Source of the DNA: Aureococcus anophagefferens
Taxonomy: Eukaryota > Sar > Pelagophyceae > Pelagomonadales > Pelagomonadaceae
Reading direction: 5' to 3'
DNA length: 64,000 nucleotides
NCBI RefSeq assembly: GCF_000186865.1
Contig: NW_008705562.1
Location: forward strand, 2,080,431 to 2,144,430
Each line of letters begins with the position of its first letter. Positions within the stretch are counted from its first letter, which is position 1. A program made the position numbers and the translations under genes. The notes under the pieces were generated by a model. The model was not told the DNA's origin. It saw only the letters and a list, made by a program, of their open reading frames with translations, and searched no databases. Positions 1-64,000 of this stretch are shown here, piece after piece.

Positions 1-1891
1 GCGAGGCGTCGGCGCGGGATCCGTCGGGCGAGGCGTCGGCTCCGGGTCCGCGGCGGCGGTCCCGCAGGGCGAGCAGTCGGCGCAGAGATCCCGCTGCGGC
101 GGCGTGCCGTCGTCGCAATCCTGGCCGCGCTCCGGAGCGTAGCAGCCGTCGTCGACGCAGACCGCGGCCGTCGAGTCGCAGTCGCAGGCGAAGTCGCCCT
201 CCGTCGGTTCGGGCGTCGGGCCCGGCGCGGCGCCCTCCGTCGGCTCGGGCGTCGGACCCGGCGCGGCGCCGCCGCCGCCCGAGGCCACGCACGTCGCGTA
301 CTCGACGAACGCGCCCTTGACGCAGCGCGTGATGCCCGACGCCTCGTAGCCCGAGTCGCAGGTCACGTGGCAGCCGTTGCCGCTGTAGAGCGTGTGGCCG
401 GGCGCGCAGTAGGAGGACGCGTACGCGCCGTTGTCCGGGTGCGCGTCGACGGTGCACGTCGACGACTCGTGGAAGAAGGTGTCCATGTTGTCGAAGAGGT
501 TGTTGAAGATGTTGCCCGTGACGACGTAGTAGTCCGTCATACCGCAGCAGGCGTGGTTCATGTCGTTGCCGCTCAGGTAGTCGTCGGACGACGTGAACGA
601 GAGGAGCGCGCTCGACCCCTCCTGCTGGCTCAGGTCCGCGCGGAAGCAGAAGAGCGGGCCCGTCGTCGAGATGATCACTTCGTCGCCGTCGTCGCAGCGG
701 TCCTTGGACCCCGCGGTTCCACAGGTGTAGTCGAAGATCTGCGTGTGGTAGTGGTACGTCGTCCCCAAATCGATGCCGTACTCGTCGGTCGTCGAATCGT
801 CGTGCATATGACCACCGCAATCGTCGAGGAGCGGGGATGCGAAGCCCGGCGCGTCGTCGCCGAGGTAGCGGCCGTAGATGAGGTGGCCGTCGGCGCCGAA
901 GCCGACAATGGGCGGGTGCGACGCCGTCGACGTGTAGTTCGAAGTGCCGTACAAGCACTGGTGCGTGTCACTGAACAAGTCGCCGTGGATGTGGGGCTGG
1001 CCCGCGCCCTGGCCGACGTGGCCGTTGCAGGGCGACGCCTCGCAAGTGGGCTGGTTCCAGACGCCGCGGTTGTTCTGCGTGACCCAGTTCTGCATGCCGT
1101 TGACCGTGATGCCGACGCCCGCGCCGTCGGGGAGGCCGTAGGCGCCGACGCCCGTGCCGTCGCTGTACGCGTACTCGACGGCCGCGTTGCCCGCCGTGCC
1201 GTCGAAGAGGTCGACGTTGTTCGTCCACGAGCCCTCGGGCAGGTCGACGACGTCGAGCGGGTACTGGAGGCTGTAGTAGCGGTCGACGGTGCGCGTCGGG
1301 TCGCCCGTGCAGTACGTCACGCCGTCGGACACGCCGAGCGGCCTGCGAGGGACGAGGTGTTTTTCTCAAGCCGGAACTCTCTCCGGACGCCGCGCGGGAC
1401 GGGCTCGGCACGTTGTTGAGGTGCGGCTCGAAGACGCCGCCCTCGCCCGACGAGAGCAGGACGAGCCACTTGTCGTTGCAGAACGCGTACTTGATGCTGG
1501 GCCCCTTGATGACCTGTTCCAGGAACGCGCCGTCGCAGACGCCGTCCGTGCGCTGCGTGCAGTCCGACGTGCACGCGCCGCGGAAGCCCCAGTCCGAGAC
1601 GTCCTCGGTGTCGCTCATGTCGAGGAACGAGATGCAGTTCGACTCGTCGCCGACGTCCGAGCGGAAGGAGCCGGACTCGCCGTCGACTGTCGGCGGGCCG
1701 CCGCCCTCGGCAGTGCACGTCGTGTACTGGTGCCGGCAGGTCGGCGCGCCGCAGTAGCCCCAGCCGCCCTCCTCCGTCGGCGCGTAGCACTCGGAGCTGC
1801 CGAGGGCGTTCGTGTTGGTCCACGTGCCGGCCTCGAGGGCTGCGTGCGCGAGAGCTGCGCCGGCGACCAGTCTCATGACGGCTGCTGCCAT
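1..1891 (-). CDS. Secreted YHYH-domain protein (3' end outside window)
   Basis: Starts with a signal peptide (MRLVAGAALAHAAL; a second in-frame Met lies five codons upstream). The first exon encodes a Cys-rich region; a short intron follows, with acceptor at 1343 and donor GTCC at 1388 or 1400, both in frame. Exon 2 encodes the YHYH core (codons at 745-756, in the context TTYHYHTQIFDYTCG), then a Sushi-like Cys segment near 300-400, two copies of a Pro-Thr-Glu-rich linker (about 200-280) and a further Cys-rich stretch that runs off the window. YHYH proteins are a family of unknown biochemical function found in bacteria, algae and oomycetes and are usually exported. I infer an extracellular or cell-surface role. 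The exact donor is uncertain; the family call is firm. Confidence 0.8.
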
Positions 1892-2119
1892 CGTCGTTCG
1901 GGCTGCTGCCGTCGTCGCTCAGACGGCCGCCGTCGTCGTTGTTCGGGCTGCCGTCGTCGTCGTTGGCGTCGCCCAGACCAATGAAACTCTTTCGAGAAGC
2001 AGGGCGCTTGTCTGCTCTGGATATTGAGTTCATGATGCCCATGTTGCCCATGTTCGTGAGAGCAGGATCGACGGTGGTACACGTCGACGAGCCATACCGG
2101 AGAGGCAGGATCGAGCGCA
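1892..2119. other. Divergent intergenic region with simple repeat
   Basis: Shared 5' region of the YHYH gene (minus) and the SirB1-like gene (plus). Positions about 1895-1970 are an imperfect repeat of GTCGTC, GGGCTGC and GCCGTC words. It could be read as Asp/Ser/Asn-rich peptide in one frame, but that frame does not join the signal peptide, so it is probably non-coding low-complexity DNA. No clear TATA box is seen. Confidence 0.5.
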
Positions 2120-3151
2120 ATGCGGGCGGCGCTGTTGGTGCTGCTGTGCAGCAGCGTCGCCTCGGCTCTGAAGCCCGGAACCGCCGCGCTGTTGGTGCTG
2201 CTGTGCAGCAGCGTCGCCTCGGCTCTGAAGCCCGGGGCCGCCTTCTTGGACGCCGCGCGCCTGCGGACGAACTCGGCGGCGCGGGAGGCCTTTGCGGCCG
2301 AGGTGGCGCTGCCGAAGCCGGACAGCCTCAGGCTCCTGGTGGCCATCGCCGCCGAGGAGCATCCCGAGATACCCGTCATCGCCTGCACGGAGCGCGTGCG
2401 CTGCGCGCTCGACGACCTCACGGCGCGCGCGACGACGCGCGCGCGGCTCGAGAGCCTCGTGGGCGGGACGGAGGCGGACGCCGCGGCCGTCGCGCGCGCG
2501 GTCGCCGCGGCCATGTATGGGGACAACGACCAGGGCCCCGGCGACGACGAGAACGCCTTCTTCTCCGGCAACGCCGCGGACTACTACGACCCGCGCAACT
2601 CGTTTCTGGACGAGGTGCTCGCGCGGAAGACGGGCATCCCCATCACGATGAGCCTCGTCTTCGCCGAGGCGTGCGCGGGCGCGGGCGCGAAGATGCACCT
2701 GCTCAACAGCCCCGGCCACGTCCTCGTCTGCCCGGACGCGCCGGACGAGACGTTCCTCGTCGACGCGTTCAACGGCGGCGCGATCCTCGACAACGCGCGG
2801 GGCCAGGTCGCGGGCACGGCGCCGCTCGTCGGGCTGTCGCTCGCGGCGCGGCTCCTGCGGAATCTGCGCCTGATCTACGAGCGCTCCGAGTCCTACGACC
2901 CCGTGCGCCTCCTGGGAGCCGCGGAGCGCATGCTCCTCGTCGCGGACGAGGACGTCGACGTCGTCGCGGTGCCGCTCGAGGAGCGCGCGTTCTGCCGCGT
3001 CACCGTCGGCGTCTGCATCCTCGCGCTGCGCGACGAGTCGCGCCGCGACGAAAGCTTTTGTCTCATTTCCGACGCGGCGCGCAACTACGGCCAGCAGGGC
3101 AAGGTCCTCGACACGTTGCTGGCGGACGAGTGGTTCAAGGGGGGGGGCTAG
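2120..3151 (+). CDS. SirB1/transglutaminase-like-fold protein with duplicated leader
   Basis: 343 residues. Residues about 154-221 carry the SirB1 (Transglut_core2) signature: NSFLDEVLARKTGIPITMS, then PGHVLVC and FLVDAFNGG, matching the conserved 'N-S-L--VL--R-GIPI', 'PGH' and 'D-FNGG' blocks. The family includes bacterial SirB1 and the C-terminal region of F-box protein 21; catalysis is unproven. Residues 3-21 and 22-40 are a near-perfect tandem copy of a hydrophobic leader (LLVLLCSSVASALKPG), so the protein begins with two consecutive signal-peptide cores. The text after the second copy (PGAAF) could also suit a plastid presequence. The C-terminal part has the helical repeat expected downstream of SirB1 cores. 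Confidence 0.85.
   Translation: MRAALLVLLCSSVASALKPGTAALLVLLCSSVASALKPGAAFLDAARLRTNSAAREAFAAEVALPKPDSLRLLVAIAAEEHPEIPVIACTERVRCALDDLTARATTRARLESLVGGTEADAAAVARAVAAAMYGDNDQGPGDDENAFFSGNAADYYDPRNSFLDEVLARKTGIPITMSLVFAEACAGAGAKMHLLNSPGHVLVCPDAPDETFLVDAFNGGAILDNARGQVAGTAPLVGLSLAARLLRNLRLIYERSESYDPVRLLGAAERMLLVADEDVDVVAVPLEERAFCRVTVGVCILALRDESRRDESFCLISDAARNYGQQGKVLDTLLADEWFKGGG
2126..2239 (+). repeat. 57-bp tandem duplication of a signal-peptide coding segment
   Basis: Copies at 2126-2182 and 2183-2239 differ at only a few bases and keep the reading frame (19 codons each). The near identity points to a recent duplication. It doubles the hydrophobic core of the leader. Confidence 0.95.
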
Positions 3152-3253
3152 GTAATTGTTTATCGTGCGCACGGGGTGACTTTCGATGAACCTTGGCGCC
3201 TGGGAGTGCCTGGGGGGTTGCGTTCGCCGAATGCCGCAGAGTAGGAGCGCAAC

Positions 3254-4111
3254 ATGGCGTCCATTGACAAATGCATCGAGCCATCGGGGACCAACCAATG
3301 TCTTCTTAATGGTATTGGCATCGGAGATGGCGTGGTCATTCAAGGTCTCGTGAAGCGCCCCGAGCTCAACAGCCAGAGCGGCGTCGTCAAAGCCTTGTCG
3401 CAGGAGCTCGGCCGCGTCGTCGTCGAGCTCGACGAGGGCGACGGCGGCGCCCCGGCCGCGGTCAAGGTCAAGCCGTCGAACGTCGAGGTCGCCGAGGAAG
3501 CGACGCCCCTCGACCTCGCCTCGTTACTGTTGGACGCGCAGGCGCAGGCGCTCGCGCACCCCGACACGTTCGCGGCGCCCTCGGCGAGCGCGCTCGCGCT
3601 GCTGCCGCGGCCGGGCATTGATCTGGTCAAGGTCTGCGACGGGATGGAGCGATTCTGGGTCCTCGTGCGTTCCGTCGACGGCGATCGCGTCACGGGCCGC
3701 GTCGACAACGAATTGGTGGGCGGGCAGGCCTACGCGAACCACGGCTCGGTGATCTCCTTCGAGAAGCGGCACATCTACCGGCTGATGGTCTACCTCGAGC
3801 CTCTCGAAGAGGCGTGGAAGACGGCCCGCTACCTCGGCCAACACGAGGCCGCCAAGTCCTATTTCAAGGAGCAGATCGACGGCGACGTCCCCGAGGGGCT
3901 GGGCGTCCCCGTCGAGAGCATCGCCGAGGTCGAACGCTGGTTCGCGGCGAACCCGGACGCGCTCGCGGGCACGGGCCTGGCGGTCGACGACGTCGCCTGC
4001 CACCACCTGTATCCACGGTCGAAGGTGCCCAACGGGGACTCGATGTACTACGACAACCTCATGAACCTGTGCGTTTCGACGCGCGTCGCGGCCCTCGCCC
4101 TGGACGACTAG
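3254..4111 (+). CDS. Hypothetical protein with KOW-like N-terminal module
   Basis: 285 residues, no signal peptide or membrane segment. Residues about 24-80 form a small beta module of the pattern 'G--V-I-GL----LN-Q-G-V------GR--V-LD------VKPSN-', seen widely in algal and oomycete proteins as an SH3/KOW-like unit. Residues about 129-165 (GMERFWVLVRSVDGDRVTG, then NHGSVISFEKRHIY) resemble the DUF2314-type fold in which a W-V core is followed by 'G-V-N'. The C-terminus (HHLYPRSKVPNG) is unassigned. Role unknown. It lies 102 bp downstream of the SirB1-like gene on the same strand. Confidence 0.7.
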   Translation: MASIDKCIEPSGTNQCLLNGIGIGDGVVIQGLVKRPELNSQSGVVKALSQELGRVVVELDEGDGGAPAAVKVKPSNVEVAEEATPLDLASLLLDAQAQALAHPDTFAAPSASALALLPRPGIDLVKVCDGMERFWVLVRSVDGDRVTGRVDNELVGGQAYANHGSVISFEKRHIYRLMVYLEPLEEAWKTARYLGQHEAAKSYFKEQIDGDVPEGLGVPVESIAEVERWFAANPDALAGTGLAVDDVACHHLYPRSKVPNGDSMYYDNLMNLCVSTRVAALALDD

Positions 4112-4113
4112 GC

Positions 4114-4221
4114 GTCCGAAACGTAACTCGCGCGACCTAGGTCCATTCCCCGACGTCCGCCACGGGCTGTCCGAAATGTAACTCGCGACCTAGGTCAATT
4201 CCTCGACGTCCTCCACGGGCT
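4114..4221. repeat. Tandem duplication across convergent 3' ends
   Basis: Copy A 4114-4168 and copy B 4169-4221 share most bases; each contains the palindrome GACCTAGGTC (4134-4143 and 4188-4197). Copy B holds the stop codon of the ankyrin gene (minus), so copy A is a duplicated, untranslated copy of its last codons. It separates the stop codons of the two converging genes. Confidence 0.9.
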
Positions 4222-7200
4222 CGAGCTCGCCGATGACCTCCGTCCGCGTCGACGACGCCAGGCCCCCGCCGTCGTCGAGGTCGTCGTTGCCGACGGTCCA
4301 GTCGAGGGGCCAGTTGCCGTTGCGGTGGAGGCGGATGCACTCCGCGAAGTCGCCGTCCATGACCGCGTGCGACATGGCCGCGAGCTGCGTCGCCGCCGCC
4401 GCGTGGCCGTGGACGAGCGCGAGCTGGCGCGGCGTGAGGCCGCGGCGGTCGCGCGCCGTCGCGTCCGCGCCGGCGGCGAGGAGCGCGGCGACGGCCGCGC
4501 GCGCGCCGACGCGCGCGGCCGCGTGGAGCGGCGTCAGGCCGTCGCGGTCCGGCGCGTCGAGCACCGCCGCCCGCGCGGCCCGGTCCCGGGGCGCCAGGGC
4601 CGCGAGCGCGTGGCACGCGTTGCCGTGGCCGCGGTGCGCGGCGTGCCAGAGGGGCCCCCGGCCCGCCGCGTCCGCGCGCGCGGGGTCCGCGCCCGCGCCC
4701 AGGAGGCAGCGGCACGCGTCGGCGTCGCCGGAGGCCGCCAGCACCTGGAGGCACGTCGTCCCGTTGGCGCCGTGGCGCGCGTCGACGTCCCGCGGCCGGC
4801 CCGCGACGAGCGCCGCGAGCGTCGCGAGGTCCGGCGCGCCGCACGCGCGGAGGAGGGGCGTCGCGGGCCCGCCGTCGATGGGCGCGAGCGCGTCCGCGCC
4901 GGCGTCGAGGAGCGCGGCGACGGCGCCCGCGTCGCGCTGGGCGACGGCGAGCGCGAGCGCGCGGTCGAGTAAGGCCGCGTTCGTCCGCCGCGCGGGCGCC
5001 GCGCCGTCGCCGCCCGCCGCCAGGGCCCTGGCCGCGTCGAGGGCGACGGCCACGGTGCGCAGCTCGGCCTTGGCCGACGCGTGGTCGAAGCAGGCGCGCT
5101 CCAGCGCCGACCGGCCCAACGAGTCCGCGGCCGTCGCGTCCGCGCCGGCCGCGAGGAGCGCGTGCGCGACGGCGACGTGGCCCCGGGCCAGCGCGGCCAT
5201 GAGCGCCGTGGAGCCGTCGGGCCGCGGCGCGTCGACGTCGAAGACGGCGACGCGCTGGTCCAGGAAGATGCGCACCGCGTCCAAATCGCCCGTCTCGACG
5301 GCGACGAAGAACGGCGTCGTCGCCCTTTGCGGCGGCGGCGGCGGCGGCGCGTCCGGCGATTGCACCGGCGCCGCGTCGCCCCGGGGGAGCACGTCCGCGC
5401 CGTCGAAGAGGGCGCCGTCGCAGGGGCCCAACGGCTCGACGCCCCGGAGGAGCAGGAGCTCCGCGAGCGCGTGGCGGCGCCGCGCGACGGCGACCTGTGT
5501 GGAATTCAACCACTGGTTTGGGTGGTCCTGACCAAACTTCAGAACTCTCTAGCTCGGTCAAATCGAAGTCGATTCGGCTGATTTTGGGACGAATCGATTG
5601 CTCTCGTCGAGCTCTCGAAGCACGGCAGAAGAACTCGTGTCGAAACGGTCGCATACGCTCACATTGAAGTCGGGTTGAAGATTCGAATTCCACACAGACG
5701 GCGACGCGGAGCAGCGGCGCGCTGTCCTCGGGCCGCGGCCGCGCGGTCGCGTCGGACCGCAGCACGACCTCCGCCGCCCGCGGCTGGCATTTCGCGGCGG
5801 CGGCGGCCAGCGCGCCGTGGAGGTGCGCCGGCGCGGGCCCCGCGGCCGGCGACGTCGCCGCGAGCGCGAGCGCGGCCTCCAAGACGTCGTCGCGGCCCGC
5901 GGCCGCGGCGCGCGCGAGCACGGTCTCGCCGCCGGGCCCCGCGGCGTCGATGGCGAAGCAGCCCCGCGCCACGAGTCTCAAAGCGCGGTCGAAGTCGCCG
6001 TCGCCGATGGCCGCGCGCATCGCGTCGAGGCGCCGCGCCGCGCGGCCCCGGCCGCGCGCGGAATCGCGCGGCGTCCGCGCGCCCAAATCCCTCGCGCCGC
6101 TGTCGGCGCCCGCGCCGAGCAGCAGCGACGCCACGGCCCCGTCGTCGGCGCGCGCCGCGCGGTGCAGCGGCGCCGCGCCCGCCGCGTCCGCCGCCGCTAA
6201 AAGCCGGCCCCGCGCGCCGTCGTCGCCCGCGTGGAGCGCGACGAGGACCGCGGCCTGTGTGGGAACCAAATCTTCAACCCGACTTCAATTTGCGCGTAAT
6301 CGAACGATTTGGACCAGGCTCTTTCACTGTGCTTCGAGAACTCGACGAGAGCAATCGATCCGTCCAAAAATCAGCCGAATCGACTTCGATTTGATTGAGA
6401 TCGAGAATTCTCAAGTTTGGTCAGGACCCCCCAAACCAGTGGTTGGTTTCCACACAGACCGCGGCCGCGTCGTAGGCCCGGTGGCTCGCGGCGACGTGCA
6501 ACGGCGTGCGGTGGTGCGGGTCCCTCGCCAGCGCCCCGAGCGACTGGTCGCCCTGGGCGAAGCGCAGCAGCAGCGCGAGCGCCTCGACGCGGTCCGCGGC
6601 CGCCGCGGCGTGGAGCGGCGACGCGAGCGGGGCCGGCGCGCCGCCCGCGGGCGCCGGCGCGTGGACCGCGCGCCGCACGGCGTCCGCCGCCGCGCCGTCG
6701 TCGCCCTCGGGCCCGTCGAGCAACACGCGGAGCGCCCGCGCGCCGCGCGGCGCGGCCGCGGCGGCCGCGCGCGCGAGCGCGGACAGGAGCGGCGGCGCCT
6801 CGAGGTGGCCGCCGCCGCGGCCCCGCCGGTCGCCGCCCGTCGCGGCCCAGAGCGCCGCGCCGTAGTGGTCCCGCGCGTCGCCCGGCGCCAATCCCTTGGG
6901 CCGCTCCGCCGCGTCCAACAGGCCCGACGACGGCTTCGCCGCGTCGCCGCCGCGCGCGAGAACGAGCGCGAGCAGGTCGTCGTCGCCGACGTCGACGGCC
7001 AGGGCGAGGAGCGCGGCGGCGCCGGCGCCGTCGGGCGACGGCACGCAGCCCCGGCGCAGGAGCGCCGCGGACCCGATGGGCCCGAGCACGCGGCTCCCGG
7101 TTCGCGCGGCCTCGTCGACGACCAGGTCGACGCCGGCGCTGTCGCCGTCGCGGGCCGCCGCCTCAAGCGCCGCGGCGCCGTCGCCCGCGTCGAGGCGGAA

Positions 7201-10200
7201 GTTGCCGCGCGCCGCGAGCTCGGCGACGCGCGCGTAGTCGCCGCCGTCGACGGCCGCGCGCATGGCGCGCAGGCGCACCTCGACGGCGCGGCGCCGCTCG
7301 CCCGGCGGCCGCGCGTCGCCGTCGCCGCCGTCGCCGCCCGCGCCCTCGCCGCAGACGTCGACGGGCGCGCGGCCCGCGGCGTCGGGCGCCGCCGCGACCG
7401 CGCCGCAGCGGAGCAGCGCGGCGACGGCGGCGACGCGCGCGGCCCGCGCGGCCTCGTGGAGCGCCGTGGCGCCGCCGTCCTCCGGCGAAACGCGGTCCAC
7501 GGCGCAGGGCGCGCGCGCGAGCGCCGCGACGACCGACGCGGAGCCTACCGCCGCGGCGATCGCGAGCGGCGCGCGGCCCCGGCCGTCGCCCGCGACGTCC
7601 GGGTCCGCGCCGACGCGCAGGAGCGCGAGCACGGCGTCGCGGCGGCCCGCCGCCGCGGCCGCGCCCAGGGCCGTGAGCTCGTGCGCGGCCGCGCCGGTCC
7701 GCACATTCGCGGCGACGCGGCACCGCCGGTTCAGGTCCACGGGGCTCCGCCCGTGGTGCAATAAAATGGCCTTGAGCACCTCGGCGGCGTCGCAGCGGCC
7801 GCCGGGCCGCGCCGATTGGACGTCGTCGACGACGTCGAGCTCGCCGTCGCTCCCCGGGGTTTTCTCGAGGTAGTCCGCGGCGTCCGCGGGCGGCCACGCG
7901 CCCGCCGCGAGGAGCAGGGGCGTGCGGCCGCCGCAGTCCGGCCGCTCCGGGTCCGCGCCGCGGGCGAGCAGGAGCGCCGCGGCCTCGCCGCGCGTCCGGC
8001 CGCCGCCGACGAATTTCGCCGCGCCCGCGGCGCCGCCGCCGCCGCAGACGACGTGGAGCGGCGTCTCCGCGCGCGCGTCGTCGGCGGCCCGCGCGTCGGC
8101 GCCGGCGTCGAGGAGCGCCCGGGCGAGGCAGCGCTCGCCCGGGTCGTCGCCGCTTTCGTCGCCCGCCGCGCGCGGCGACCCGGGCGGCCGCGGGCAGCCG
8201 TCGAGCAGCGCGCCCGACCGCGCCGCGGCGAGGAGCGGCGTCTCGCCCGCGGCGTCGGCCCTGTTCGGGTCCGCGCCCGCGTCCAGCAGCCGCTTCGCCG
8301 CGGGCCCGTGGCCCAGGCGGCAGGCGACGAGCAGCGCGGTCACCGCGCCGTCGCGGAGGCCCGCCGGCTCGTCGACGACGTAGTTGCCCCGGTCGACGTA
8401 GCGCAGCGTCGCCGGCTCGTCGCCGCAGAGCACGGACGCGCGGAAGCGGCCCAGCGTGTGGGCGATCTGGGCGTCGCCGGCCTCGAGGGCGATGGACAGC
8501 GGCCGCTTCGGGCGCTCCGCGCCCGACGGCGTGCTCGCGAGCGGGCCGTCGCGCGGCCGCGACGCGGACGCGCCGAAGCGCAGGAGCGCCCCGACGGCGC
8601 CCTTGGCGTGGGCCGCCGTCGCCACGCGCAGGGCCGTGTGGCCCGAGTCGTCCGTGGCGTCGACGTCGAGCATCTCCGCGAGCGCGTCGCCGCCGGCGCC
8701 CGCGTCCGAGCCCGCGGACGACCGCCGGCCGAGGCCCAGCAGCAGCTCGACGTTCTCGGGCCGGTCCGCCTCGGCGGCGTAGAAGAGGGCCGTCCGTCCC
8801 CGGGCGTCGCGCTTCTGGAGCGACGCGCGCGACCCCGACCGGCGCTTGAGGCCCGCGCGCTTGAGGCCCGCGTCCGCGGCGAGCTCGGGCGCGCCGAGGA
8901 GCGTCCGCAGGACGCTCGACGCCTCGGGGAGCGCCGCCGCGAGCATGAGGGCCGTCGCGAGGCGCGGGCCGTGGGGCGCGTCGACGTCGGGCCGCTTCCG
9001 GCCCCCGTCGGGCGCGCCGCCGGCCTCGGGCGCCGCCAGAAGCGCGGACACGAGCCGCGCGTCGCGCGCGTCCGCGGCGGCGACGGAGAGCGGGCTCCGG
9101 CCCTTGGCGTCCATGGCCAGCGGGTCCGCGCCGTGGGCCAGGAGCAGCGCGCAGACGTCGCGCGCGGACGCGGCCGTCACGGGCACCGCGCGGCTCCGCG
9201 CCGCGGCCTCGGCCGCGCGGCAGAGCGCGGAGCACCCGAGCGCGTCGCGCGCGTCCACGGCGCAGCGGCCCGTGGCCAGCAGCATCTTCGCGAGGTGCGT
9301 GTCGCCCCGCGCGGCGCAGGCCATCAGCGGCGTCCGCTTCTCCGGTCCGTGGTCCGCGTGGTTCGCGTCCGCGCCGAGCGTGAGCCAGAGCTCGGCGCCC
9401 TGGCCGTCGCCGTTGGCGCAGCAGCGCAGCAGCGCCGTGAAGCGGTCGTCGGGCGCCGCGGCGCAGACGTCGGCGGGGAAGTTGGCGAGCGCCGTGCCCG
9501 CGTTCCGCGGCAGCTCGCCGTCGCGGATGACGCTCCGGACGCTCCGCGCGACGTCCGCGGCCGACGACGCGTCGAAGGCCGCGGACCCGAGGCTCGCGCG
9601 GAGGTCCCGCGTCGCCGCGACGAGCTGGCGCGCGCGCGCGGACGCGTCGGCCTCGCCGGCCGCGGCCGCGCCGACGTCCGCGACCGCGTCGCGCTGCAGC
9701 AAGGCGGCGACGCACGCGACGTGGCCCGCGCGCACCGCGTAGACCAGGGGCGGCACGCCGTCGCCGTCCGCCGCGTCGACGACGGCGCCCGCGGCGGCGA
9801 GGGGCGCGACGACGGCCGCGCGGCCCCGCTCCGCGGCGAGGTGGAGCGGCGTCTTTTTGGTGAGCGGGTCCGACGCCGTCGCCGTCGCGCGGCACGTGCA
9901 CCGCGTGCCGTCCTCGGCCTTGGCGAAGGCGCCGCCGGCGAGGGCCATGACGACGGCGCCGTGGCCCGCGACGGCCGCGGCCTCCAGAGCCGTCTCCGGG
10001 TGGAGGCCGAAGCGCCGGTCCGGGTGCGCGAGCAGCGCGCTCCGCGCGTCGCCGTCGGCCTCGCCCGCCGCGAGCTTCGCCAGGGACCGCAGGAGCGCCC
10101 GGGCGATCTCCGCGGACCCGCGGCGCGCGCAGCAGAGCAGGGGCGTCTCCCGCGCGCCGAAGCCGTCGGCCAAGGTCGGGTCCGCGCCGGACGCCAGCAA

Positions 10201-10902
10201 AGCCCGCGCGGCGTCGAGCGCGTCCGCGCGCACGGCCCCGAGCAGGGGCGTCTCGAAGGCCTTCTCCGAGTCGCCGAGCTCGGGCCCGTTCGCCGCGGCG
10301 CCGAGGCCCACGAGCGCGCCGATGACGTCCGCGCGGCCGCTCCGCGCGGCCGCGAGCAGCGCCGTCACGCCCCTGCCCGCGGCGTCGCGCGCGACGTAGT
10401 CCGCGGGCAGGCGCCCGCGCCGCAGGGCCAGCAGCGCCACCTCGACCTTCGCCGGCGCCGACCGCAGCGCGTCCTCCAAGTCGCCGCCGTCGCGCCGCTT
10501 CTCGCGCGCCTCGCGGAGCGGTTCCAGGAGCGTGTCCAGGTCCGTGTTCGCGACGCGGGTGAGCAGGTCGAACCAGGCCGTGACGCCCTCCTGCGTGAGG
10601 CAGTCGAGCACGCGCCGCTTGCCCGACGCCGCGTTGAAGTCGCTGAGCGCGAGGCAGTGCGGCCGGCCGGGCTGCGGCGCGCGCAGCACCGTCGTGCCCG
10701 CGGTGATCGTCATCTCCTTGCAGTACTTGTCGCGGTTCGTCTCCGTCATGTGCGTGTTGTCGAGGCGCAGCGTCAGGTTCTCCAGGTCCGCGGCGACGCG
10801 CACCCACTTGCCGCCGGCGACGAGCGACCCTTCCCGCGTGTAGACGTAGGCGTAGCCGCTGTGCTTCAGCGAGATCTCCTCGCTGTCCTCGCGGGACCGC
10901 AT
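4190..10902 (-). CDS. Giant PH-domain ankyrin-repeat protein interrupted by two introners
   Basis: Best model is complement(4190-5494, 5700-6254, 6460-10902): all three exons are multiples of three (1305, 555 and 4443 nt), giving 2,100 residues. The start (MRSREDSEEIS) is chosen because a PH-like domain follows directly (residues about 10-125; core GYAYVYTREGSLV, then W-V---DL-NLTLRL and a C-terminal helix EGVTAWFDLLTRV). The rest is dozens of ankyrin repeats (G-TPL--AA--G----V--LL--GAD-). The ankyrin sequence resumes seamlessly across both AT-richer inserts: LLR(VA)VAVARRR at the first and AYDAA(AA)AVLVALHAG at the second, where residues in parentheses come from the duplicated target. Ankyrin proteins are scaffolds; the PH domain suggests membrane or phosphoinositide binding. 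The partner is unknown. Confidence 0.85.
5495..5697. mobile_element. Introner element 1 (non-autonomous DNA-transposon-like intron)
   Basis: 203 bp, markedly AT-richer than its flanks. It has perfect 13-bp terminal inverted repeats (CTGTGTGGAATTC at 5495-5507, GAATTCCACACAG at 5685-5697) and a perfect 8-bp target duplication ACGGCGAC (5487-5494 and 5698-5705). On the coding (minus) strand the last two bases of the upstream target copy plus the terminal repeat give a donor GTCTGTGTGG, and the other terminal repeat ends in the acceptor CCACACAG, so a 205-nt intron (5495-5699) is removed in frame. There is no coding capacity. It matches the published description of introners in Aureococcus and Micromonas. 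Confidence 0.93.
6255..6457. mobile_element. Introner element 2, inverted relative to element 1
   Basis: 203 bp, the same length as element 1 and similar to it over the whole length when reverse-complemented. Terminal repeats are CTGTGTGGGAACC (6255-6267) and GGTTTCCACACAG (6445-6457), one mismatch. The target duplication ACCGCGGC is perfect (6247-6254 and 6458-6465). Coding-strand donor GTCTGTGTGG and acceptor CCCACACAG define a 205-nt intron (6255-6459) removed in phase 0. Because both ends carry the same CTGTGTGG terminus, the element can serve as an intron in either orientation. The two copies do so here within one gene. Confidence 0.93.
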
Positions 10903-11144
10903 TGTTTTGTGGCGCTCTCGGCCCGCGCGCCACCGCGGCGGCCGCGGCGCGCCGGGCAGGCAAGCGACGCGGTGCGAACGCCGGCCGCTCGGGTGCGTCG
11001 CGCGGCGCCGCGCCACAAACAGAGGCTAATGCCTGGCCTTGGCCGAGCTTTTTTTACCGCAATTCACAAAAGATCAACGAAGCGACGTTGACCAAGTTAT
11101 TGAACTTCCTCGTCATGATGCGAGATAAACGTTCGCTTCGAGCA

Positions 11145-12334
11145 ATGAGGCTGCGGCGCATCGCCGCGCTCGCGTCCTTGCTCCACATTGCGCAAGGATT
11201 CCACACACCACCCAAGCGGACACTGATGCCGCAATTGCACGCCTCCGAGGCGAAGCGCGACCTGCCGGCGCCCGCCTACCTGCTCGGCGCGTCGGCGCTC
11301 TGGGCCACCTACCCGTCGACGATCAAGTGCCTGTTCGCCGCGCCGGGCTCGGCGATCAGCCCGGGCGAGGCGACGCTGCTGCGCTTCGTCGTCATGGCCG
11401 TCGCGACGTCGTCGGCGCTGCCCGCGGCGCCCGTCGACGACGCGGCGCCCGCGCCGCTGGCGGACCAGCTCGAGCGGCGCGTGCCGAGCAGCGTCTACGT
11501 CGCGGCGCTCGAGCTGGGCGCGCTCGGGCTCGCGGGGTCCGCGTCTCCCGCGTCCGTTCCGAAAGCCGCGCTCGACGCGCGCTTCGTAGGACGCTCTGCA
11601 ACACGGCGGGCCTGGCGCGGATCCCGGCGCTCACCGGCGCCGTCGTGCTCACGTCGCTCAACGTCTGGACGCCGCTCATCGCCGCGTGCGCCGGCGCGAC
11701 GGCCGCGGAGCGCGCCGTCGACGCGACGACCTGGGCGCTCTGCGCCGTCGCGCTCGCCGCGAGCGCCTACGCGCTCGTCCCCGATGCATCCGCGAACGTC
11801 TTCGAGGTCCCCGCCTTCGGCGCCGGCGAGCTCGGCTGCCTCGCGGCGTCCTTCTTCTTCGCGGCGGCGAAGGTGCGGCTGTCGTCCCACCTGAAAATCC
11901 ACGACGCGGACGCGCTGACGTCCGGCCGCGTCGTCGCGCAGTGCGGGTTGGCCGCCGCGGGCCTGGGCCTCGCCGACGAGACGAACGCGCTGCACGAGCT
12001 CCTGCCGAGCGAGCGCGGCGGCCTCGGCGTCGGGCTCCCCGCGGTGCTCGGCGAATCGGAGGCGTGGCTCGCGGGGCTGAGCGGGCCCCAGCTGTTCTGG
12101 GTCGCCGCGAGCGCGCTGCTCTCCGGCGCGGGCGCGCTCTTCTGCCAGAGCCGCGGCCAGGCGCGCGTCCCCGCGCCGACGGCCCAGCTCTACTTCTCGA
12201 CGCAGCCGATCTTCGTCGCGCTCTGGGCCTTCGCGCTCCTCCGGGAGCCCGTCACGCGCCACGAGGTCGCCGGGGGCGCCGCGCTCCTCCTCGGCTTGGC
12301 CGCGGCGCGACGCGGGGCACAGGTCAATGGTTAG
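11145..12334 (+). CDS. EamA/DMT-family transporter with plastid-type presequence
   Basis: join(11145-11542, 11590-12334), 380 residues; the 47-nt intron (GTCTCC...TTCGTAG) restores GLAGSATLCNTAGLA in frame. Residues 1-20 are a signal peptide ending AQG before Phe (AQG-FHTPPKR), the signal-plus-Phe arrangement of complex-plastid presequences. It then shows the ten-segment pattern of the drug/metabolite transporter superfamily: LGASALWATYPSTIKCLF as the first helix and a C-terminal block with STQPIFVALWAFALLREPV. Family members in plastid membranes carry phosphorylated sugars or other metabolites; substrate unknown. The 3' end is duplicated together with that of the convergent sigma-factor gene. 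Confidence 0.87.
11543..11589 (+). other. 47-nt spliceosomal intron
   Basis: Donor GTCTCC, acceptor TTCGTAG, phase 2. Removal joins two frames of the EamA gene so that the DMT helix pattern continues. This is among the shortest intron sizes in the window. Confidence 0.8.
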
Positions 12335-12431
12335 GCCGAGCCGCCGAGGAGCTCCTCGCGCGGATCTCGGCGCGCCGCGGGGCACAGGTCAATGGTTAGG
12401 CCGAGTAGGAGCCGCCGAGGAGCTCCTCGCG
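12311..12431. repeat. Tandem duplication spanning two convergent stop codons
   Basis: A 30-bp block (12311-12340 and 12376-12405) plus a following 20-bp block (12341-12360 and 12412-12431) occur twice; the second copy has six extra bases (TAGGAG) between blocks. The block contains the last codons and stop of the transporter (read +) and the last codons and stop of the sigma factor (read -), so each gene end exists in two copies. Confidence 0.93.
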
Positions 12432-13841
12432 CTGCTCGTTGTAGTGGCCGAGGGTCATGAGGTGGTGGGGCTTGCGGAGCTTGCGGATGGCGCGCATCTC
12501 GCAGCGGCGGACCCACTCCTTCGACTCGGCGCAGGACGCGGCGACCTGCGCGGGCGTGCAGGGCACGCCGTCCTCGAGGCCGTAGCGGAGGGAGATGACG
12601 CGCTTCTCGTCGGCGTCGAGGTCGTCCATGGCCGCGTGGAGGTCCTCGTGGAGGAGCGCGAGCTCGACGGCGGTCTCGCCCGTCGGCTCCTTGGACGCCA
12701 ACGTGTCCTCGAGCTTGAGCTGGCGGCCGACCGCGCGCGCGGGCGCGGCCGCGGGCCGCGCGGACGACGTGCGCCGCTTGCCGTCGGCGGCGCGCTTGCC
12801 CGCGGCGCGGTTGAAGTTCTGCTCCGAGCCGCCGCGCGCGGGCGCGCGGCCCCGCGGCGACTCCGTCGACACCGTGTCGCCCTGGCGCGCGGCCGCGCGG
12901 ACCTTGCGGAGCTTCGCGGGCGTCATCTCCAGCAGCTCCGCGAGCTCGCCGTCCGACGGCTCGCGGCCGTGCGCCGCCGTGAAGTCGCGCGTGCCGCGCT
13001 TGAGCTTGGCGAGGTCCTGGTGCACGTGCATCGGCAGCCGGATGAGCCGGCTCTGGAACGCGACGGCCCGCAGGATGGCCTGCTGGATCCACCAGCAGGC
13101 GTAGGTCGAGAACTTGCAGCCCCGCGCGGGGTCGAACTTCGTCGCCGCGCGCATGAGGCCCAGCGAGCCCTCCTGGACGAGGTCGCTGAGGCCGAGGCCC
13201 AGGCCCGTGTACCGCTTCGCCACGGACACGACGAGGCGCATGTTCGTCGCGACGAGGGCCTGGCGCGCGGACCGGCCGTCGCGGAGCGCCTTCGTGAGCG
13301 CGCCCACGGAAGACGCGTTCGCGCGCGCGGCCCACTCCGCGCGGAAGTCGTCGGACGTGATGCCCATGAGCTCGTCCTCGAGCTCGTTCGTGCCCTTGAA
13401 CCGCTTGAGCAGGTCGCCCTTGCCCTGCTCCGTCAGGATCGCGTCGCGGACGGCCTCGAGGCGCTCGAGCTCGACGGCGAGGGCGCCGAGGACGCGCTCC
13501 TCGCGCGCGTCCAGGAGCTTGCTGTCGAAGAGCATGTCCATGGAAGATTTCCGCGCCGCGCGCCGCGCGTCCGTCGTCTGCGGCGCGGGCTCGCCGTCGT
13601 CGTAGCGGCCGACGATGATGGGGTTCTGGCCCCGCGCGCGCTTCCGCGGCGCCTCGGCGACGGCCGCCTCGAGGAGCTTCGTCGCGAGCACGACGTCGTC
13701 GGGCCGGAGCTCCTCCCGCTCGATGACCGTGCTCCGCAGGGGCGCTTTGGTTCTCGGCGTGGCGATGGCGCGGAACTGGAGCGCCGAGGACGGGTGGAGG
13801 AGGAGCGTGAGGACGAGGGCGCGCAGCGCGACTTGGATCAT
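12396..13841 (-). CDS. Nuclear-encoded plastid RNA polymerase sigma-70 factor
   Basis: 481 residues. Residues 1-22 are a hydrophobic leader ([13 protein letters not shown]) followed by a basic Thr/Arg-rich stretch, consistent with import to a complex plastid. Region 2 (about 195-270) contains [45 protein letters not shown] and IRLPMHV, the -10 recognition and core-binding signature of group 1/2 sigma factors. Region 3 is at about 271-325. A basic Ala/Arg-rich spacer (328-372) precedes region 4 (about 395-457; [15 protein letters not shown] and a helix-turn-helix ending KLRKP). It should direct the plastid-encoded polymerase to plastid promoters. The spacer between regions 3 and 4 is longer than in bacterial factors. 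Start chosen at the leader Met. Confidence 0.93.
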
Positions 13842-14509
13842 TTTGGGCGAAAAACGGGGTCCCGATGCCGATGCGAGCCTGTTGCGGTTTTGCGCGCGGA
13901 TTTTTTCGCACGCGAGTGCTGCGCTGCGCTCTGGAGGTTGGGAGAGCGCTTCCGTGAGTGCTGGCGACGGTGTTGGTCGCTTTTTGCGCGCGCGCAGCAG
14001 GCGGTCACGGTGACGAGATGCGGCAAGCGCTTCCTCGAGCTTGAGCCCGCCGGATCGCAGCCAAGCTCTGGCCGGGGTGGCATTCTTGAAGGGCAGATGT
14101 TGCGCGAGCGTCGCGCCCACCTGGCGTCCCAAGACCGACCCAGCTCCTCCCGGAGGCCGCCAGGCCACAAATCGCAGTCGGACGCAGCGGACCCCGGCCT
14201 GCTGGGAGCCGAGCAGGAGCCAGAACACGCGCGCCTCCGCGGCCGCGGCCGCTGGACGCTGCTGGACGCCGTCGGACGCGGACCCAGGACTCGAGCCGGT
14301 CGCCCCGGGACTCGCTTTCGGCGCCGCACACGCGCAGGGTACCAGTCTCGGACGCGGCGGCGCGATGGGACCCGTTTGGCCTCCTTTGCAGTGGCAATTC
14401 TCGACCCCCGGCCAAGCGGAGAGAGCGGCATGGTCCTTCCAAGAGTGGAGGCATGAGCTCATGACCAGCTTAGCGCGATGGCAGCTGCTCATGACCAGCT
14501 CTTAGCGCA
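13842..14509. other. Divergent intergenic region, sigma factor / Pol iota
   Basis: 668 bp between two divergent starts. Contains runs of T (around 13899 and 13981), CG-alternating tracts (around 13984-13996) and an 11-bp palindrome GTCACGGTGAC (14004-14014) that could be a protein-binding site. It ends in a 30-bp tandem duplication at the Pol iota start. Reading frames exist through it but none resembles a known protein; I see no gene. Confidence 0.5.
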
Positions 14510-14516
14510 ATGGCAG
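14457..14516. repeat. 30-bp tandem duplication over the Pol iota start codon
   Basis: Copy 1 (14457-14484) and copy 2 (14487-14516) share GCTCATGACCAGCT followed by TAGCGC-ATGGCAG. The duplicated ATG of copy 1 (14478) opens a different frame; only the ATG of copy 2 (14510) starts the polymerase. Confidence 0.88.
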
Positions 14517-16278
14517 CGTCGCGCATCGTCATCGCCTTGGACTGCGACTGCTTCTACGCCCAGTGCGAGGTGCTGCGGACGCCGGCGCTGCGCGGCAAGC
14601 CCGTGGGCGTGCGGCAGAAGATGCTCGTCATCACCTCGAGCTACGAAGCGCGAGCCTTCGGCATCAAGAAGGGCGACAGCCTCGCCGAAGTCAGACGCAA
14701 GTGCCCGGAGATCACGATCTGCGACGGCGAGGACCTGACCTTCTACACGGAGACGTCGAACCGCTGGCGCGCGTTCGTCGAGGCGCACTGCAAGGGTTGC
14801 GCCGTCGAGCGGCTCGGCCTCGACGAGCTCTTCGTGGACGCGACGGCGATCGTCGACAAGCGGCTGCGAGAGGGGGCCGCGGCGCCGCACACGTCGCCCG
14901 CGTGCCACGCCGCGGGCGAGGCCGGGCCGGAGCCGGCGCGCTACGCGGCGGCCGCCGCGTTCTGCGAGGACCTGCGCGCGCGCACGCGCGACGCGCTCGG
15001 CCTCGAGACGAGCGGCGGCGTGAGCTCGAACAAGCTGCTCGCGAAGCTCGCGACAAGGCCGCGTCCGTTTGACGTCGCGCGACCGGGAGAAAACGACCGT
15101 AGGTCGGTTCGTGGCACAAGCCCTACCAGCAGACGACGCTCGCGCCGACGGCCGACAACGTGCGGCTCGCGCTGCCGGACGACTTGGACGTCCGGAAGAT
15201 CACGGGCGTCGGCTTCCGCGCCGCCGAGGCGCTCGCGTCGCTCGGCGTCCGCGCCGTCGGCGAGCTCCGGGATCTGCGGTCGGGCGACGGCGTCCTGGAC
15301 GACGCGGCCGTCGCGCGGTTCCGCGGCCTCGCGCGCGGCGTCGACGACGACCCCGTCAAGCACACGGGCAGGGCCCGGGCGGTCGGGGTGGAGCAGAGCT
15401 TCTGGCAGCGCCGCCTCGACACCGGCGACGCGCGCGCGACGGCCGCGGCGCTCGACGAGCTCGCCGCGAAGCTCGTGCGGAAATTGCGCGTCGACCAGGC
15501 GTCCGGCGGCGTCCGCGCCGCGGAGACGGTACAGGTCTCGACGCGCAAGGCGCCGGCCGACGACGGCGCGCCGCGCCGCGGGCTCACGTCGAACCTCGCC
15601 GAGGGGCCGGCGGCGGCGCCCCCGTCGGCCGCGCCGCGCCGCGAGTCCAAGTCCGCGCGCGCGACGTTCGCGCTGCCGCGCCTCGACGAGTCCAACGCCG
15701 CCGCCGTCGCCGCGAAACTGCGGCGCGCCGCCGAGCCCCTCCTCGCTCAGCTCCACGCCAAACCCGCGAGCCTCGTCATCCTCTCGCTCGGCGTGGCGTT
15801 CAAGGCCGAGATCGCGGGCGCGCGCGGCTCCGGCGACATCGGCGCGTTCTGCCGGAAGCCCGCCGCTGCGGCTGCTTCCGCCGCCGCCGCGCCCGCGCCG
15901 CCCGCGCCGCCGCCCGAGGAGCGGTACGCGGCGCCGTCCGGCGCGGACGTCGACGCCTCCGTGTTGGCCGAATTGCCGAAGGACCTCCGCGAGGCCGTCG
16001 AGGCGCAGATGCGGCTCGACGCCGCCGTCTCGCGCAAGTCGCCGCCGGCGAAGCGCGCCGCCGCGGCGCCCCGCGCGTCGCCGCCGCCGAAGCGGCCAAA
16101 GTCGACCATGGCCGCCTTCCTCGCGAAGCCGCCAAGGCCGCCCGCGGCGCCGCGGCCGCCCGACGGCGGCCTCGACCGCATCCTCGAGATGGGCTTCGGC
16201 CGCGCGCGCGCCGAGGCCGCCCTCGCCGCGGCGGGCGGCGACGCGGCGCGCGCCATCGAGACCCTGCTCACGAGTTAG
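14510..16278 (+). CDS. POLI: Y-family DNA polymerase iota with UBM and UBA ubiquitin-binding modules
   Basis: join(14510-15073, 15121-16278), 573 residues; the 47-nt intron (GTCGCG...CACAAG) restores the Pol iota block SSNKLLAKL...PYQQTTLAPT. Catalytic residues visible: D11/D13 in ALDCDCFYAQCE and D105/E106 in ERLGLDELFVDAT, plus SYEARAFGIKKG. GEDLTFY and the 'F/Y-P-QQT' block favour iota over kappa, eta or DinB. Helix-hairpin motif VRKITGVGF and the little-finger domain follow. Residues about 465-489 (VLAELPKDLREAVEAQM) fit the UBM motif of iota and REV1; residues about 537-573 (LDRILEMGFGRARAEAAL) form a UBA domain. Role: translesion synthesis recruited by ubiquitinated PCNA. The stop overlaps the stop of the convergent methyltransferase. 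Confidence 0.9.
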
Positions 16279-17144
16279 CGCGCTACGCCCCTGACGACGT
16301 ACTCGACGAGCACCCGGGGCCCCTCGTCGTAGCCGTAGAGCGGGAGGCTCCGTTCCGCGGCCGGCGCGTCCTCCGCCGCGCCCGGCCGCGCGAGGACCGT
16401 CGCCCCGGCCATGGCGACGCGGTCCGCGTAGGGCTTGCGCTTCAGGTCGACGCCGAAGCCCGCGCAGACGAGGCGCGTCTCCGCGTCGCGCGCCGCCAGA
16501 GCGACCAGCAGGTCGTCGAGGACCTTCGGCCGGCTGCTCACGCCGCGGATCGCGCAGTAGAGCACGGTGTAGGGCGAGAGGTCGACGTCGCGGCAGTCGG
16601 CGTTGAAAAAGGCGACGGGCGGCGCCGCCGGGTAGGCCGCCTCGAAGCGCCGCCTCGCCGCCTCGGCGACGCCGTGGCTCCGGGGGCTCAGCTCGACGCC
16701 GCGCGCCGACGCGCCGAGCGACGCCGCGGCGAGGACGAAGGACCCGGCGGAGGAGCCCAGGTCGAGGAGCGCGTCGGCCGGGCCGAGGTCCAGGGACCGC
16801 GCGATGGCGATCGCGCTCGCGGCGTCGAGCTCGTTGTTCGCCGGGTCGAGCCCGCTCGGCGCGTAGAGCGTCTCGAACTCCCGGCGGCTCTCGGCGTTGA
16901 AGGCCTCCCAGCCGGGCGCGCCGTGGTCGCACTTCGTCGACCGGCCCAGCGCGCCCGACGCCTCGAGGGCGCGCGCCGCCGCCGCGTCGTCGGCGCTGAT
17001 CTCGAGCCAGCGCACGGGCACGGCGCCGGAGGCCAGCGTCTTGCGCGCCTCCTTGCTGCACTGCACCGTGCGCACGAGGGCCGCGTCGAGCGCCATGGCG
17101 TCGATGCTTGCGGCGAGAGCCAAGACTTTGAGCATAAGACACAC
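16275..17144 (-). CDS. Class I SAM-dependent methyltransferase, possibly DOT1-like
   Basis: 289 residues. Motif I is LLDLGSSAGSFVLAAA and motif II ARGVELSPRSH, followed by FFNADCRDVDLSPYTVLYC (motif IV region). The 'DLGS--G-----AA---G-----GVEL' spacing with a following 'R----A' resembles DOT1-type and related lysine methyltransferases, but the flanking domain is not that of canonical DOT1, so substrate (protein or small molecule) is unknown. The N-terminus (MLKVLALAASIDAMALDAA) is weakly hydrophobic and may be a leader. Two start Mets are possible three codons apart. The stop codon shares bases with the stop of Pol iota on the other strand. Confidence 0.75.
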   Translation of the reverse strand: MCLMLKVLALAASIDAMALDAALVRTVQCSKEARKTLASGAVPVRWLEISADDAAAARALEASGALGRSTKCDHGAPGWEAFNAESRREFETLYAPSGLDPANNELDAASAIAIARSLDLGPADALLDLGSSAGSFVLAAASLGASARGVELSPRSHGVAEAARRRFEAAYPAAPPVAFFNADCRDVDLSPYTVLYCAIRGVSSRPKVLDDLLVALAARDAETRLVCAGFGVDLKRKPYADRVAMAGATVLARPGAAEDAPAAERSLPLYGYDEGPRVLVEYVVRGVAR

Positions 17145-17188
17145 AGCTCAGAGCTGCTCGCAAGACACACACAGCTAGAGCTGCGCGC
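17134..17188. repeat. 27-bp tandem duplication upstream of the methyltransferase start
   Basis: AAGACACACAGCTCAGAGCTGC-CGC and a near copy follow one another immediately upstream of the minus-strand start codon. It is another boundary-associated micro-duplication and probably lies in the 5' UTR or promoter. Confidence 0.8.
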
Positions 17189-17289
17189 AGGTCCCAATCG
17201 CCTCGGGTTGTTCACCGTCGCTGCATCTTTCATGCATCGTCGACGTTGCCTTTCGCCTGAGCATCGATGGGCGCCGGGGGACGCAGCCC

Positions 17290-17656
17290 ATGATGTGGCG
17301 GTTCGCGACGCTCTTGGCCTGCGCGGTCGCGTCGGCGCTCGCGGCGCCGCAGGGCCACATCCCGAACACGGCGTCGAAGCACGGCGAGCTGAGCATCTCC
17401 GACATGTTCCGCGCCGAGGTCGTCGACGGCGTCGGCTGCTGGTGGGAGGGCGACGGCTGGGACAACGTCGTCGAGTGCTGCGGCTGCGACAAATGCGACA
17501 AGTGCGTGCGCCCTTCGTCGCTCGAGCGGGCGGGCGCGTATCCCATCGACCCCCGCTCGGCCCCGCAGGCAGTGGCTCGTGAAGTGCTGCTCCTGGAACG
17601 GCCGCTGGGCGCACAAGTGCTGCCCCTGCAAGCGCGAGTACGCGAGCCCGCCCTAG
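17290..17656 (+). CDS. Small secreted Cys-rich protein
   Basis: About 100-104 residues after removing one short intron: donor either GTGCGT at 17502 or GTCGCT at 17517, acceptor CCCGCAG ending at 17568; both donors are in phase 2. A signal peptide (WRFATLLACAVASALAAP) is followed by an acidic segment (WWEGDGWDNVVECCGCDKCDK), and the second exon adds KCCSWNGRWAHKCCPCKRE. The paired CC and CxxC cysteines suggest a disulfide-knotted extracellular peptide or a metal-binding domain. No family recognised. The duplicated start (ATGATG) makes the first residue uncertain by one codon. Confidence 0.65.
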
Positions 17657-17815
17657 CTGGGCGCACACGTGCCGCCCCTGCGAAGCGCGCGAGCCCGTCC
17701 TCAAGGCGGTGCCCATCGCGCGCGTTCGAGGGGGCCCGTCGAGCCGCGAGTCGACCCGGGTCCCTCTAGCCGGCGCCGCGCGACTCAAAGGTCCCTCGGT
17801 GCCTCGGGTTACGCC

Positions 17816-19861
17816 CTAGAGCCCGTGGCGCATGAGCGTGTCGTGGATGCGCGTCATCATGGGCGAGTAGCCGCAGACGTCCGGGAGGGGCATGGTGGGG
17901 AACCCCTTGTCGCGGAGCCACGCGTTGATGACGACGAAGCCCTTCTGGACCTCGCTGTGGAGCTGGTGCTGGGCCGCGTGGTCGACGTCGTAGCGGTTCC
18001 AGGCGCCCGTCTTCTGGGACTGGACGTTGTGCGTGACGACGACGTCGCGGCGCGCGAACGTCGCGCGACTCCCGTAGACCGTCGAGATCCAGTCGTCGGA
18101 CCACCAGTTGCGGAAGGCCTTCGGGAAGAAGGCGTCGAAGATCTCGACGTGGGTCCGGTGGACGAAGGAGTGCGTGAGGATGCGCTCGTTCTGCGTGTCC
18201 AGCGGCCCCGCGACGCCCAGGTTCGGCGCGAGCTCCGACGCCTCGAGCGCCCTGACGTAGGTCTCGAGCCAGTCCTTGGACACCAGGATCGTGTCGTCGT
18301 TGAGCTGGTAGACGTAGTCCGCGCCGTCGTCGAAGACGGCCCGCTTCGCCATCTGGCTCACGGCCTGCGACGGCGCGCCGGACGTGTCGTCGAAGTGGAC
18401 GAGCGTGAGCGAGAGCGCGGGGTCCTGGCCCCTCTTCGGGCCGTGGTCGAGCACGTGCTTGATGGTCCAGTTGCCGTAGCCGAGCCAGCGCAGCGCCTTG
18501 GTCGCGTGGCCCCGGAACGCGGACCGCATGTCCTGCCACGCGTCGCCCGTGTCGTAGAGCGCGTCGCCGCGGTCGAAGCCGAGGTAGAAGACGAACTGGT
18601 GCTTGTTCTTCCGCCAGTCGACGGACTCGACGAAGGACGCGAAGAGGTTGAACCAGAGCGGGCTCTGGTCCACGCTGCTCATGTCCGTGCCGCGGCTCGT
18701 CATCGGCACGACGACGGCGACCTTGAGCTTCGACGCCTCGAAGGCCGACGTCGCGCCGTCGCGGCGCCGCGGGTCCGCGCTCTCGCCGGGCCGGAGGCCG
18801 CTCGCGCGGCCCGTCTTCGCGAGGTCCGCGAGCTGGGCGTCGCGCCGCGCGGCGTCCGCGGCCGCGCGCGTCGCCGCGACGTGCCGCGACGCCGCGAGGA
18901 GCCGCCGCGCGGTCCGGAGCGCGCCCGCGTCGACCTTGGACGCGTTGAAGTAGTAGTCCGCGTTCAGCTCGTCGACGGTCTCGCCGGCCCAGCCGCGCAC
19001 GCCCACGCTGACGTCGCCGCCGGCGCACTGGACGTAGCCCCGCATGAGCTCGCTGTAGAGCATGACCATGGACGGGCCCCACGTCAGCGACGGCCGCGCG
19101 TCGGCCCCGGCGTCCCAGCCGCCGTAGACGTCGTCGACCGGGAACTCGTCGCGGTACGCGTCGAAGGCGTTTTCTTCCCTGGGCGCCTCGACGGCGGGCG
19201 CCGGCTCCGGCGCCGCGGGCTTGGCCATGGGCTTGAGCTGGAACCGCTCCGCCAATCCCGCGAGCGGACTCGCGAACTCGACGATCCACGGCGCGTTCCA
19301 CTCCGCGCCGGCGGGCGGCGCCTTGACGCGCGCGAACTTGCCGTTGCTCAACGCGCGGAGCCCCACGGAGCCCTCGTCGCCGTCGAGGTGCACGACCTCG
19401 AAGATGGCCTGCGGGCCCACGTCCGGCGCCGCGTCGACGTCCAAGCCCGAGAACGCGTGGCACCGGTCCGACATGTCGCGGAACTCGTCGGGCCCGACGT
19501 GGACGACGCGCCCGGGCCGCGCGGCGCAGTCCAGCGTCACGAAGGCGGCGACGTCGCTCGTCGCCGCCGCGAGGCCGTCGGCGACGTGCTCCGCCGCCGT
19601 GCCGTCGTCCGCGCCGCGCGCGTCCAGCGCGCCGTGGAGCGCCTCGGCCCACCGCCGCTGCACGTGCAGCCGCGACTCGAGGTCCTCGAGGCGCCACCCG
19701 AAGCGCCACTCCTCCGGCGACGACCGCACGGCCTCGATGTAGCGGTCGTCCCACAGCGCCTGCTGCCGCAGGTCCCAGGCGCGCCGCAGCTCGCCGTAGA
19801 ATAGATAGGCGACGATCACGAGCAGCGTGTAGAGGACGCGGTTCAGCCAGGCGTCGTCCAT
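17816..19861 (-). CDS. Type II membrane glycosyltransferase with fascin-like domain
   Basis: 681 residues. A transmembrane anchor at about 6-23 (NRVLYTLLVIVAYLFYG) gives type II Golgi topology. A middle segment with VGLRALSNGKFARV and a later 'F' block resembles one beta-trefoil lobe of the fascin/actin-crosslinking fold, which in luminal enzymes could bind glycans. The C-terminal GT-A-like domain has KLKVAVVVPMTSRGT at its start and DYVYQLNDDTILVSKDW, where NDDT supplies the metal-binding DxD-like motif, followed by GVAGPLDTQNERILTHSF. A family is not assigned; I infer a nucleotide-sugar transferase in the secretory pathway. Confidence 0.75.
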   Translation of the reverse strand: MDDAWLNRVLYTLLVIVAYLFYGELRRAWDLRQQALWDDRYIEAVRSSPEEWRFGWRLEDLESRLHVQRRWAEALHGALDARGADDGTAAEHVADGLAAATSDVAAFVTLDCAARPGRVVHVGPDEFRDMSDRCHAFSGLDVDAAPDVGPQAIFEVVHLDGDEGSVGLRALSNGKFARVKAPPAGAEWNAPWIVEFASPLAGLAERFQLKPMAKPAAPEPAPAVEAPREENAFDAYRDEFPVDDVYGGWDAGADARPSLTWGPSMVMLYSELMRGYVQCAGGDVSVGVRGWAGETVDELNADYYFNASKVDAGALRTARRLLAASRHVAATRAAADAARRDAQLADLAKTGRASGLRPGESADPRRRDGATSAFEASKLKVAVVVPMTSRGTDMSSVDQSPLWFNLFASFVESVDWRKNKHQFVFYLGFDRGDALYDTGDAWQDMRSAFRGHATKALRWLGYGNWTIKHVLDHGPKRGQDPALSLTLVHFDDTSGAPSQAVSQMAKRAVFDDGADYVYQLNDDTILVSKDWLETYVRALEASELAPNLGVAGPLDTQNERILTHSFVHRTHVEIFDAFFPKAFRNWWSDDWISTVYGSRATFARRDVVVTHNVQSQKTGAWNRYDVDHAAQHQLHSEVQKGFVVINAWLRDKGFPTMPLPDVCGYSPMMTRIHDTLMRHGL

Positions 19862-20077
19862 CCTTCGACCGACTTGCGGTAGTGCGTCAGGAGCACGTGG
19901 CAGTCCTCGCCCTTGCAGAGCGTCTCCTGGATGACCTGGATCGGGCGCCGGGCGCCGTTCGGCGCGCGTCGCAGAGGAGAGCCGCAGCAGCTCGCCGCAG
20001 AGGTCCCGAGTGAGTTCTAGAGTGGGCAAACATCGGCTTCTGTTGACATCGTAGCAGCCCGCATGGACGCCTGAACC

Positions 20078-21292
20078 ATGTCGCGGCGCCTGGCGCTGCT
20101 GGCCTGCGTCGCCGCCGCCGGTGCGGCGCCGGACAACGCCGACGTCGCGGCCTACGTGCGCGGCCTCGGCGCCGTCGTCCCGCATTGCAGCCCCGTGTCC
20201 CAGGGCACGTGCATCTACGTCGACGGCGCCGGCGGCATCGTCCACGCGCGCGACATGTACCGGACCAAGGTCGCGGGCAAGGGCAAGCAGATGCTCATGG
20301 ACATGATGCTGCGCGGCGCCGTCGAGGCGCTGGCCGCGGGCGGCGCGGCGCTGCCCGGGCGGTGGACGTCGTTCAACATGGTCTACACAGCCGCGGGGCC
20401 GACGAAGCGGCGGCCCTTCCCGACGCTCGCCATCGGCAAGCGCGAGCCGCACCGGCCGGGCCTGCTCATCCCGAACCCCTTCTTCGTGTCGCCGGCCTGG
20501 TGGGCGGACCACGCGGCGCGGACGCTCCGGCGCGCGGCGTCGCGGCCCTTCCGAGAGCGGGACAGCCGCGCGCTCTTCCGCGGGTCCTGCGGGCCCGGCG
20601 CCGCCGCGCGCCTCGAGCTGCTGCGCGTCGCGGCGGCCCTCGGGGACCGGCTCGACGTCGGCTTCACGGGCGTCGACGGCTTCCCGTCGCTCGGCGCGTG
20701 CGTCGCGGCGCTCGAGGCGAAGACGGGCCTCGCGGCGCCGCGCGGCGCGAACGTCTCCGCGGCGCACGTCGCCCAGGCCAACTACAGCGCCTACAAGTAC
20801 CTCATCCACATGCCCGGCTCGGCGACGGGCTCCTACTCGCGGAACCTCCAGTACCTCTGGACGCACGGGTCCGTCGTCCTCGTCTGGAACCACACCGCGA
20901 CGGAGTGGTACTACGGCGCGCTCGTCGACGGCGTCCACTACGTGTCCGTCGACGCGGCGACGCTGGGCGACAAACTCGCGGACCTCGAGCGCGACCCGGC
21001 GCTCCGGGCGCGGCTCGTGCGCGGCGCGCGGCGCTTCTTCGACGACCACCTCGCGGCGCCCGTACTCGTCGACCGCTGGCGCGCGGTGCTCGACGCGCTC
21101 GGCGCGGCCCAGGACCGGGGCGACCCGGCCATCCCCGAGTCGGCCTGCACCTGCGACGCGCGCCTCGCCGCGACCTACGCGGCCTGCGACCAGTGCGACG
21201 TCACGCGCCTTGGCCCCGCGGACGTCGCGCACCACGTCGGCATCGCGAAGCGCGCGCGGCCGCCCCGCGTCGCGCCCCTGGGGGGGGCTTAA
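20078..21292 (+). CDS. GT90/CAP10-family glycosyltransferase
   Basis: 404 residues with signal peptide (LALLACVAAAGAAP). The CAP10/POGLUT signature is visible: RALFRGSCGPGAAARLELL (the 'FRG' nucleotide-sugar loop), LDVGFTGVDGF, SAYKYLIHMPG (the 'yKYlId-dG' element), GSYSRNLQYLWTHGSVVLV and ATEWYYGALVDGVHYVSVD. Family members are ER/Golgi xylosyl- or glucosyltransferases acting on proteins or capsular glycans. The C-terminus has a Cys cluster (CTCDARLAATYAACDQC). It ends 12 bp from the stop of the convergent EF-hand gene. Confidence 0.88.
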   Translation: MSRRLALLACVAAAGAAPDNADVAAYVRGLGAVVPHCSPVSQGTCIYVDGAGGIVHARDMYRTKVAGKGKQMLMDMMLRGAVEALAAGGAALPGRWTSFNMVYTAAGPTKRRPFPTLAIGKREPHRPGLLIPNPFFVSPAWWADHAARTLRRAASRPFRERDSRALFRGSCGPGAAARLELLRVAAALGDRLDVGFTGVDGFPSLGACVAALEAKTGLAAPRGANVSAAHVAQANYSAYKYLIHMPGSATGSYSRNLQYLWTHGSVVLVWNHTATEWYYGALVDGVHYVSVDAATLGDKLADLERDPALRARLVRGARRFFDDHLAAPVLVDRWRAVLDALGAAQDRGDPAIPESACTCDARLAATYAACDQCDVTRLGPADVAHHVGIAKRARPPRVAPLGGA

Positions 21293-21304
21293 GAAGGCAG
21301 CGGC

Positions 21305-22647
21305 CTAGGTGGCGAGCTCGAGGTCCGGCGTCGGTGCGATCTCGAGGTCCCGCGAGAAGGACACGGATCGGCGCCCGCGCGGCCGCGGCGGCGGGTCCGC
21401 GTCGACGGCCAGGCCCACGTCGCGTGCGAAAAAGCGCGTCGCGACGGACGGCGTCGGCGGCGGCTTCTGCGGGCCGAGGGCCGCGAGCTGCCGGACGACG
21501 TCCGCGCTCGCGCGCGCGCGGACGCAGTGGCGGAGGAGCTCGTCGACGGCGGCCTCGAGCTCCGCGTGGTCCGCGGACCCGTCCGTGTCGCGCGCCGCGA
21601 GGAGCGCCGCGGCGTCGCCCAGGGCCCGCTGGGCGTCGAGGACGAGGTCCGCGCGGCCGCCGGGCGCCGCCGGCGGCCGCGCGGGCGACCGCGGCCGCGC
21701 GCGGCGCGGCTCGGGCAGCGGCGGCGGCGGCGCGCGCGGGCTCGAGCACTTCCAGGCCTTCTGGGACCCGTCGGTCTTGTTCGCGCCGTGCGTCGCCTCG
21801 TCGCGCTGGTTCGCGAGCGTCGCCTCCCCCCTGAAGATGGCGTCGACGAAGCCGCCGCCGCCGGGCGCGCGCTTCCGCGGCGACGGCACCGCGAGGTCGT
21901 CGACGCGGCGCCGCCGCGGCGACCGCGGCGGCGACGCCGCCGGCGAAGCCGCGGGCCCGTCGACGAAGAGCTCCATCTCCGGGACGCTCAGGCGGTCGTC
22001 GCCGCCCGTGTCGAGTTCGCGAAACAGGAGCGCGATGTCCGCGTCGGAGCACGACCGCGGCGGGAGGTTGAGCCGGCCCCTCACGAGGGCCTCGAGCTCG
22101 CGCGGGTCCCAGGACCCGTCGTGGTCGAGGTCGGCCTGCTCGAAGAAGGCCGCCGTCGACAGGCCCTCGCGCTTGATCGCGGCCCGGAGCCGCTTCCGGA
22201 TGACGCCGAGCCGCTCGGCCCGGCGGAGCGCGGCCTGCTCCGCCGCGAGCCGGTTCGCCGGGTCGAGGCAGTGGACGAGCTCGACGTCGTCGTCGGCGAC
22301 GGGCGGCGCCGCCGCGTCCGTCTTGGTCGTCGCCTTCCTGCGCCGGCCGCGGAGGTAGCGCGCGAACTCCTCGCGGTCGATGGACCCGTCGCCCGTGCGG
22401 TCGATGGCCTTGAAGGACTGGCGCACGGCGTCGTCGGTCACGGACGCCGCCGTCAGCTGCAGCGCCTTGCGCAGCGTGTTGTAGAACTCCTTGTAGGACA
22501 GCGACCCGGAGCCGTCCTCGTCGGCGCGCCGCAGCAGCGCGCCGACCGTGGGCACCTTCGCCTCGACGGCGGCGACGAGCAGCCGCTGCCGCACGTGCTC
22601 GGCGATGGCGTCGGGGCTCCGCTTCGACAGCACCTTCTGCTTGTTGG
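21305..22647 (-). CDS. Multi EF-hand calcium-binding protein (5' end lost in gap)
   Basis: About 447 residues before the 50-N gap; the start codon is not present. EF-hand loops from the N side: DEDGSGSLSYKEF, DRTGDGSIDREEF, DLDHDGSWDPREL and DTGGDDRLSVPEM, then a degenerate RDTDGSADHAEL near the C-terminus. The first three have good 1-3-5-12 ligands, so real Ca binding is likely. The tail is Pro/Arg-rich and ends with RRSVSFSRDLE, a possible phosphorylation site. The gene probably starts within or close to the gap because a divergent gene begins at 22832. A Ca sensor or cytoskeletal adaptor are both possible. Confidence 0.82.
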
Positions 22648-22697
22648 NNNNNNNNNNNNNNNNNNNNNNNNNNNNNNNNNNNNNNNNNNNNNNNNNN
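22648..22697. other. Assembly gap (50 N)
   Basis: Fifty Ns, probably a placeholder length. It removes the 5' end of the EF-hand gene. Just beyond it (about 22698-22730) the word GATTAGGGG(C/T) occurs twice about 20 bp apart, so a local tandem repeat may have broken the assembly. Confidence 0.9.
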
Positions 22698-22776
22698 CGA
22701 TTAGGGGCTGCCCGACTGATTAGGGGTGGGACATGCTCATCGATCGGGCTGCCTTGAGCACGGTCAGGCCCGAGCC

Positions 22777-22787
22777 ATAATATAACC
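22777..22787 (+). promoter_or_regulatory. Possible TATA-like element
   Basis: ATAATATAACC, about 45 bp upstream of the ATG at 22832, is one of very few A/T-only words in this GC-rich intergenic stretch. It is placed plausibly for a core promoter. No experimental support. Confidence 0.3.
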
Positions 22788-22831
22788 CCTTCTTCAATTT
22801 GCCGTTCAATGAAGCGCGATGAAGTGACACA

Positions 22832-24559
22832 ATGGGCAGCCTGATTGTGTTGCTGCTGGCGCTCGCCGGTGCCGACGCCTCGCAGCAGTGGCGCGTGAGC
22901 GGCGGCGACGGTCCGCAGGAGACGGTGCGCGTCGACGGCCTCGAGGCGGCGCTCGCGGCGGCGGCGGCGGCGCGCGCCGAGACCATCGTCGCCGTCGCGC
23001 CGTCGGCGTCGGGCGACGCCTACGCGGCGTCGGGCGCGGCGGCGGCCGTCGACCGCTTCCTGACGACGCGCCTCGAGTACGCGCTCGCGCGCGAGCCCTT
23101 CGACGGGGGCGGCGCCGTCGAGCTCCGCTACGAGGCGTCCGCGGCGGAGCTCGCGGCCGCGTGGCGGCGGCACCAGTTCGGCCCCGGGTCCTGCGACGCC
23201 GTCGTGACGACGGGCCAGCTCGCGTCCCTCGGCGCGACCGTGGGCAAGTACGGCCACGTGGGCCTCGACGCGCTGCGCCGGGGCTACACGATCCAGCACC
23301 CGCTCACGATCGACAAGTGGTACATGGCGCAGGGCTCCGACGGCTTCTGCGGCGACGAGCGGGGGCGCTTCGAGTGCCTCTTCCTCCCCTGGAACCGCTG
23401 CCCGACGCGCGCGACCGTCGAGCGCCTCGACGGCGAGGCCGCGCGGCGCGGCGACGCGAAGCGGCCGACGGCGACGATGCTCGGGCCGTCGAACGCGTAC
23501 AGCGGCCGCTTCGCCGTCTTCGGGTCCGCGGCGGCGAGCCTCTGCGACAAGTCGACGCCCCTCTTCGCCCGGTGCCCGCCCCACTCGAGCCTCTGCGGCG
23601 ACCCGCCCGCGCCCGCGCCGCGGTGCGCCAACGTGACGCGCGCGTTCGACCTCCGCGAGGCCGAGCCCGACGAGCGGTGGGACAGCGAGCGGCGGCTGAC
23701 GCTCCTCCACCGCGCCCTCTGGGACCGGCCCGCCTGGCGCCTGCGCAACGCGACGGCCGCCGAGGAGCGGGCCTTCTACGACCGCGCGCCGTCGTTCCGC
23801 GCGGCCGCGGCCGCCGGCCGGTGCGCGTTCGTGCACATCCGCCACGGCGACAAGCTCTACGACCGCTGGCTCAGGATCCACAAGACGCGGTCCTTCGCCG
23901 TCGACCTGCCCCAGTACGTCTCCGAGGCGCTGCCGCTCCTCGGGCTCCTGGGCTCCGAGAGGCCGCACGAGGTGCTGCTCATGAGCGACGACGGCGACAT
24001 GGTCGCCGACGCGGCCGCCGTCGCCGGCGTCGCGCGCATCCACGCCGCCCCCGCGAGCCTCGGCGCCGTGTCGAGCCACTGCCGCAAGAGCGACCAGCGG
24101 TCCCTGCTCCGGCCCGCGCCGCGGCCGGGCCTCCGCTGCTCGGAGAAGCTCGGCGCGAACAGCGGCGACTGGAAGCGGGGCGTCGGGGAGCTCGCGCGCA
24201 TCCTCGCGTCCCTGCGCCTCGCGGCGAAGTGCGACGCCGTCGTCCACAACTACGAGAGCAGCTTCGTCCACGTCCTCTGGCGCGACGCGTGCAGCCGCCG
24301 CGGGCCCCGGGGCTGCCAGCTCTCCTTCTCCTTCGGCAGCCAGGAGGCCTCGACGGCGGCGGCGACGAACGCCAAGCTCGGCCGCACCTGCGCCCAGCCG
24401 GCGACGCCCGAGGCCGTGCGCAAGGAGTACGGCACGGGCCGCCGGACCTGCGACCCGCCGTCGCCGCCCGTGCCCGGCCCGACGTTCTGGAGCGACGCGG
24501 CCGAGGCGTTCTTCCGACCCCTCGAGGCGCGGGCGCGGGAGCAGGAGGCCGGGGGGTAA
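22832..24559 (+). CDS. GT23-like alpha-fucosyltransferase / O-FucT-fold protein
   Basis: 575 residues with signal peptide (IVLLLALAGADA). The nucleotide-sugar fold is marked by CAFVHIRHGDKLYDRW (the 'H-R--DK' element of GT23 and related fucosyltransferases), HEVLLMSDDGDMV (the 'ATDD' element) and ANSGDWKRGVGELARIL...CDAVVHNYESSFVHVLW, equivalent to the C-terminal 'D--V-t-SS---r' motif. Multiple Cys pairs fit a secretory enzyme. I infer GDP-fucose transfer in the ER/Golgi; acceptor unknown. A weak TATA-like element precedes it. Confidence 0.75.
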   Translation: MGSLIVLLLALAGADASQQWRVSGGDGPQETVRVDGLEAALAAAAAARAETIVAVAPSASGDAYAASGAAAAVDRFLTTRLEYALAREPFDGGGAVELRYEASAAELAAAWRRHQFGPGSCDAVVTTGQLASLGATVGKYGHVGLDALRRGYTIQHPLTIDKWYMAQGSDGFCGDERGRFECLFLPWNRCPTRATVERLDGEAARRGDAKRPTATMLGPSNAYSGRFAVFGSAAASLCDKSTPLFARCPPHSSLCGDPPAPAPRCANVTRAFDLREAEPDERWDSERRLTLLHRALWDRPAWRLRNATAAEERAFYDRAPSFRAAAAAGRCAFVHIRHGDKLYDRWLRIHKTRSFAVDLPQYVSEALPLLGLLGSERPHEVLLMSDDGDMVADAAAVAGVARIHAAPASLGAVSSHCRKSDQRSLLRPAPRPGLRCSEKLGANSGDWKRGVGELARILASLRLAAKCDAVVHNYESSFVHVLWRDACSRRGPRGCQLSFSFGSQEASTAAATNAKLGRTCAQPATPEAVRKEYGTGRRTCDPPSPPVPGPTFWSDAAEAFFRPLEARAREQEAGG

Positions 24560-24766
24560 CTCGGTTGGTGTTCTCCTGCGAGGCCTCCAGCGCCGGACTG
24601 GGCCGCCGGCAGGCGTGGCGACGGACCGCGCGCTCGGACATTTGGCGGCGAAGGTCTGACCCGAGCGCTTGACCCACTCCGGCAGCCGGTTTCAAAAAGG
24701 AGACGCCGCGGCGCGACGCGGGGAACCCTTCCAACGGCGCCGCCCCTTCACGGGTAGTTGAAACAC

Positions 24767-25858
24767 ATGGAGACGCACGGCGCGACCGCCGCACACATCA
24801 CCGGCGGCGGCGCCGCCGCCCTCGACGGGCTCTACTTTCTGCTCCAGGCCGCGGAGACCGCCGCGCCGTCGACCGCCGCGCCGGAGCCCACTTTCGCGAA
24901 GAAGTCCGCCGTCGATGGCTCTGCGTCGGCGCGGAGCGGCGCCGCGCCTTCAACGCGCTTCGTACCGCGGACGGGTACGACGGAGGCGTTCGAAAAGTGG
25001 GTTTTGGAGCACGCGGACCACCCGTACCCTACGAACGAGCTGCTCCATACCTTCGCGGACACCTGGGGCGCGCCATTCGTCTACGTCTCGGAATGGTTCA
25101 GAAACATGCGCAAGCGCAAGTACCTGCCGCTCGCGCGCGGCAAGCGCGGCCCCCACGGCGCCTTCGAGACCGCGCTCGTGGGCCTGATTCCGGCGGCGGC
25201 CCGGGAACGGGCCGGTGAAGAATACAAAGGGCGGCGACGGGCGGTGCCGCAGCTCCCGGTTTCACACCAGGCCGCCGCCGCGCCGGCCCGCGAGGCGCCC
25301 GCGCGGGCCGCGGACGTGGCCGTCCCCCGGCGCCCCGCGCCCCTTGTAGTGCACGCCCTTCTGGCGCGTGGGCCGGTCGACGAGCCCGCCGTCGCCGTCG
25401 AGCCCGTCGCCGCGGAGCCCGCCATTCAAGCTTCCGTGGAGCCCTTCCCGAAGCCCGCGGGCGTGCCGCCGCTCGTCGCGATCGCCGGCCCGCCGCCGGC
25501 GCCGGACTCCCGGACGCGCGGCGTCCTCGACCGGCTGGCGGCTCTGGCGCCGGCGCCGGCGCCGGCGCCGTTCAAGATCAAGGTCCCCTTCAAGCGACCG
25601 GCCCCCGGCGCGGCGCCCGCGGACGACGCCGAGCCCGCGGCCGCGGCCGCGGAGGCGCCGACGGTCGCGGACGAGACGGCGGTCGCGGCCCGCTCCGCGC
25701 GGCCCAAGAAGGACCCCGGCCTCGCAGCGAGCAAGGCCCTCAAGGTCGACAATCGGCGTGCGACCCAGGTCTATTCCGAGGACGACCTCTGGGCGCCGCG
25801 GAAACGCCGCGCCGTCGCCGCCTCCGCCGACGAAGCCTCCCGGCCCGCCGACATTTGA
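24767..25858 (+). CDS. TALE-like (homeobox KN) transcription factor
   Basis: 363 residues. Residues about 72-121 are a homeobox-KN domain: WVLEHADHPYPTNELL contains the TALE 'PYP' loop extension (P86-Y87-P88), and the recognition helix ends VSEWFRNMRKRKYLPL with the W-F-x-N-x-R signature (W110, F111, N113, R115). The helix 2-3 turn (ADTWGAPFVY) is divergent. The rest is low-complexity Ala/Pro with basic clusters (KKDPGLAASKALK, RKRRAV) that may be nuclear signals. TALE proteins in algae control zygote or life-cycle programmes, but that role is not shown here. The first ATG is used as start. Confidence 0.8.
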   Translation: METHGATAAHITGGGAAALDGLYFLLQAAETAAPSTAAPEPTFAKKSAVDGSASARSGAAPSTRFVPRTGTTEAFEKWVLEHADHPYPTNELLHTFADTWGAPFVYVSEWFRNMRKRKYLPLARGKRGPHGAFETALVGLIPAAARERAGEEYKGRRRAVPQLPVSHQAAAAPAREAPARAADVAVPRRPAPLVVHALLARGPVDEPAVAVEPVAAEPAIQASVEPFPKPAGVPPLVAIAGPPPAPDSRTRGVLDRLAALAPAPAPAPFKIKVPFKRPAPGAAPADDAEPAAAAAEAPTVADETAVAARSARPKKDPGLAASKALKVDNRRATQVYSEDDLWAPRKRRAVAASADEASRPADI

Positions 25859-25909
25859 GGCGGAGCCGCCCGACTCATAATACACACTCGCAAGACAAAG
25901 CCACTCTCC

Positions 25910-26808
25910 TTAGCGGCAGCTCAGGTCGAGGAGCGGGCAGGGCCCCGCGAGGGCGCACTCCTTCTTCTGGAGCTTGCCGTTCTTCGCGCAGCGCGTGCAG
26001 CACTTGCCGTGCTCCACGAGGAGGACGTGGAGCGCGAACTTGACCTCGTCGGGCACGCGGCGGTTCAGGTGCTCGTAGGCCTTCTCGCGCGTCGCGGCCT
26101 CGGGGAGCCACTTGCACATCTTCGCGATGTGGAGCACGTGCGTGTCGACTGGAAATTCCGCTCTCCCCATGGTGAACATCATGACGCAGGACACGGTCTT
26201 CGGGCCGACGCCCTTGAACGACGACAGCGTGCGCTTGACGACGGCGTCGTCGCGCTCGCCGTGGAGCCACTGGAGGCAGGGCTCGCCGGCCGCTCCCCGG
26301 CCGGCGACGCGCGGGTCCGCCAGGATCGCGCGGACGCGCTCCATCTTGACCTCGGCCAGGCCGCCGCAGCGCACGAGCTCCTCGGCGACGCCCGCGGGCG
26401 CCGCGAGCACCTCGGACCACGTCGGCAGGCCCGCCTTGAGGCGCTCAAAGGCCACGAGGGACGTCTTGTCCGTCGTGTTCTGCGAGAGGATCGTCCGCAC
26501 GAGCGAGTCGAGGATCGACTTGCGCTGCTCGGTCGCCTTCTTGTGCTCGACGTCGCCGTGCGCAGCGACAGCGCCGCCGTCGCCTCGACGGCCGCCTCGC
26601 GCGACGGCGCGGCCCAGTCCGGGTACGGCTCCTCGGCCGCGGACTTGACCTTGGCTTTGCTGCTCGCGGCCTTGCGGCTCGTCGCCTCGGGCAGCACCTC
26701 GATCTTGCAGCTGCCCTCCGGCTTGGCGGCCTTGGGCGTGCTCGCCTTGCTCGCCTTGGCTTTCGCGGCGGCGGCTGCCTTCTTGGGGATGCGTTCGACC
26801 TTCACCAT
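25910..26808 (-). CDS. HhH-GPD base-excision DNA glycosylase (EndoIII-like)
   Basis: complement(25910-26545, 26590-26808), 284 residues; a 44-nt intron (GTCGAG...GTCGAG) joins PSREAA to HKKATEQRKS in frame. A single-base frameshift at about 26565 is the alternative. The N-terminus is Lys/Ala-rich and basic, suiting nuclear targeting. The core has SILDSLVRTILSQNTTDK, FKGVGPKTVSCVMMF (hairpin with catalytic Lys) and FPVDTHVLHIAK (catalytic Asp). The C-terminal cysteines (GKCCTRCAKNGKL, then ECALAGPCPLLDLSC) may bind an Fe-S cluster, though spacing differs from classical EndoIII. It resembles plant single-domain relatives of DEMETER-like proteins. Role: excision of oxidised or modified bases. 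Confidence 0.85.
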
Positions 26809-26966
26809 TGCACTTGCACGCTCTAGATTTCAAACGGCTGAAGTTGGCGCGCGCGAGGAGCTGCGGCGCCGCCAGCGTGGCGCTTCTTGTGAACGAGCCG
26901 ATCGAGCTGCATCTGAGCCGCCTTGCATCTGCCTTGCACCGTCGCATGATGGTTGCAACAGCAAGC

Positions 26967-28250
26967 ATGCGCTTCCTGAGCCACCGAATCGCCTTCGCAG
27001 CTCGCCGCCGCGCCGCCGCCGCGCGCTCGCAGCGCACTTTGGCCTCGTCGCGCCGCGCCGCGGCCATGGCGAGCTTCAAGGTCATGGAGGTGCTCAACAA
27101 GGCGAACCTCCTCGAGGCGTCGGGCGCGTCGATCATGCACATGGAGGTGGGCCAGCCGTCGTCGCCCGCGCCGCCGTCGGCGCGGCGCGCCGCCGAGGCC
27201 GAGCTCGCCGTCGACGCGGCCATGGGCTACACGTCCGCGAATGGCCTGCCGGAGCTGAAAAACCGCATCGCGCGATGGTACGCGGACCGCCACGGGTCGG
27301 CCGTCGACCCGGAGCGCGTCGTCGTCACGACGGGCTCCTCGGCGGGCTTCGTCCTGAGCTTCATGGCCCTCTGGGACGCCGGCGACAAGGTCGGCGTGCC
27401 GAGCACCGCGTACCCGTGCTACAGGAACGTGCTCCGGTCGCTCGGCTGCGAGGCCGTGCCCCTCGCCGGCGACGCGGGCGACCCGCGGAGCGGCTTCGAG
27501 TTCCCGACGCCGGCCCAGGTCGAGGCGGCGGCGGCGGGCGACGGCATCGCGGGCCTCATCCTGTCGTCGCCGAGCAACCCGACGGGCGCCGCGCTGAGCG
27601 CGGCGGAGCTCTCCGCGCTCGCCGCGACCTGCGACGGCGCGGGCGTGCGCTTCATCTCCGACGAGATCTACCACCACATCGCCTACGGCGCCGAGCCGTC
27701 GCCGTCGGCCGTCGACCTGCCCGGCGCCGTCGTCGTGAACAGCTTCTCCAAGTTCTTCTCGATGACGGGCTGGCGCGTCGGCTGGCTCGTGCTCCCCGCC
27801 GGCGACGCGGAGCTCGCCGGCGCCGTCGCGCGCCTCCAGCAGAACCTCTTCATCAACGCGCCGACGGTGTCGCAGATCGCCGCAACCGCCGCGTTCGACG
27901 ACGTCGACGACGCGCTCGACGGCCACGTCCGGCGCTACGCGGCGAACCGAAACGTCGTCCTCGGCGCGCTCGAGCGCATGGGCGTCGACGCGGCCCACGT
28001 CGCGCCCGCCGCGGGCGCGTTCTACGTCTACGCCGACCTCGGCGCCTACGGCGTCGCCGACTCCGTCGACCTCTGCAACCGCCTCCTCGACGACGAGGGC
28101 GTCGCCATCACGCCGGGCGTCGACTTCGAGTTCGAGGAGGCCATCGGCAAGCGCCGCGTCCGCATCTCCTACTGTGGCGCGACGCCGGACGTCGAGGAGG
28201 CCATGGCGCGCCTCGCGCGCTGGTGGGCCGCGGGCAAGTACAAGCAGTAG
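26967..28250 (+). CDS. Class I/II PLP-dependent aminotransferase, organelle-targeted
   Basis: 427 residues from this Met (another in-frame Met lies at 26946). The first 35 residues (MRFLSHRIAFAARRRAAAA...) are Arg/Ala-rich and lack acids, as in mitochondrial presequences. The fold-type I core shows MHMEVGQPSSPAP, MGYTSANGLPELKN, TTGSSAGFVLSF (phosphate-binding loop), SSPSNPTGAALS, FISDEIYHH (Asp and Tyr that contact PLP) and NSFSKFFSMTGWRVGW with the Schiff-base Lys262. It ends with RVRISYCG, the carboxylate-binding Arg. It belongs to the aspartate aminotransferase superfamily; the amino-acid substrate cannot be told from sequence alone. Confidence 0.9.
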   Translation: MRFLSHRIAFAARRRAAAARSQRTLASSRRAAAMASFKVMEVLNKANLLEASGASIMHMEVGQPSSPAPPSARRAAEAELAVDAAMGYTSANGLPELKNRIARWYADRHGSAVDPERVVVTTGSSAGFVLSFMALWDAGDKVGVPSTAYPCYRNVLRSLGCEAVPLAGDAGDPRSGFEFPTPAQVEAAAAGDGIAGLILSSPSNPTGAALSAAELSALAATCDGAGVRFISDEIYHHIAYGAEPSPSAVDLPGAVVVNSFSKFFSMTGWRVGWLVLPAGDAELAGAVARLQQNLFINAPTVSQIAATAAFDDVDDALDGHVRRYAANRNVVLGALERMGVDAAHVAPAAGAFYVYADLGAYGVADSVDLCNRLLDDEGVAITPGVDFEFEEAIGKRRVRISYCGATPDVEEAMARLARWWAAGKYKQ

Positions 28251-28971
28251 GGGCCGACGCAGCGCGGCTAACGAAGAGCGGTGTGGCTCGCGCCTTTTTT
28301 GGGAACTTCGAGGTGTCGCAGAACGCGGCGGCAAGTTGAATGTCAACGTGCAGCTGGACGACTTCTTCGCATTCTCGGACGACGTCGAGCTCGAGGCGCT
28401 CGTGCAGTTCGACGACCTTATCGACGACCACACCCGAACGACGACCTCGAACGCTGAGATGAACAGTTTGTGAAGCATCACACTGAAAGATCAGTGAGCG
28501 CGATCGAGCATTGTGCGCCACTGCTCGTCCGTCGGCCTCGCGAATATCGACGTCGCCGCGCCGCGAGCCCCACCCGCGACCGTCATCAGCCCTCGGGGGC
28601 CTCACGGACACGCACGCTCCGCCGCCGGCCATCTGCGGGACATCAACCCCCTGCTTCGTCGACGCCGAACACGAATTTCTGCGGCGAAAGAAAACGAGCA
28701 GTAGGCGAACCGCCGCGTCTCTTCAACGCCCCACGCCGAGGCCTCGAGGCGTCGTCGAGACCTCGGCGCTCTGCTTCGAGGACTTGGCCGACGCCAGCCT
28801 CTGTACCCGCGCGCGCGCCCCGCCGCCCGCTCGTCGGAACGCGATCCCGCCGAACCGCCGACGCCCTCGTCCGCCGACCGCCACGTCGCCCAGCCCGCCC
28901 TCCCCCGCCCCCACATCGCGCGCTCCGCCGACCGCCGACACCCCTCGCCCACAGGCCGGTGAAGTGAAGCG
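28251..28971 (+). other. Intergenic region upstream of the giant FG-GAP gene
   Basis: About 720 bp. The first 250 bp has several competing open frames, none with recognisable similarity; the last 300 bp is pyrimidine-biased on the plus strand (repeated CCG/CGCC words) up to GTGAAGCG just before the ATG at 28972. No RNA gene or repeat was found. Confidence 0.5.
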
Positions 28972-31900
28972 ATGGCGAGAAGCGTCGTCTTGGCGCTCCT
29001 GGCCGCCCGGGCGTCGGCGCTCTGCGTCCTGCGGGACGCGACCGTCTGCTGGGGGAACGAGCACCAGTACGTCGAGAACACGGACTTGGTCGACGGCATC
29101 TACGTCGAATTGGAGATGGCGTTCGCCGACGTCGACGGCGACGGCGACCTCGACCTCGTCGTGGGCGAATACGACGGCACCCTCAACTACTACGAGAACG
29201 TCGGGAACGCGACAGCGCCGAGCTACGAGGCCGTCACCGGCAGCGCGAACCCCTTCGACGGCATCGACGTCGGTTCCTGGAGCAAGCCCGCGTTCGCCGA
29301 CGTCGACGGCGACGGCGACCTCGACCTCGTCGTGGGCACATACGAGGGCGCCCTCTTCTACTACGAGAACATCGGGAACGCGACGTCGCCGACCTACGAG
29401 GCCGTCACCGGCGCCGCGAGCCCCTTCGACGGCATCGAAGTCGGTTTCGACAGCAAGCCCGTGCTCGTCGACGTCGACGGCGACGGCGACCTCGACCTCG
29501 TCGTGGGCGAAGACGACGGCAACCTCTACTACTACGAGAACGTCGGGTCCGCGACGTCGCCGAGCTACGAGGCCGTCACCGGCAGCGCGAACCCCTTCAA
29601 CGGTATCAACGTCGGTTCCTACAGCGCGCCCGCGTTCGCCGACCTCGACGGCGACGGCGACCTCGACCTCGTCGTGGGCGAAGAGTGGGGCTCCCTCTAC
29701 TACTTCGAGAACATCGGGTCCGCGACCTCGCCGAGCTACGAGGCCGTCACCGGCGCCGCGAACCCTTTCGACGGCATCGACGTCAGTCTCCGCGACGGCA
29801 TCTATCGGGATCACAGCGCGCCCGCGCTCTTCGACGTCGACGGCGACGGCGACCTCGACCTCGTCGTATCCCTCGACGGCTTTCTCAACTACTACGAGAT
29901 CGTCGGGTCCGCGGCGTCGCCGAGCTACGAGGCCGTCACCGGTAGCGCGAGCCCCTTCGACGGCATCGACGTCGGTTACCTCAGCACGCCCGCGCTCGCC
30001 GACCTCGACGGCGACGGCGACCTCGACCTCGTCGTGGGCGAATGGGCAGGCGTCCTCTTCTACTACGAGAACGTCGGGTCCGCGGCGTCGCCGAGCTACG
30101 CGGCCGTCACCGGCAGCGCGAACCCCTTCGACGGCATCGACGACGGTGGCTTCAGTTTTCCCGCGTTCGGCGACCTCGACGGCGACGGCGACCTCGACCT
30201 CGTCGTGGGCGATTGGACCCTCACTATGGGCGTAGCGGAGGAAGGCGCCCTCAACTACTATGAGAACGTCGGGTCCGCGACGTCGCCGAGCTACGAGGCC
30301 GTGACCGGCGCCGCGAACCCTGTCGACGGCATCAAAGTCGGTGGCTACGACTTTTCATATGCGTTTGCGCCCGCGTTCGCCGACCTCGACGGCGACGGCG
30401 ACCTCGACCTCGTCGTGGGCGAATACTGGGGCGGCCTCTACTACTACGACAACGTCGGGTCCGCGACGTCGCCGAGCTACGCGGCCGTCACCGGCAGCGC
30501 GAACCCCTTCGATGCCATCGCCGTCGGTTCCCACAGCACGCCCGCGTTCAGTGACCTCGACGGCGACAGCGACCTCGACCTCGTCGTGGGCGAACAGGTA
30601 GGCCTCCTCAACTACTACGAGAACGTCGGGAACGCGACGTCGCCGAGCTACAGAGCCGTCACCGGTAGCGCGAACCCCTTCGACGCCATCTCCGTCCCTC
30701 TGAGCAGCGCGCCCGCGCTCGCCGACCTCGACGGCGACGGCGACCTCGACCTCGTCTTGGGCCAATTCGACGGCCACCTCTACTTCTTCGCGAACGGTTA
30801 CTGCACGCAAGGCGACACTGCCTGCCGTGGCAGCGGCCTCTGCGATCTGACCTACGTCATCTTCTCCGAAGCGTCCTGCCAGTGCCTCGGCGGCTTCGAC
30901 CACGAGGTGCCCGACGTGGTCATGCAGTGCGGCGAGTGCCAGGCGGGCTTCTACGGGAGCACGTGCGAGCCGTGCCCGCAAGGGGGTGACGAAGACCGCA
31001 ACGCGCCGCGCCTCACGGACACCTGCGGCGTCGCGGGGAGCGGCCGGTCGCGCGGCTCCTGCGACGACGGTAGGGGCGGCACCGGGGCGTGCACGTGCTT
31101 CGGCGACGTCTTCTCGGGGAGCGGCTGCACGGAGGGGACGTGTCCAGCGGGGACCGTCGAGACCGCGACCTTCGATGGCTACTACAACATCGCAAACTGC
31201 ACGTCGTGCGACGCGGGCACCTTCTCGGCCGAGGGCGACCCGCAGTGTACGAAGTGCGCCGCGGGCAAGTCCTCGGCCGCGGGCGCGAGCGAGTGCGCCA
31301 GCTGCTCCGCGGGGTCGTATTCTGCTCCGGGCGCGAGCGAGTGCTCAACTTGCACAGTCAGGACGTACCAGGGCGAGACCGGCCAGTCGAGCTGCGCGCT
31401 CGCGGACGCCGGGTCCTTCGTCGACGCGATCGGCGCCTCTGAGCAGACCGCGTGCGATGCGGGCAAGTACAGCGGCTCCGGCGCGGACGAGTGCGTCGAC
31501 TGCGAGGCCGGGACGTACCAGGGCGAGACCGGCCAGTCGAGCTGCGCGCTCGCGGACGCCGGGTCCTTCGTCCAAGCGGACGGCGCGTCGGAGCAGACCG
31601 CGTGCGATGCGGGCAAGTACAGCGGCTCCGGCGCGGACGAGTGCGTCGACTGCGAGGCCGGGACGTACCAGGACGCGACGGGCCAGTCGAGCTGCGCGCT
31701 CGCGGACGCCGGGTCCTTCGTCGACGCGATCGGCGCCTCTGAGCAGATCGCGTGCGATGCGGGCAAGTACAGCGGCTCCGGCGCGAGCGAGTGCGACGAC
31801 TGCGCGGCCGGGACGTACCAGGGCGAGACGGGCCAGTCGAGCTGCAAGCTCGCGGACGGCGGGTCCTTCGTCCAAGCGGACGGCGCGTCGGAGCAGACCG

Positions 31901-34900
31901 CGTGCGATGCGGGCAAGTACAGCGGCTCCGGCGCGAGCGAGTGCGACGACTGCGCGGCCGGGACGTACCAGGACGCGACGGGCCAGTCGAGCTGCAAGCT
32001 CGCGGACGGCGGGTCCTTCGTCGACGCGATGGGCGCCTCGGAGCAGCGCGAATGCCCCGCGGGCTCATTCTCCGGCTCCGCTTCGGGCAAGTGCGACGAC
32101 TGCGTGGCCGGCACGTTCCAGGAGCTGACGGGCCAGTCGAGCTGCGCGCTCGCGGGTCAGGGCTTCTACGTCGGGAGCACTGGAGCTTCGGAGCAGACTG
32201 CTTGCCCCGCGGGAAGCTTCTCCGGCTCCGGCGCGAGCGAGTGCGACGACTGCGCGGCCGGGACGTACCAGGACGCGACGGGCCAGTCGAGCTGCAAGCT
32301 CGCGGACGCCGGCTCCTTCGTCGACGCGATCAGCGCCTCGGAGCAGGCGGCGTGCGATGCGGGCAAGTACAGCGGCTCCGCCGCGAGCGAGTGCATCGAC
32401 TGCGCGGCCGGCACATTCCAGGAGTCGACGGGTCAGTCGAGCTGCCTCCTCGCAAATGCCGGGTCCTTCGTCGATGCGATCAGCGCCTCGGAGCAGGCCG
32501 CGTGCCCCGCGGGAAGCTTCTCCGGCTCCGGCGCGAGCGAGTGCGTCGACTGTGAGGCCGGGACGTACCAGGACGCGACCGGCCAGTCGGGCTGCAAGCT
32601 CGCGGACGCCGGGTCCTTCGTGAACGAAATCGGCGCCTCGGAGCAGGCGGCGTGCGATGCGGGCAAGTACAGCGGCTCCGCCGCGAGCGAGTGCGAGGCT
32701 TGCGCGACCGGCACGTTCCAGGAGTCGACGGGCCGGTCAAGCTGCAAGCTCGCGGGTCAAGGCTTCTACGTCGGAAGCACTGGAGCTTCGGAGCAGACCG
32801 TGTGCCCCGCGGGCAACTTCTCCGGCTCCGGCGCGAGCGCATGCGACGAGTGCGAGATCGGGACCTTCAGCGCCGAGGGCGACTCATCCTGCACGTCGTG
32901 CCCCGCGGGCTTCTCGAGCAGCGCCGCCGGAGCGAGCGAGTGCAGCGCGTGCCCGGTCGGGACCTTCAAGGGCGCCGGCTCGGGGCCGTGCGTCGAGTGC
33001 GGCGTCGGTACCTACGGACCCGAGACCGGGCAGTCGAGCTGCCTCCTCGCAAATGCCGGTTCCTTCGTCGACGACACCGGCGCATCAGAGCAGACCGCGT
33101 GCCCCGCGGGCTCGTTCTCCGGCTCCGGCGCGAGCGAGTGCGCGATGTGCGAGCGCCGGACGTACCAGTCCCTGGTGGGTCAGGCGAGCTGCGCCCTCGC
33201 GGACGGCGGGTCCTTCGTCGACTTGGCTGGCGCCTCCGAGCAGACCGCGTGCCCCGCGGGCTCGTTCTCCGGCTCCGGCGCGAGCGAGTGCGCGATGTGC
33301 GAGCGCGGGACGTACCAGTCCCTGGTGGGTCAGGCGAGCTGCGCCCTCGCGGACGGCGGGTCCTTCGTCGACTTGGCTGGCGCCTCCGAGCAGACCGCGT
33401 GCCCCGCGGGCTCGTTCTCCGGCTCCGGCGCGAGCGAGTGCGCGATGTGCGAGCGCGGGACGTACCAGTCCCTGGTGGGTCAGGCGAGCTGCGCCCTCGC
33501 GGACGGCGGGTCCTTCGTCGACTTGGCTGGCGCCTCCGAGCAGACCGCGTGCCCCGCGGGCTCGTTCTCCGGCTCCGGCGCGAGCGAGTGCGCGATGTGC
33601 GAGCGCGGGACGTACCAGTCCCTGGTAGATCGAGGACGGAACACTGCAGCGGAATATTGAGGAGGCGGTCTCTTCGGGGCGGCGCAGGCTTTGGGCCTCG
33701 CGGCGTACGCTTTCGGGGTCGGCGCTCGGCTCTGCGACCGTCGACGTCGAATTGAGCTCCGAAGGCATACTCGCAGCGACCGTGGAGACTGACGCTCCAC
33801 CTGGAGGATTTTCCACCGGCGAGACCTCGTCTTGTCCCCCGGGCAAGTTCTCGTCGAGCGGGGCGTCCGAGTGCGTCGAGTGCGAGCGCGGGTCATATAC
33901 CGATGCGAAAGGTCAGAATGTCTGCAAGTTAGCCAGCGCGGGAAGCTTTGTTCCCTGGGCGGCCGCTTCCGAGCAGCAAGTCTGCCCACCTGGGAAGTAC
34001 ACGGCCGGACAAGGCGCGCACGCGTGCTCGAACTGCCTGCCCGGGGCGTTCCAGCCCGACTCCGGTGCGGTTACGTGCAAGCTCGCGAAAGCCGGCTACT
34101 TTTGCGCGGACGAAGGCGCCTCGAACCAAACGGAGTGTCCCGCTGGAAAGCATTCGAGCTCGGGCGCCGCGAACTGCACGGATTGTGATCTCGGTCAGTA
34201 CGCGCTTCCGGGGGCATCGACGTGCACGCTGGCGAGCGCTGGAAGCTTTGTTGCAGCTCAGGGCATGTCTAAGCAGGCTGAATGTCCGGCTGGAAAGTAC
34301 TCAGGCTCGGCGGCCGAGAGCTGCACAGAGTGTCTGCCCGGATCTTTCGCGGCCAAGGAAGGTTTGACGGTTTGCACGCTGGCGAGCGCTGGAAGCTTTG
34401 TTGCAGCTCAGGGCATGTCCAAAGAGGACGAATGTCCGGCTGGAAAGTACTCTGGCTCGGCGGCCGAGAGCTGCACAGAGTGTCTGCCTGGATCTTTCGC
34501 GGCCGAGAAAGGTTTGACGGTTTGCACGCTGGCGAGCGCGGGAAGCTTTGTCGCAGCTCAGGGCATGTCCAAAGAGGACGAATGTCCGGCTGGAAAGTAC
34601 TCAGGCTCGGCGGCCGAGAGCTGCAAGGATTGCGTCGCAGGTCGATATTCTGGCCCGGGCGCGGACACGTGCGAGCTCGCGGAAGCCGGCAACTTTTGCG
34701 CAGACACGGGCGCCTCTGCAGAAGTGCCGTGCAAAGCCGGGAGCTACTCAGGCGCCGCGGCCTCAAAGTGCACCCCGTGCGCCGAAGGATCTTATGCTTC
34801 CAAGCAAGGATCGGCGACCTGCACGGCCGCGTCGGCGGGCAGCTTTGTCGCGAAGCCGGGCGCGACCTCAGAAGTCCGCTGCGAATCAGGAGAACGCAGC

Positions 34901-37900
34901 GGCGTCGGCCAGAGCAAGTGCGAGCAGTGTCAGCCCGGCACCTACGCGTCCGATGCCGGGTCTACGACGTGCGATCTCTGCGAAGCGGGCACGTTCGCCG
35001 AGGAGAGCGGCAAGAGCGCGTGCGACGAGTGCCCGGCCGGCAAATACGCGAGCGCGGTTGGATCGACGATGTGCTCGATCGCGAACGCGGGCTCCTATAC
35101 CTCAGAAGACGGCGCCACCTCGCAAGAGCTTTGCCCGGCGGGCACGATTAGCCGCCCCGGCGAGAGCAAGTGTACGAACTGTCCCGCGGGCTCCTACGCC
35201 GCCGAGGACGGCTCGACGTCGTGCGTCCTCGCGAACGCCGGCTCTTACGTCGCCAGAGACGGTGCGTCCCAACAGGAGCCCTGCAAAGCGGGCACTCTGA
35301 GCGGCGCCGGGCAAACGTCCTGCGACTTGAGCCCGGCGGGATCGTACGTCCCGCGGTCGGGCGCCTTCGCCGCGGTCATCGCGGACGCGGGCTACGTCGT
35401 CGAGGAGGAGGGCGGTTCGGAACAGACGAAGTGTCCACCCGGTTCCTACTCGGGCGCGAAGGCCTCTACGTGCACGCTCTGCGAGCCCGGCCGCTACGCG
35501 AACCTCGAAGCGGCCGCCACTTGCGAAGCCGCTCCTCCGGGCAAGTTCGCGTGGGTCCACGGTGCCGTCGCGCCGTCGTCGTGTCCCGCGGGGCGATACT
35601 CCGGATCCGGCGCGGTCTCCTGCACGCTGTGTCCCGATGGGCAAACCAGCGATCGGGAGTCGGCGACGTGCAGACCCGTCGACGCCGGCTCCACGAACGC
35701 GGAACTCTCCACGGTCACCGTCGAGATCTCTTCCGCGCTCGTGCTCGAGGGCTTGGACGCGGACCGCTTTCCCGACGACGAAGCGGCTCTTCAGGCCTTT
35801 GCATCCGCAGTCCAGGAAAGCATTCACTCGGATGAGGTCTACGACGTGCCAGCGCGGGACGTGCATCTCGCCGCTCGCCGTCGTCTCGCGACGGCGGCGA
35901 ACCACGATCAAATCTCCTTCGTCGCCTACGCGAACTACACCCTCGTTCCCGGAGAGGAACTCGACCTCGACCGGTTCAAGGATGGCTTCCAGGACACGCT
36001 GCTCTCTTCGATATCGACCGGAGACGCGCAAAGTGCGCTCGACGACCGCGCGGCCGGCACGTCGCTCGCGTCGGCGGCCATCGACGAGGCGTCGAGCGCG
36101 GCGACCATCACTGGAAGCACGGAGGTCGCGGTTACCGAAGCTCGCTCGACGACGGACGCGCTCGTCGTCGAGTGCCCCGCGGGGACCATTTCCGCCGCCG
36201 GCGAGAGCGACTGCACGCCGTGTTCGCGCGGGACGTACTCGGACGCTCTCGGTCAGACAAGCTGCAAGCTCGCGTCGCCCGGCACGTTCGTGCCGGTCGA
36301 GGGCGCCTCGGCCGCGACGCCGTGTCCCGTCGGGACGTTTTCGGGTGCCGCGGCGTCGTCCTGCACGCCGTGTCCTCTGGGCTACTACAACAATCTCACG
36401 AAGCAGTCCGCGTGTCAGCTGTGTCTCGCTCCGACCTACACGCTCGAAGAGGGCAAGACCTACTGCGACGCGTGCCGCGAGGACTACTACTGGGACTCGA
36501 GAACGTACGCCAAACACGCCGAGGAGAAGCTCCTTGACGAAAACAAACAGCCGCTGCCGTGCGAGGAGTGCTGCGTCGAGTGCGACGACGCGTGCGAAGG
36601 CGGCGTCGAGACGTGCGCGAACTGTCCCCAGGGCGCGCGCACGACCTTGGAGACGATGGACCTGAAGAAGAATTTCTGGCGCGCGTCGATCGACGCGACG
36701 TCGATCTACGAATGCACCCTCGAAGAGTCGTGCAAAGGCGGAGCCAACAGCTCGTGCGCGCGCGGCCACAAGGGCCCGCTGTGCGGCGCGTGCGAGGCCC
36801 ACTACTTCTACGACACGGCCGCGAACCGCTGCGTGGACTGCGGCAACAAGATCGAGGCCCGCGGGGACAACATCATCGGGACCGTGCTGGCCGTCCTATT
36901 TGTCGTCGCGGCCATCGGCGTCGTGATGCGAAAGTTTGGCCTCTTCACCGTTTTGGGTCACGGGGTCGACGCGATTCGCGAAGTCGTCCAGGGCGAGGCA
37001 GTCGAAGATATCGCGAAGGCAAAGCTCGAGGAGCATTACGAAGATGACGAAGATGGAGAGGCCGCCGGCAGCGACACGCAGAGCGCCGACGACGAGGAGT
37101 CGTCGGGACGATCCACGGAGCAGAACGTCATGACGAAAGTGAAGATCGTCATCGCGACGTACCAGATCGCGTGCAGCATCCCGTGGTCGCTCCCGCAAGT
37201 ACGTTTTCCCGCCATCTTCGAAGAGGCCCTGAAGCTGGGATCCGTCGTGAATCTAAGCTTCATCAGCTTCGCCAAGGCGGAGTGCTTCGGAGATTTCGAC
37301 TACTTCGACAAGCTTCTCTTCGTGACCCTGCTCCCCGTCGTCTTCGTCCTCTTGATCGCGGTCGGATTCGGGCTCCGCTACGCGTGCGTGGATCGGTCGC
37401 GGCGGGACGAGATCCTCTCCGGGGCTTCGTATTGGATCCTCTTCACGCTCTACGTCCTCGTGCCTTCGACGTCCGCGTACTGCCTGCGGTATTTCGCGTG
37501 CGCCAAGTACGACGGCGGCTACGGCGAGGGTGTCAACGTCCTGCGCATCGACCCGACGATCAGCTGCGACAGCCCGTCGCACGACGCGTGGCTGCCCTAC
37601 GTGCTGTTCTCGATCGTCGCCTACCCCGTCGGCGTGCCCCTCGGCTTCGCGTGCCTGCTCTGGCGGTTACGGCGGCGGCTGGACCCCGACGTGGACCATC
37701 AAACGGTTCGAACGCCTTCAGGACGGACCATCGGCGAAGCGGGCGCCGACGCGGCGAACCAGGAGGACGAGCACTTCCTCCACGAGGCGCTCGAGCGGCA
37801 CGCGGAATCGATGGTCCAGTTCCAGAAGCTCGAGGTGCGGGCGAACGACCCGACGCTGGAGAGCGTGCGCTTCCTCTACGAGGAGTTCAAACCGAGCTGC

Positions 37901-38521
37901 TTCATGTTCATGGTCTACGAGGTCTCCCGCCGCATCTTCCTCACGGGGTGCCTGTCCATGTTCGTGCCCGATTCCATCTCCCAGANNNNNNNNNNNNNNN
38001 NNNNNNNNNNNNNNNNNNNNNNNNNNNNNNNNNNNNNNNNNNNNNNNNNNNNNNNNNNNNNNNNNNNNNNNNNNNNNNNNNNNNNNNNNNNNNNNNNNNN
38101 NNNNNNNNNNNNNNNNNNNNNNNNNNNNNNNNNNNNNNNNNNNNNNNNNNNNNNNNNNNNNNNNNNNNNNNNNNNNNNNNNNNNNNNNNNNNNNNNNNNN
38201 NNNNNNNNNNNNNNNNNNNNNNNNNTCTTCGCGACGGACAATCTCGAGCAGCACGGCGGCGTCTTCTCGGGCAAGGTGTTCGCGAGCCTCCTCGTCGTGC
38301 TCCTCGCGTCCACGCTTCTGATCGCGCTCTGGCTGATCATCCTCGCGAACTTTAGCGGCGACGACTTGCGCTCCTGCTTCGTGGGATCGCGGCGCGGCCT
38401 CCTCGACGTCCGCCGCTCGCTGTCGGGGCTGGTCGCGCCGCGGAGCCCGAAGGACGGCGGCGGCGAAGACGTCCCGGTCGAGGCCGGCGCCGTCCAGGCG
38501 GAGCCCGTCGCCGGGATCTGA
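28972..38521 (+). CDS. Giant FG-GAP / Cys-rich ephrin-receptor-like multi-pass membrane protein
   Basis: Best model join(28972-33617, 33688-38521), about 3,159 residues including 80 unknown in the 240-N gap. A 70-nt intron (GTCCCT...GCGCAG, phase 2) restores frame. Signal peptide first, then ten FG-GAP/VCBS units (DGDGDLDLVVG, about 60 residues each, Ca-binding beta-propeller type), a Cys/EGF-like segment, then about 15 near-identical 50-residue Cys repeats (C-AG-YSGSGA-EC-DC-AGTYQ) and many diverged ones of the GCC2/GCC3 (ephrin-receptor-like) class. After a Cys-rich knot (GHKGPLCGACEAHYFYD) come several membrane helices (TVLAVLFVVAAIGVV; LLFVTLLPVVFVLLIAVGFG and others) with FLYEEFKPSCFMF, as in TRP/polycystin-like stramenopile surface proteins. 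Likely an adhesion or sensing receptor at the cell surface. Confidence 0.83.
29126..30800 (+). repeat. Ten FG-GAP/VCBS coding repeats
   Basis: The DNA word encoding DGDGDLDLVV recurs at intervals of about 165-200 bp with little divergence, including at silent sites, so the array is young or homogenised. Units run from about 29126 to 30760. One unit has DGDSDLDL. Confidence 0.9.
31340..33617 (+). repeat. 150-bp tandem Cys-repeat array, exact copies at the 3' end
   Basis: Fifty-residue units repeat every 150 bp. The last units (33121, 33271, 33421, 33571 begin the same word GGCTCCGGCGCGAGCGAGTG) are essentially identical over 150 bp, implying very recent expansion or gene conversion. Copy number in the assembly may be wrong. 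The splice donor of the following intron lies inside the final partial copy. Confidence 0.93.
33618..33687 (+). other. 70-nt intron in the FG-GAP/Cys-repeat gene
   Basis: Donor GTCCCTGG, acceptor GGCGCAG, phase 2, joining TYQ to LWASRRTLSGSALG. Without it the frame ends at 33660. The alternative is a repeat collapse at about 33626, where identity to the 150-bp unit stops. Confidence 0.6.
37986..38225. other. Assembly gap (240 N) within the membrane domain
   Basis: The flanks stay in the same frame if the gap length is right (80 codons). It removes part of the C-terminal multi-pass region between SMFVPDSISQ and FATDNLEQHGG. Confidence 0.95.
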
Positions 38522-38823
38522 AATCCTACTTGTACTTGTATGTTCCCATGTTAATCCCATGTATGATAACGTCGCGCATGGCACGGCTCAAACTTGGATG
38601 CTCCCCGACGCGCGTGGTTCCCCGCGATCCCCTTCAATAACTTCGTCAACGACACAGATTGCTTGACCTTTCCCCCTCTGCAATGGACGTCGAGAGGCCT
38701 TGGTGAGCGTCGTCGCGACGCGGGCGGCGCGGTCCGGCGGCGTGTTCGAGAGCGTCTCGAGCGTCGCGGGCGTCGCGGGCGACGCGGGTGTCGCGGGCGA
38801 CGAGAGCGCCCCGCGAAGAGACG

Positions 38824-40977
38824 ATGGCCGCGGCGCAGCCGACGGTGATCCTGCGGCAGAAGAAGACCGACGACGGCACCCAAAAAAAACAAGCGCCATT
38901 AAAGCTCTCCCTGCCCGCGAGCTGGATCGACGCGCCGTGCCTGAAGCTGCTGGACACCTGGGGCAAGAGGAAGAAGCTGCGGAGCGAGGCGCTGTGCCTC
39001 GAGGCCGGCGACGGGACGCCGATCCCCGAGGAGTGGCCCATCGAGGCCGCGCTCATGCTCTACGGCGAGGAGGACGACGACGAGGTGCCGCACGCGACGC
39101 TCTTCGTCGCGCCGCGCGAAGAGGCGGACGCGCTCCGGGCCGCGGCGACCGCCGAGGCCGAGCAGGTCTTCGAGGAGCGCGAGCGCGAGGCCGCGGCGGA
39201 GGGCCACGCGGGCGCGGCGGCCGCGCGCGTCGCCGACGCCGCGCGCGACGGTTTGGCGCGGCGCGCGGCCGCCGCGTACGACGGGGGCGACTTCGTCGAC
39301 GCCGCGGCGCTCTACGGCGAGGCGCTCGCGCACGCGGCGCGCGCGTCCAAGGTCGACTGGCCCGGCCGGTCGGCGGCGCTCGCGAACCGCGGCGCCGCGT
39401 GCCTCATGCTCGGCCGCTTCGCCGAGGCCGCGGCGGACTGCGGCGCGGCGCTGAAGCTGGGCGCGCTCGCGCGGCCGGACCGCGTCGCCGTGCGCTGCGG
39501 CCGCGCGCACCTGCGCCAGGGCCACTTCGGGCGCGCGGAGAAGAAGTTCCGGAGCGTCGCCGCCGACGGCGCCGCGGCGACGGGCGACGGCCGCGACGCC
39601 GCGCTCGCCGACGCGACGGACGCGGCGCGCGGCGCGGACGAGGCCGCGGCGGCGGGCGCGGCGATCCGGCGCGCGCGGCGCGAGCTCGAGTCCGCGGAGA
39701 CCCACGGGCGCGACCGCCACGAGAGCTGCCTGAAGCTGGCGCGGAAGGTGCGGGCGGTCGCGCCCGCGTGCGCCGAGGCCGCGGAGCTCGCGTTCCACGC
39801 GCTGTGCCGGCTCAAGCGCTGGGACGAGGCCGGCGGCGTGCTGGCCAACGTGCCCGCGCTCCTCGAGCGGTCGGCGACGTCGGGCGTCGGCGCGTTGCCG
39901 GGTACGCTGGACCGGCGGACGAGCCGCGAGGTGCTGCAGTGCCTCGCGTACGGCACGTCCAAGGCCTGCTCCGTCGACGCGGCCGTCGCGTGCTGCCGGC
40001 GCTGGGCCGACGCCTGCCCGCGGTCGCGGGACTGGTGCGAGGCCCAGCGCGGCAAGCTCGCGGAGCTCGGGCGCCTCAAGGCCGCGGGCGACGCGGCGTT
40101 CCGCGGCGGCGACGCGCGGAGCGCGGAGGCGTGGTACGCGAAGGCGCTCCAGCTGGACGACGACCACCCCGTGCTCCACAACAACCGCGGCGCGGCGCTC
40201 CAGGCCATGGGCGACGCTTTGGGCGGCGCCAACGCGTGCCTCAAGGCCTTGGAGAAGATGCCGCGCTACCCGAAGGCGCGGCTCCGGCGCGCGCGGTGCC
40301 TGGCGCAGGCCGCGGCGGTTTCGGGGCACGAGCGGCAGAAGCAGGGCGAGCCGTTGCGGTTGGAGGCCAAGGCCCTCGACGACAACACGGTCGTCAAGCG
40401 CCTCGAGCAGTCCGTCGCGGAGTTCGAGGCCTACTTCGAGGACTGCGCGGCCTTCCGCCTCAAGACGCAGGACTGCGGCCGCGACGCGCCGCCGCCGCTC
40501 GTCGCGGACCCGGCGGCGACGGCGGAGCTGAGGGACGCCGAGGGCCGGTTGCGGGCCGTGCTCCACGACATCGACGCGCGGCGGAAGCGCCGCGCGAAGA
40601 TGGACGCGGACGAGCGCGAGCGCGAGATGTACGACGAGTACCAAAAGTACGTGAAGCAGTTCGCGCAGCGCCAAAAGGCCGCGCCGCCGCCGGCGAACGC
40701 CAAGGGCCCGCCGCCGGGCAGCCGGCCCGCCGGCGCGCGGACGGCGGCGCCGCGGGCGCCGGGCAAGACGTTCTACGACGTCCTCGGCGTCGGCCGCGAC
40801 GTCACGGCCGCGCAGCTCAAGAAGCGGTACCGCCAGCTCGCGCTCAAGCTCCACCCGGACAAGAACCGGGACCCGAACGCCGAGGAGCAGTTCCGCGAGC
40901 TCCACGCGGCCTACGAGGTCATCAACGACCCGAAGCAGAAGGAGCTCTACGACCTCGACACGTTCGGCGAGCCGTAA
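38824..40977 (+). CDS. TPR-containing DnaJ (DNAJC7-like) co-chaperone
   Basis: 717 residues from the first ATG. The N-terminal region (residues about 20-100) is unassigned. Two clusters of TPR-like helices follow: [24 protein letters not shown] with the following [20 protein letters not shown], and later [21 protein letters not shown] with [21 protein letters not shown] charged region precedes a C-terminal J domain (about 648-717) with the intact HPD ([12 protein letters not shown]). Architecture matches DNAJC7/Tpr2, which links Hsp70 and Hsp90; the J domain recruits Hsp70 and stimulates its ATPase. Cytosolic (no leader). Ends 10 bp from the convergent CorA stop. Confidence 0.9.
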
Positions 40978-40987
40978 CCGGATTTTA

Positions 40988-42862
40988 CTAGACGACCGTC
41001 AGCGCGGGCTCGCGCCGCGGCGGCCGCGGGAGGAGCGGGTTCTCGAGGTCCGAGTCGCCGCGGCGGCGGCGGCGGGCCCCGTCGTCGTGTTCGCGCGGCG
41101 CCGTCTGCGCCGCGGGCAGGAACCGCTTGAAGAAGCCGCCCGCGCGCGTCGGGTGGCACGAGCCGCCGAGGACCGCGGGCGCGGCGCCGTCGCGGCGCCG
41201 CCGCCGCGCGCGGCCGCCGCGGAAGCAGCGCCGGTAGCACTCGCGGAGCCCCAAGAACGCCGCGAAGAGGGCCACGTAGGCCGTCGTGCAGAGCCAGAAC
41301 GTGCGGTAGGCGAGCGGGTTGTTCTCCTCGGGGATGTCGTTGAAGTTCATGCCGTAGACGCCCGTCATGAACTGCATGGGCAGGAAGATGCAGGTCACGA
41401 CGGTCAGCGCGTACATGGTGCGGTCCATGCGCCGCTGGTGGAAGCGCTCGAACTCGTCGTCGAGCACCTCGCACTCGCGCAGCAGCGCGTTGAAGTCGTC
41501 CTGGAGCTCCTCGACGTTGTCGACGGCGTCGCGGACGAACGAGTTGTAGCGGTCGCCCAGGAGCGCGTCCTTGTCGTCGATGAGCTTCGTCAGCAGGCGG
41601 TGCAGGGGCTTGGCCAGCCGGCTCAGCCGCTCCAGGTCGAGCTTGAGCGCCCGGAGCTCGCCGAGGTCCGACTGGTAGCCGGACGACCGGAGCTCCCCGC
41701 GCTGCGCCGCGACGGCGCGGTGGAAGGCCGCGGCGACGGGGAACGTCGAGTCGACGACGGCGTCCAAGATGCGGTAGGCGAGGAAGGGCGCGCCCTCCTC
41801 GCGGAGCTTCGTGTAGCTCTTCCGCAGCTCGGCGCGCACGCGGCCGCTCCAGTGGCGCGGCGCGCGCTCGTCGGCGAAGGTCACGAGCGTGTCGCCGCCG
41901 CGCAGGGGGACGAAGATGGACACGTTGTGGATGGCGATGGCCGGCGTGAGGCCCGAGTCCTCCGGCGCCGCCGCGCCGACGCGGAACACGGGCGCGACGA
42001 TGTGGAGGTGCTCCGCGTAGCGCTCCGCCTTGGGCCGCTGCGACTGGGTGAGGGCGTCCTCGAGGGCCAGCGGGTGGAGCCCGAACTTGACGCCCAGCAG
42101 CTTCAGCGCCGCCTCGCCGCCGCGCGCCTCGATCCACCGCGTCCGCGCCCAGTCCGCCTTCCCCGACCGCAGGAACTCGCGCGTGCCCCGGAACTCGCCG
42201 GCCGTGCACGTGTTGTCGCTAAAGTCCGTGACGCTGTAGCTCACGGGGAGGTCGCCGCAGCCCGCCGGCGGCAGGAGCTGGTCGTACATGAGCGACCGCG
42301 CCGCGTCGACGAACGCCGCGAAGTCGACCTGGCGCTCGAGGTCCTGCGCCTCCGGGGCCTCGTCCCCGAAGGGCGGCGGGCGGGGCCACTCGAGGGACCG
42401 CGCCCGCGGCGACTCGGGCGCGGGCGGGGGCGACGCCTGCGCCCGCGACCCCTCGCGCAGCGACCCGACGGACGACGACCGCGGGCCGCCCAGCCCGTAC
42501 TTCGTGAGCGTCGGGTAGACCTCCCCGAAGGAGATGCGCCCGTCGGCGTCCTGGTCCGCGCGCATGAAGATGGTCCGCAGCCGCTCGTGGGACAGCGACC
42601 ACCATTCCTCCAGCTCGAGCTCCTCGCGCTCGAGCTCCCCGAAGGCCGACTCGGCGCGCGTGCCCTTGGCCTTCCACAGCTCGCTCGGCACGCTCCAGGA
42701 CCGCGCCGTCGTCCCGGGCGAGGGAGGCCGCGGCGGCGGCCGCGGCGACTCGTGCGGCGGCATGTCACCGGCGGGCCGCCATTCTGGGCGTGAAGCAGGC
42801 GCGCCGGGGCTGCCGAAAAAGGGGCTCTTTACGCTTTCACTCTTGTTTTTGGCCGGGTTCAA
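40988..42862 (-). CDS. CorA-type Mg2+ channel with N-terminal EF-hand
   Basis: 624 residues from the most upstream Met; a second candidate start (MPPHESPRPPP) is at 42763. An EF-hand loop (DQDADGRISFGEVY) lies before the CorA domain. The CorA part has FGLHPLALEDALTQSQRPK, a long helix region ending with RMDRTMYALTVVTCIFLPMQFMTGVYGMNFND: the GMN signature at the end of TM1, and then TM2 (YVALFAAFLGLRE). The tail is Arg-rich. CorA proteins form pentameric Mg2+ channels; the EF-hand suggests Ca2+ modulation, which is inference. The 5' region is shared with the divergent PHD-oxygenase gene. Confidence 0.92.
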   Translation of the reverse strand: MNPAKNKSESVKSPFFGSPGAPASRPEWRPAGDMPPHESPRPPPRPPSPGTTARSWSVPSELWKAKGTRAESAFGELEREELELEEWWSLSHERLRTIFMRADQDADGRISFGEVYPTLTKYGLGGPRSSSVGSLREGSRAQASPPPAPESPRARSLEWPRPPPFGDEAPEAQDLERQVDFAAFVDAARSLMYDQLLPPAGCGDLPVSYSVTDFSDNTCTAGEFRGTREFLRSGKADWARTRWIEARGGEAALKLLGVKFGLHPLALEDALTQSQRPKAERYAEHLHIVAPVFRVGAAAPEDSGLTPAIAIHNVSIFVPLRGGDTLVTFADERAPRHWSGRVRAELRKSYTKLREEGAPFLAYRILDAVVDSTFPVAAAFHRAVAAQRGELRSSGYQSDLGELRALKLDLERLSRLAKPLHRLLTKLIDDKDALLGDRYNSFVRDAVDNVEELQDDFNALLRECEVLDDEFERFHQRRMDRTMYALTVVTCIFLPMQFMTGVYGMNFNDIPEENNPLAYRTFWLCTTAYVALFAAFLGLRECYRRCFRGGRARRRRRDGAAPAVLGGSCHPTRAGGFFKRFLPAAQTAPREHDDGARRRRRGDSDLENPLLPRPPRREPALTVV

Positions 42863-42904
42863 GCGCTCTGCATCATCCCCACGGTGCCGTGGCGAAGTCT
42901 CGGC

Positions 42905-44035
42905 ATGGTCCTAATGGGCTACTGCGACGCCTGCCGCGGCCTGCCGTCGCACACCAATCCGCTGATCGCCTGCGCGTCGTGCCCGCGGCGCTTCCACGCG
43001 GCCTGCGCCGGCGTCGACGTCGACGCCGCGACGCAGGCCGCACCCTGGTCCTGCGACTCCTGCGCGCCGCCGCCGACGCCGCCGCCGACGCCGCCGCCCG
43101 TCGCCGTCGTCGACCTGAGCGACGGCTCCGCCGTCGCGGCGCACGCGCCGGCGCTCGCGGCGGCGCTCCTCGGCGTCGGCGCCGTGCAGCTGATCCTGCC
43201 GCCGGCGCTCGCGGCGCTCAACGCGCGCGCGTTCGAGCTCTGGGCCGAGTTCTTGGCCAAGCCGGAGGCCTACAAGGCCGCGTTCGCCATCGCCGACGGC
43301 GCCGTCGCCGACGGCTACCACGCGGTCGGCGCCGTCGCGCCGTACTACAACGCGCACCGGTCCGGCGTCATCTACGAGGGCGACGCGCTCGCGCCGCTCC
43401 TCGCGGGCGTCGACTTCGAGGCCCGCGTCGCCGAGTGGCGCGACGCCTGCCGGGCGCTCGCGGCGGACGTCCTCGACGCCGTCGCGGGCGAGCGCGGCGC
43501 GCCGCGGGGGCCGTTCGCGGCGGGCGGCGCCTTCGACGCGCGGCGGGGCGGCCAGTTCCACGTGAAGCGGACGCACTGCGCCGCGGCGGACGGCGCCGTG
43601 CTGCTGCCGCCGCACCGGGACCCGAGCCTGCTGTCCATGGTGAACCACGTCGCGCCGTCGCCCGTGGCCCCGGGCGGCGCGGGGCTGGAGATCTACGGCG
43701 GCGGACGCTACCGGCCCATCGCCGTCGCGGGCGTCGGCGTCTGCACGATCCTGGCCGGCAGCCTCTTGGCGTCCGTGCTGCCGGGCGTCGTCAGCCCGAA
43801 GCACCGCATCGTCGCGACCTTCGACGCGGACACGCCGCGGCTCGCGGCGACGTTCTTCTTCCAGCCGCGCGACGACGCGCGGATCTGCGACCTCCGCGCG
43901 CCGGAGAAGGCGCGCCGCGGCGCGCCGACCTACGCCCAGTGGCGGAAGAAAGCCTACGGCCGCTACTACAAGGCGACGCAGAGCCGCCTCGCGAAGCTGG
44001 AGGCGCGGGAGGAGCTGCGGTCGCAGTCGCGATAA
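42905..44035 (+). CDS. PHD finger fused to 2-oxoglutarate/Fe(II) oxygenase
   Basis: 376 residues. Residues 7-53 are a complete C4HC3 PHD finger (C7, C10, C23, C26, H31, C34, C50, C53). After a Pro-rich linker the double-stranded beta-helix oxygenase domain shows H237-x-D239 in LLPPHRDPSLLSM, distal H300 in VVSPKHRIVATF and R312 in PRLAATFFFQPR (2-oxoglutarate contact), with the isopenicillin-N-synthase-like layout. PHD fingers read histone tails, so a chromatin-directed hydroxylase or demethylase is plausible but unproven. The first ATG that keeps the PHD complete is used as start. Confidence 0.88.
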   Translation: MVLMGYCDACRGLPSHTNPLIACASCPRRFHAACAGVDVDAATQAAPWSCDSCAPPPTPPPTPPPVAVVDLSDGSAVAAHAPALAAALLGVGAVQLILPPALAALNARAFELWAEFLAKPEAYKAAFAIADGAVADGYHAVGAVAPYYNAHRSGVIYEGDALAPLLAGVDFEARVAEWRDACRALAADVLDAVAGERGAPRGPFAAGGAFDARRGGQFHVKRTHCAAADGAVLLPPHRDPSLLSMVNHVAPSPVAPGGAGLEIYGGGRYRPIAVAGVGVCTILAGSLLASVLPGVVSPKHRIVATFDADTPRLAATFFFQPRDDARICDLRAPEKARRGAPTYAQWRKKAYGRYYKATQSRLAKLEAREELRSQSR

Positions 44036-44047
44036 CGCTACGTCCGA

Positions 44048-44912
44048 CTAGAACGCGGCGCCGCCCGGCGCGACGACCTGGGCCTGGAGCACGGCGAGGG
44101 GCGCCGCGGCGGGCACGTGCCAGCCGTACTCGAGCTTCTGGCCCGCCGCGTCGACGGCGTAGATCCGGGGCGCGGGCTCGCGGCCGTCCTCGTCGACGCG
44201 CCAGCCCGTCGCCGACGGGTAGTCGAGGCAGCAGGCCGAGCTGTAGAGGTCGCCCGCGTTCTCCTCGAGCTTGTCCTTGTCGCCGATGAACCAGTTGTAG
44301 CGGTTCGTCCGCGCGCGGACGAGCACGTATTGTCCCATGCGGTAGAGCCTACCAAGCATGACGGTGACGAATTCTCATCGTTTTCCCACCCCACATCTCT
44401 CAAAAATCGTCACGGCCACAGGACGCTGGGTAGAGCGGCGAACCGTCGTGCGTGCCCTCGCGCGCGTACTGGCCGTTGCACGGCGCGTAGCCCGCCCCTT
44501 CGACGACGAAGGCCGCGGGGCCCTCGTCGATGGCCCGGAAGCAGGGCACTGGCTCACACCCTTTGGGGCCCGCGTCCCAGCCGAAGAGCGGCGGCAGCCG
44601 GGTATCGTCGCCGTCGAGCTGGCGGTAGTAGTCGCCGCCGTCCCAGAGCTCGTCGAGCTTGTCCTCGTGGACGATGCACCAGCCGCCGGAGTAGCGCACG
44701 AGCCACAGACCGGGCTGCTCGAAGTGCTCGTAGTACGGCTTGAGGCCGACGTCGAGGTTCGCGAGCCCGCCGCGGACGTAGACGCCATTGACGACGGGGT
44801 TCCCGGCGCCCGTGACCTCGTAGCCATAGACGCCGGCGCCGGTGACGACGCGCACCTCCATCTCTTCGAGGAGCTGCTCGTCGGCCTTTTCGGAGCTCGC
44901 GGCGCTGCCCAT
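44048..44912 (-). CDS. Myristoylation-motif protein with 'GAG-NG-Y' repeats
   Basis: Best model complement(44048-44348, 44425-44912), 262 residues; a 76-nt intron (GTCCTG...GGTAG) joins SPLYPA to LYRMGQYVLVR so that the repeat period is kept. An alternative 40-nt intron (44374-44413) is also in frame. The N-terminus MGSAAS fits an N-myristoylation signal. Two repeats of the pattern 'VxGAGxxxxNGxYxxxGxxxxxPxYxxxxxxxLxRxxxxWxI' are visible (VTGAGNPVVNGVYVRG; VEGAGYAPCNGQYARE). This module occurs in uncharacterised algal and ciliate proteins; function unknown. Likely membrane-associated and cytosolic. Confidence 0.7.
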
Positions 44913-44931
44913 CGTTACAGCTGTGCTTGGG

Positions 44932-45069
44932 CGCGTCGCAACCGCGGTTCAGGAGGCAATTTGGCAGCTCGCAGCCGTATGCTAGGAGGCAATTGCGGCG
45001 CGTTGACAACCGCGTGTTCAGGAGGTAAATTTGTAGCTCGCAGCCGTATGTTCAGAAGCAATTGCCGCG
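44932..45069. repeat. 68-bp tandem duplication in a bidirectional promoter region
   Basis: Copies about 44932-44999 and 45000-45069 share the words GTTCAGGAGG, AGCTCGCAGCCGTATG and AGCAATTG/GGCAATTG. Each copy itself contains an AGGAGGCAATT-like internal repeat. It lies between the divergent starts at 44912 and 45165 and is AT-richer than the genes, so it may hold paired regulatory sites. Confidence 0.88.
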
Positions 45070-45164
45070 TCCATGTGTGGATGGCGCTAAAACGAACGGC
45101 AACTTGGTCAACCTTTGCATTCTCTAATTGTGGTCAACAAGCATGGACCCCTAAAAGAGCACCC

Positions 45165-47177
45165 ATGGGCTCCTCGTTCAAGGACTTTGTGCGCGCGCGC
45201 CAGGCCCAAAAGGCCGGCGCGGCGGCGCCGCCGCCGGAGCGCGGCCTCGTCGCCGCCGGACCCGGGTCGCGCGTCCCGCAGTTCGTCGGCGGCGGCGGCG
45301 GCGCGCCACCGAACGCGACGAGCAGCCCCGCGAAGGCCCGGCGCGCGGCGGCGAGCCCGACGACGAGCATCACGACCTTCGCCGCGGCGCTGCGCGCCGT
45401 CGCGGAGGCCTTGAAATCGGCCGAGGCGGCGCCGGCGCACGGGCCCCTGGCGACGTGCGTCGGCGAGCGGGGCCTCGAGCGGCGCCTCGGCAACGTCGTC
45501 GGCGCGCGCGAGGCGTTCGTCGACGCCGCGGCGCGCGCGTGGCGGCCGCCGGAGCGCGGCGCCTGCGACGGTGAGACCTGCGGCGTCTGCGGCGTCGCGC
45601 TCGCGACGTCCGGCGGCCGCGAGGACGTCCGCGCCGTGGACCGCGACGACCCGGAGGGCTGGGAGGAGCCGCACCGCGCGCCGTCGCGCCCGGCGCCGGT
45701 CCACGCCTGCGACAACCGGCTCTGCCGCTTCGCGCTCCACCTCGGCGGCGGCTGGCGGCGCCTGAGCGAGGCCGCGCGGCGCGACGGCCGCGTCGACGAG
45801 AGCTTCAAGCTCGGCTGGGCGGCGCTGACCTGCGGCGTCGCGGCCTTCGAGGGGTCGCGGTTCCACTACGGCGTCGCGGAGCTCCTCGAGAGCTGCAAGA
45901 TCGACAACTTCCAGCAGTACGCGGCGCTGCTCTTCTTCCGCTACCTCCGCGCGCGGCCCGCGGACCCGCGCGCGGCGCTCTGCTTCGCCCTCGCGGCGCG
46001 GGAGCGCGCCGCGGCGTCGCCCGGCGACGCGGGCCTCGCCGGGGCGGCGGCGGGCCACGTCGCCCTCGCGTTCCGCCGCTTCGCGGGTCGCGGCGGCCGC
46101 GAGCTCGAGCGGTGCGCGCTCGTCGCGGCCGCGGCGGCCCTCGGGCCCGGCGGCGCGGACGCGTTCCTCGCGGACCGGGCGGCGGCGCGACGCACGTTGG
46201 CGACGCAGGCGCTCGGCTGCTGCGCCCAGGTGCTCGCGCGCAAGGGCGCGCCCCCGAACGTGAACCAGATCGCGAACAAGGTCGAGCTCGCCAAGTTCGA
46301 CCTGCGGGCCGTGCCGCCGACGTTGGTCGTCGGCGCCGAGCCCCTCGATCCCAAGTGCCTCACGCGGCCGACCTGGGTCGTGCCGGCGGCGGCGGAGTTG
46401 CGGTCCGCGGTCCGGGCGTGGCTCGACGCGAACGGCCTCGCGGGCCACCGATCCTGGTTCATGAAGGCGGCGTCCGTGGAGTACGGCGCGGGCGTCGAAC
46501 CGCTCGACGTGCCCGCGGACGCGCTCGCGGACGCGGCGCGCGCGCGGATCCTCGCGGCCGTCGACGGTGGCGACGCGCGCGACTGCAAGTGGGTGCTCCA
46601 GCCGGCCGTGGCGCCGGCGCTCGTCGAGGGGAAGAAGGTGTCCGTGCGGGTCTACCTCCTGCTGACGCGCGCGCGCGGCCGCGACGCGCCGTTCCTCTAC
46701 GGCGAGGGTCTGGTGAGCCGCGCGCGCGACGCGCACGGGTCGGGCACCAAGGCCGCGGCCGTCGTCCACGGCGGCGAGGGCGAGCACATGGACGCGTTGA
46801 GCGACGTGTCCGACGCCTACTGGCCCGCGATCCGCGCGGCGACGCGCGAGCTCCTCGGCGCCGGGTCCGCCAAGCTCTGGGAGCGCGCGGCGGCGGGCTG
46901 CGACTACTGGACGCTGCTGGGCCTGGACTTTTTGCCCGCGAGCGACGGGAAGCTCTGGCTCCTCGAGGCGAACACGGGGCCGCGGCTCTGGTTCGACGAG
47001 GCCCGCGCGGCGGGCCCGCGCGACGACGCGCCGCCGCCGTCCGCGTCCCTCGCGCGCGTCGACGCGCGCGTCACGCGGCCGCTGCTCCTCGACCTCGCGG
47101 AGCTCCTCGCCCACCTGCGCGTCGACGGCGGCCCGCCGCCGTCCCCGGCGAACGCGTGGCGCGCGCTCGATGTGTAG
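45165..47177 (+). CDS. Tubulin-tyrosine-ligase-like (TTLL) protein
   Basis: 670 residues. The C-terminal half (about 400-650) matches the TTL ATP-grasp domain: SWFMKAASVEYGAG, CKWVLQPAVAPALVEGKKVSVRVYLLLT (the 'KwVlQ-y---P-L--g-KfdiR-y-L' block), FLYGEGLVSRA and LGLDFLPASDGKLWLLEANTGP (acidic Mg ligands and the E-x-N motif). The N-terminal half holds a MYND/zinc-like Cys cluster (CDGETCGVCG) and is otherwise unassigned. TTLLs add Tyr, Glu or Gly to tubulin or other proteins; the amino acid added is unknown. The stop codon abuts the stop of the gene on the other strand with no spacer. Confidence 0.83.
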   Translation: MGSSFKDFVRARQAQKAGAAAPPPERGLVAAGPGSRVPQFVGGGGGAPPNATSSPAKARRAAASPTTSITTFAAALRAVAEALKSAEAAPAHGPLATCVGERGLERRLGNVVGAREAFVDAAARAWRPPERGACDGETCGVCGVALATSGGREDVRAVDRDDPEGWEEPHRAPSRPAPVHACDNRLCRFALHLGGGWRRLSEAARRDGRVDESFKLGWAALTCGVAAFEGSRFHYGVAELLESCKIDNFQQYAALLFFRYLRARPADPRAALCFALAARERAAASPGDAGLAGAAAGHVALAFRRFAGRGGRELERCALVAAAAALGPGGADAFLADRAAARRTLATQALGCCAQVLARKGAPPNVNQIANKVELAKFDLRAVPPTLVVGAEPLDPKCLTRPTWVVPAAAELRSAVRAWLDANGLAGHRSWFMKAASVEYGAGVEPLDVPADALADAARARILAAVDGGDARDCKWVLQPAVAPALVEGKKVSVRVYLLLTRARGRDAPFLYGEGLVSRARDAHGSGTKAAAVVHGGEGEHMDALSDVSDAYWPAIRAATRELLGAGSAKLWERAAAGCDYWTLLGLDFLPASDGKLWLLEANTGPRLWFDEARAAGPRDDAPPPSASLARVDARVTRPLLLDLAELLAHLRVDGGPPPSPANAWRALDV

Positions 47178-47636
47178 CTAGCCCTTATCCGTGACGCGCT
47201 TGATGAGGTCCCGCGTCTGCTCCGGGGAGAGCGAGCCCGCGCGCGAGTCCCCGTCCGCGGTCGGCTCCGCGTCCTCCGGCGGCGCGCGGCCCGTGTGGAA
47301 CGAGTAGAGCGCCGTCGACGCCGTCGACAGCTTCTCCGACAGCGTCTTCGTCTTCGTCTCCGCGATCATCGCGTGCAGCGCCGCGCGCTGCTCCGCGGCG
47401 CGCGCGTCCATCTCCGCCTGGCGCAGCCGCGGGATGCGCGCGGCCTCCTCGCGGCTCCGCTGGAGCCGCTCGTCGCGGCCGGGCAGGATCTCCGTGCCGG
47501 CCAGCAGCACGCCGCCGACGACGAGGCTGCCGGAGAGCGCGAGGAAGGTCGCCTGCCTCGGCGGGAGGCGCAGGAACGCCGCCCAGGCCTGCTGGCACTC
47601 CTTGGCCGTCCGCATGAGCATGCCGTGGGCGCGCAT
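47178..47636 (-). CDS. Small single-pass membrane protein with coiled coil
   Basis: 152 residues from MRAHGMLMRT. A transmembrane segment (TFLALSGSLVVGGVLLAGTEIL) is followed by a charged helix rich in Arg, Glu and Ala (DERLQRSREEAARI...RAAEQRAALHAMIAE) likely to form a coiled coil, then an acidic Ser/Asp tail. No family recognised. Start chosen because upstream codons look non-coding. Confidence 0.6.
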   Translation of the reverse strand: MRAHGMLMRTAKECQQAWAAFLRLPPRQATFLALSGSLVVGGVLLAGTEILPGRDERLQRSREEAARIPRLRQAEMDARAAEQRAALHAMIAETKTKTLSEKLSTASTALYSFHTGRAPPEDAEPTADGDSRAGSLSPEQTRDLIKRVTDKG

Positions 47637-47939
47637 CGTGTGCGAAGTTGCGATTTTGAGCTGTGCACGTGCGAGGGGGGCTGCACGCTGCCGGAAGCTC
47701 CCGAATCGCGTGTGTGAACGCTTGTCTTCGGCGCCCGCTGCTAGCACATGCCAGAGCTGAGAACTGCGCGGGCCCGGAGAGCAAAGCAACATTGGCCTGA
47801 GCCACGGCATCATCTCCGTGCCGGCCGACCCGCGCACGGCGTCGAGCGCCGGCGCAGCGTCGGACGCCATCTCCGCTTCGAGCACCGCGTCGGCAACAGC
47901 GTCGAGCGTCGACTAACACACGCGACACCCAACACACCC
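47637..47939. other. Divergent intergenic region
   Basis: About 300 bp between two divergent small membrane-protein genes. A purine-rich GAGGGGGGCTG stretch is near 47674 and ACACACGCGACACCCAACACACCC precedes the ATG at 47940. No gene seen. Confidence 0.4.
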
Positions 47940-48188
47940 ATGGGCCGCCGCATCGCGTCCGACGGCTCGATCGTCGGCGACGACTCCGCGGACGCCGGCG
48001 GCCACGCGTGGTACTTCATCGTGCCCTTCGTCGCCGCGCTCGTCTTCGGCGTCCAGGGCCTCGTCGTCGCCGGCGTCGCCTCGGCGGTGCTCTACTCGAG
48101 GCGGCGAAGCGCCGCGGCGTCGAGCGCGCCGTCGGCGGACAGAGTGCACGGCATGGCGGACCTGCCGAAGGAGGCCGCGGGCGGGTGA
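47940..48188 (+). CDS. Small hypothetical transmembrane protein
   Basis: 82 residues. One membrane segment (WYFIVPFVAALVFGVQGLVV) runs into a short second hydrophobic stretch (AGVASAVLYS) and a basic Arg cluster (RRR). The N-terminus has an Asp/Ser patch. No family recognised. Support is codon structure, a hydrophobic pattern and position. Confidence 0.5.
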   Translation: MGRRIASDGSIVGDDSADAGGHAWYFIVPFVAALVFGVQGLVVAGVASAVLYSRRRSAAASSAPSADRVHGMADLPKEAAGG

Positions 48189-48338
48189 TGCGCGTAGGCG
48201 CGGCGCCGCCCGCGCCGCGACCTCGAGGCGCCGACCCCCCCCCGCGCGCGCGCGACGTGACGGACCGCGGCCCTCCGGAGCCGCCGCGATCCCGAAAAAG
48301 CGCGCGCGTCCGAGCGCGTAAGGACCTCTCTGTGTAGA

Positions 48339-50436
48339 TTAGAGGCCGTAGTCCGCGCACGTGCAGTTGTCCTCCTCGGGCGCCTCGGTCGCCGCCGCGC
48401 GCTTGGCCACGCTGCAGTCGACGGAGATCCAGCACGAGTGGCCGCGGCACATGTAGCCCGGCCGCTGCGGGTCGCAGGAAGCCTCCTTGAGCCGCGCCCA
48501 GGGGTTGTCGCCCTTGCGGCGGCACTTGGGCTCCGCGTAGCACGCGTCCTTGGGCCCGCCGCAGGCGACGCCCTGGCTCAGGCACACGCGCTTGCCGTCG
48601 CCCCGGCCGAGGAGGCGCCGCCCGCGCCGCGCGGGCCCGTCGGAGCGAGGCGCGTCGCCGGGGAGCTCGTCGACGCGGGCCTGGAACGCGGCGCAGGCCG
48701 GCGGGAAGTCGTAGCCGAGGCAGACGAAGTCGTGCGCGAGCGTCGCGCACAGGAGCGCCAACACGTCCGGCGCGGCCTCGAGCGCCGCGAGCAGCGCGGA
48801 TTCGGACGGCGCGCCGCCGGCCTCGGCGTCGCCGTCCTCGGCGACGGCCCGGAGGCACTCGCCCGCGACGGCCTCGATGCGCTCCGTGCGCTTCTTCGCG
48901 CCCGTCGCGTTCGACGGCGCCGCCGCGTTCGCCATGAGCGCCTCGTAGCGGAAGACCTTGAAGTGGGCGAAGCCGGCCTTGCCGCCGCGCGCGGCGGCCT
49001 GGAGCAGGGAGCTCTGGGACCGCACGCGCTCGTCGCCGGGGAAGCGGCGCAGGCACGCGAAGTCCGCCGCGTAGGCCCGGACGAGGTCGCCGAGGTCCGC
49101 GTCGTGTCGCGACGCCGCGTAGGCCGTCAGCGGCCACGTCGCCTGCCGCGCGGCGTCGGCGAGCGTCGGCGCGCCGTCCGGCGCGTCGAAGAGGCGCCGG
49201 AGCGTCTCGCGCATGCCGCTGACGAAGCGCGCGAGGGGCTCGCGGACGACGGCGCCGAGGACGGCGCTCGCGCCGCGGTTCCGCTCGCCGCCGGGCCGGA
49301 GCTCGTAGGTCAGGCCCCTCTTCTCCACGCAGGCGACGAAGGCGGGCGAGACGAGGAGCTCGTCGGCGACGCCGGGCAGCCGCGCGAGCTCGAGCGTGAT
49401 CATGCCGTCGAGCACGGAGAGCCGCGCGCGGCGGCCCGCGTCCTCGGACCGGAACGCGCGCGCGGCGAAGGCCCGCTCCTGGCGCACGGACGCCGCGCAG
49501 ATGGCGAGGCGCGGCCAGCCGCGGCACTCGCCGCACCGCGCGACCTGGGCGCGCTCCGCCGCCGGCGCGGGCCCCGGGGCCCCGGGACCNNNNNNNNNNN
49601 NNNNNNNNNNNNNNNNNNNNNNNNNNNNNNNNNNNNNNNTCGCTCTCGTCGAAGGCCAACAGCCGCCGGCCCCCGCGGTTCCGGCGCCGGGCCCCCGGGC
49701 CCCGGGGCTTGCGCCGGTAGCGGAGCGTGCCGAGGTGCTGGCCCGCGACCGCGGCCGCGGCCGCGGCCTCGGCGACGGTCGGCTCCGCGGCCGCCGCGAC
49801 CTTGGCCGACGCGACGTTCGCGGGCCGGAGGGGCGCGGCGCCGGCGTGGATGAGGTCCCGCGCGATGGCCTCGAGCGCGGCGCTGCGCGCCTCGGGCTCG
49901 AAGGGGCACGCCGCGCCCGCCGCGCGGAACGACTCCGCGGCGGCGGCGACGGCGCGGTGCGTCGCGTCCGGCAGCGCCGCGGCCGCCGCCGCGCGGGCGC
50001 CGCCCGGCGCCAGGAGCGACGCGCCGTGGGCCGCGAGCACGGGCGCCTCGGGGTAGTTGAGCGGGGCGGCGCCGCCGTCGCGCGGCCGCCGCGCGGCGCC
50101 GGACGCCGCGAGCGCCTCGAAGACGCGGAGCGCGGCGTCGGAGCCCCGGCTCGCGAGGGGCGTCGGCGCCGCGTGGTGCGGGACGATGGTCGACTTGTAG
50201 ACGTCGCCGCCGCTGCACTCGAAGAGCACGAGCGGCCGCTCGAGCCCCGCGTTGTCGAGCGTCGACCCGTAACCCTTCCGCCTCGCGCGGCACCGCGTCC
50301 GGCAGGCGACGGCGACGTCGTGGGGCCGCGCGCTCTTGAGGACCGTGTTGAAGACGTCGCCGCTCGAGCGCCGCTGCGTGAAGAGCGCCGGCCGCGCCGC
50401 GTACGCGGGCGCCGCGGGCCCCGCGAGCAGGAGCAT
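48339..50436 (-). CDS. Secreted sulfotransferase-like protein, split by an assembly gap
   Basis: Starts with a short signal peptide (MLLLAGPAAPAYA). The N-terminal half contains RPLVLFECSGGDVYKSTIVPHH. After the 50-N gap the reading frame differs, so the gap length is wrong or an intron lies there. Downstream, VVREPLARFVSGMRE matches the 3'-phosphate-binding 'R-P--RF-SG' motif of carbohydrate sulfotransferases and FKVFRYEALM is a plausible core strand. The C-terminus is Cys-rich (CLSQGVACGGPKDACY, then CRGHSCWISVDCS), as in secreted matrix proteins. I infer a PAPS-dependent Golgi sulfotransferase, with moderate certainty. Confidence 0.65.
49590..49639. other. Assembly gap (50 N) between GC-palindromic flanks
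   Basis: Flanked on the left by GGCCCCGGGGCCCCGGGACC and near the right edge by GCCCCCGGGCCCCGGGGC: long self-complementary GC tracts that would fold and block sequencing. The coding frame shifts across the gap. Confidence 0.9.
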
Positions 50437-50462
50437 GACGGCCTGGGCAGCACAAGGGTGAT

Positions 50463-51260
50463 TCAACGTCGCTTCGACGTGAGCGTTCCGCGCGCGCGCG
50501 TTCCGACAAAAGCATCCACGCTGCGATACCGTCCCGAGAGATGATCGCTCGTCCAAAAATCAGCCGAAACGAGTGGAAAACGGCCGAGAAAGGAGCCTTT
50601 GAAGTTGGGAATGTCGCTCTCTTTTGCTGCCCCGATGACCGCCTGGTCCGCGGGGCACCGCGACTGGCGGCGCGCGACCTCGGACGACAGGTCCGGCCGG
50701 CATTTGCGCACGCCCGCCAGCACGCGCTCGGCGCCGTCGCGCGTCACGGCGAAGGCGTGGAGGCACAGCGCGGACGTCGTGCGGAAGACGTCGCCGCCGA
50801 CGCGGTCCTCCAGCCCGCAGTTCGCGCGGCAGGAGCCGAGGTAGAGGACGCGCCAGACCGGCGGCAGGTGGTGGAGCACGCTCCGCAGCCGCGCGCGCAG
50901 CCCGACGCCGCTCGGCGCGAAGTCGTCCTCGAAGATGAGCGCCGTCTCCGCGGTCGTCGCGAGGAACGCGCGCAGCGCCTTCCGGTGGCTCAGCGACGTC
51001 GCGATCTCGCCGCTGCTCAGATCGTCGAGGGCGTCGGCCGTGAACTGGTCCCGGATCGCGTCGAAGTCGCCGTCGCGCTCCGGCGGCTTCACGGCGTCGA
51101 CGACCTCGACGTCGAGCCCGAGCGCCGCCGCCGTCGCCCGCGCGGGGCCCGAGCTCTCGTTGACGCCGACGACGTAGATCTTGTCGAAGAAGTCGAAGGG
51201 GTCGCCGTAGGGCTCCGCGGCCGCCGCGGCGCAGCACAGCGCGGCGAGGAGTCGCCGCAT
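50463..51260 (-). CDS. GT25-like glycosyltransferase
   Basis: 265 residues with signal peptide (RRLLAALCCAAAAAEP). The motifs FFDKIYVVGVN at the N-terminus, ATSLSHRKALRAFLA and ALIFEDDF match the GT25 (LOS/collagen galactosyltransferase) layout 'CSLSH-rAl--f' and 'EDD'. The last 50 residues are encoded by AT-richer DNA that shares 19 identical bases with an introner (50550-50568), so the C-terminus may be read from a decayed element. The stop lies 26 bp before the next gene on the same strand. The DxD-like EDD should bind the nucleotide sugar through a metal. Confidence 0.72.
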   Translation of the reverse strand: MRRLLAALCCAAAAAEPYGDPFDFFDKIYVVGVNESSGPARATAAALGLDVEVVDAVKPPERDGDFDAIRDQFTADALDDLSSGEIATSLSHRKALRAFLATTAETALIFEDDFAPSGVGLRARLRSVLHHLPPVWRVLYLGSCRANCGLEDRVGGDVFRTTSALCLHAFAVTRDGAERVLAGVRKCRPDLSSEVARRQSRCPADQAVIGAAKESDIPNFKGSFLGRFPLVSADFWTSDHLSGRYRSVDAFVGTRARGTLTSKRR

Positions 51261-51273
51261 ATTAGCTGCCCAC

Positions 51274-51285
51274 CATAATATTATG
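51274..51285. promoter_or_regulatory. AT palindrome just upstream of the GT25-like start
   Basis: CATAATATTATG is a perfect 12-bp palindrome about 14 bp upstream of the minus-strand ATG at 51260. It stands out against GC-rich surroundings and could be a core promoter or factor site. Speculative. Confidence 0.3.
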
Positions 51286-51340
51286 ATGCATCACGGAGCC
51301 TGAGCACATCAACTAAGCCTTCAAGTTCGACGTGTGTGAA

Positions 51341-52072
51341 TTAGCGCGCGCCTCCCGGCGCCGGCGGCGCGACGAGGGCGAAGGGCCGCACCTCGGCCTC
51401 GAAGGTGGAGCCGTCGCCCACGGAGACGAACTCGAAGGACCCGCGGATCGCGCCCTTCGGCCCCCGGAGCTCCGTGCCGGACGCGTACTGGAACTCCGCG
51501 CCCGGCGCGAGCGTCGGCGTCTGCCCGACGACGCCGTGGGAGCCCTTGGGCACGACCTCGTCCTCGGCGCCGTCCTCGTCGGCGATGACCCAGTGGCGCG
51601 ACCGGAGCTGCACCGTGTCGTCGCGCTCGTTCTTTATGCGGAGCCGGTAGGCGAAGAGGTTCGCGCCCGACTCCTCGTTCGCGCCGAGGAACGTCGCGCT
51701 GGCGATGACGCGCACGCCGTGGGACACGGCGTGCGACGACGCCGCGTGGCGGCCCAGGAGGTCGTGGAGCGCGCGCAAAGCCGCGAGCGCGTCGTCCTGC
51801 GCCGCGTCCTCGTCGTCGACGGGCTCCGCGAATCTCCGCCGCGCGAGGCGCACGAGGTCGTCGGCCGACAGCGCCCCGGCCTCGCCGCAGGCGTCGGCCG
51901 GCGCCCAGGGGAAGACGTCCTCGCGCTGCTCCTCCAGCTCGGCCGGCGTGAGGCGCGTGTGCGTGCCCCACTCCTCGCTCGTCACCGGCGGCGACAGCTG
52001 CAGCGGGTGACCGCTCTTTTTTATCTGGTGCACGCCGCGGAGCGTGGCGCGGTAGACCGCGCGCGCGAGCAT
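51341..52072 (-). CDS. ApaG-domain protein
   Basis: 243 residues. The C-terminal 125 residues match ApaG (DUF525): FAYRLRIKNERDDTVQLRSRHWVI, then GVVGQTPTLAPGAEFQYASGTEL and GSFEFVSVG, the conserved 'Y-i-I-N----vQL--R-W-I', 'GVVG--P-L-PG--f-Y-SG' and 'G-f-f' blocks. The N-terminus (MLARAVYRATLRGVHQIKKSG) is basic and resembles an LYR-type helix or organelle targeting peptide. ApaG domains occur in bacteria and in FBXO3/PDIP38-type eukaryotic proteins, where they bind other proteins. Start chosen at the Met before the basic helix. Confidence 0.85.
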   Translation of the reverse strand: MLARAVYRATLRGVHQIKKSGHPLQLSPPVTSEEWGTHTRLTPAELEEQREDVFPWAPADACGEAGALSADDLVRLARRRFAEPVDDEDAAQDDALAALRALHDLLGRHAASSHAVSHGVRVIASATFLGANEESGANLFAYRLRIKNERDDTVQLRSRHWVIADEDGAEDEVVPKGSHGVVGQTPTLAPGAEFQYASGTELRGPKGAIRGSFEFVSVGDGSTFEAEVRPFALVAPPAPGGAR

Positions 52073-52259
52073 GGTGCTCAGCCCTCTCTGTGGCTGTGGA
52101 CTTGGGCTGTGGACAATTTTTCGGCGAAGCGTTTCTTGCATTATTCAACAATCGACGGTGCACTCGTACACGTCAGCTTGCAGACGCTGTCTAGCAACTT
52201 GAGCTTCGCTGTCGCAGCGGAGTGCACTTGTCGGGGTCGATGCCTAAGCGTTACGGCCC

Positions 52260-55202
52260 CTAGACGGGGACGATGGCGTACTTCTTGGACGTGGACCGCG
52301 AGAAGAAGCCGTACTTCGCCGTCTGGCTCTTGTAGGTCGTCGCGAGGGCCTGGACCTCGGGCACGCCCGTCCACTTGCCCTTGTCCGTGTCCGGCTTGTC
52401 GTTGGCCCACTCGCCGACGAAGGTGCCGCCGTCGACGTAGGCGCACTCGCCGAGGCCGTGGCGGCCCGACGCGTTGAAGTGGCCCTCGTAGACGTCGCCG
52501 TTGGCGAGGTTCAGGACGCCGCGGTGGCGCGTGTCGCGGACGTAGTCGCCCTCGTAGGTCGCGCCGTCGTCGTCGCGCGACTTGCCGACGCCGTCGCGCT
52601 GGTCGCGGCGCCAGTCGCCCTCGTAGGCGACCTCGGCGTCGTGGCGCGTGCCCGCCCAGGTGCCGTTGCCGTCGCGCATGTCCTCGGCCCACTCGCCCGT
52701 GTAGCGCTCGAAGGGGCAGCCGTAGGTGCCGACGCCGTGGCGCTTGCCCCGGGCCCACTGGCCGTCGTAGGCGCCGCCGTCGTGGTACGTCTGGCGGCCG
52801 CCGCCGTGGCGCTTGTGGTCCCTGAAGTCGCCGACGTAGACGTCGCCGTTGGCGAAGCACAGCGTCCCGTGGAAGCGGCCGTCGTCGCGGAACTGGCCGT
52901 CGAAGTGGGACGCGTCGAGGTACTTGGACGCGCCCGCGCCGTGGCGGCCGCCGGCCTTCCAGTCGCCGTCGTACTCCTTCTCGTGGTCCGGCCGGCCGAT
53001 GCCGACCCAGGTGCCCCGGCCCTGCTCCCGGTCCTTGACCCAGTCGCCGTCGTACCGGCCGTTGTCGTCGACGTGGACGCCCGCGCCGTGGCGCTCGTCG
53101 TCCTTCCACTCGCCGTCGTACTTGGACCCGGACGCGTAGACGCAGGAGCCCCGGCCGCAGCGCCGGTCCGCGACCCACTTGCCGACGTAGTGGTCCCGCG
53201 ACGCGAAGAGGCAGTCGCCCGTGCCGTTGCGCCGGCCCCCGTGCCACTCGCCCGCGTACTTGGCGCCGTCGGCGTAGACCTGCGACCCGTCGCCGTGGCG
53301 CAGGTCGTCCTTCCACTGGCCCTCGTAGCGCGCCGTGTCGTGGTAGTCGCAGGTCCCGTCGCCGTCGCGCCCGGAGAGCGCGAACTGGCCCACGTAGACG
53401 TCGCCGTTCGCGAGGCGCAGCGTGCCGTAGTGGCGGTGGTCGTCGCGGTACTCGCCGACGAACGTCGCGCCGTCGTCGTAGGTCGACCGCGCGCGGCCGT
53501 GCCTATTGCCGCGGAACCACTCGCCCTCGTACTCAACCTCGCCGAAGGCGTCGCGCGGCGGGCCGCGCCACGCGCCCTCGCCGTGCGCCAGATCGTCCAG
53601 CCACTCGCCGTCGTAGACGCCGCCGTCGCCCGCGTACGTCATGCGGCCGTGGCCGCTCCGCAGGCCCGCGACGAACTGGCCCTCGTAGGACGCGCCGTCG
53701 GGCGCGTCCTGCTTGCCCCAGCCCTCGTCGACGCCCGACTCGAGCACCTCCTCGGGCTCCTCGTAGGGCTTCGCGAGGCGCCGCTCCGCGAAGTTCGCCA
53801 GGTTCGGCCCGAGCTGCACCCACAAGCTCGGGCAGGTCGCCAGCGCGTCGTGGGACGTCGGCATGGGCGCGCCGGGCACGTGCCAGCGCGTCGGCGCCAT
53901 GACCGCGCGGTCCGCGCCTCCGCAGACGTACGCGCCCGGCGCGGCCTCGAGCGGCACCAAGGCCGCGCACGCGCCGCAGGGCACCGACTCCAGACCCTCG
54001 CCGGCGTCGACCCACGTCGCGTCGCTCCAGCGGCAGTGCTCGACGAAGCCGCGGTCGTCGAGGCGCGCGTCGAAGACGCGCTCGCACGAGACCTCCAACT
54101 TCCGCGCGGCCGGGCCGCCGAGCCCGTCCGCGCCCGTGCCACCTAATAGCAGCAGGGTCCAGACCGCGGGGGCGCGCTTCTCGCCGGCGACGGCCCGCGG
54201 GTTGTCGCTGCCGTCCTGGGGCAGGGTCAATGCCCAGCCGACGGCGCAGTGCATCGCCGCGCGCGGCGCGGCGCGCGCGAGCCGCGTCCACACCGCGGGC
54301 TCGCGCTTGCGCTCGACCTCGGCGACGGGCTTCTTCTTCTCGACGACCTTCTCCTTCTTGGGCTCCGGCGCCTTCTTCTTGGACACCTTGGACTCGCGCT
54401 TGCCCTTCTTGCCCTTGGCGGCCTTCGCGTCCTCCTCGGGCGCGGCCGCGGCCGCGGGCGCGGCGGCGACCTCGGGCTCGGGCTCCGGCGGCTTGGGCGT
54501 CGAGTAGATGAAGGCCGGCGTCATGTCCAGGATCCACATGTCGTCGTTCGCGTGGACGTACGTGCCCTCGCGGTCGCGGATCATGCCGCCGGCGACGACG
54601 GCCGCGCGCGCGTTCTCGCCCACGGGCGCGAGGGAGTGGAAGAAGCGCGCGGGCGGCTTGCCGCCGACGGTCATCAGCTTGGCCCAGGCCGGGCTCTCGG
54701 CCGGGTCCAGCACCCACGTGTCGTCGAAGAGCTTGCCGTCGCCGCCGCGGCCGCCGTGGACCAGGCCGACGGGCCGCTCGCGCATGCCCGCGACGACGCC
54801 GTGGCCCGCCCAGCTCCGCGCCGCCGGGCCCACGTCCTTGGGATGGTTCGGCCGCCACGTGAGCCCGCGGCCGGACACGGCGCCGCAGTCGGTACGGCCG
54901 AGCGTCGCGCGGCTCGCGTCCGTGGCCTCGCCGCCGAAGACGTAGAGCTCCTGCCTGAGCATGAAGGCGGCGTGGCCGAAGCGGTTCACGAGGCCCGTGT
55001 TCTCGCTGTCCGGCGTCCAGTAGCGGCCGTCGCCCCGCTTGGCGTCGATGGCCGTCACGCGCAGCCAGGGGTCGCTGTCCTCGGGCCGCTGCGGGCCCCG
55101 GTCGTGGCCGCCGACGACGTAGAGCACGCCGTCGGCCTGGGCCACCGTCGCGCCCAGCAGCGCCGCGCTCGACGCCGCGTCGAGGACCTGGATGGTCTCC
55201 AT
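52260..55202 (-). CDS. Kelch/MORN-repeat protein
   Basis: 980 residues. Residues 1-250 carry kelch-like blades (DGVLYVVGGHDRG, FGHAAFMLRQELYVFGGEA, VGLVHGGRGGDGKLFDDTW), followed by a Lys/Glu/Ala-rich linker (KGKKGKRESKVSKKKAPEPKK). The C-terminal 450 residues hold about 19 MORN repeats (YEG-W--G-RHG-G), for example YDGEWKDDERHGAG and YEGQWKDDLRHGDG. MORN proteins bind membranes or scaffold cilia and cytoskeleton; kelch blades form a propeller. Kelch plus MORN suggests a cortical or flagellar scaffold. Start chosen at METIQVLDA; upstream codons look untranslated. Confidence 0.9.
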   Translation of the reverse strand: METIQVLDAASSAALLGATVAQADGVLYVVGGHDRGPQRPEDSDPWLRVTAIDAKRGDGRYWTPDSENTGLVNRFGHAAFMLRQELYVFGGEATDASRATLGRTDCGAVSGRGLTWRPNHPKDVGPAARSWAGHGVVAGMRERPVGLVHGGRGGDGKLFDDTWVLDPAESPAWAKLMTVGGKPPARFFHSLAPVGENARAAVVAGGMIRDREGTYVHANDDMWILDMTPAFIYSTPKPPEPEPEVAAAPAAAAAPEEDAKAAKGKKGKRESKVSKKKAPEPKKEKVVEKKKPVAEVERKREPAVWTRLARAAPRAAMHCAVGWALTLPQDGSDNPRAVAGEKRAPAVWTLLLLGGTGADGLGGPAARKLEVSCERVFDARLDDRGFVEHCRWSDATWVDAGEGLESVPCGACAALVPLEAAPGAYVCGGADRAVMAPTRWHVPGAPMPTSHDALATCPSLWVQLGPNLANFAERRLAKPYEEPEEVLESGVDEGWGKQDAPDGASYEGQFVAGLRSGHGRMTYAGDGGVYDGEWLDDLAHGEGAWRGPPRDAFGEVEYEGEWFRGNRHGRARSTYDDGATFVGEYRDDHRHYGTLRLANGDVYVGQFALSGRDGDGTCDYHDTARYEGQWKDDLRHGDGSQVYADGAKYAGEWHGGRRNGTGDCLFASRDHYVGKWVADRRCGRGSCVYASGSKYDGEWKDDERHGAGVHVDDNGRYDGDWVKDREQGRGTWVGIGRPDHEKEYDGDWKAGGRHGAGASKYLDASHFDGQFRDDGRFHGTLCFANGDVYVGDFRDHKRHGGGRQTYHDGGAYDGQWARGKRHGVGTYGCPFERYTGEWAEDMRDGNGTWAGTRHDAEVAYEGDWRRDQRDGVGKSRDDDGATYEGDYVRDTRHRGVLNLANGDVYEGHFNASGRHGLGECAYVDGGTFVGEWANDKPDTDKGKWTGVPEVQALATTYKSQTAKYGFFSRSTSKKYAIVPV

Positions 55203-55309
55203 GGTCGGGCCCGGGCAGCCCGCGCTGTGGGTCAGCTGAGTGGGCCCAAAGATTGTTGCGGCCGAAGCTGAAGTGGGTGCCACAAGACGATGTTCAAAGC
55301 TTGAGAGAG

Positions 55310-56008
55310 ATGGCCGAGCAGCACGACCAGAGCAACGACGACTGCCTGCTCTGCGGCGCGATCTACTGCGGCGAGGCCGGCTGGCCGCTCTGCGACACGC
55401 CCGGCTGCGCGAACGTGTGCTGCGCGAGCTGCGTGGCCACCACGGGCCTGAGCGTCGGCGACCTCTTCTACTGCCCGGCCTGCGCCGGCGGCGGCGAGTC
55501 CGCCGCGGCCGTCGCCGGCGGCGCGCTCACGGCCGCGACGTTGGGTCTGGTGGACCTGTCGAAGATGCCGCTGTCGCTCAAGGCGCTGCGGAGCGTGGTC
55601 AAGAACGCGCGCAACGACGACCCGAAGTACCGGCGGCTCCGCCTCGCGAACCCCAAGGTCGCGCGCGCGCTCGACGTCCCGCCGGCGCGGCGCTGCCTCG
55701 CGACGCTCGGCTTCGTGGAACGAGACGAGGGCGGCGAGCGCGTCCTCGTCGCCGACGCCAAGCCGGCCGCGGACGTCGCCGACGACGTCGCGGCGCTGCT
55801 CCAGGGCCTCGACGACGACGACGACGGCGGCGCGCCGCCGCCGACGGCGAAGCGCGACCGCGACGACGGCGCGGCGACGGCGACCGCGGAGCGCGACCGC
55901 GACGACGGCGCGGCGACGGCGACCGAGGAGCGCGACGCGAAGCGGCCGGCGACCGGGGCGCCTTCGGAACCGGCGATGGACCCTTCGGAGGAGCAAAAGC
56001 CCGCGTAA
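55310..56008 (+). CDS. PUB-domain protein with N-terminal zinc-binding module
   Basis: 232 residues. The N-terminus is a Cys-rich zinc-binding-like module (CLLCGAIYCGE, CANVCCASC, FYCPAC; RING/PHD-like spacing). Residues about 90-140 match the PUB domain: LSLKALRSVVKNARNDDPKYRRLRLANPKVARAL, then CLATLGFVE. PUB domains bind the C-terminal tail of p97/Cdc48. The C-terminus is Asp-rich with a 13-residue tandem repeat (RDRDDGAATATAE) encoded by a 39-bp duplication. I infer a Cdc48 adaptor, perhaps with ligase-like activity. The stop is 1 bp from the stop of the gene on the other strand. Confidence 0.82.
   Translation: MAEQHDQSNDDCLLCGAIYCGEAGWPLCDTPGCANVCCASCVATTGLSVGDLFYCPACAGGGESAAAVAGGALTAATLGLVDLSKMPLSLKALRSVVKNARNDDPKYRRLRLANPKVARALDVPPARRCLATLGFVERDEGGERVLVADAKPAADVADDVAALLQGLDDDDDGGAPPPTAKRDRDDGAATATAERDRDDGAATATEERDAKRPATGAPSEPAMDPSEEQKPA
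55855..55930 (+). repeat. 39-bp in-frame tandem duplication in the PUB gene
   Basis: Two nearly identical copies encode RDRDDGAATAT-E(R/E). It is another very recent short duplication. Confidence 0.9.
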
Positions 56009-56009
56009 T

Positions 56010-57116
56010 CTAGTTCGCGCGGACGAAGGACATGAGGCGCGCGATTTCCGCCTCCGTGAGGTCGTGGGGCTGGCCGGGCTCCGTGTGTTCGACCTTGAGC
56101 GCGTCCTCGATGCCGAGGGCCGCGAAGATGCCGCGGTAGGCGGCCATGGACGCGTCGACGGGGAAGATGGTGTCGCTCTCGCCCCACCAGATCATCCAGC
56201 TCATGTCGCCGCCGACGTAGGTCGCGTTGGCCCGGGCCGCGGCGGGGTCCGCGCCCGGCATGTGGCAGAGCGGCGGCAGCGGGTAGCCGTCGAGCACGGC
56301 GACGCCGCCCAGGGCGTAGTCGAGGTGCGCGAGCTGGACGTAGCTCGCGAGCTGGGCGCCTTCGGAGAAGCCCGCGAGGACGACCCGGGACGCGTCGCGG
56401 ACTCCCGCGAGCTCGCGGTCGACGAGCGCGGACACGTTCGCCGCCGACGCGCGGATGGACGCGAGGTCGTAGGCGCAGTCGTCGTCGAGGCCGCAGCCGT
56501 TCTTGAAGGACTCGTACCAGACGTGCGACGGGATCGGCGACGTCGGGAAGACGAGCTTGAGGCCCGTGACGTTGCCGAACCAGCCGCCGTCGTACTGGTA
56601 GCGCCAGTCGCCGCCGCCTGAAAGTGGACGATACGAACTCCTCGCTCATCTAGGACGCGGGCCCCGCGCTGCCCCCGCCGCCGTGGAGCAAAATCGCAAC
56701 CTTGTCGTAGCCGCCGCCGCCGCCGACGACGGAGATCACGTCCATGCCCGCGACGGTGTAGCTGTCCCAGACGTCGCCGCTCGGCGACGGGCCGGGCGCG
56801 GGCGTCGGGCCCTCGCAGTCGCAGAAGGCGTAGGCGCCCGACGTGACGCGCGTGCAGCCAGGGCAGCACTGGAGGCAGTCGTAGTCCGAGTCGGAGCCGC
56901 AGAGCAGGCACGAGTCGCCTACCAAGTGCGACGGGGTCGGATTTCTTCACATCTTCAGGCGAAATTCACGCGAAAAAACACTCCTGTCGCTCGACGCTGC
57001 GAGTCGCCGTAGTCGACGCCGCAGTCCTCCTTGGCCACGGCCGTGCACGACTTGTCGTCGCCGAGGCCGATGCGCAGCGCCGACGCGGCCGTGAAGAGGA
57101 GGAGGAGGAGCTTCAT
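56010..57116 (-). CDS. Secreted serine hydrolase (acyl-protein-thioesterase-like)
   Basis: complement(56010-56617, 56670-56918, 56996-57116), 325 residues; introns of 77 nt (GTCGAG...GGTAG) and 52 nt (GC-AG type, GCGCGG...TTTCAG) give a total divisible by three. Signal peptide (KLLLLLFTAASA), then a Cys-rich N-terminal domain (CLLCGSDSDYDCLQCCPGC). The hydrolase core begins ILLHGGGGSGGDWRYQYDGG, the oxyanion loop. Nucleophile Ser sits in AGFSEGAQLASY, Asp in WGESDTIFPVD and His in QPHDLTEAE. The family cleaves acyl esters or short-chain lipids; substrate unknown. The GC donor rests on frame and family match only. Confidence 0.8.
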
Positions 57117-57437
57117 GTGTGTTTGGGGAGCTGCCATCCTGGCATCCTTCGGGCTTCCCAGCTAGCGCGAAGACAATACGATCTCTCTGTTCAAGTTGAA
57201 GTGGCTCGCTCTCGCTTCGCGCCAAGTGACTCGGCGGTCCGGGCGCGAACTTCTAGTTCGCGTCGCTCGTGTCTGAGGGGCAGCCCCCCGCTGGAGCCGC
57301 GAAGAAGAAAAATACTTAAGAGGTTACGTTTTTGGGGGCGCGGGGCCGGCGAAAGGCACCGCGCGGACAGAGACAACAGAGTTTTCGGGGCCGGGAGACG
57401 GACGGGCTTCGGTGATGGTCGAGGAGCACGGGGGGGC
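57117..57437. other. Intergenic region, hydrolase 5' to hypothetical 3'
   Basis: Both flanking genes are on the minus strand, so this is the promoter of the hydrolase and the 3' region of the downstream hypothetical. It holds an A-rich AAGAAGAAAAATAC near 57301 and G-runs. No gene seen. Confidence 0.4.
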
Positions 57438-57959
57438 TCATCGTCCGCAGAAGAAGAGGCGGCCCTTGGAGATGGCCTTGCGCCGCCACTCGTGCGACGC
57501 CGGTAATTCCTCGAGGAAGCTCGGCCGCTTCCGGCGGACGAGGGGCCGGCTCGCGTCGTAGACGGACTGCTCGAGGGCGAAGGTCGCCGCCGGGTCGAAG
57601 TCGTCGAGCTGCTGGGCGGCCTCCTCGGAGCGCACCGCGGCGCGCGGCGGCCGCGCGGGCGCGCGGAGCGCCGGCGGCGGCGGCGGCGCGCACGGCGACA
57701 CGTAGGTGTCGGGCTTGAGCATGGGGCCCGCGTCGAGGGCGAAGTCGTGCATGCACTGGTCGAAGACGCAGACGTCGCTGCTGCTCGCGGGGACGAAGGA
57801 GGGCTGCGCCATCGGCGGCTCGTCGGCCGGCGCCGCGGCGTCGTCCGGCCGCGGGGGCTGCTTGGGGGACTCGTCCTTGGGGCTCTCGGGGAGCAGGACC
57901 TCGGGCGTCTGGCCGCCGCAGCGGCTGTACGTCGCCTTGGACCACCGCGTGCGCGTCAT
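57438..57959 (-). CDS. Hypothetical protein, Pro-rich
   Basis: 173 residues. Begins MTRTRWSKATYSRCGG; the middle is Pro/Asp/Ser-rich and probably disordered. A C-terminal block (RKRPSFLEELPASHEWRRKAISKGRLFFCGR) is basic and ordered-looking. No leader or membrane segment. No family recognised. Support: continuous frame, plausible codon use, position between two well supported genes. Confidence 0.5.
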   Translation of the reverse strand: MTRTRWSKATYSRCGGQTPEVLLPESPKDESPKQPPRPDDAAAPADEPPMAQPSFVPASSSDVCVFDQCMHDFALDAGPMLKPDTYVSPCAPPPPPALRAPARPPRAAVRSEEAAQQLDDFDPAATFALEQSVYDASRPLVRRKRPSFLEELPASHEWRRKAISKGRLFFCGR

Positions 57960-58409
57960 GGCGGAGAGGGGACTCGGCGTTTGAACGTCCCCCGTTCGAA
58001 CGGCGGGGCGCCGGGCTGGGCGCCGCGGGCGCGGGGCCGCGGGGCGGCGGCGGGGCGGCGAGCGGGGCGCCGGGGCGGGCCCCGGTCCTTCGTGTCGCCG
58101 GCGGGGCGGCGGCGGGGCGGGGGCGGGTGAACCGGGCAGTGACGCCGGCTTGCTTGTTCTTTTGTTCACTCCGGAGTGCGGCTTGCCTGTTCCGAGCCAG
58201 CTCATGCTCATCGTGCGGTTACGGGCAGCCTCAAGCAAGCAAACCATGCCCTCAACACCCTCAATACCGGCTCGAGCCCAAGAGCTCGCCGCAGCTGAGC
58301 ACCCGCCGCCCGCAGCCCGCAGCGCGAAGCCACCGCCGCCGCGCCGCCGCCGGCCGCGCGCGACCGCTCCGCGCCGCCGCCGCGCCGCCGCGCCGTTTCG
58401 GAGCAGAGG
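57960..58409. other. Divergent G/C-box-rich intergenic region
   Basis: 450 bp between the hypothetical (minus) and prefoldin 2 (plus). About 58000-58130 consists of repeated GGCGGGGCG and GCGGGGC words (GC-box-like); the last 100 bp is rich in CGCCGCC. No gene seen. Confidence 0.5.
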
Positions 58410-58880
58410 ATGGCGCAGCAGGTTGCCGCCGCGGCGCCGGCGCCGGCGCCGGCGACGGTGCTCGACGGCGAGGAGAAGCCCATGAGCGAGCAGGACGTGA
58501 TCCGCATCTTCAAGGGCTTCAAGCGGGACTCGCAGATGATCATCTCGAAGATCTCCGAGCTCGAGTACGAGATCGGCGAGCACGAGCTCGTCATGGCGAA
58601 CGTGTCGAGCCTCGCGCCCGAGCGCACGGCGTACCGCCTCGTCGGCGGCGTGCTCGTGAAGACGACCATCGCCGAGACGACGCCCAAGGTCGAGACGAAC
58701 ATGGCCAACATCCGCGCGACCATCGACCAGCTGAAGAAGGCGCTCGAGAACGTCAACGAGAAGTCGAAGGCGTGGAAGGAGAAGTACGGCATCAAGACGC
58801 AGCAGGAGTTAGATTTCGATCGCGCGGCGCAGGCCGCCGGCGGCCCCGCCGCGCCCGCGGCCATGGGCGTCCTCGCGTAG
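58410..58880 (+). CDS. PFDN2: Prefoldin subunit 2
   Basis: 156 residues. Two coiled-coil helices flank the beta-hairpin core: N-terminal coil IIRIFKGFKRD-like (VIRIFKGFKRDSQMIISKI), hairpin RTAYRLVGGVLVKTTIAET with the family signature 'yR-VGGVLVe-T', and C-terminal coil (ATIDQLKKALENVNEKS). Prefoldin 2 is a beta-type subunit of the hexameric chaperone that delivers actin and tubulin to CCT. N-terminal Ala/Pro extension is unusual but short. Ends 6 bp from the convergent MenA stop. Confidence 0.93.
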   Translation: MAQQVAAAAPAPAPATVLDGEEKPMSEQDVIRIFKGFKRDSQMIISKISELEYEIGEHELVMANVSSLAPERTAYRLVGGVLVKTTIAETTPKVETNMANIRATIDQLKKALENVNEKSKAWKEKYGIKTQQELDFDRAAQAAGGPAAPAAMGVLA

Positions 58881-58886
58881 GCTGGT

Positions 58887-59903
58887 TTACCCGCTCGCGT
58901 AGACGCCCGCGGTGAGCAGGAGCCCGAAGAGGAGCTGGAGCTTCGCGGTGCCGCCGACGTAGGCGTTGAGCGCCGCGCCCTCCTCGGCGAAGACGGACCT
59001 CGTCGTCTTCGCCGCGAGGGGCGCCGAGAGCAGCGGCAGGAGCCAGGCCGCGGGCGCCGCCCGGAGCGCGACGCACGCGGCGACGGCGCCGTAGGCCGCC
59101 AGGACCAGCGCGAGGTACTCGGCGCGCGCCGCGGCGCCGCCGAAGCGCACGGCGAGCGTGCGCTTGCCCGCGCGCACGTCCGTGTGGCGGTCCCGCAGGT
59201 TGTTGACGACGATGATCGCCGTCGCGAGGCAGCCGACGGCGGCGGCGGCCGCGAGGAGCGCGGCCGGGCACGCGCGCGGCGCCCCCGCCTCGAGCGCGAG
59301 GTAGTAGGGCGCGAGCGTCGCGACGAGGCCGAAGTAGGCGAAGACGAACACGTCGCCGAGGCCCGAGTAGCCGATGCTGACGTTTCCCAGACCGACGTAG
59401 CCGAGCGGAAAGGGCCCGCCCGTGTACGCGAGCGCGTTGAAGACGCTGGTGATCGTCACGAACGTCATCCAGCCGCCGCAGCCCGGCCGCCTCGCGAGGG
59501 ACGCGCCGATGGACGCCGCGGCGACGAGCGCCGCGGTCGACAGGCCCGCGGTCTGGCCCGGCGACAGCCAGCCCTTCTGCGTCGCGCGCGCCTGGCCCAC
59601 GCGGTCGTCCGTGTCCGCGCCCTTGACGAAGTCGGCGTAGTCGTTGTGCAGGTTCGTGCCGATCTGGATGAGGCAGGCGAAGACCCAGAAGCGGAACGCC
59701 GGCGCCGGGTCCAGCGCGCCGAGCTCGCGCGACGCGACGGCGAAGCCGACGAGGACCGGCGTGAAGGACGCCGCGAGCGTGTTCGGACGCGTCGCGAGGA
59801 CGAGCACCTTCCAGGTCGGCGGCCGCTCTGCTTCTTTCGCGCTGTTGGCGGGCATGGCGGCGGCTTTCGCGCTCGTGGCGGTCGCGGCGGTGCTGGCAAC
59901 CAT
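58887..59903 (-). CDS. menA: MenA-type 1,4-dihydroxy-2-naphthoate prenyltransferase (UbiA family)
   Basis: 338 residues. Two UbiA aspartate motifs are present: [18 protein letters not shown] and [22 protein letters not shown], typical of MenA rather than COQ2. Membrane helices begin [16 protein letters not shown]. Catalyses prenylation of 1,4-dihydroxy-2-naphthoate, a step to phylloquinone or menaquinone (photosystem I cofactor or respiratory quinone). The N-terminus ([17 protein letters not shown]) is Ala/Thr-rich without a clear signal peptide, so plastid delivery is uncertain. Start chosen at the Met before this stretch. Confidence 0.9.
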
Positions 59904-60111
59904 GCGCACTTGAGGTGTTGTGGCGAAATGAATGAAAATCTCGCGGCCGAAAAGGCTGAGGCTGTGGGCAGCCCGCCCGGTCCGCGGAAGTCGATGAATG
60001 CCGCTCTCCCAGTGGTTATGCAGCAAACCCTAGCGCACCGTCCTCCGCGCGTGGAGGCCTAGCGCGAGGCGCAGCGGCGGCGGGGCGCAGCGAAACACCT
60101 CCGCCAACACC

Positions 60112-61434
60112 ATGCTGCAGTCCCTCGTTTCGTGGCTCCACGGCGGCGACGAGGAGCAGGCGCGCGACGGGCGGCCGGCCGTGGCGCGCTGGCAAAGCGA
60201 CCCGCGCTGCCTCGAGGCCGCCGTGGACCTCTACGTGGACTACGTCGAGGTCGACGACAGCGCCGCGGCGCCCATCGACCGGGGCGCGTCGCCGCGGCAC
60301 CGCCGCGGCGCGGACCGGCGCCGCTTCGTCGTCGCGGCGGCCGTGCCCGTCTACGGCCCCGCCGCCGAGTGCGCCGACGGCGCGCCGGGCCGCGCCGAGG
60401 GCGCCAGCGCCAAGGCCGGGGAGCCCGTCGCCTACGCGGCGGCGTTCCGGCGGCTCGCGGACGCCGTCGACGAGGCCGTCGAGGGCGCGGTCGTCAACGA
60501 GGGCCGGACGACGCAGGCGTCGCGGCGCACGGACAGCGTCGCGGCGACTTCCCCGTCCCGGGTGCGCAAGCTCTGCGAGAAGGCCTGCGCCGTCGGCCGC
60601 CAGGACCCCGAGGCGCTCGTGCGGCTGCTCCGGCTCGACGCCGCGCGCGCGTTCCGCGACGCGGAGCCGTCGCCGCTCGCTTTGGCCTACGCCGCGGCGT
60701 TCCGCGTCGCGCGGGACGCGCGCGCCTGGCTGGGCTTCGCGCCGGCGAAGCGGTCCTACGCCGTGAGCCTGAGCGCGTCGGGCGTGAACTCGCTCGCGCA
60801 AAAGTACGAGCAGCTGCTGCGCGACGGCTTCGAGGACGCCGAGGCCGCGCTGCGGGCGCTCGACGCGTTGCGGACGCGGCTGCCCGTGCCCCAGCGCGTC
60901 GTGCGCTTCGTCCGGGGCTCCGAGTTCGACGACGTCGAGGAAGCAGAGGACGCGGCCCAGAACCGGCGGACGTCGTTCCCGCGCGCGCGGACGTTCTCGT
61001 CCGGCGGCGCGGACGACGACGAGAGCCTCAAGTTCGCGCCGGAGGCCGCGGACGACTTCCTCACGGACGCGGCGCCCCTGGGCCAGGGCATGGACGACTC
61101 GGCGCTCTTCGCGTGCCGCGACGGCGGAAAGCTCTTCTTCACGTCGTCCTGCCGCGTCGCGGAGCAGTGCGCCTACGCGGGCCGGGGCGCGCCCGAGACC
61201 GACGCGTCGCGGCCGGCCATCGTCGCGCGGACGATCCTCTACCAGAAGCTCGACGGCGCGCGCGACATCGCCCTCGAGCAGGGCGACGAGATCTGGGCCG
61301 CGACGATCGACGGCCGCGACTACTTCAACGTCGTCATGGCCGACGACACGGACCGGGGCCTGCGCCACGTCCTCGAGGCCGGCGGCGTCACGGACCTCGC
61401 GGCCATCGGCGTCGCCTTCGAGCGCGTCGAGTAA
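60112..61434 (+). CDS. Unknown conserved-looking protein
   Basis: 440 residues, no leader or membrane helix. Segments with good helix periodicity include AFRRLADAVDEAVEGAVV and YEQLLRDGFEDAEAALRALDAL; a Ser/Asp-rich loop lies near residues 285-325. The C-terminal part (LFFTSSCRVAEQCAYAG; VARTILYQKLDGARDIALEQGDE) is predicted globular. No family recognised. Codon usage and length make it a real gene; function not assignable. Ends 13 bp from the convergent fucosyltransferase-like gene. Confidence 0.6.
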   Translation: MLQSLVSWLHGGDEEQARDGRPAVARWQSDPRCLEAAVDLYVDYVEVDDSAAAPIDRGASPRHRRGADRRRFVVAAAVPVYGPAAECADGAPGRAEGASAKAGEPVAYAAAFRRLADAVDEAVEGAVVNEGRTTQASRRTDSVAATSPSRVRKLCEKACAVGRQDPEALVRLLRLDAARAFRDAEPSPLALAYAAAFRVARDARAWLGFAPAKRSYAVSLSASGVNSLAQKYEQLLRDGFEDAEAALRALDALRTRLPVPQRVVRFVRGSEFDDVEEAEDAAQNRRTSFPRARTFSSGGADDDESLKFAPEAADDFLTDAAPLGQGMDDSALFACRDGGKLFFTSSCRVAEQCAYAGRGAPETDASRPAIVARTILYQKLDGARDIALEQGDEIWAATIDGRDYFNVVMADDTDRGLRHVLEAGGVTDLAAIGVAFERVE

Positions 61435-61447
61435 TTCGCCCCTTTTT

Positions 61448-62680
61448 TTACGCGCAGTCGAGCGCGGCGAGCGACGGCGCCAGGAGGGCCCCGGCGACGA
61501 GGTCCGCCGGGCGCGCGCCGCGTCGCCGCGGCGTCTTCGTCCGCAGCAGGTGCTCGAAGGCCGTGCCGCAGCGCCCGGCGGCGAAGCGCTCCTGGGCGAC
61601 GAGGCCCGTCCAGCTCGAGTCCGCGGTGCCGACGAACGCCGCGGCGCCGGCGCAGAGCTCCTGCTCGACGAGGCTCGCGTCGTAGTCGTCGCCGACGTCG
61701 CCGAGGTCGTCGAGCGACGCGTAGGCGCCCGTGCCGTTGAGCGCCGCGCGGAGCGCGGCGCCCTCGCGCGCGAACGGCCACGCCTTCTTGCGCGGCGCCG
61801 CGCGGGCCACGTAGACGGCGGGCGCGCGCGCGGCGGCGGCGACGGCGCGGATGGCGCCCGCGATGGAGGCCGTCGACGCGTAGCCGCGCGTGCCGGGGAA
61901 GCACGCGACGCGCGGGAACGACGCCTTGCCCCCGTCCTTGCAGCGCTGGTCGTCCTCGACGCGCCGCAGGTGCGCGCAGACGTAGCGCTCCGTGCCGAAG
62001 AGCGCCCGTCGGAGCCTCGCGGCGGCGGCGCGGACTCTGGGCGCGCGGCGCAGCGCGGCGACGGCCCGGAGCGTCCGCGGCGCGGCGATCGCTCCGTAGA
62101 GGGACGGGATCGATCCCCAGAGGCTCGCGGCGACGACGTCGTGGTGCGCGTAGCGCTCGGCGACGCACGCCGCGTAGCTCCCGTCCGGCTTGGGGACCTT
62201 GGCGCAGCGGCGCTTCGAGGAGTCGTCGACGAGCGGCCGCGCGAAGGGCTTCTTCGCGCAGCGCGCGCGCGCCATCGCGCAGACCGTGGCCAGGTCGCGC
62301 TGCTTCACGGCGGAGCCCCGGCCCGCGTGGACGACGACGGCGCCGAGCGCGTGCGCGCGCGGCAGATCCGCCACGCGCGCGACGGCGACGAAGCGGCCGA
62401 CGGCCGCGGCGTCGAAGGTCTCGTTGAACGCGCGGACGTCGCGGCCGCGCGCGTTGAGCCACTTGAGGAACGGCGCCGCCACGAGGGCGCGCCCGAGCGC
62501 CTCGGCGAGGAGCATGGATTCCAGCAGTTGCAGGTACTGGTTGTTCGGGCCGCCCATGGTCATCAATGGCCACAGGAGCTTCTTGCCCGCGTCCTTGGGC
62601 TTTCGCAGTCGTTGCCGTGGCGCGTCGGTACCGGCGACGGCGGCCGCGAGCGCCGCCGCGATGACGAAGCTAGATCTCAT
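61448..62680 (-). CDS. GDP-fucose protein O-fucosyltransferase-like protein
   Basis: 410 residues with signal peptide (SFVIAAALAAAVAG). N-terminal signature GGPNNQYLQLLESMLLAEALGRALV matches the 'G-NN-y--l--al-lA--l-R-LV' block of the O-FucT family; later VCAHLRRVEDDQ (the H-R donor-phosphate element) and VEQELCAGAAAFVGTADSSWT, the C-terminal 'D---c--a--fvG---SS' motif. Likely an ER/Golgi fucosyltransferase. It is the second fucosyltransferase-fold gene in the window. Confidence 0.82.
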   Translation of the reverse strand: MRSSFVIAAALAAAVAGTDAPRQRLRKPKDAGKKLLWPLMTMGGPNNQYLQLLESMLLAEALGRALVAAPFLKWLNARGRDVRAFNETFDAAAVGRFVAVARVADLPRAHALGAVVVHAGRGSAVKQRDLATVCAMARARCAKKPFARPLVDDSSKRRCAKVPKPDGSYAACVAERYAHHDVVAASLWGSIPSLYGAIAAPRTLRAVAALRRAPRVRAAAARLRRALFGTERYVCAHLRRVEDDQRCKDGGKASFPRVACFPGTRGYASTASIAGAIRAVAAAARAPAVYVARAAPRKKAWPFAREGAALRAALNGTGAYASLDDLGDVGDDYDASLVEQELCAGAAAFVGTADSSWTGLVAQERFAAGRCGTAFEHLLRTKTPRRRGARPADLVAGALLAPSLAALDCA

Positions 62681-62754
62681 ATCGATGCATCATGACGCTA
62701 GTCCATTCGCATGCACGCGGCCACTACCATGCCGTGGCAGCAAGCAGCTCGATG

Positions 62755-64000
62755 AGTAACGTTGAACCGAAGCTGCACCAAAAGTTTCGTCGGCTGCCCG
62801 AGGAGCCCCGCGGCGAGGAGCCCCGGGAAGCTCGTCGCGTCGCCGACGGCGCGGAAGCCCGGGAGGCGGCACTGGCTCTCGGGGTCGCTCCTCGACAAGC
62901 TGACGACGTCGGTCACGGGCCTGACGCCGCGGTCCCAGCGGGCCTTCGACGCCGCCGCCGCGAGCCCGCTCGTCGTCGTCCCGTCGCCGGAGCCGCGCGA
63001 GTTCGACTGGCCCGCGCTCGAGGCCTACGAGGCCGACGAGGGCGACCGCGCGGACAAGGAGACCGTCGGGCGGGGCATCAAGGGCGTGCTCAACGTGTGC
63101 TACTCCGTGCTCGTCACGGGCCTCGTCATCGGCATCCAGGAGCTGCTGCGCGCGACGAGCCGGGTCTTCCCCTGGCTCGAGGTGCTCTGCACGCTGCTCG
63201 CGGGGCTCGTGCCCTCCCAGGTCCAGGACTTCATGCTCTCCTACATGGCCGTCATCCTCGGCGAGACGAACCGGCGCTTCAACAGCCTCTGGAGCGAGTC
63301 GGCGCTCCAGCGGAGCGTGCAGGAGGACTTCGCGCTCTTCCTCTGCGGCGTCGGCTTCGCGGTGCCGCTCCTCGGCGCGTCGCTCTACGAGGCCGTGAGC
63401 GAGATGGGCAGCGACCCGCTGTCCATCTTCAACCTGATGGCGTCGAACGTGCCGTCCCTCGGCTACACCTTCGCCATGCTCGTGCTCATGCAGATCGGCG
63501 GCAGCCTCCAGGAGGCGCTCCGGCTGGAGTCCTACGGCTGGTACCGCGTCAACAGGGACGTCCGGCGCGTCGACGCCGACGACCTGGACGCGAGCCTCGA
63601 GCCCGAGGACGCGGACTACGGCGCGCTGGCGGGCTGGGAGGCCTTCGCGCTGCTCGTCGGCGCGGCCTACGCGCCGCTCGCGCCGTTCACGACCTTTGTG
63701 TGCGGCTGCTACCTCTTCGTGCTCTACGGGTTGGCGAAGCACGACGTCGCGAACGTGTCGACGACGCCCTTCAACACGGAGGGCGCGCTCTGGTACGCGG
63801 GCGTGCGGCAGACTTTGGCCGCGCTCGGCTTCGCGCTCGCGCTCAACGGCGGCGTCATCGCGCTCAACGGCGGGCTCTGGCAGGCGCTCTGCTGCCTGCC
63901 GCTGGGCCTCGTCTGGCACAAGTACTACGCCGCGGCCGAGCGCCGCTACGCGACGCGGTCGCTCCACGGCCTGTCCAAGGGGCGCCTCCCGCTACGGGAC
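62755..64000 (+). CDS. OSCA/CSC1-type mechanosensitive channel, 5' part missing, runs off end
   Basis: Open from 62755 to the end of the window, with no Met before the conserved part. Visible blocks: AFDAAAASPLVVVPSPEP (the cytoplasmic 'A-F-----A-----vAPEP' element) and then membrane helices of the RSN1_7TM/DUF221 pore: SVLVTGLVIGIQELLRA, MLSYMAVILGETNRR, FALFLCGVGFAVPLLG, SNVPSLGYTFAMLVLMQIGG and APLAPFTTFVCGCYLFVLYGLA. OSCA/CSC1 and TMEM63 form Ca-permeable, tension- or osmo-gated channels. The usual first three helices are absent and only 70 bp separate this from the preceding gene's start, so the 5' end is truncated, mis-joined or spliced from an exon I cannot see. Confidence 0.7.

Follow-up and report, generated by a model that had tools for sequence, protein, structure and literature searches.

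The introners of Aureococcus anophagefferens, as described by Huff, Zilberman and Roy in 2016, reportedly carry one splice site, co-opt the other and are spliced perfectly. Excerpts from further sources describe them as characteristically about 210 bp long (PMC9481584), as having direct repeats and terminal inverted repeats (TIRs) of constant length together with canonical splicing motifs (PMC7789003), and as inserting in both orientations (PMC10228655). In the available parts of the respective texts, the GC share of donors runs from 0 to 50% among the introner families of Gozashti 2022 (PMC9860276), and Iwata and Gotoh 2011 (PMC3033335) give 39.6% GC-AG introns for A. anophagefferens, the origin of which is called an enigma there.

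Two inserts in an ankyrin-repeat gene of the window, i.e., the whole stretch of 64,000 nucleotides that was analysed, are very probably introners of the A. anophagefferens kind: nonautonomous, MITE-like cut-and-paste DNA transposons that would be removed exactly together with one target-site duplication (TSD). We take the family to be already known: its mechanism has been published, and the host here is very probably the one it was published for. Among other things, our tests add a corrected donor rule.

Two probable introner copies in an ankyrin-repeat gene

The inserts were described in the earlier note as two 203-bp elements with near-perfect 13-bp TIRs and perfect 8-bp TSDs, each interrupting an ankyrin frame in phase 0, and the coordinates bear this out (Table 1). 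The TIRs of both copies start CTGTGTGG, the 13-bp TIR is perfect in copy 1 and matches at 12/13 positions in copy 2, and the 8-bp duplications are exact (ACGGCGAC for copy 1 and ACCGCGGC for copy 2). Cutting 211 nt at each insert leaves an open minus-strand ankyrin frame with both introns in phase 0, and a retained insert shifts that frame, 211 not being divisible by three. Pfam places ankyrin repeats in the near-identical protein P0001. The earlier note missed that the copies are homologues inverted relative to each other, 82% complementary over 221 nt. The exon between them spans 5706-6254 (549 nt), and the two introns, as inverted copies, could pair in the unspliced RNA.

Table 1. Positions of the introner copies, their duplications, the proposed introns and related features in the window
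Feature	Position	Strand	Details
Introner copy 1	5495..5697	-	203 bp; TIR CTGTGTGGAATTC at both ends; 52-copy profile E 3.3e-71
TSD of copy 1, downstream (exon) copy on coding strand	5487..5494	.	
TSD of copy 1, upstream copy on coding strand	5698..5705	.	GTCGCCGT; proposed donor GT 5705-5704, position taken from the family
Proposed intron 2, ankyrin gene	5495..5705	-	211 nt, GT-AG, phase 0; frame computed, splicing predicted
Introner copy 2, inverted relative to copy 1	6255..6457	-	203 bp; profile E 1.1e-67
TSD of copy 2, downstream (exon) copy on coding strand	6247..6254	.	
TSD of copy 2, upstream copy on coding strand	6458..6465	.	GCCGCGGT; proposed donor GC 6465-6464, position taken from the family
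Proposed intron 1, ankyrin gene	6255..6465	-	211 nt, GC-AG, phase 0; frame computed, splicing predicted
Ankyrin-repeat gene, host of both introners	4190..10902	-	2096 aa once the two introns are removed; start codon chosen by analyst
Older diverged relative	50443..50634	-	192 bp; TSD 7/8; ends CTGGGCAG / CGGGGCAG; shared core; profile match 50462-50610, E 2.2e-9

The older relative has a TSD that opens with GC on the minus strand and an end reading CAG. This copy pointed to a subfamily with CTGGGCAGCA ends, which was discarded with 0 exact matches in the genome. Elsewhere in the window, two large open frames (28972-33660 and 33752-38521) contain many ephrin-receptor-like repeats; the former also has FG-GAP repeats, and the latter overlaps a 240-base run of N (37986-38225).

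A genome-wide family

Other copies with the same termini, for which the earlier note had proposed a genome search, turned out to be numerous. In the assembly searched (49.05 Mb, 86 contigs), CTGTGTGG was paired with CCACACAG 23 times at 150-180 bases apart and 408 times at 181-210, giving 431 copies with exact 8-bp ends, and a reversed-pattern control in the same assembly gave 0 pairs, so the window inserts are not a product of chance. The figure of 431 is a lower bound, because a looser DNA search yielded 1678 candidates, 40 of which were scored, with 40/40 matching at 93-100%. TIR patterns with other inner bases retrieved 85 and 10 sites, and the one 745-bp pair consists of two introners around an exon.

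We studied 52 of the 431 exact copies (30 loci, 20 fetched copies and the 2 in the window), which were the first among the matches listed and not a random sample. Their pairwise identity runs from 75 to 99% (median 87%), and the element measures 203 bp in 23/52 (range 167-205). For a second set, with one intact end each, 48 of the 85 sites were taken (L052-L099), about six of them picked for their odd look, along with one pair as L051. The TSD matches at 8/8 positions in 39/52 of the sampled copies and in 33/47 of the second set. Before the AG count given below, L059, which reads N, and L099, with a one-base offset, were dropped from the second set, leaving 46 copies and thus 98 oriented copies with the first 52; L094, which has a doubtful end, was counted, and the AG count was redone without it. 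The coding strand came from a codon model trained on the sampled flanks and the window itself.

In L099, one end of the duplication appears displaced by a single base, which might reflect a TSD of 9 bp or the change of one base. Like the window copies, L051 (192-936) is an introner pair, inverted around a short exon, with intact outer ends and decayed inner ends. An autonomous partner with the same ends was not found, nor was any KDZ or hAT match in a search whose controls were also silent. Strong gene preference of the copies is not claimed, with 77% of window pieces already scoring >10 as coding.

A probable donor at the start of the duplicated target

The donor had been proposed in the earlier note to come from the TSD, at its last two bases (5699 and 6459), and the two targets to share the form AC(G/C)GCG(A/G)C. 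Co-option of the duplicated target is supported, but the proposed position is probably wrong, the family constraint lying at the first two bases. When only codon use decides the coding strand, the TSDs of the 98 copies start with GT in 53, GC in 44, GA in 1 and GG in 0, i.e., with GY in 97/98. The first count of these copies had taken the strand from GY where GY stood on one strand only, L006 excepted, and the codon-only repeat returned the same numbers. GY opens the TSD on at least one strand in 52/52 copies, against a background of 36.5%. Where GY stands on one strand only, that strand is the one chosen by the codon model in 40/41 copies, the exception being L006, with GA on the coding strand; in the second set the agreement is 35/35. 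L006 (1493-1508 and 1668-1675) has the sole GA donor among the 98, and its element is just 167 bp long.

When offsets were scanned, GY occupied the TSD start (offset 0) in 51/52 copies and stayed near background at other offsets except -1, +1 and +7 (19/52). The first two depart from background because GY at offset 0 forbids GY there, and the last because the element supplies the second base. Across the 98 oriented copies, clear constraint is confined to the first two coding-strand bases of the TSD, and positions 3-8 show no clear preference. The shared target consensus is not borne out genome-wide, with nothing beyond GY in these copies. The exon base before the donor is C in 52/98 oriented copies, compared to a background of.37, and the AG typical of usual exon ends is absent there.

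A GY at the TSD start could in principle mark the target preference of a transposase and not splicing, which would fit its almost exceptionless occurrence (97/98) and the observation that in-frame donors 3 or 6 nt off seemingly do not substitute for it. However, given symmetric ends and insertion in both orientations (30:22 relative to the gene in the 52 copies, p 0.33), such a preference should read GY....RC, whereas GY is found on both strands in 11/52 copies, which is equal to chance and so argues against a symmetric target taste. The transposase would also need knowledge of the coding strand, and the one-sided retention of AG described below would be left unexplained. We thus consider target preference quite unlikely.

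Orthologous proteins

Three orthologous proteins are gapless at both junctions: P0001 (source ENA, 2096 aa, 98% identical), P0002 (61% identical) and P0005 from Pelagophyceae sp. CCMP2097 (60% identical). P0001 may stem from an introner-free allele, a cDNA or an intron-aware caller. The A. anophagefferens protein P0003 (JL720_10489), an automated gene model, has two additional residues at the copy-2 junction, as the donor in the earlier note predicts. It also includes 14 residues near copy 1 that correspond to the element in another frame, so the strain of P0003 seems to carry copy 1. P0009 (JL721_11737) is 99% identical over 30% of the searched part, without the first-junction region. Overall identity is 81% for P0003 and 79% for P0009, and their other stretches resemble faulty gene models. 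These protein matches point to A. anophagefferens as the host; a search by rubisco gave no hit. Gene predictors, in our own estimation, tend to avoid GC donors such as the one proposed for copy 2.

The two added residues in P0003 would suit the same introners using a GT at the element-adjoining end of the TSD (GTCTGTGTGG), with two codons added per insertion. Both window copies have GT at that end, and the element there adds a G at intron position 5. Across the family, however, GT ends the TSD in just 9/98 copies (6/52 and 3/46), both window copies being among the nine, GY at that offset (15/52) is close to its 20.6% background, and the three gapless orthologues have no added residues. A donor at the TSD end is thus very unlikely.

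Because the family constraint sits at the TSD start and the three orthologues lack extra residues, the donor positions proposed earlier are probably wrong, and the donors probably start at 5705 and 6465, six nt away. With GT or GC at the TSD start, one TSD plus the element would be removed exactly, making copy 1 a GT-AG and copy 2 a GC-AG intron. For the two window introns themselves, which also have GT at the TSD end, we infer the exact donor from the family.

In a rough model in which donors 3 or 6 nt away are equally fit, about 70% of copies would lack GY at offset 0, compared to the 1/98 seen. Any of three causes could account for this excess: strong selection that keeps the proteins exact, a donor bound to its position, or insertion that distinguishes the strands. 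Tentatively, and with more doubt than confidence, we suggest that the donor may be GY only, fixed exactly 8 nt outside the element, such that a GT or GC at that place in an exon suffices for an intron; this alone would yield about 40% GC-AG introns. If so, donor choice by the spliceosome follows place, or else insertion is linked to the strand being transcribed.

Acceptor, element ends and reading frame

Each element end, when read outward, has the form TTGA[T/A]TTCCACACAG. The acceptor CACACAG, attributed to the element in the earlier note, is supported by the 46 copies with one intact end, in which the non-selected end keeps AG in 15/15 cases where it is the acceptor and in 13/31 where it is on the donor side (p 8e-5; without L094, the donor side gives 13/30 and p 1.7e-4). 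AG is thus retained on the acceptor side only, as splicing predicts, and the combination of donor-side end decay with acceptor-side AG retention provides DNA-only evidence for spliced copies. In 32/52 copies a branch-like YTRAY motif is found 10-11 nt inward of the acceptor, and both window copies lack it; we infer a branch-point role for TTGA[T/A].

Both window copies form the terminal stem when folded (z -3.46 and -0.65). An RNA hairpin of the ends was discarded as a requirement, since it is apparently not maintained: 18/31 donor-side ends have lost their match to the acceptor AG.

The reading frame carries on past the excision in 43/52 copies, with intron phases of 0 in 15, 1 in 8 and 2 in 20 of these clear-frame copies. 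In the other 9/52 the two flanks are in different frames, and nearby introns are suspected. The inserts could otherwise be plain MITEs, unspliced and gene-breaking, as would suit a 211-bp insertion that is not a multiple of three. Frame continuation past the insert in the 43 copies, retention of AG on the acceptor side only and the coding-strand GY at the TSD start all speak against plain MITEs, which we regard as extremely unlikely.

Proposed mechanism

We favor spliced introners, for which the following steps are proposed. Insertion would duplicate 8 bp of exon. Either element end, read outward, would be usable as a 3' splice site; the ends being inverted repeats, an insertion in either orientation would have one that faces correctly. 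The first two coding-strand bases of the duplicated target, GT or GC, would serve as the donor, and excision of one TSD plus the element (211 nt) would restore the original message exactly. Mobilisation would depend on an unseen transposase.

TIRs, TSDs, copy number, coding-strand GY, both orientations, frame continuity and the one-sided AG constraint are established in the DNA, and splicing of both inserts is predicted. The earlier proposal that these are TIR- and TSD-bearing DNA-transposon copies acting as introns gains support from copy number, GY, frame continuity and one-sided AG. Points against our favored reading include the frame mismatch in 9/52 copies, the two added and 14 element-derived residues of P0003, the absence of YTRAY from the window copies and the GA of L006.

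GC-AG introns

GC donors make up 44/98 of the copies, in exons where GC outnumbers GT 3.7 to 1 (background GT.115, GC.431, GA.189 and GG.265). The copies as such form a natural titration of donor dinucleotides and, from their counts against this background, GT is used about five times as readily as GC. With nearly half of their donors GC, the introners may account for the 39.6% GC-AG introns reported in A. anophagefferens. The enigma of its GC-AG introns would have a simple and testable answer if introners make up most introns of this alga.

Comparison with known introners

Compared to the introners described for A. anophagefferens, the window introns match in length (211 nt for both, about 210 bp reported) and share the constant-length direct repeats and TIRs and the occurrence in both orientations, as far as the excerpted descriptions go. 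The canonical wording for splice motifs in the available part of PMC7789003 is in tension with the 44/98 GC donors found here. A co-opted donor and a carried acceptor appear in the sequences as well, with GY in 97/98 copies, acceptor AG in 15/15 and gapless junctions in three orthologues. No difference from the A. anophagefferens introners was found when these were compared by description.

The introners of Micromonas pusilla, presumably of independent origin, are likewise intron-making elements in a high-GC alga. GC-AG introns are also frequent there (22.2% in the portion of PMC3033335 available), and some families, according to the excerpted text of PMC9860276, lack TSD and TIR, unlike the family here.

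Family 4 of Aureococcus sp. (TARA_AOS_82_MAG_00129), from the same genus, has the 8-bp TSD in common with our copies. In contrast, its own elements bring both splice sites with them and lengthen the transcript by 12 bp, and its example interval (3289-3365) is far shorter than the copies here, going by the passages on this family in PMC9860276. The introners of Symbiodinium microadriaticum, per the Fig. 2B legend of the same source, differ in having a 4-bp TSD instead of 8 bp, and they likewise have TIRs, carry the 3' splice site and take the 5' splice site from the TSD.
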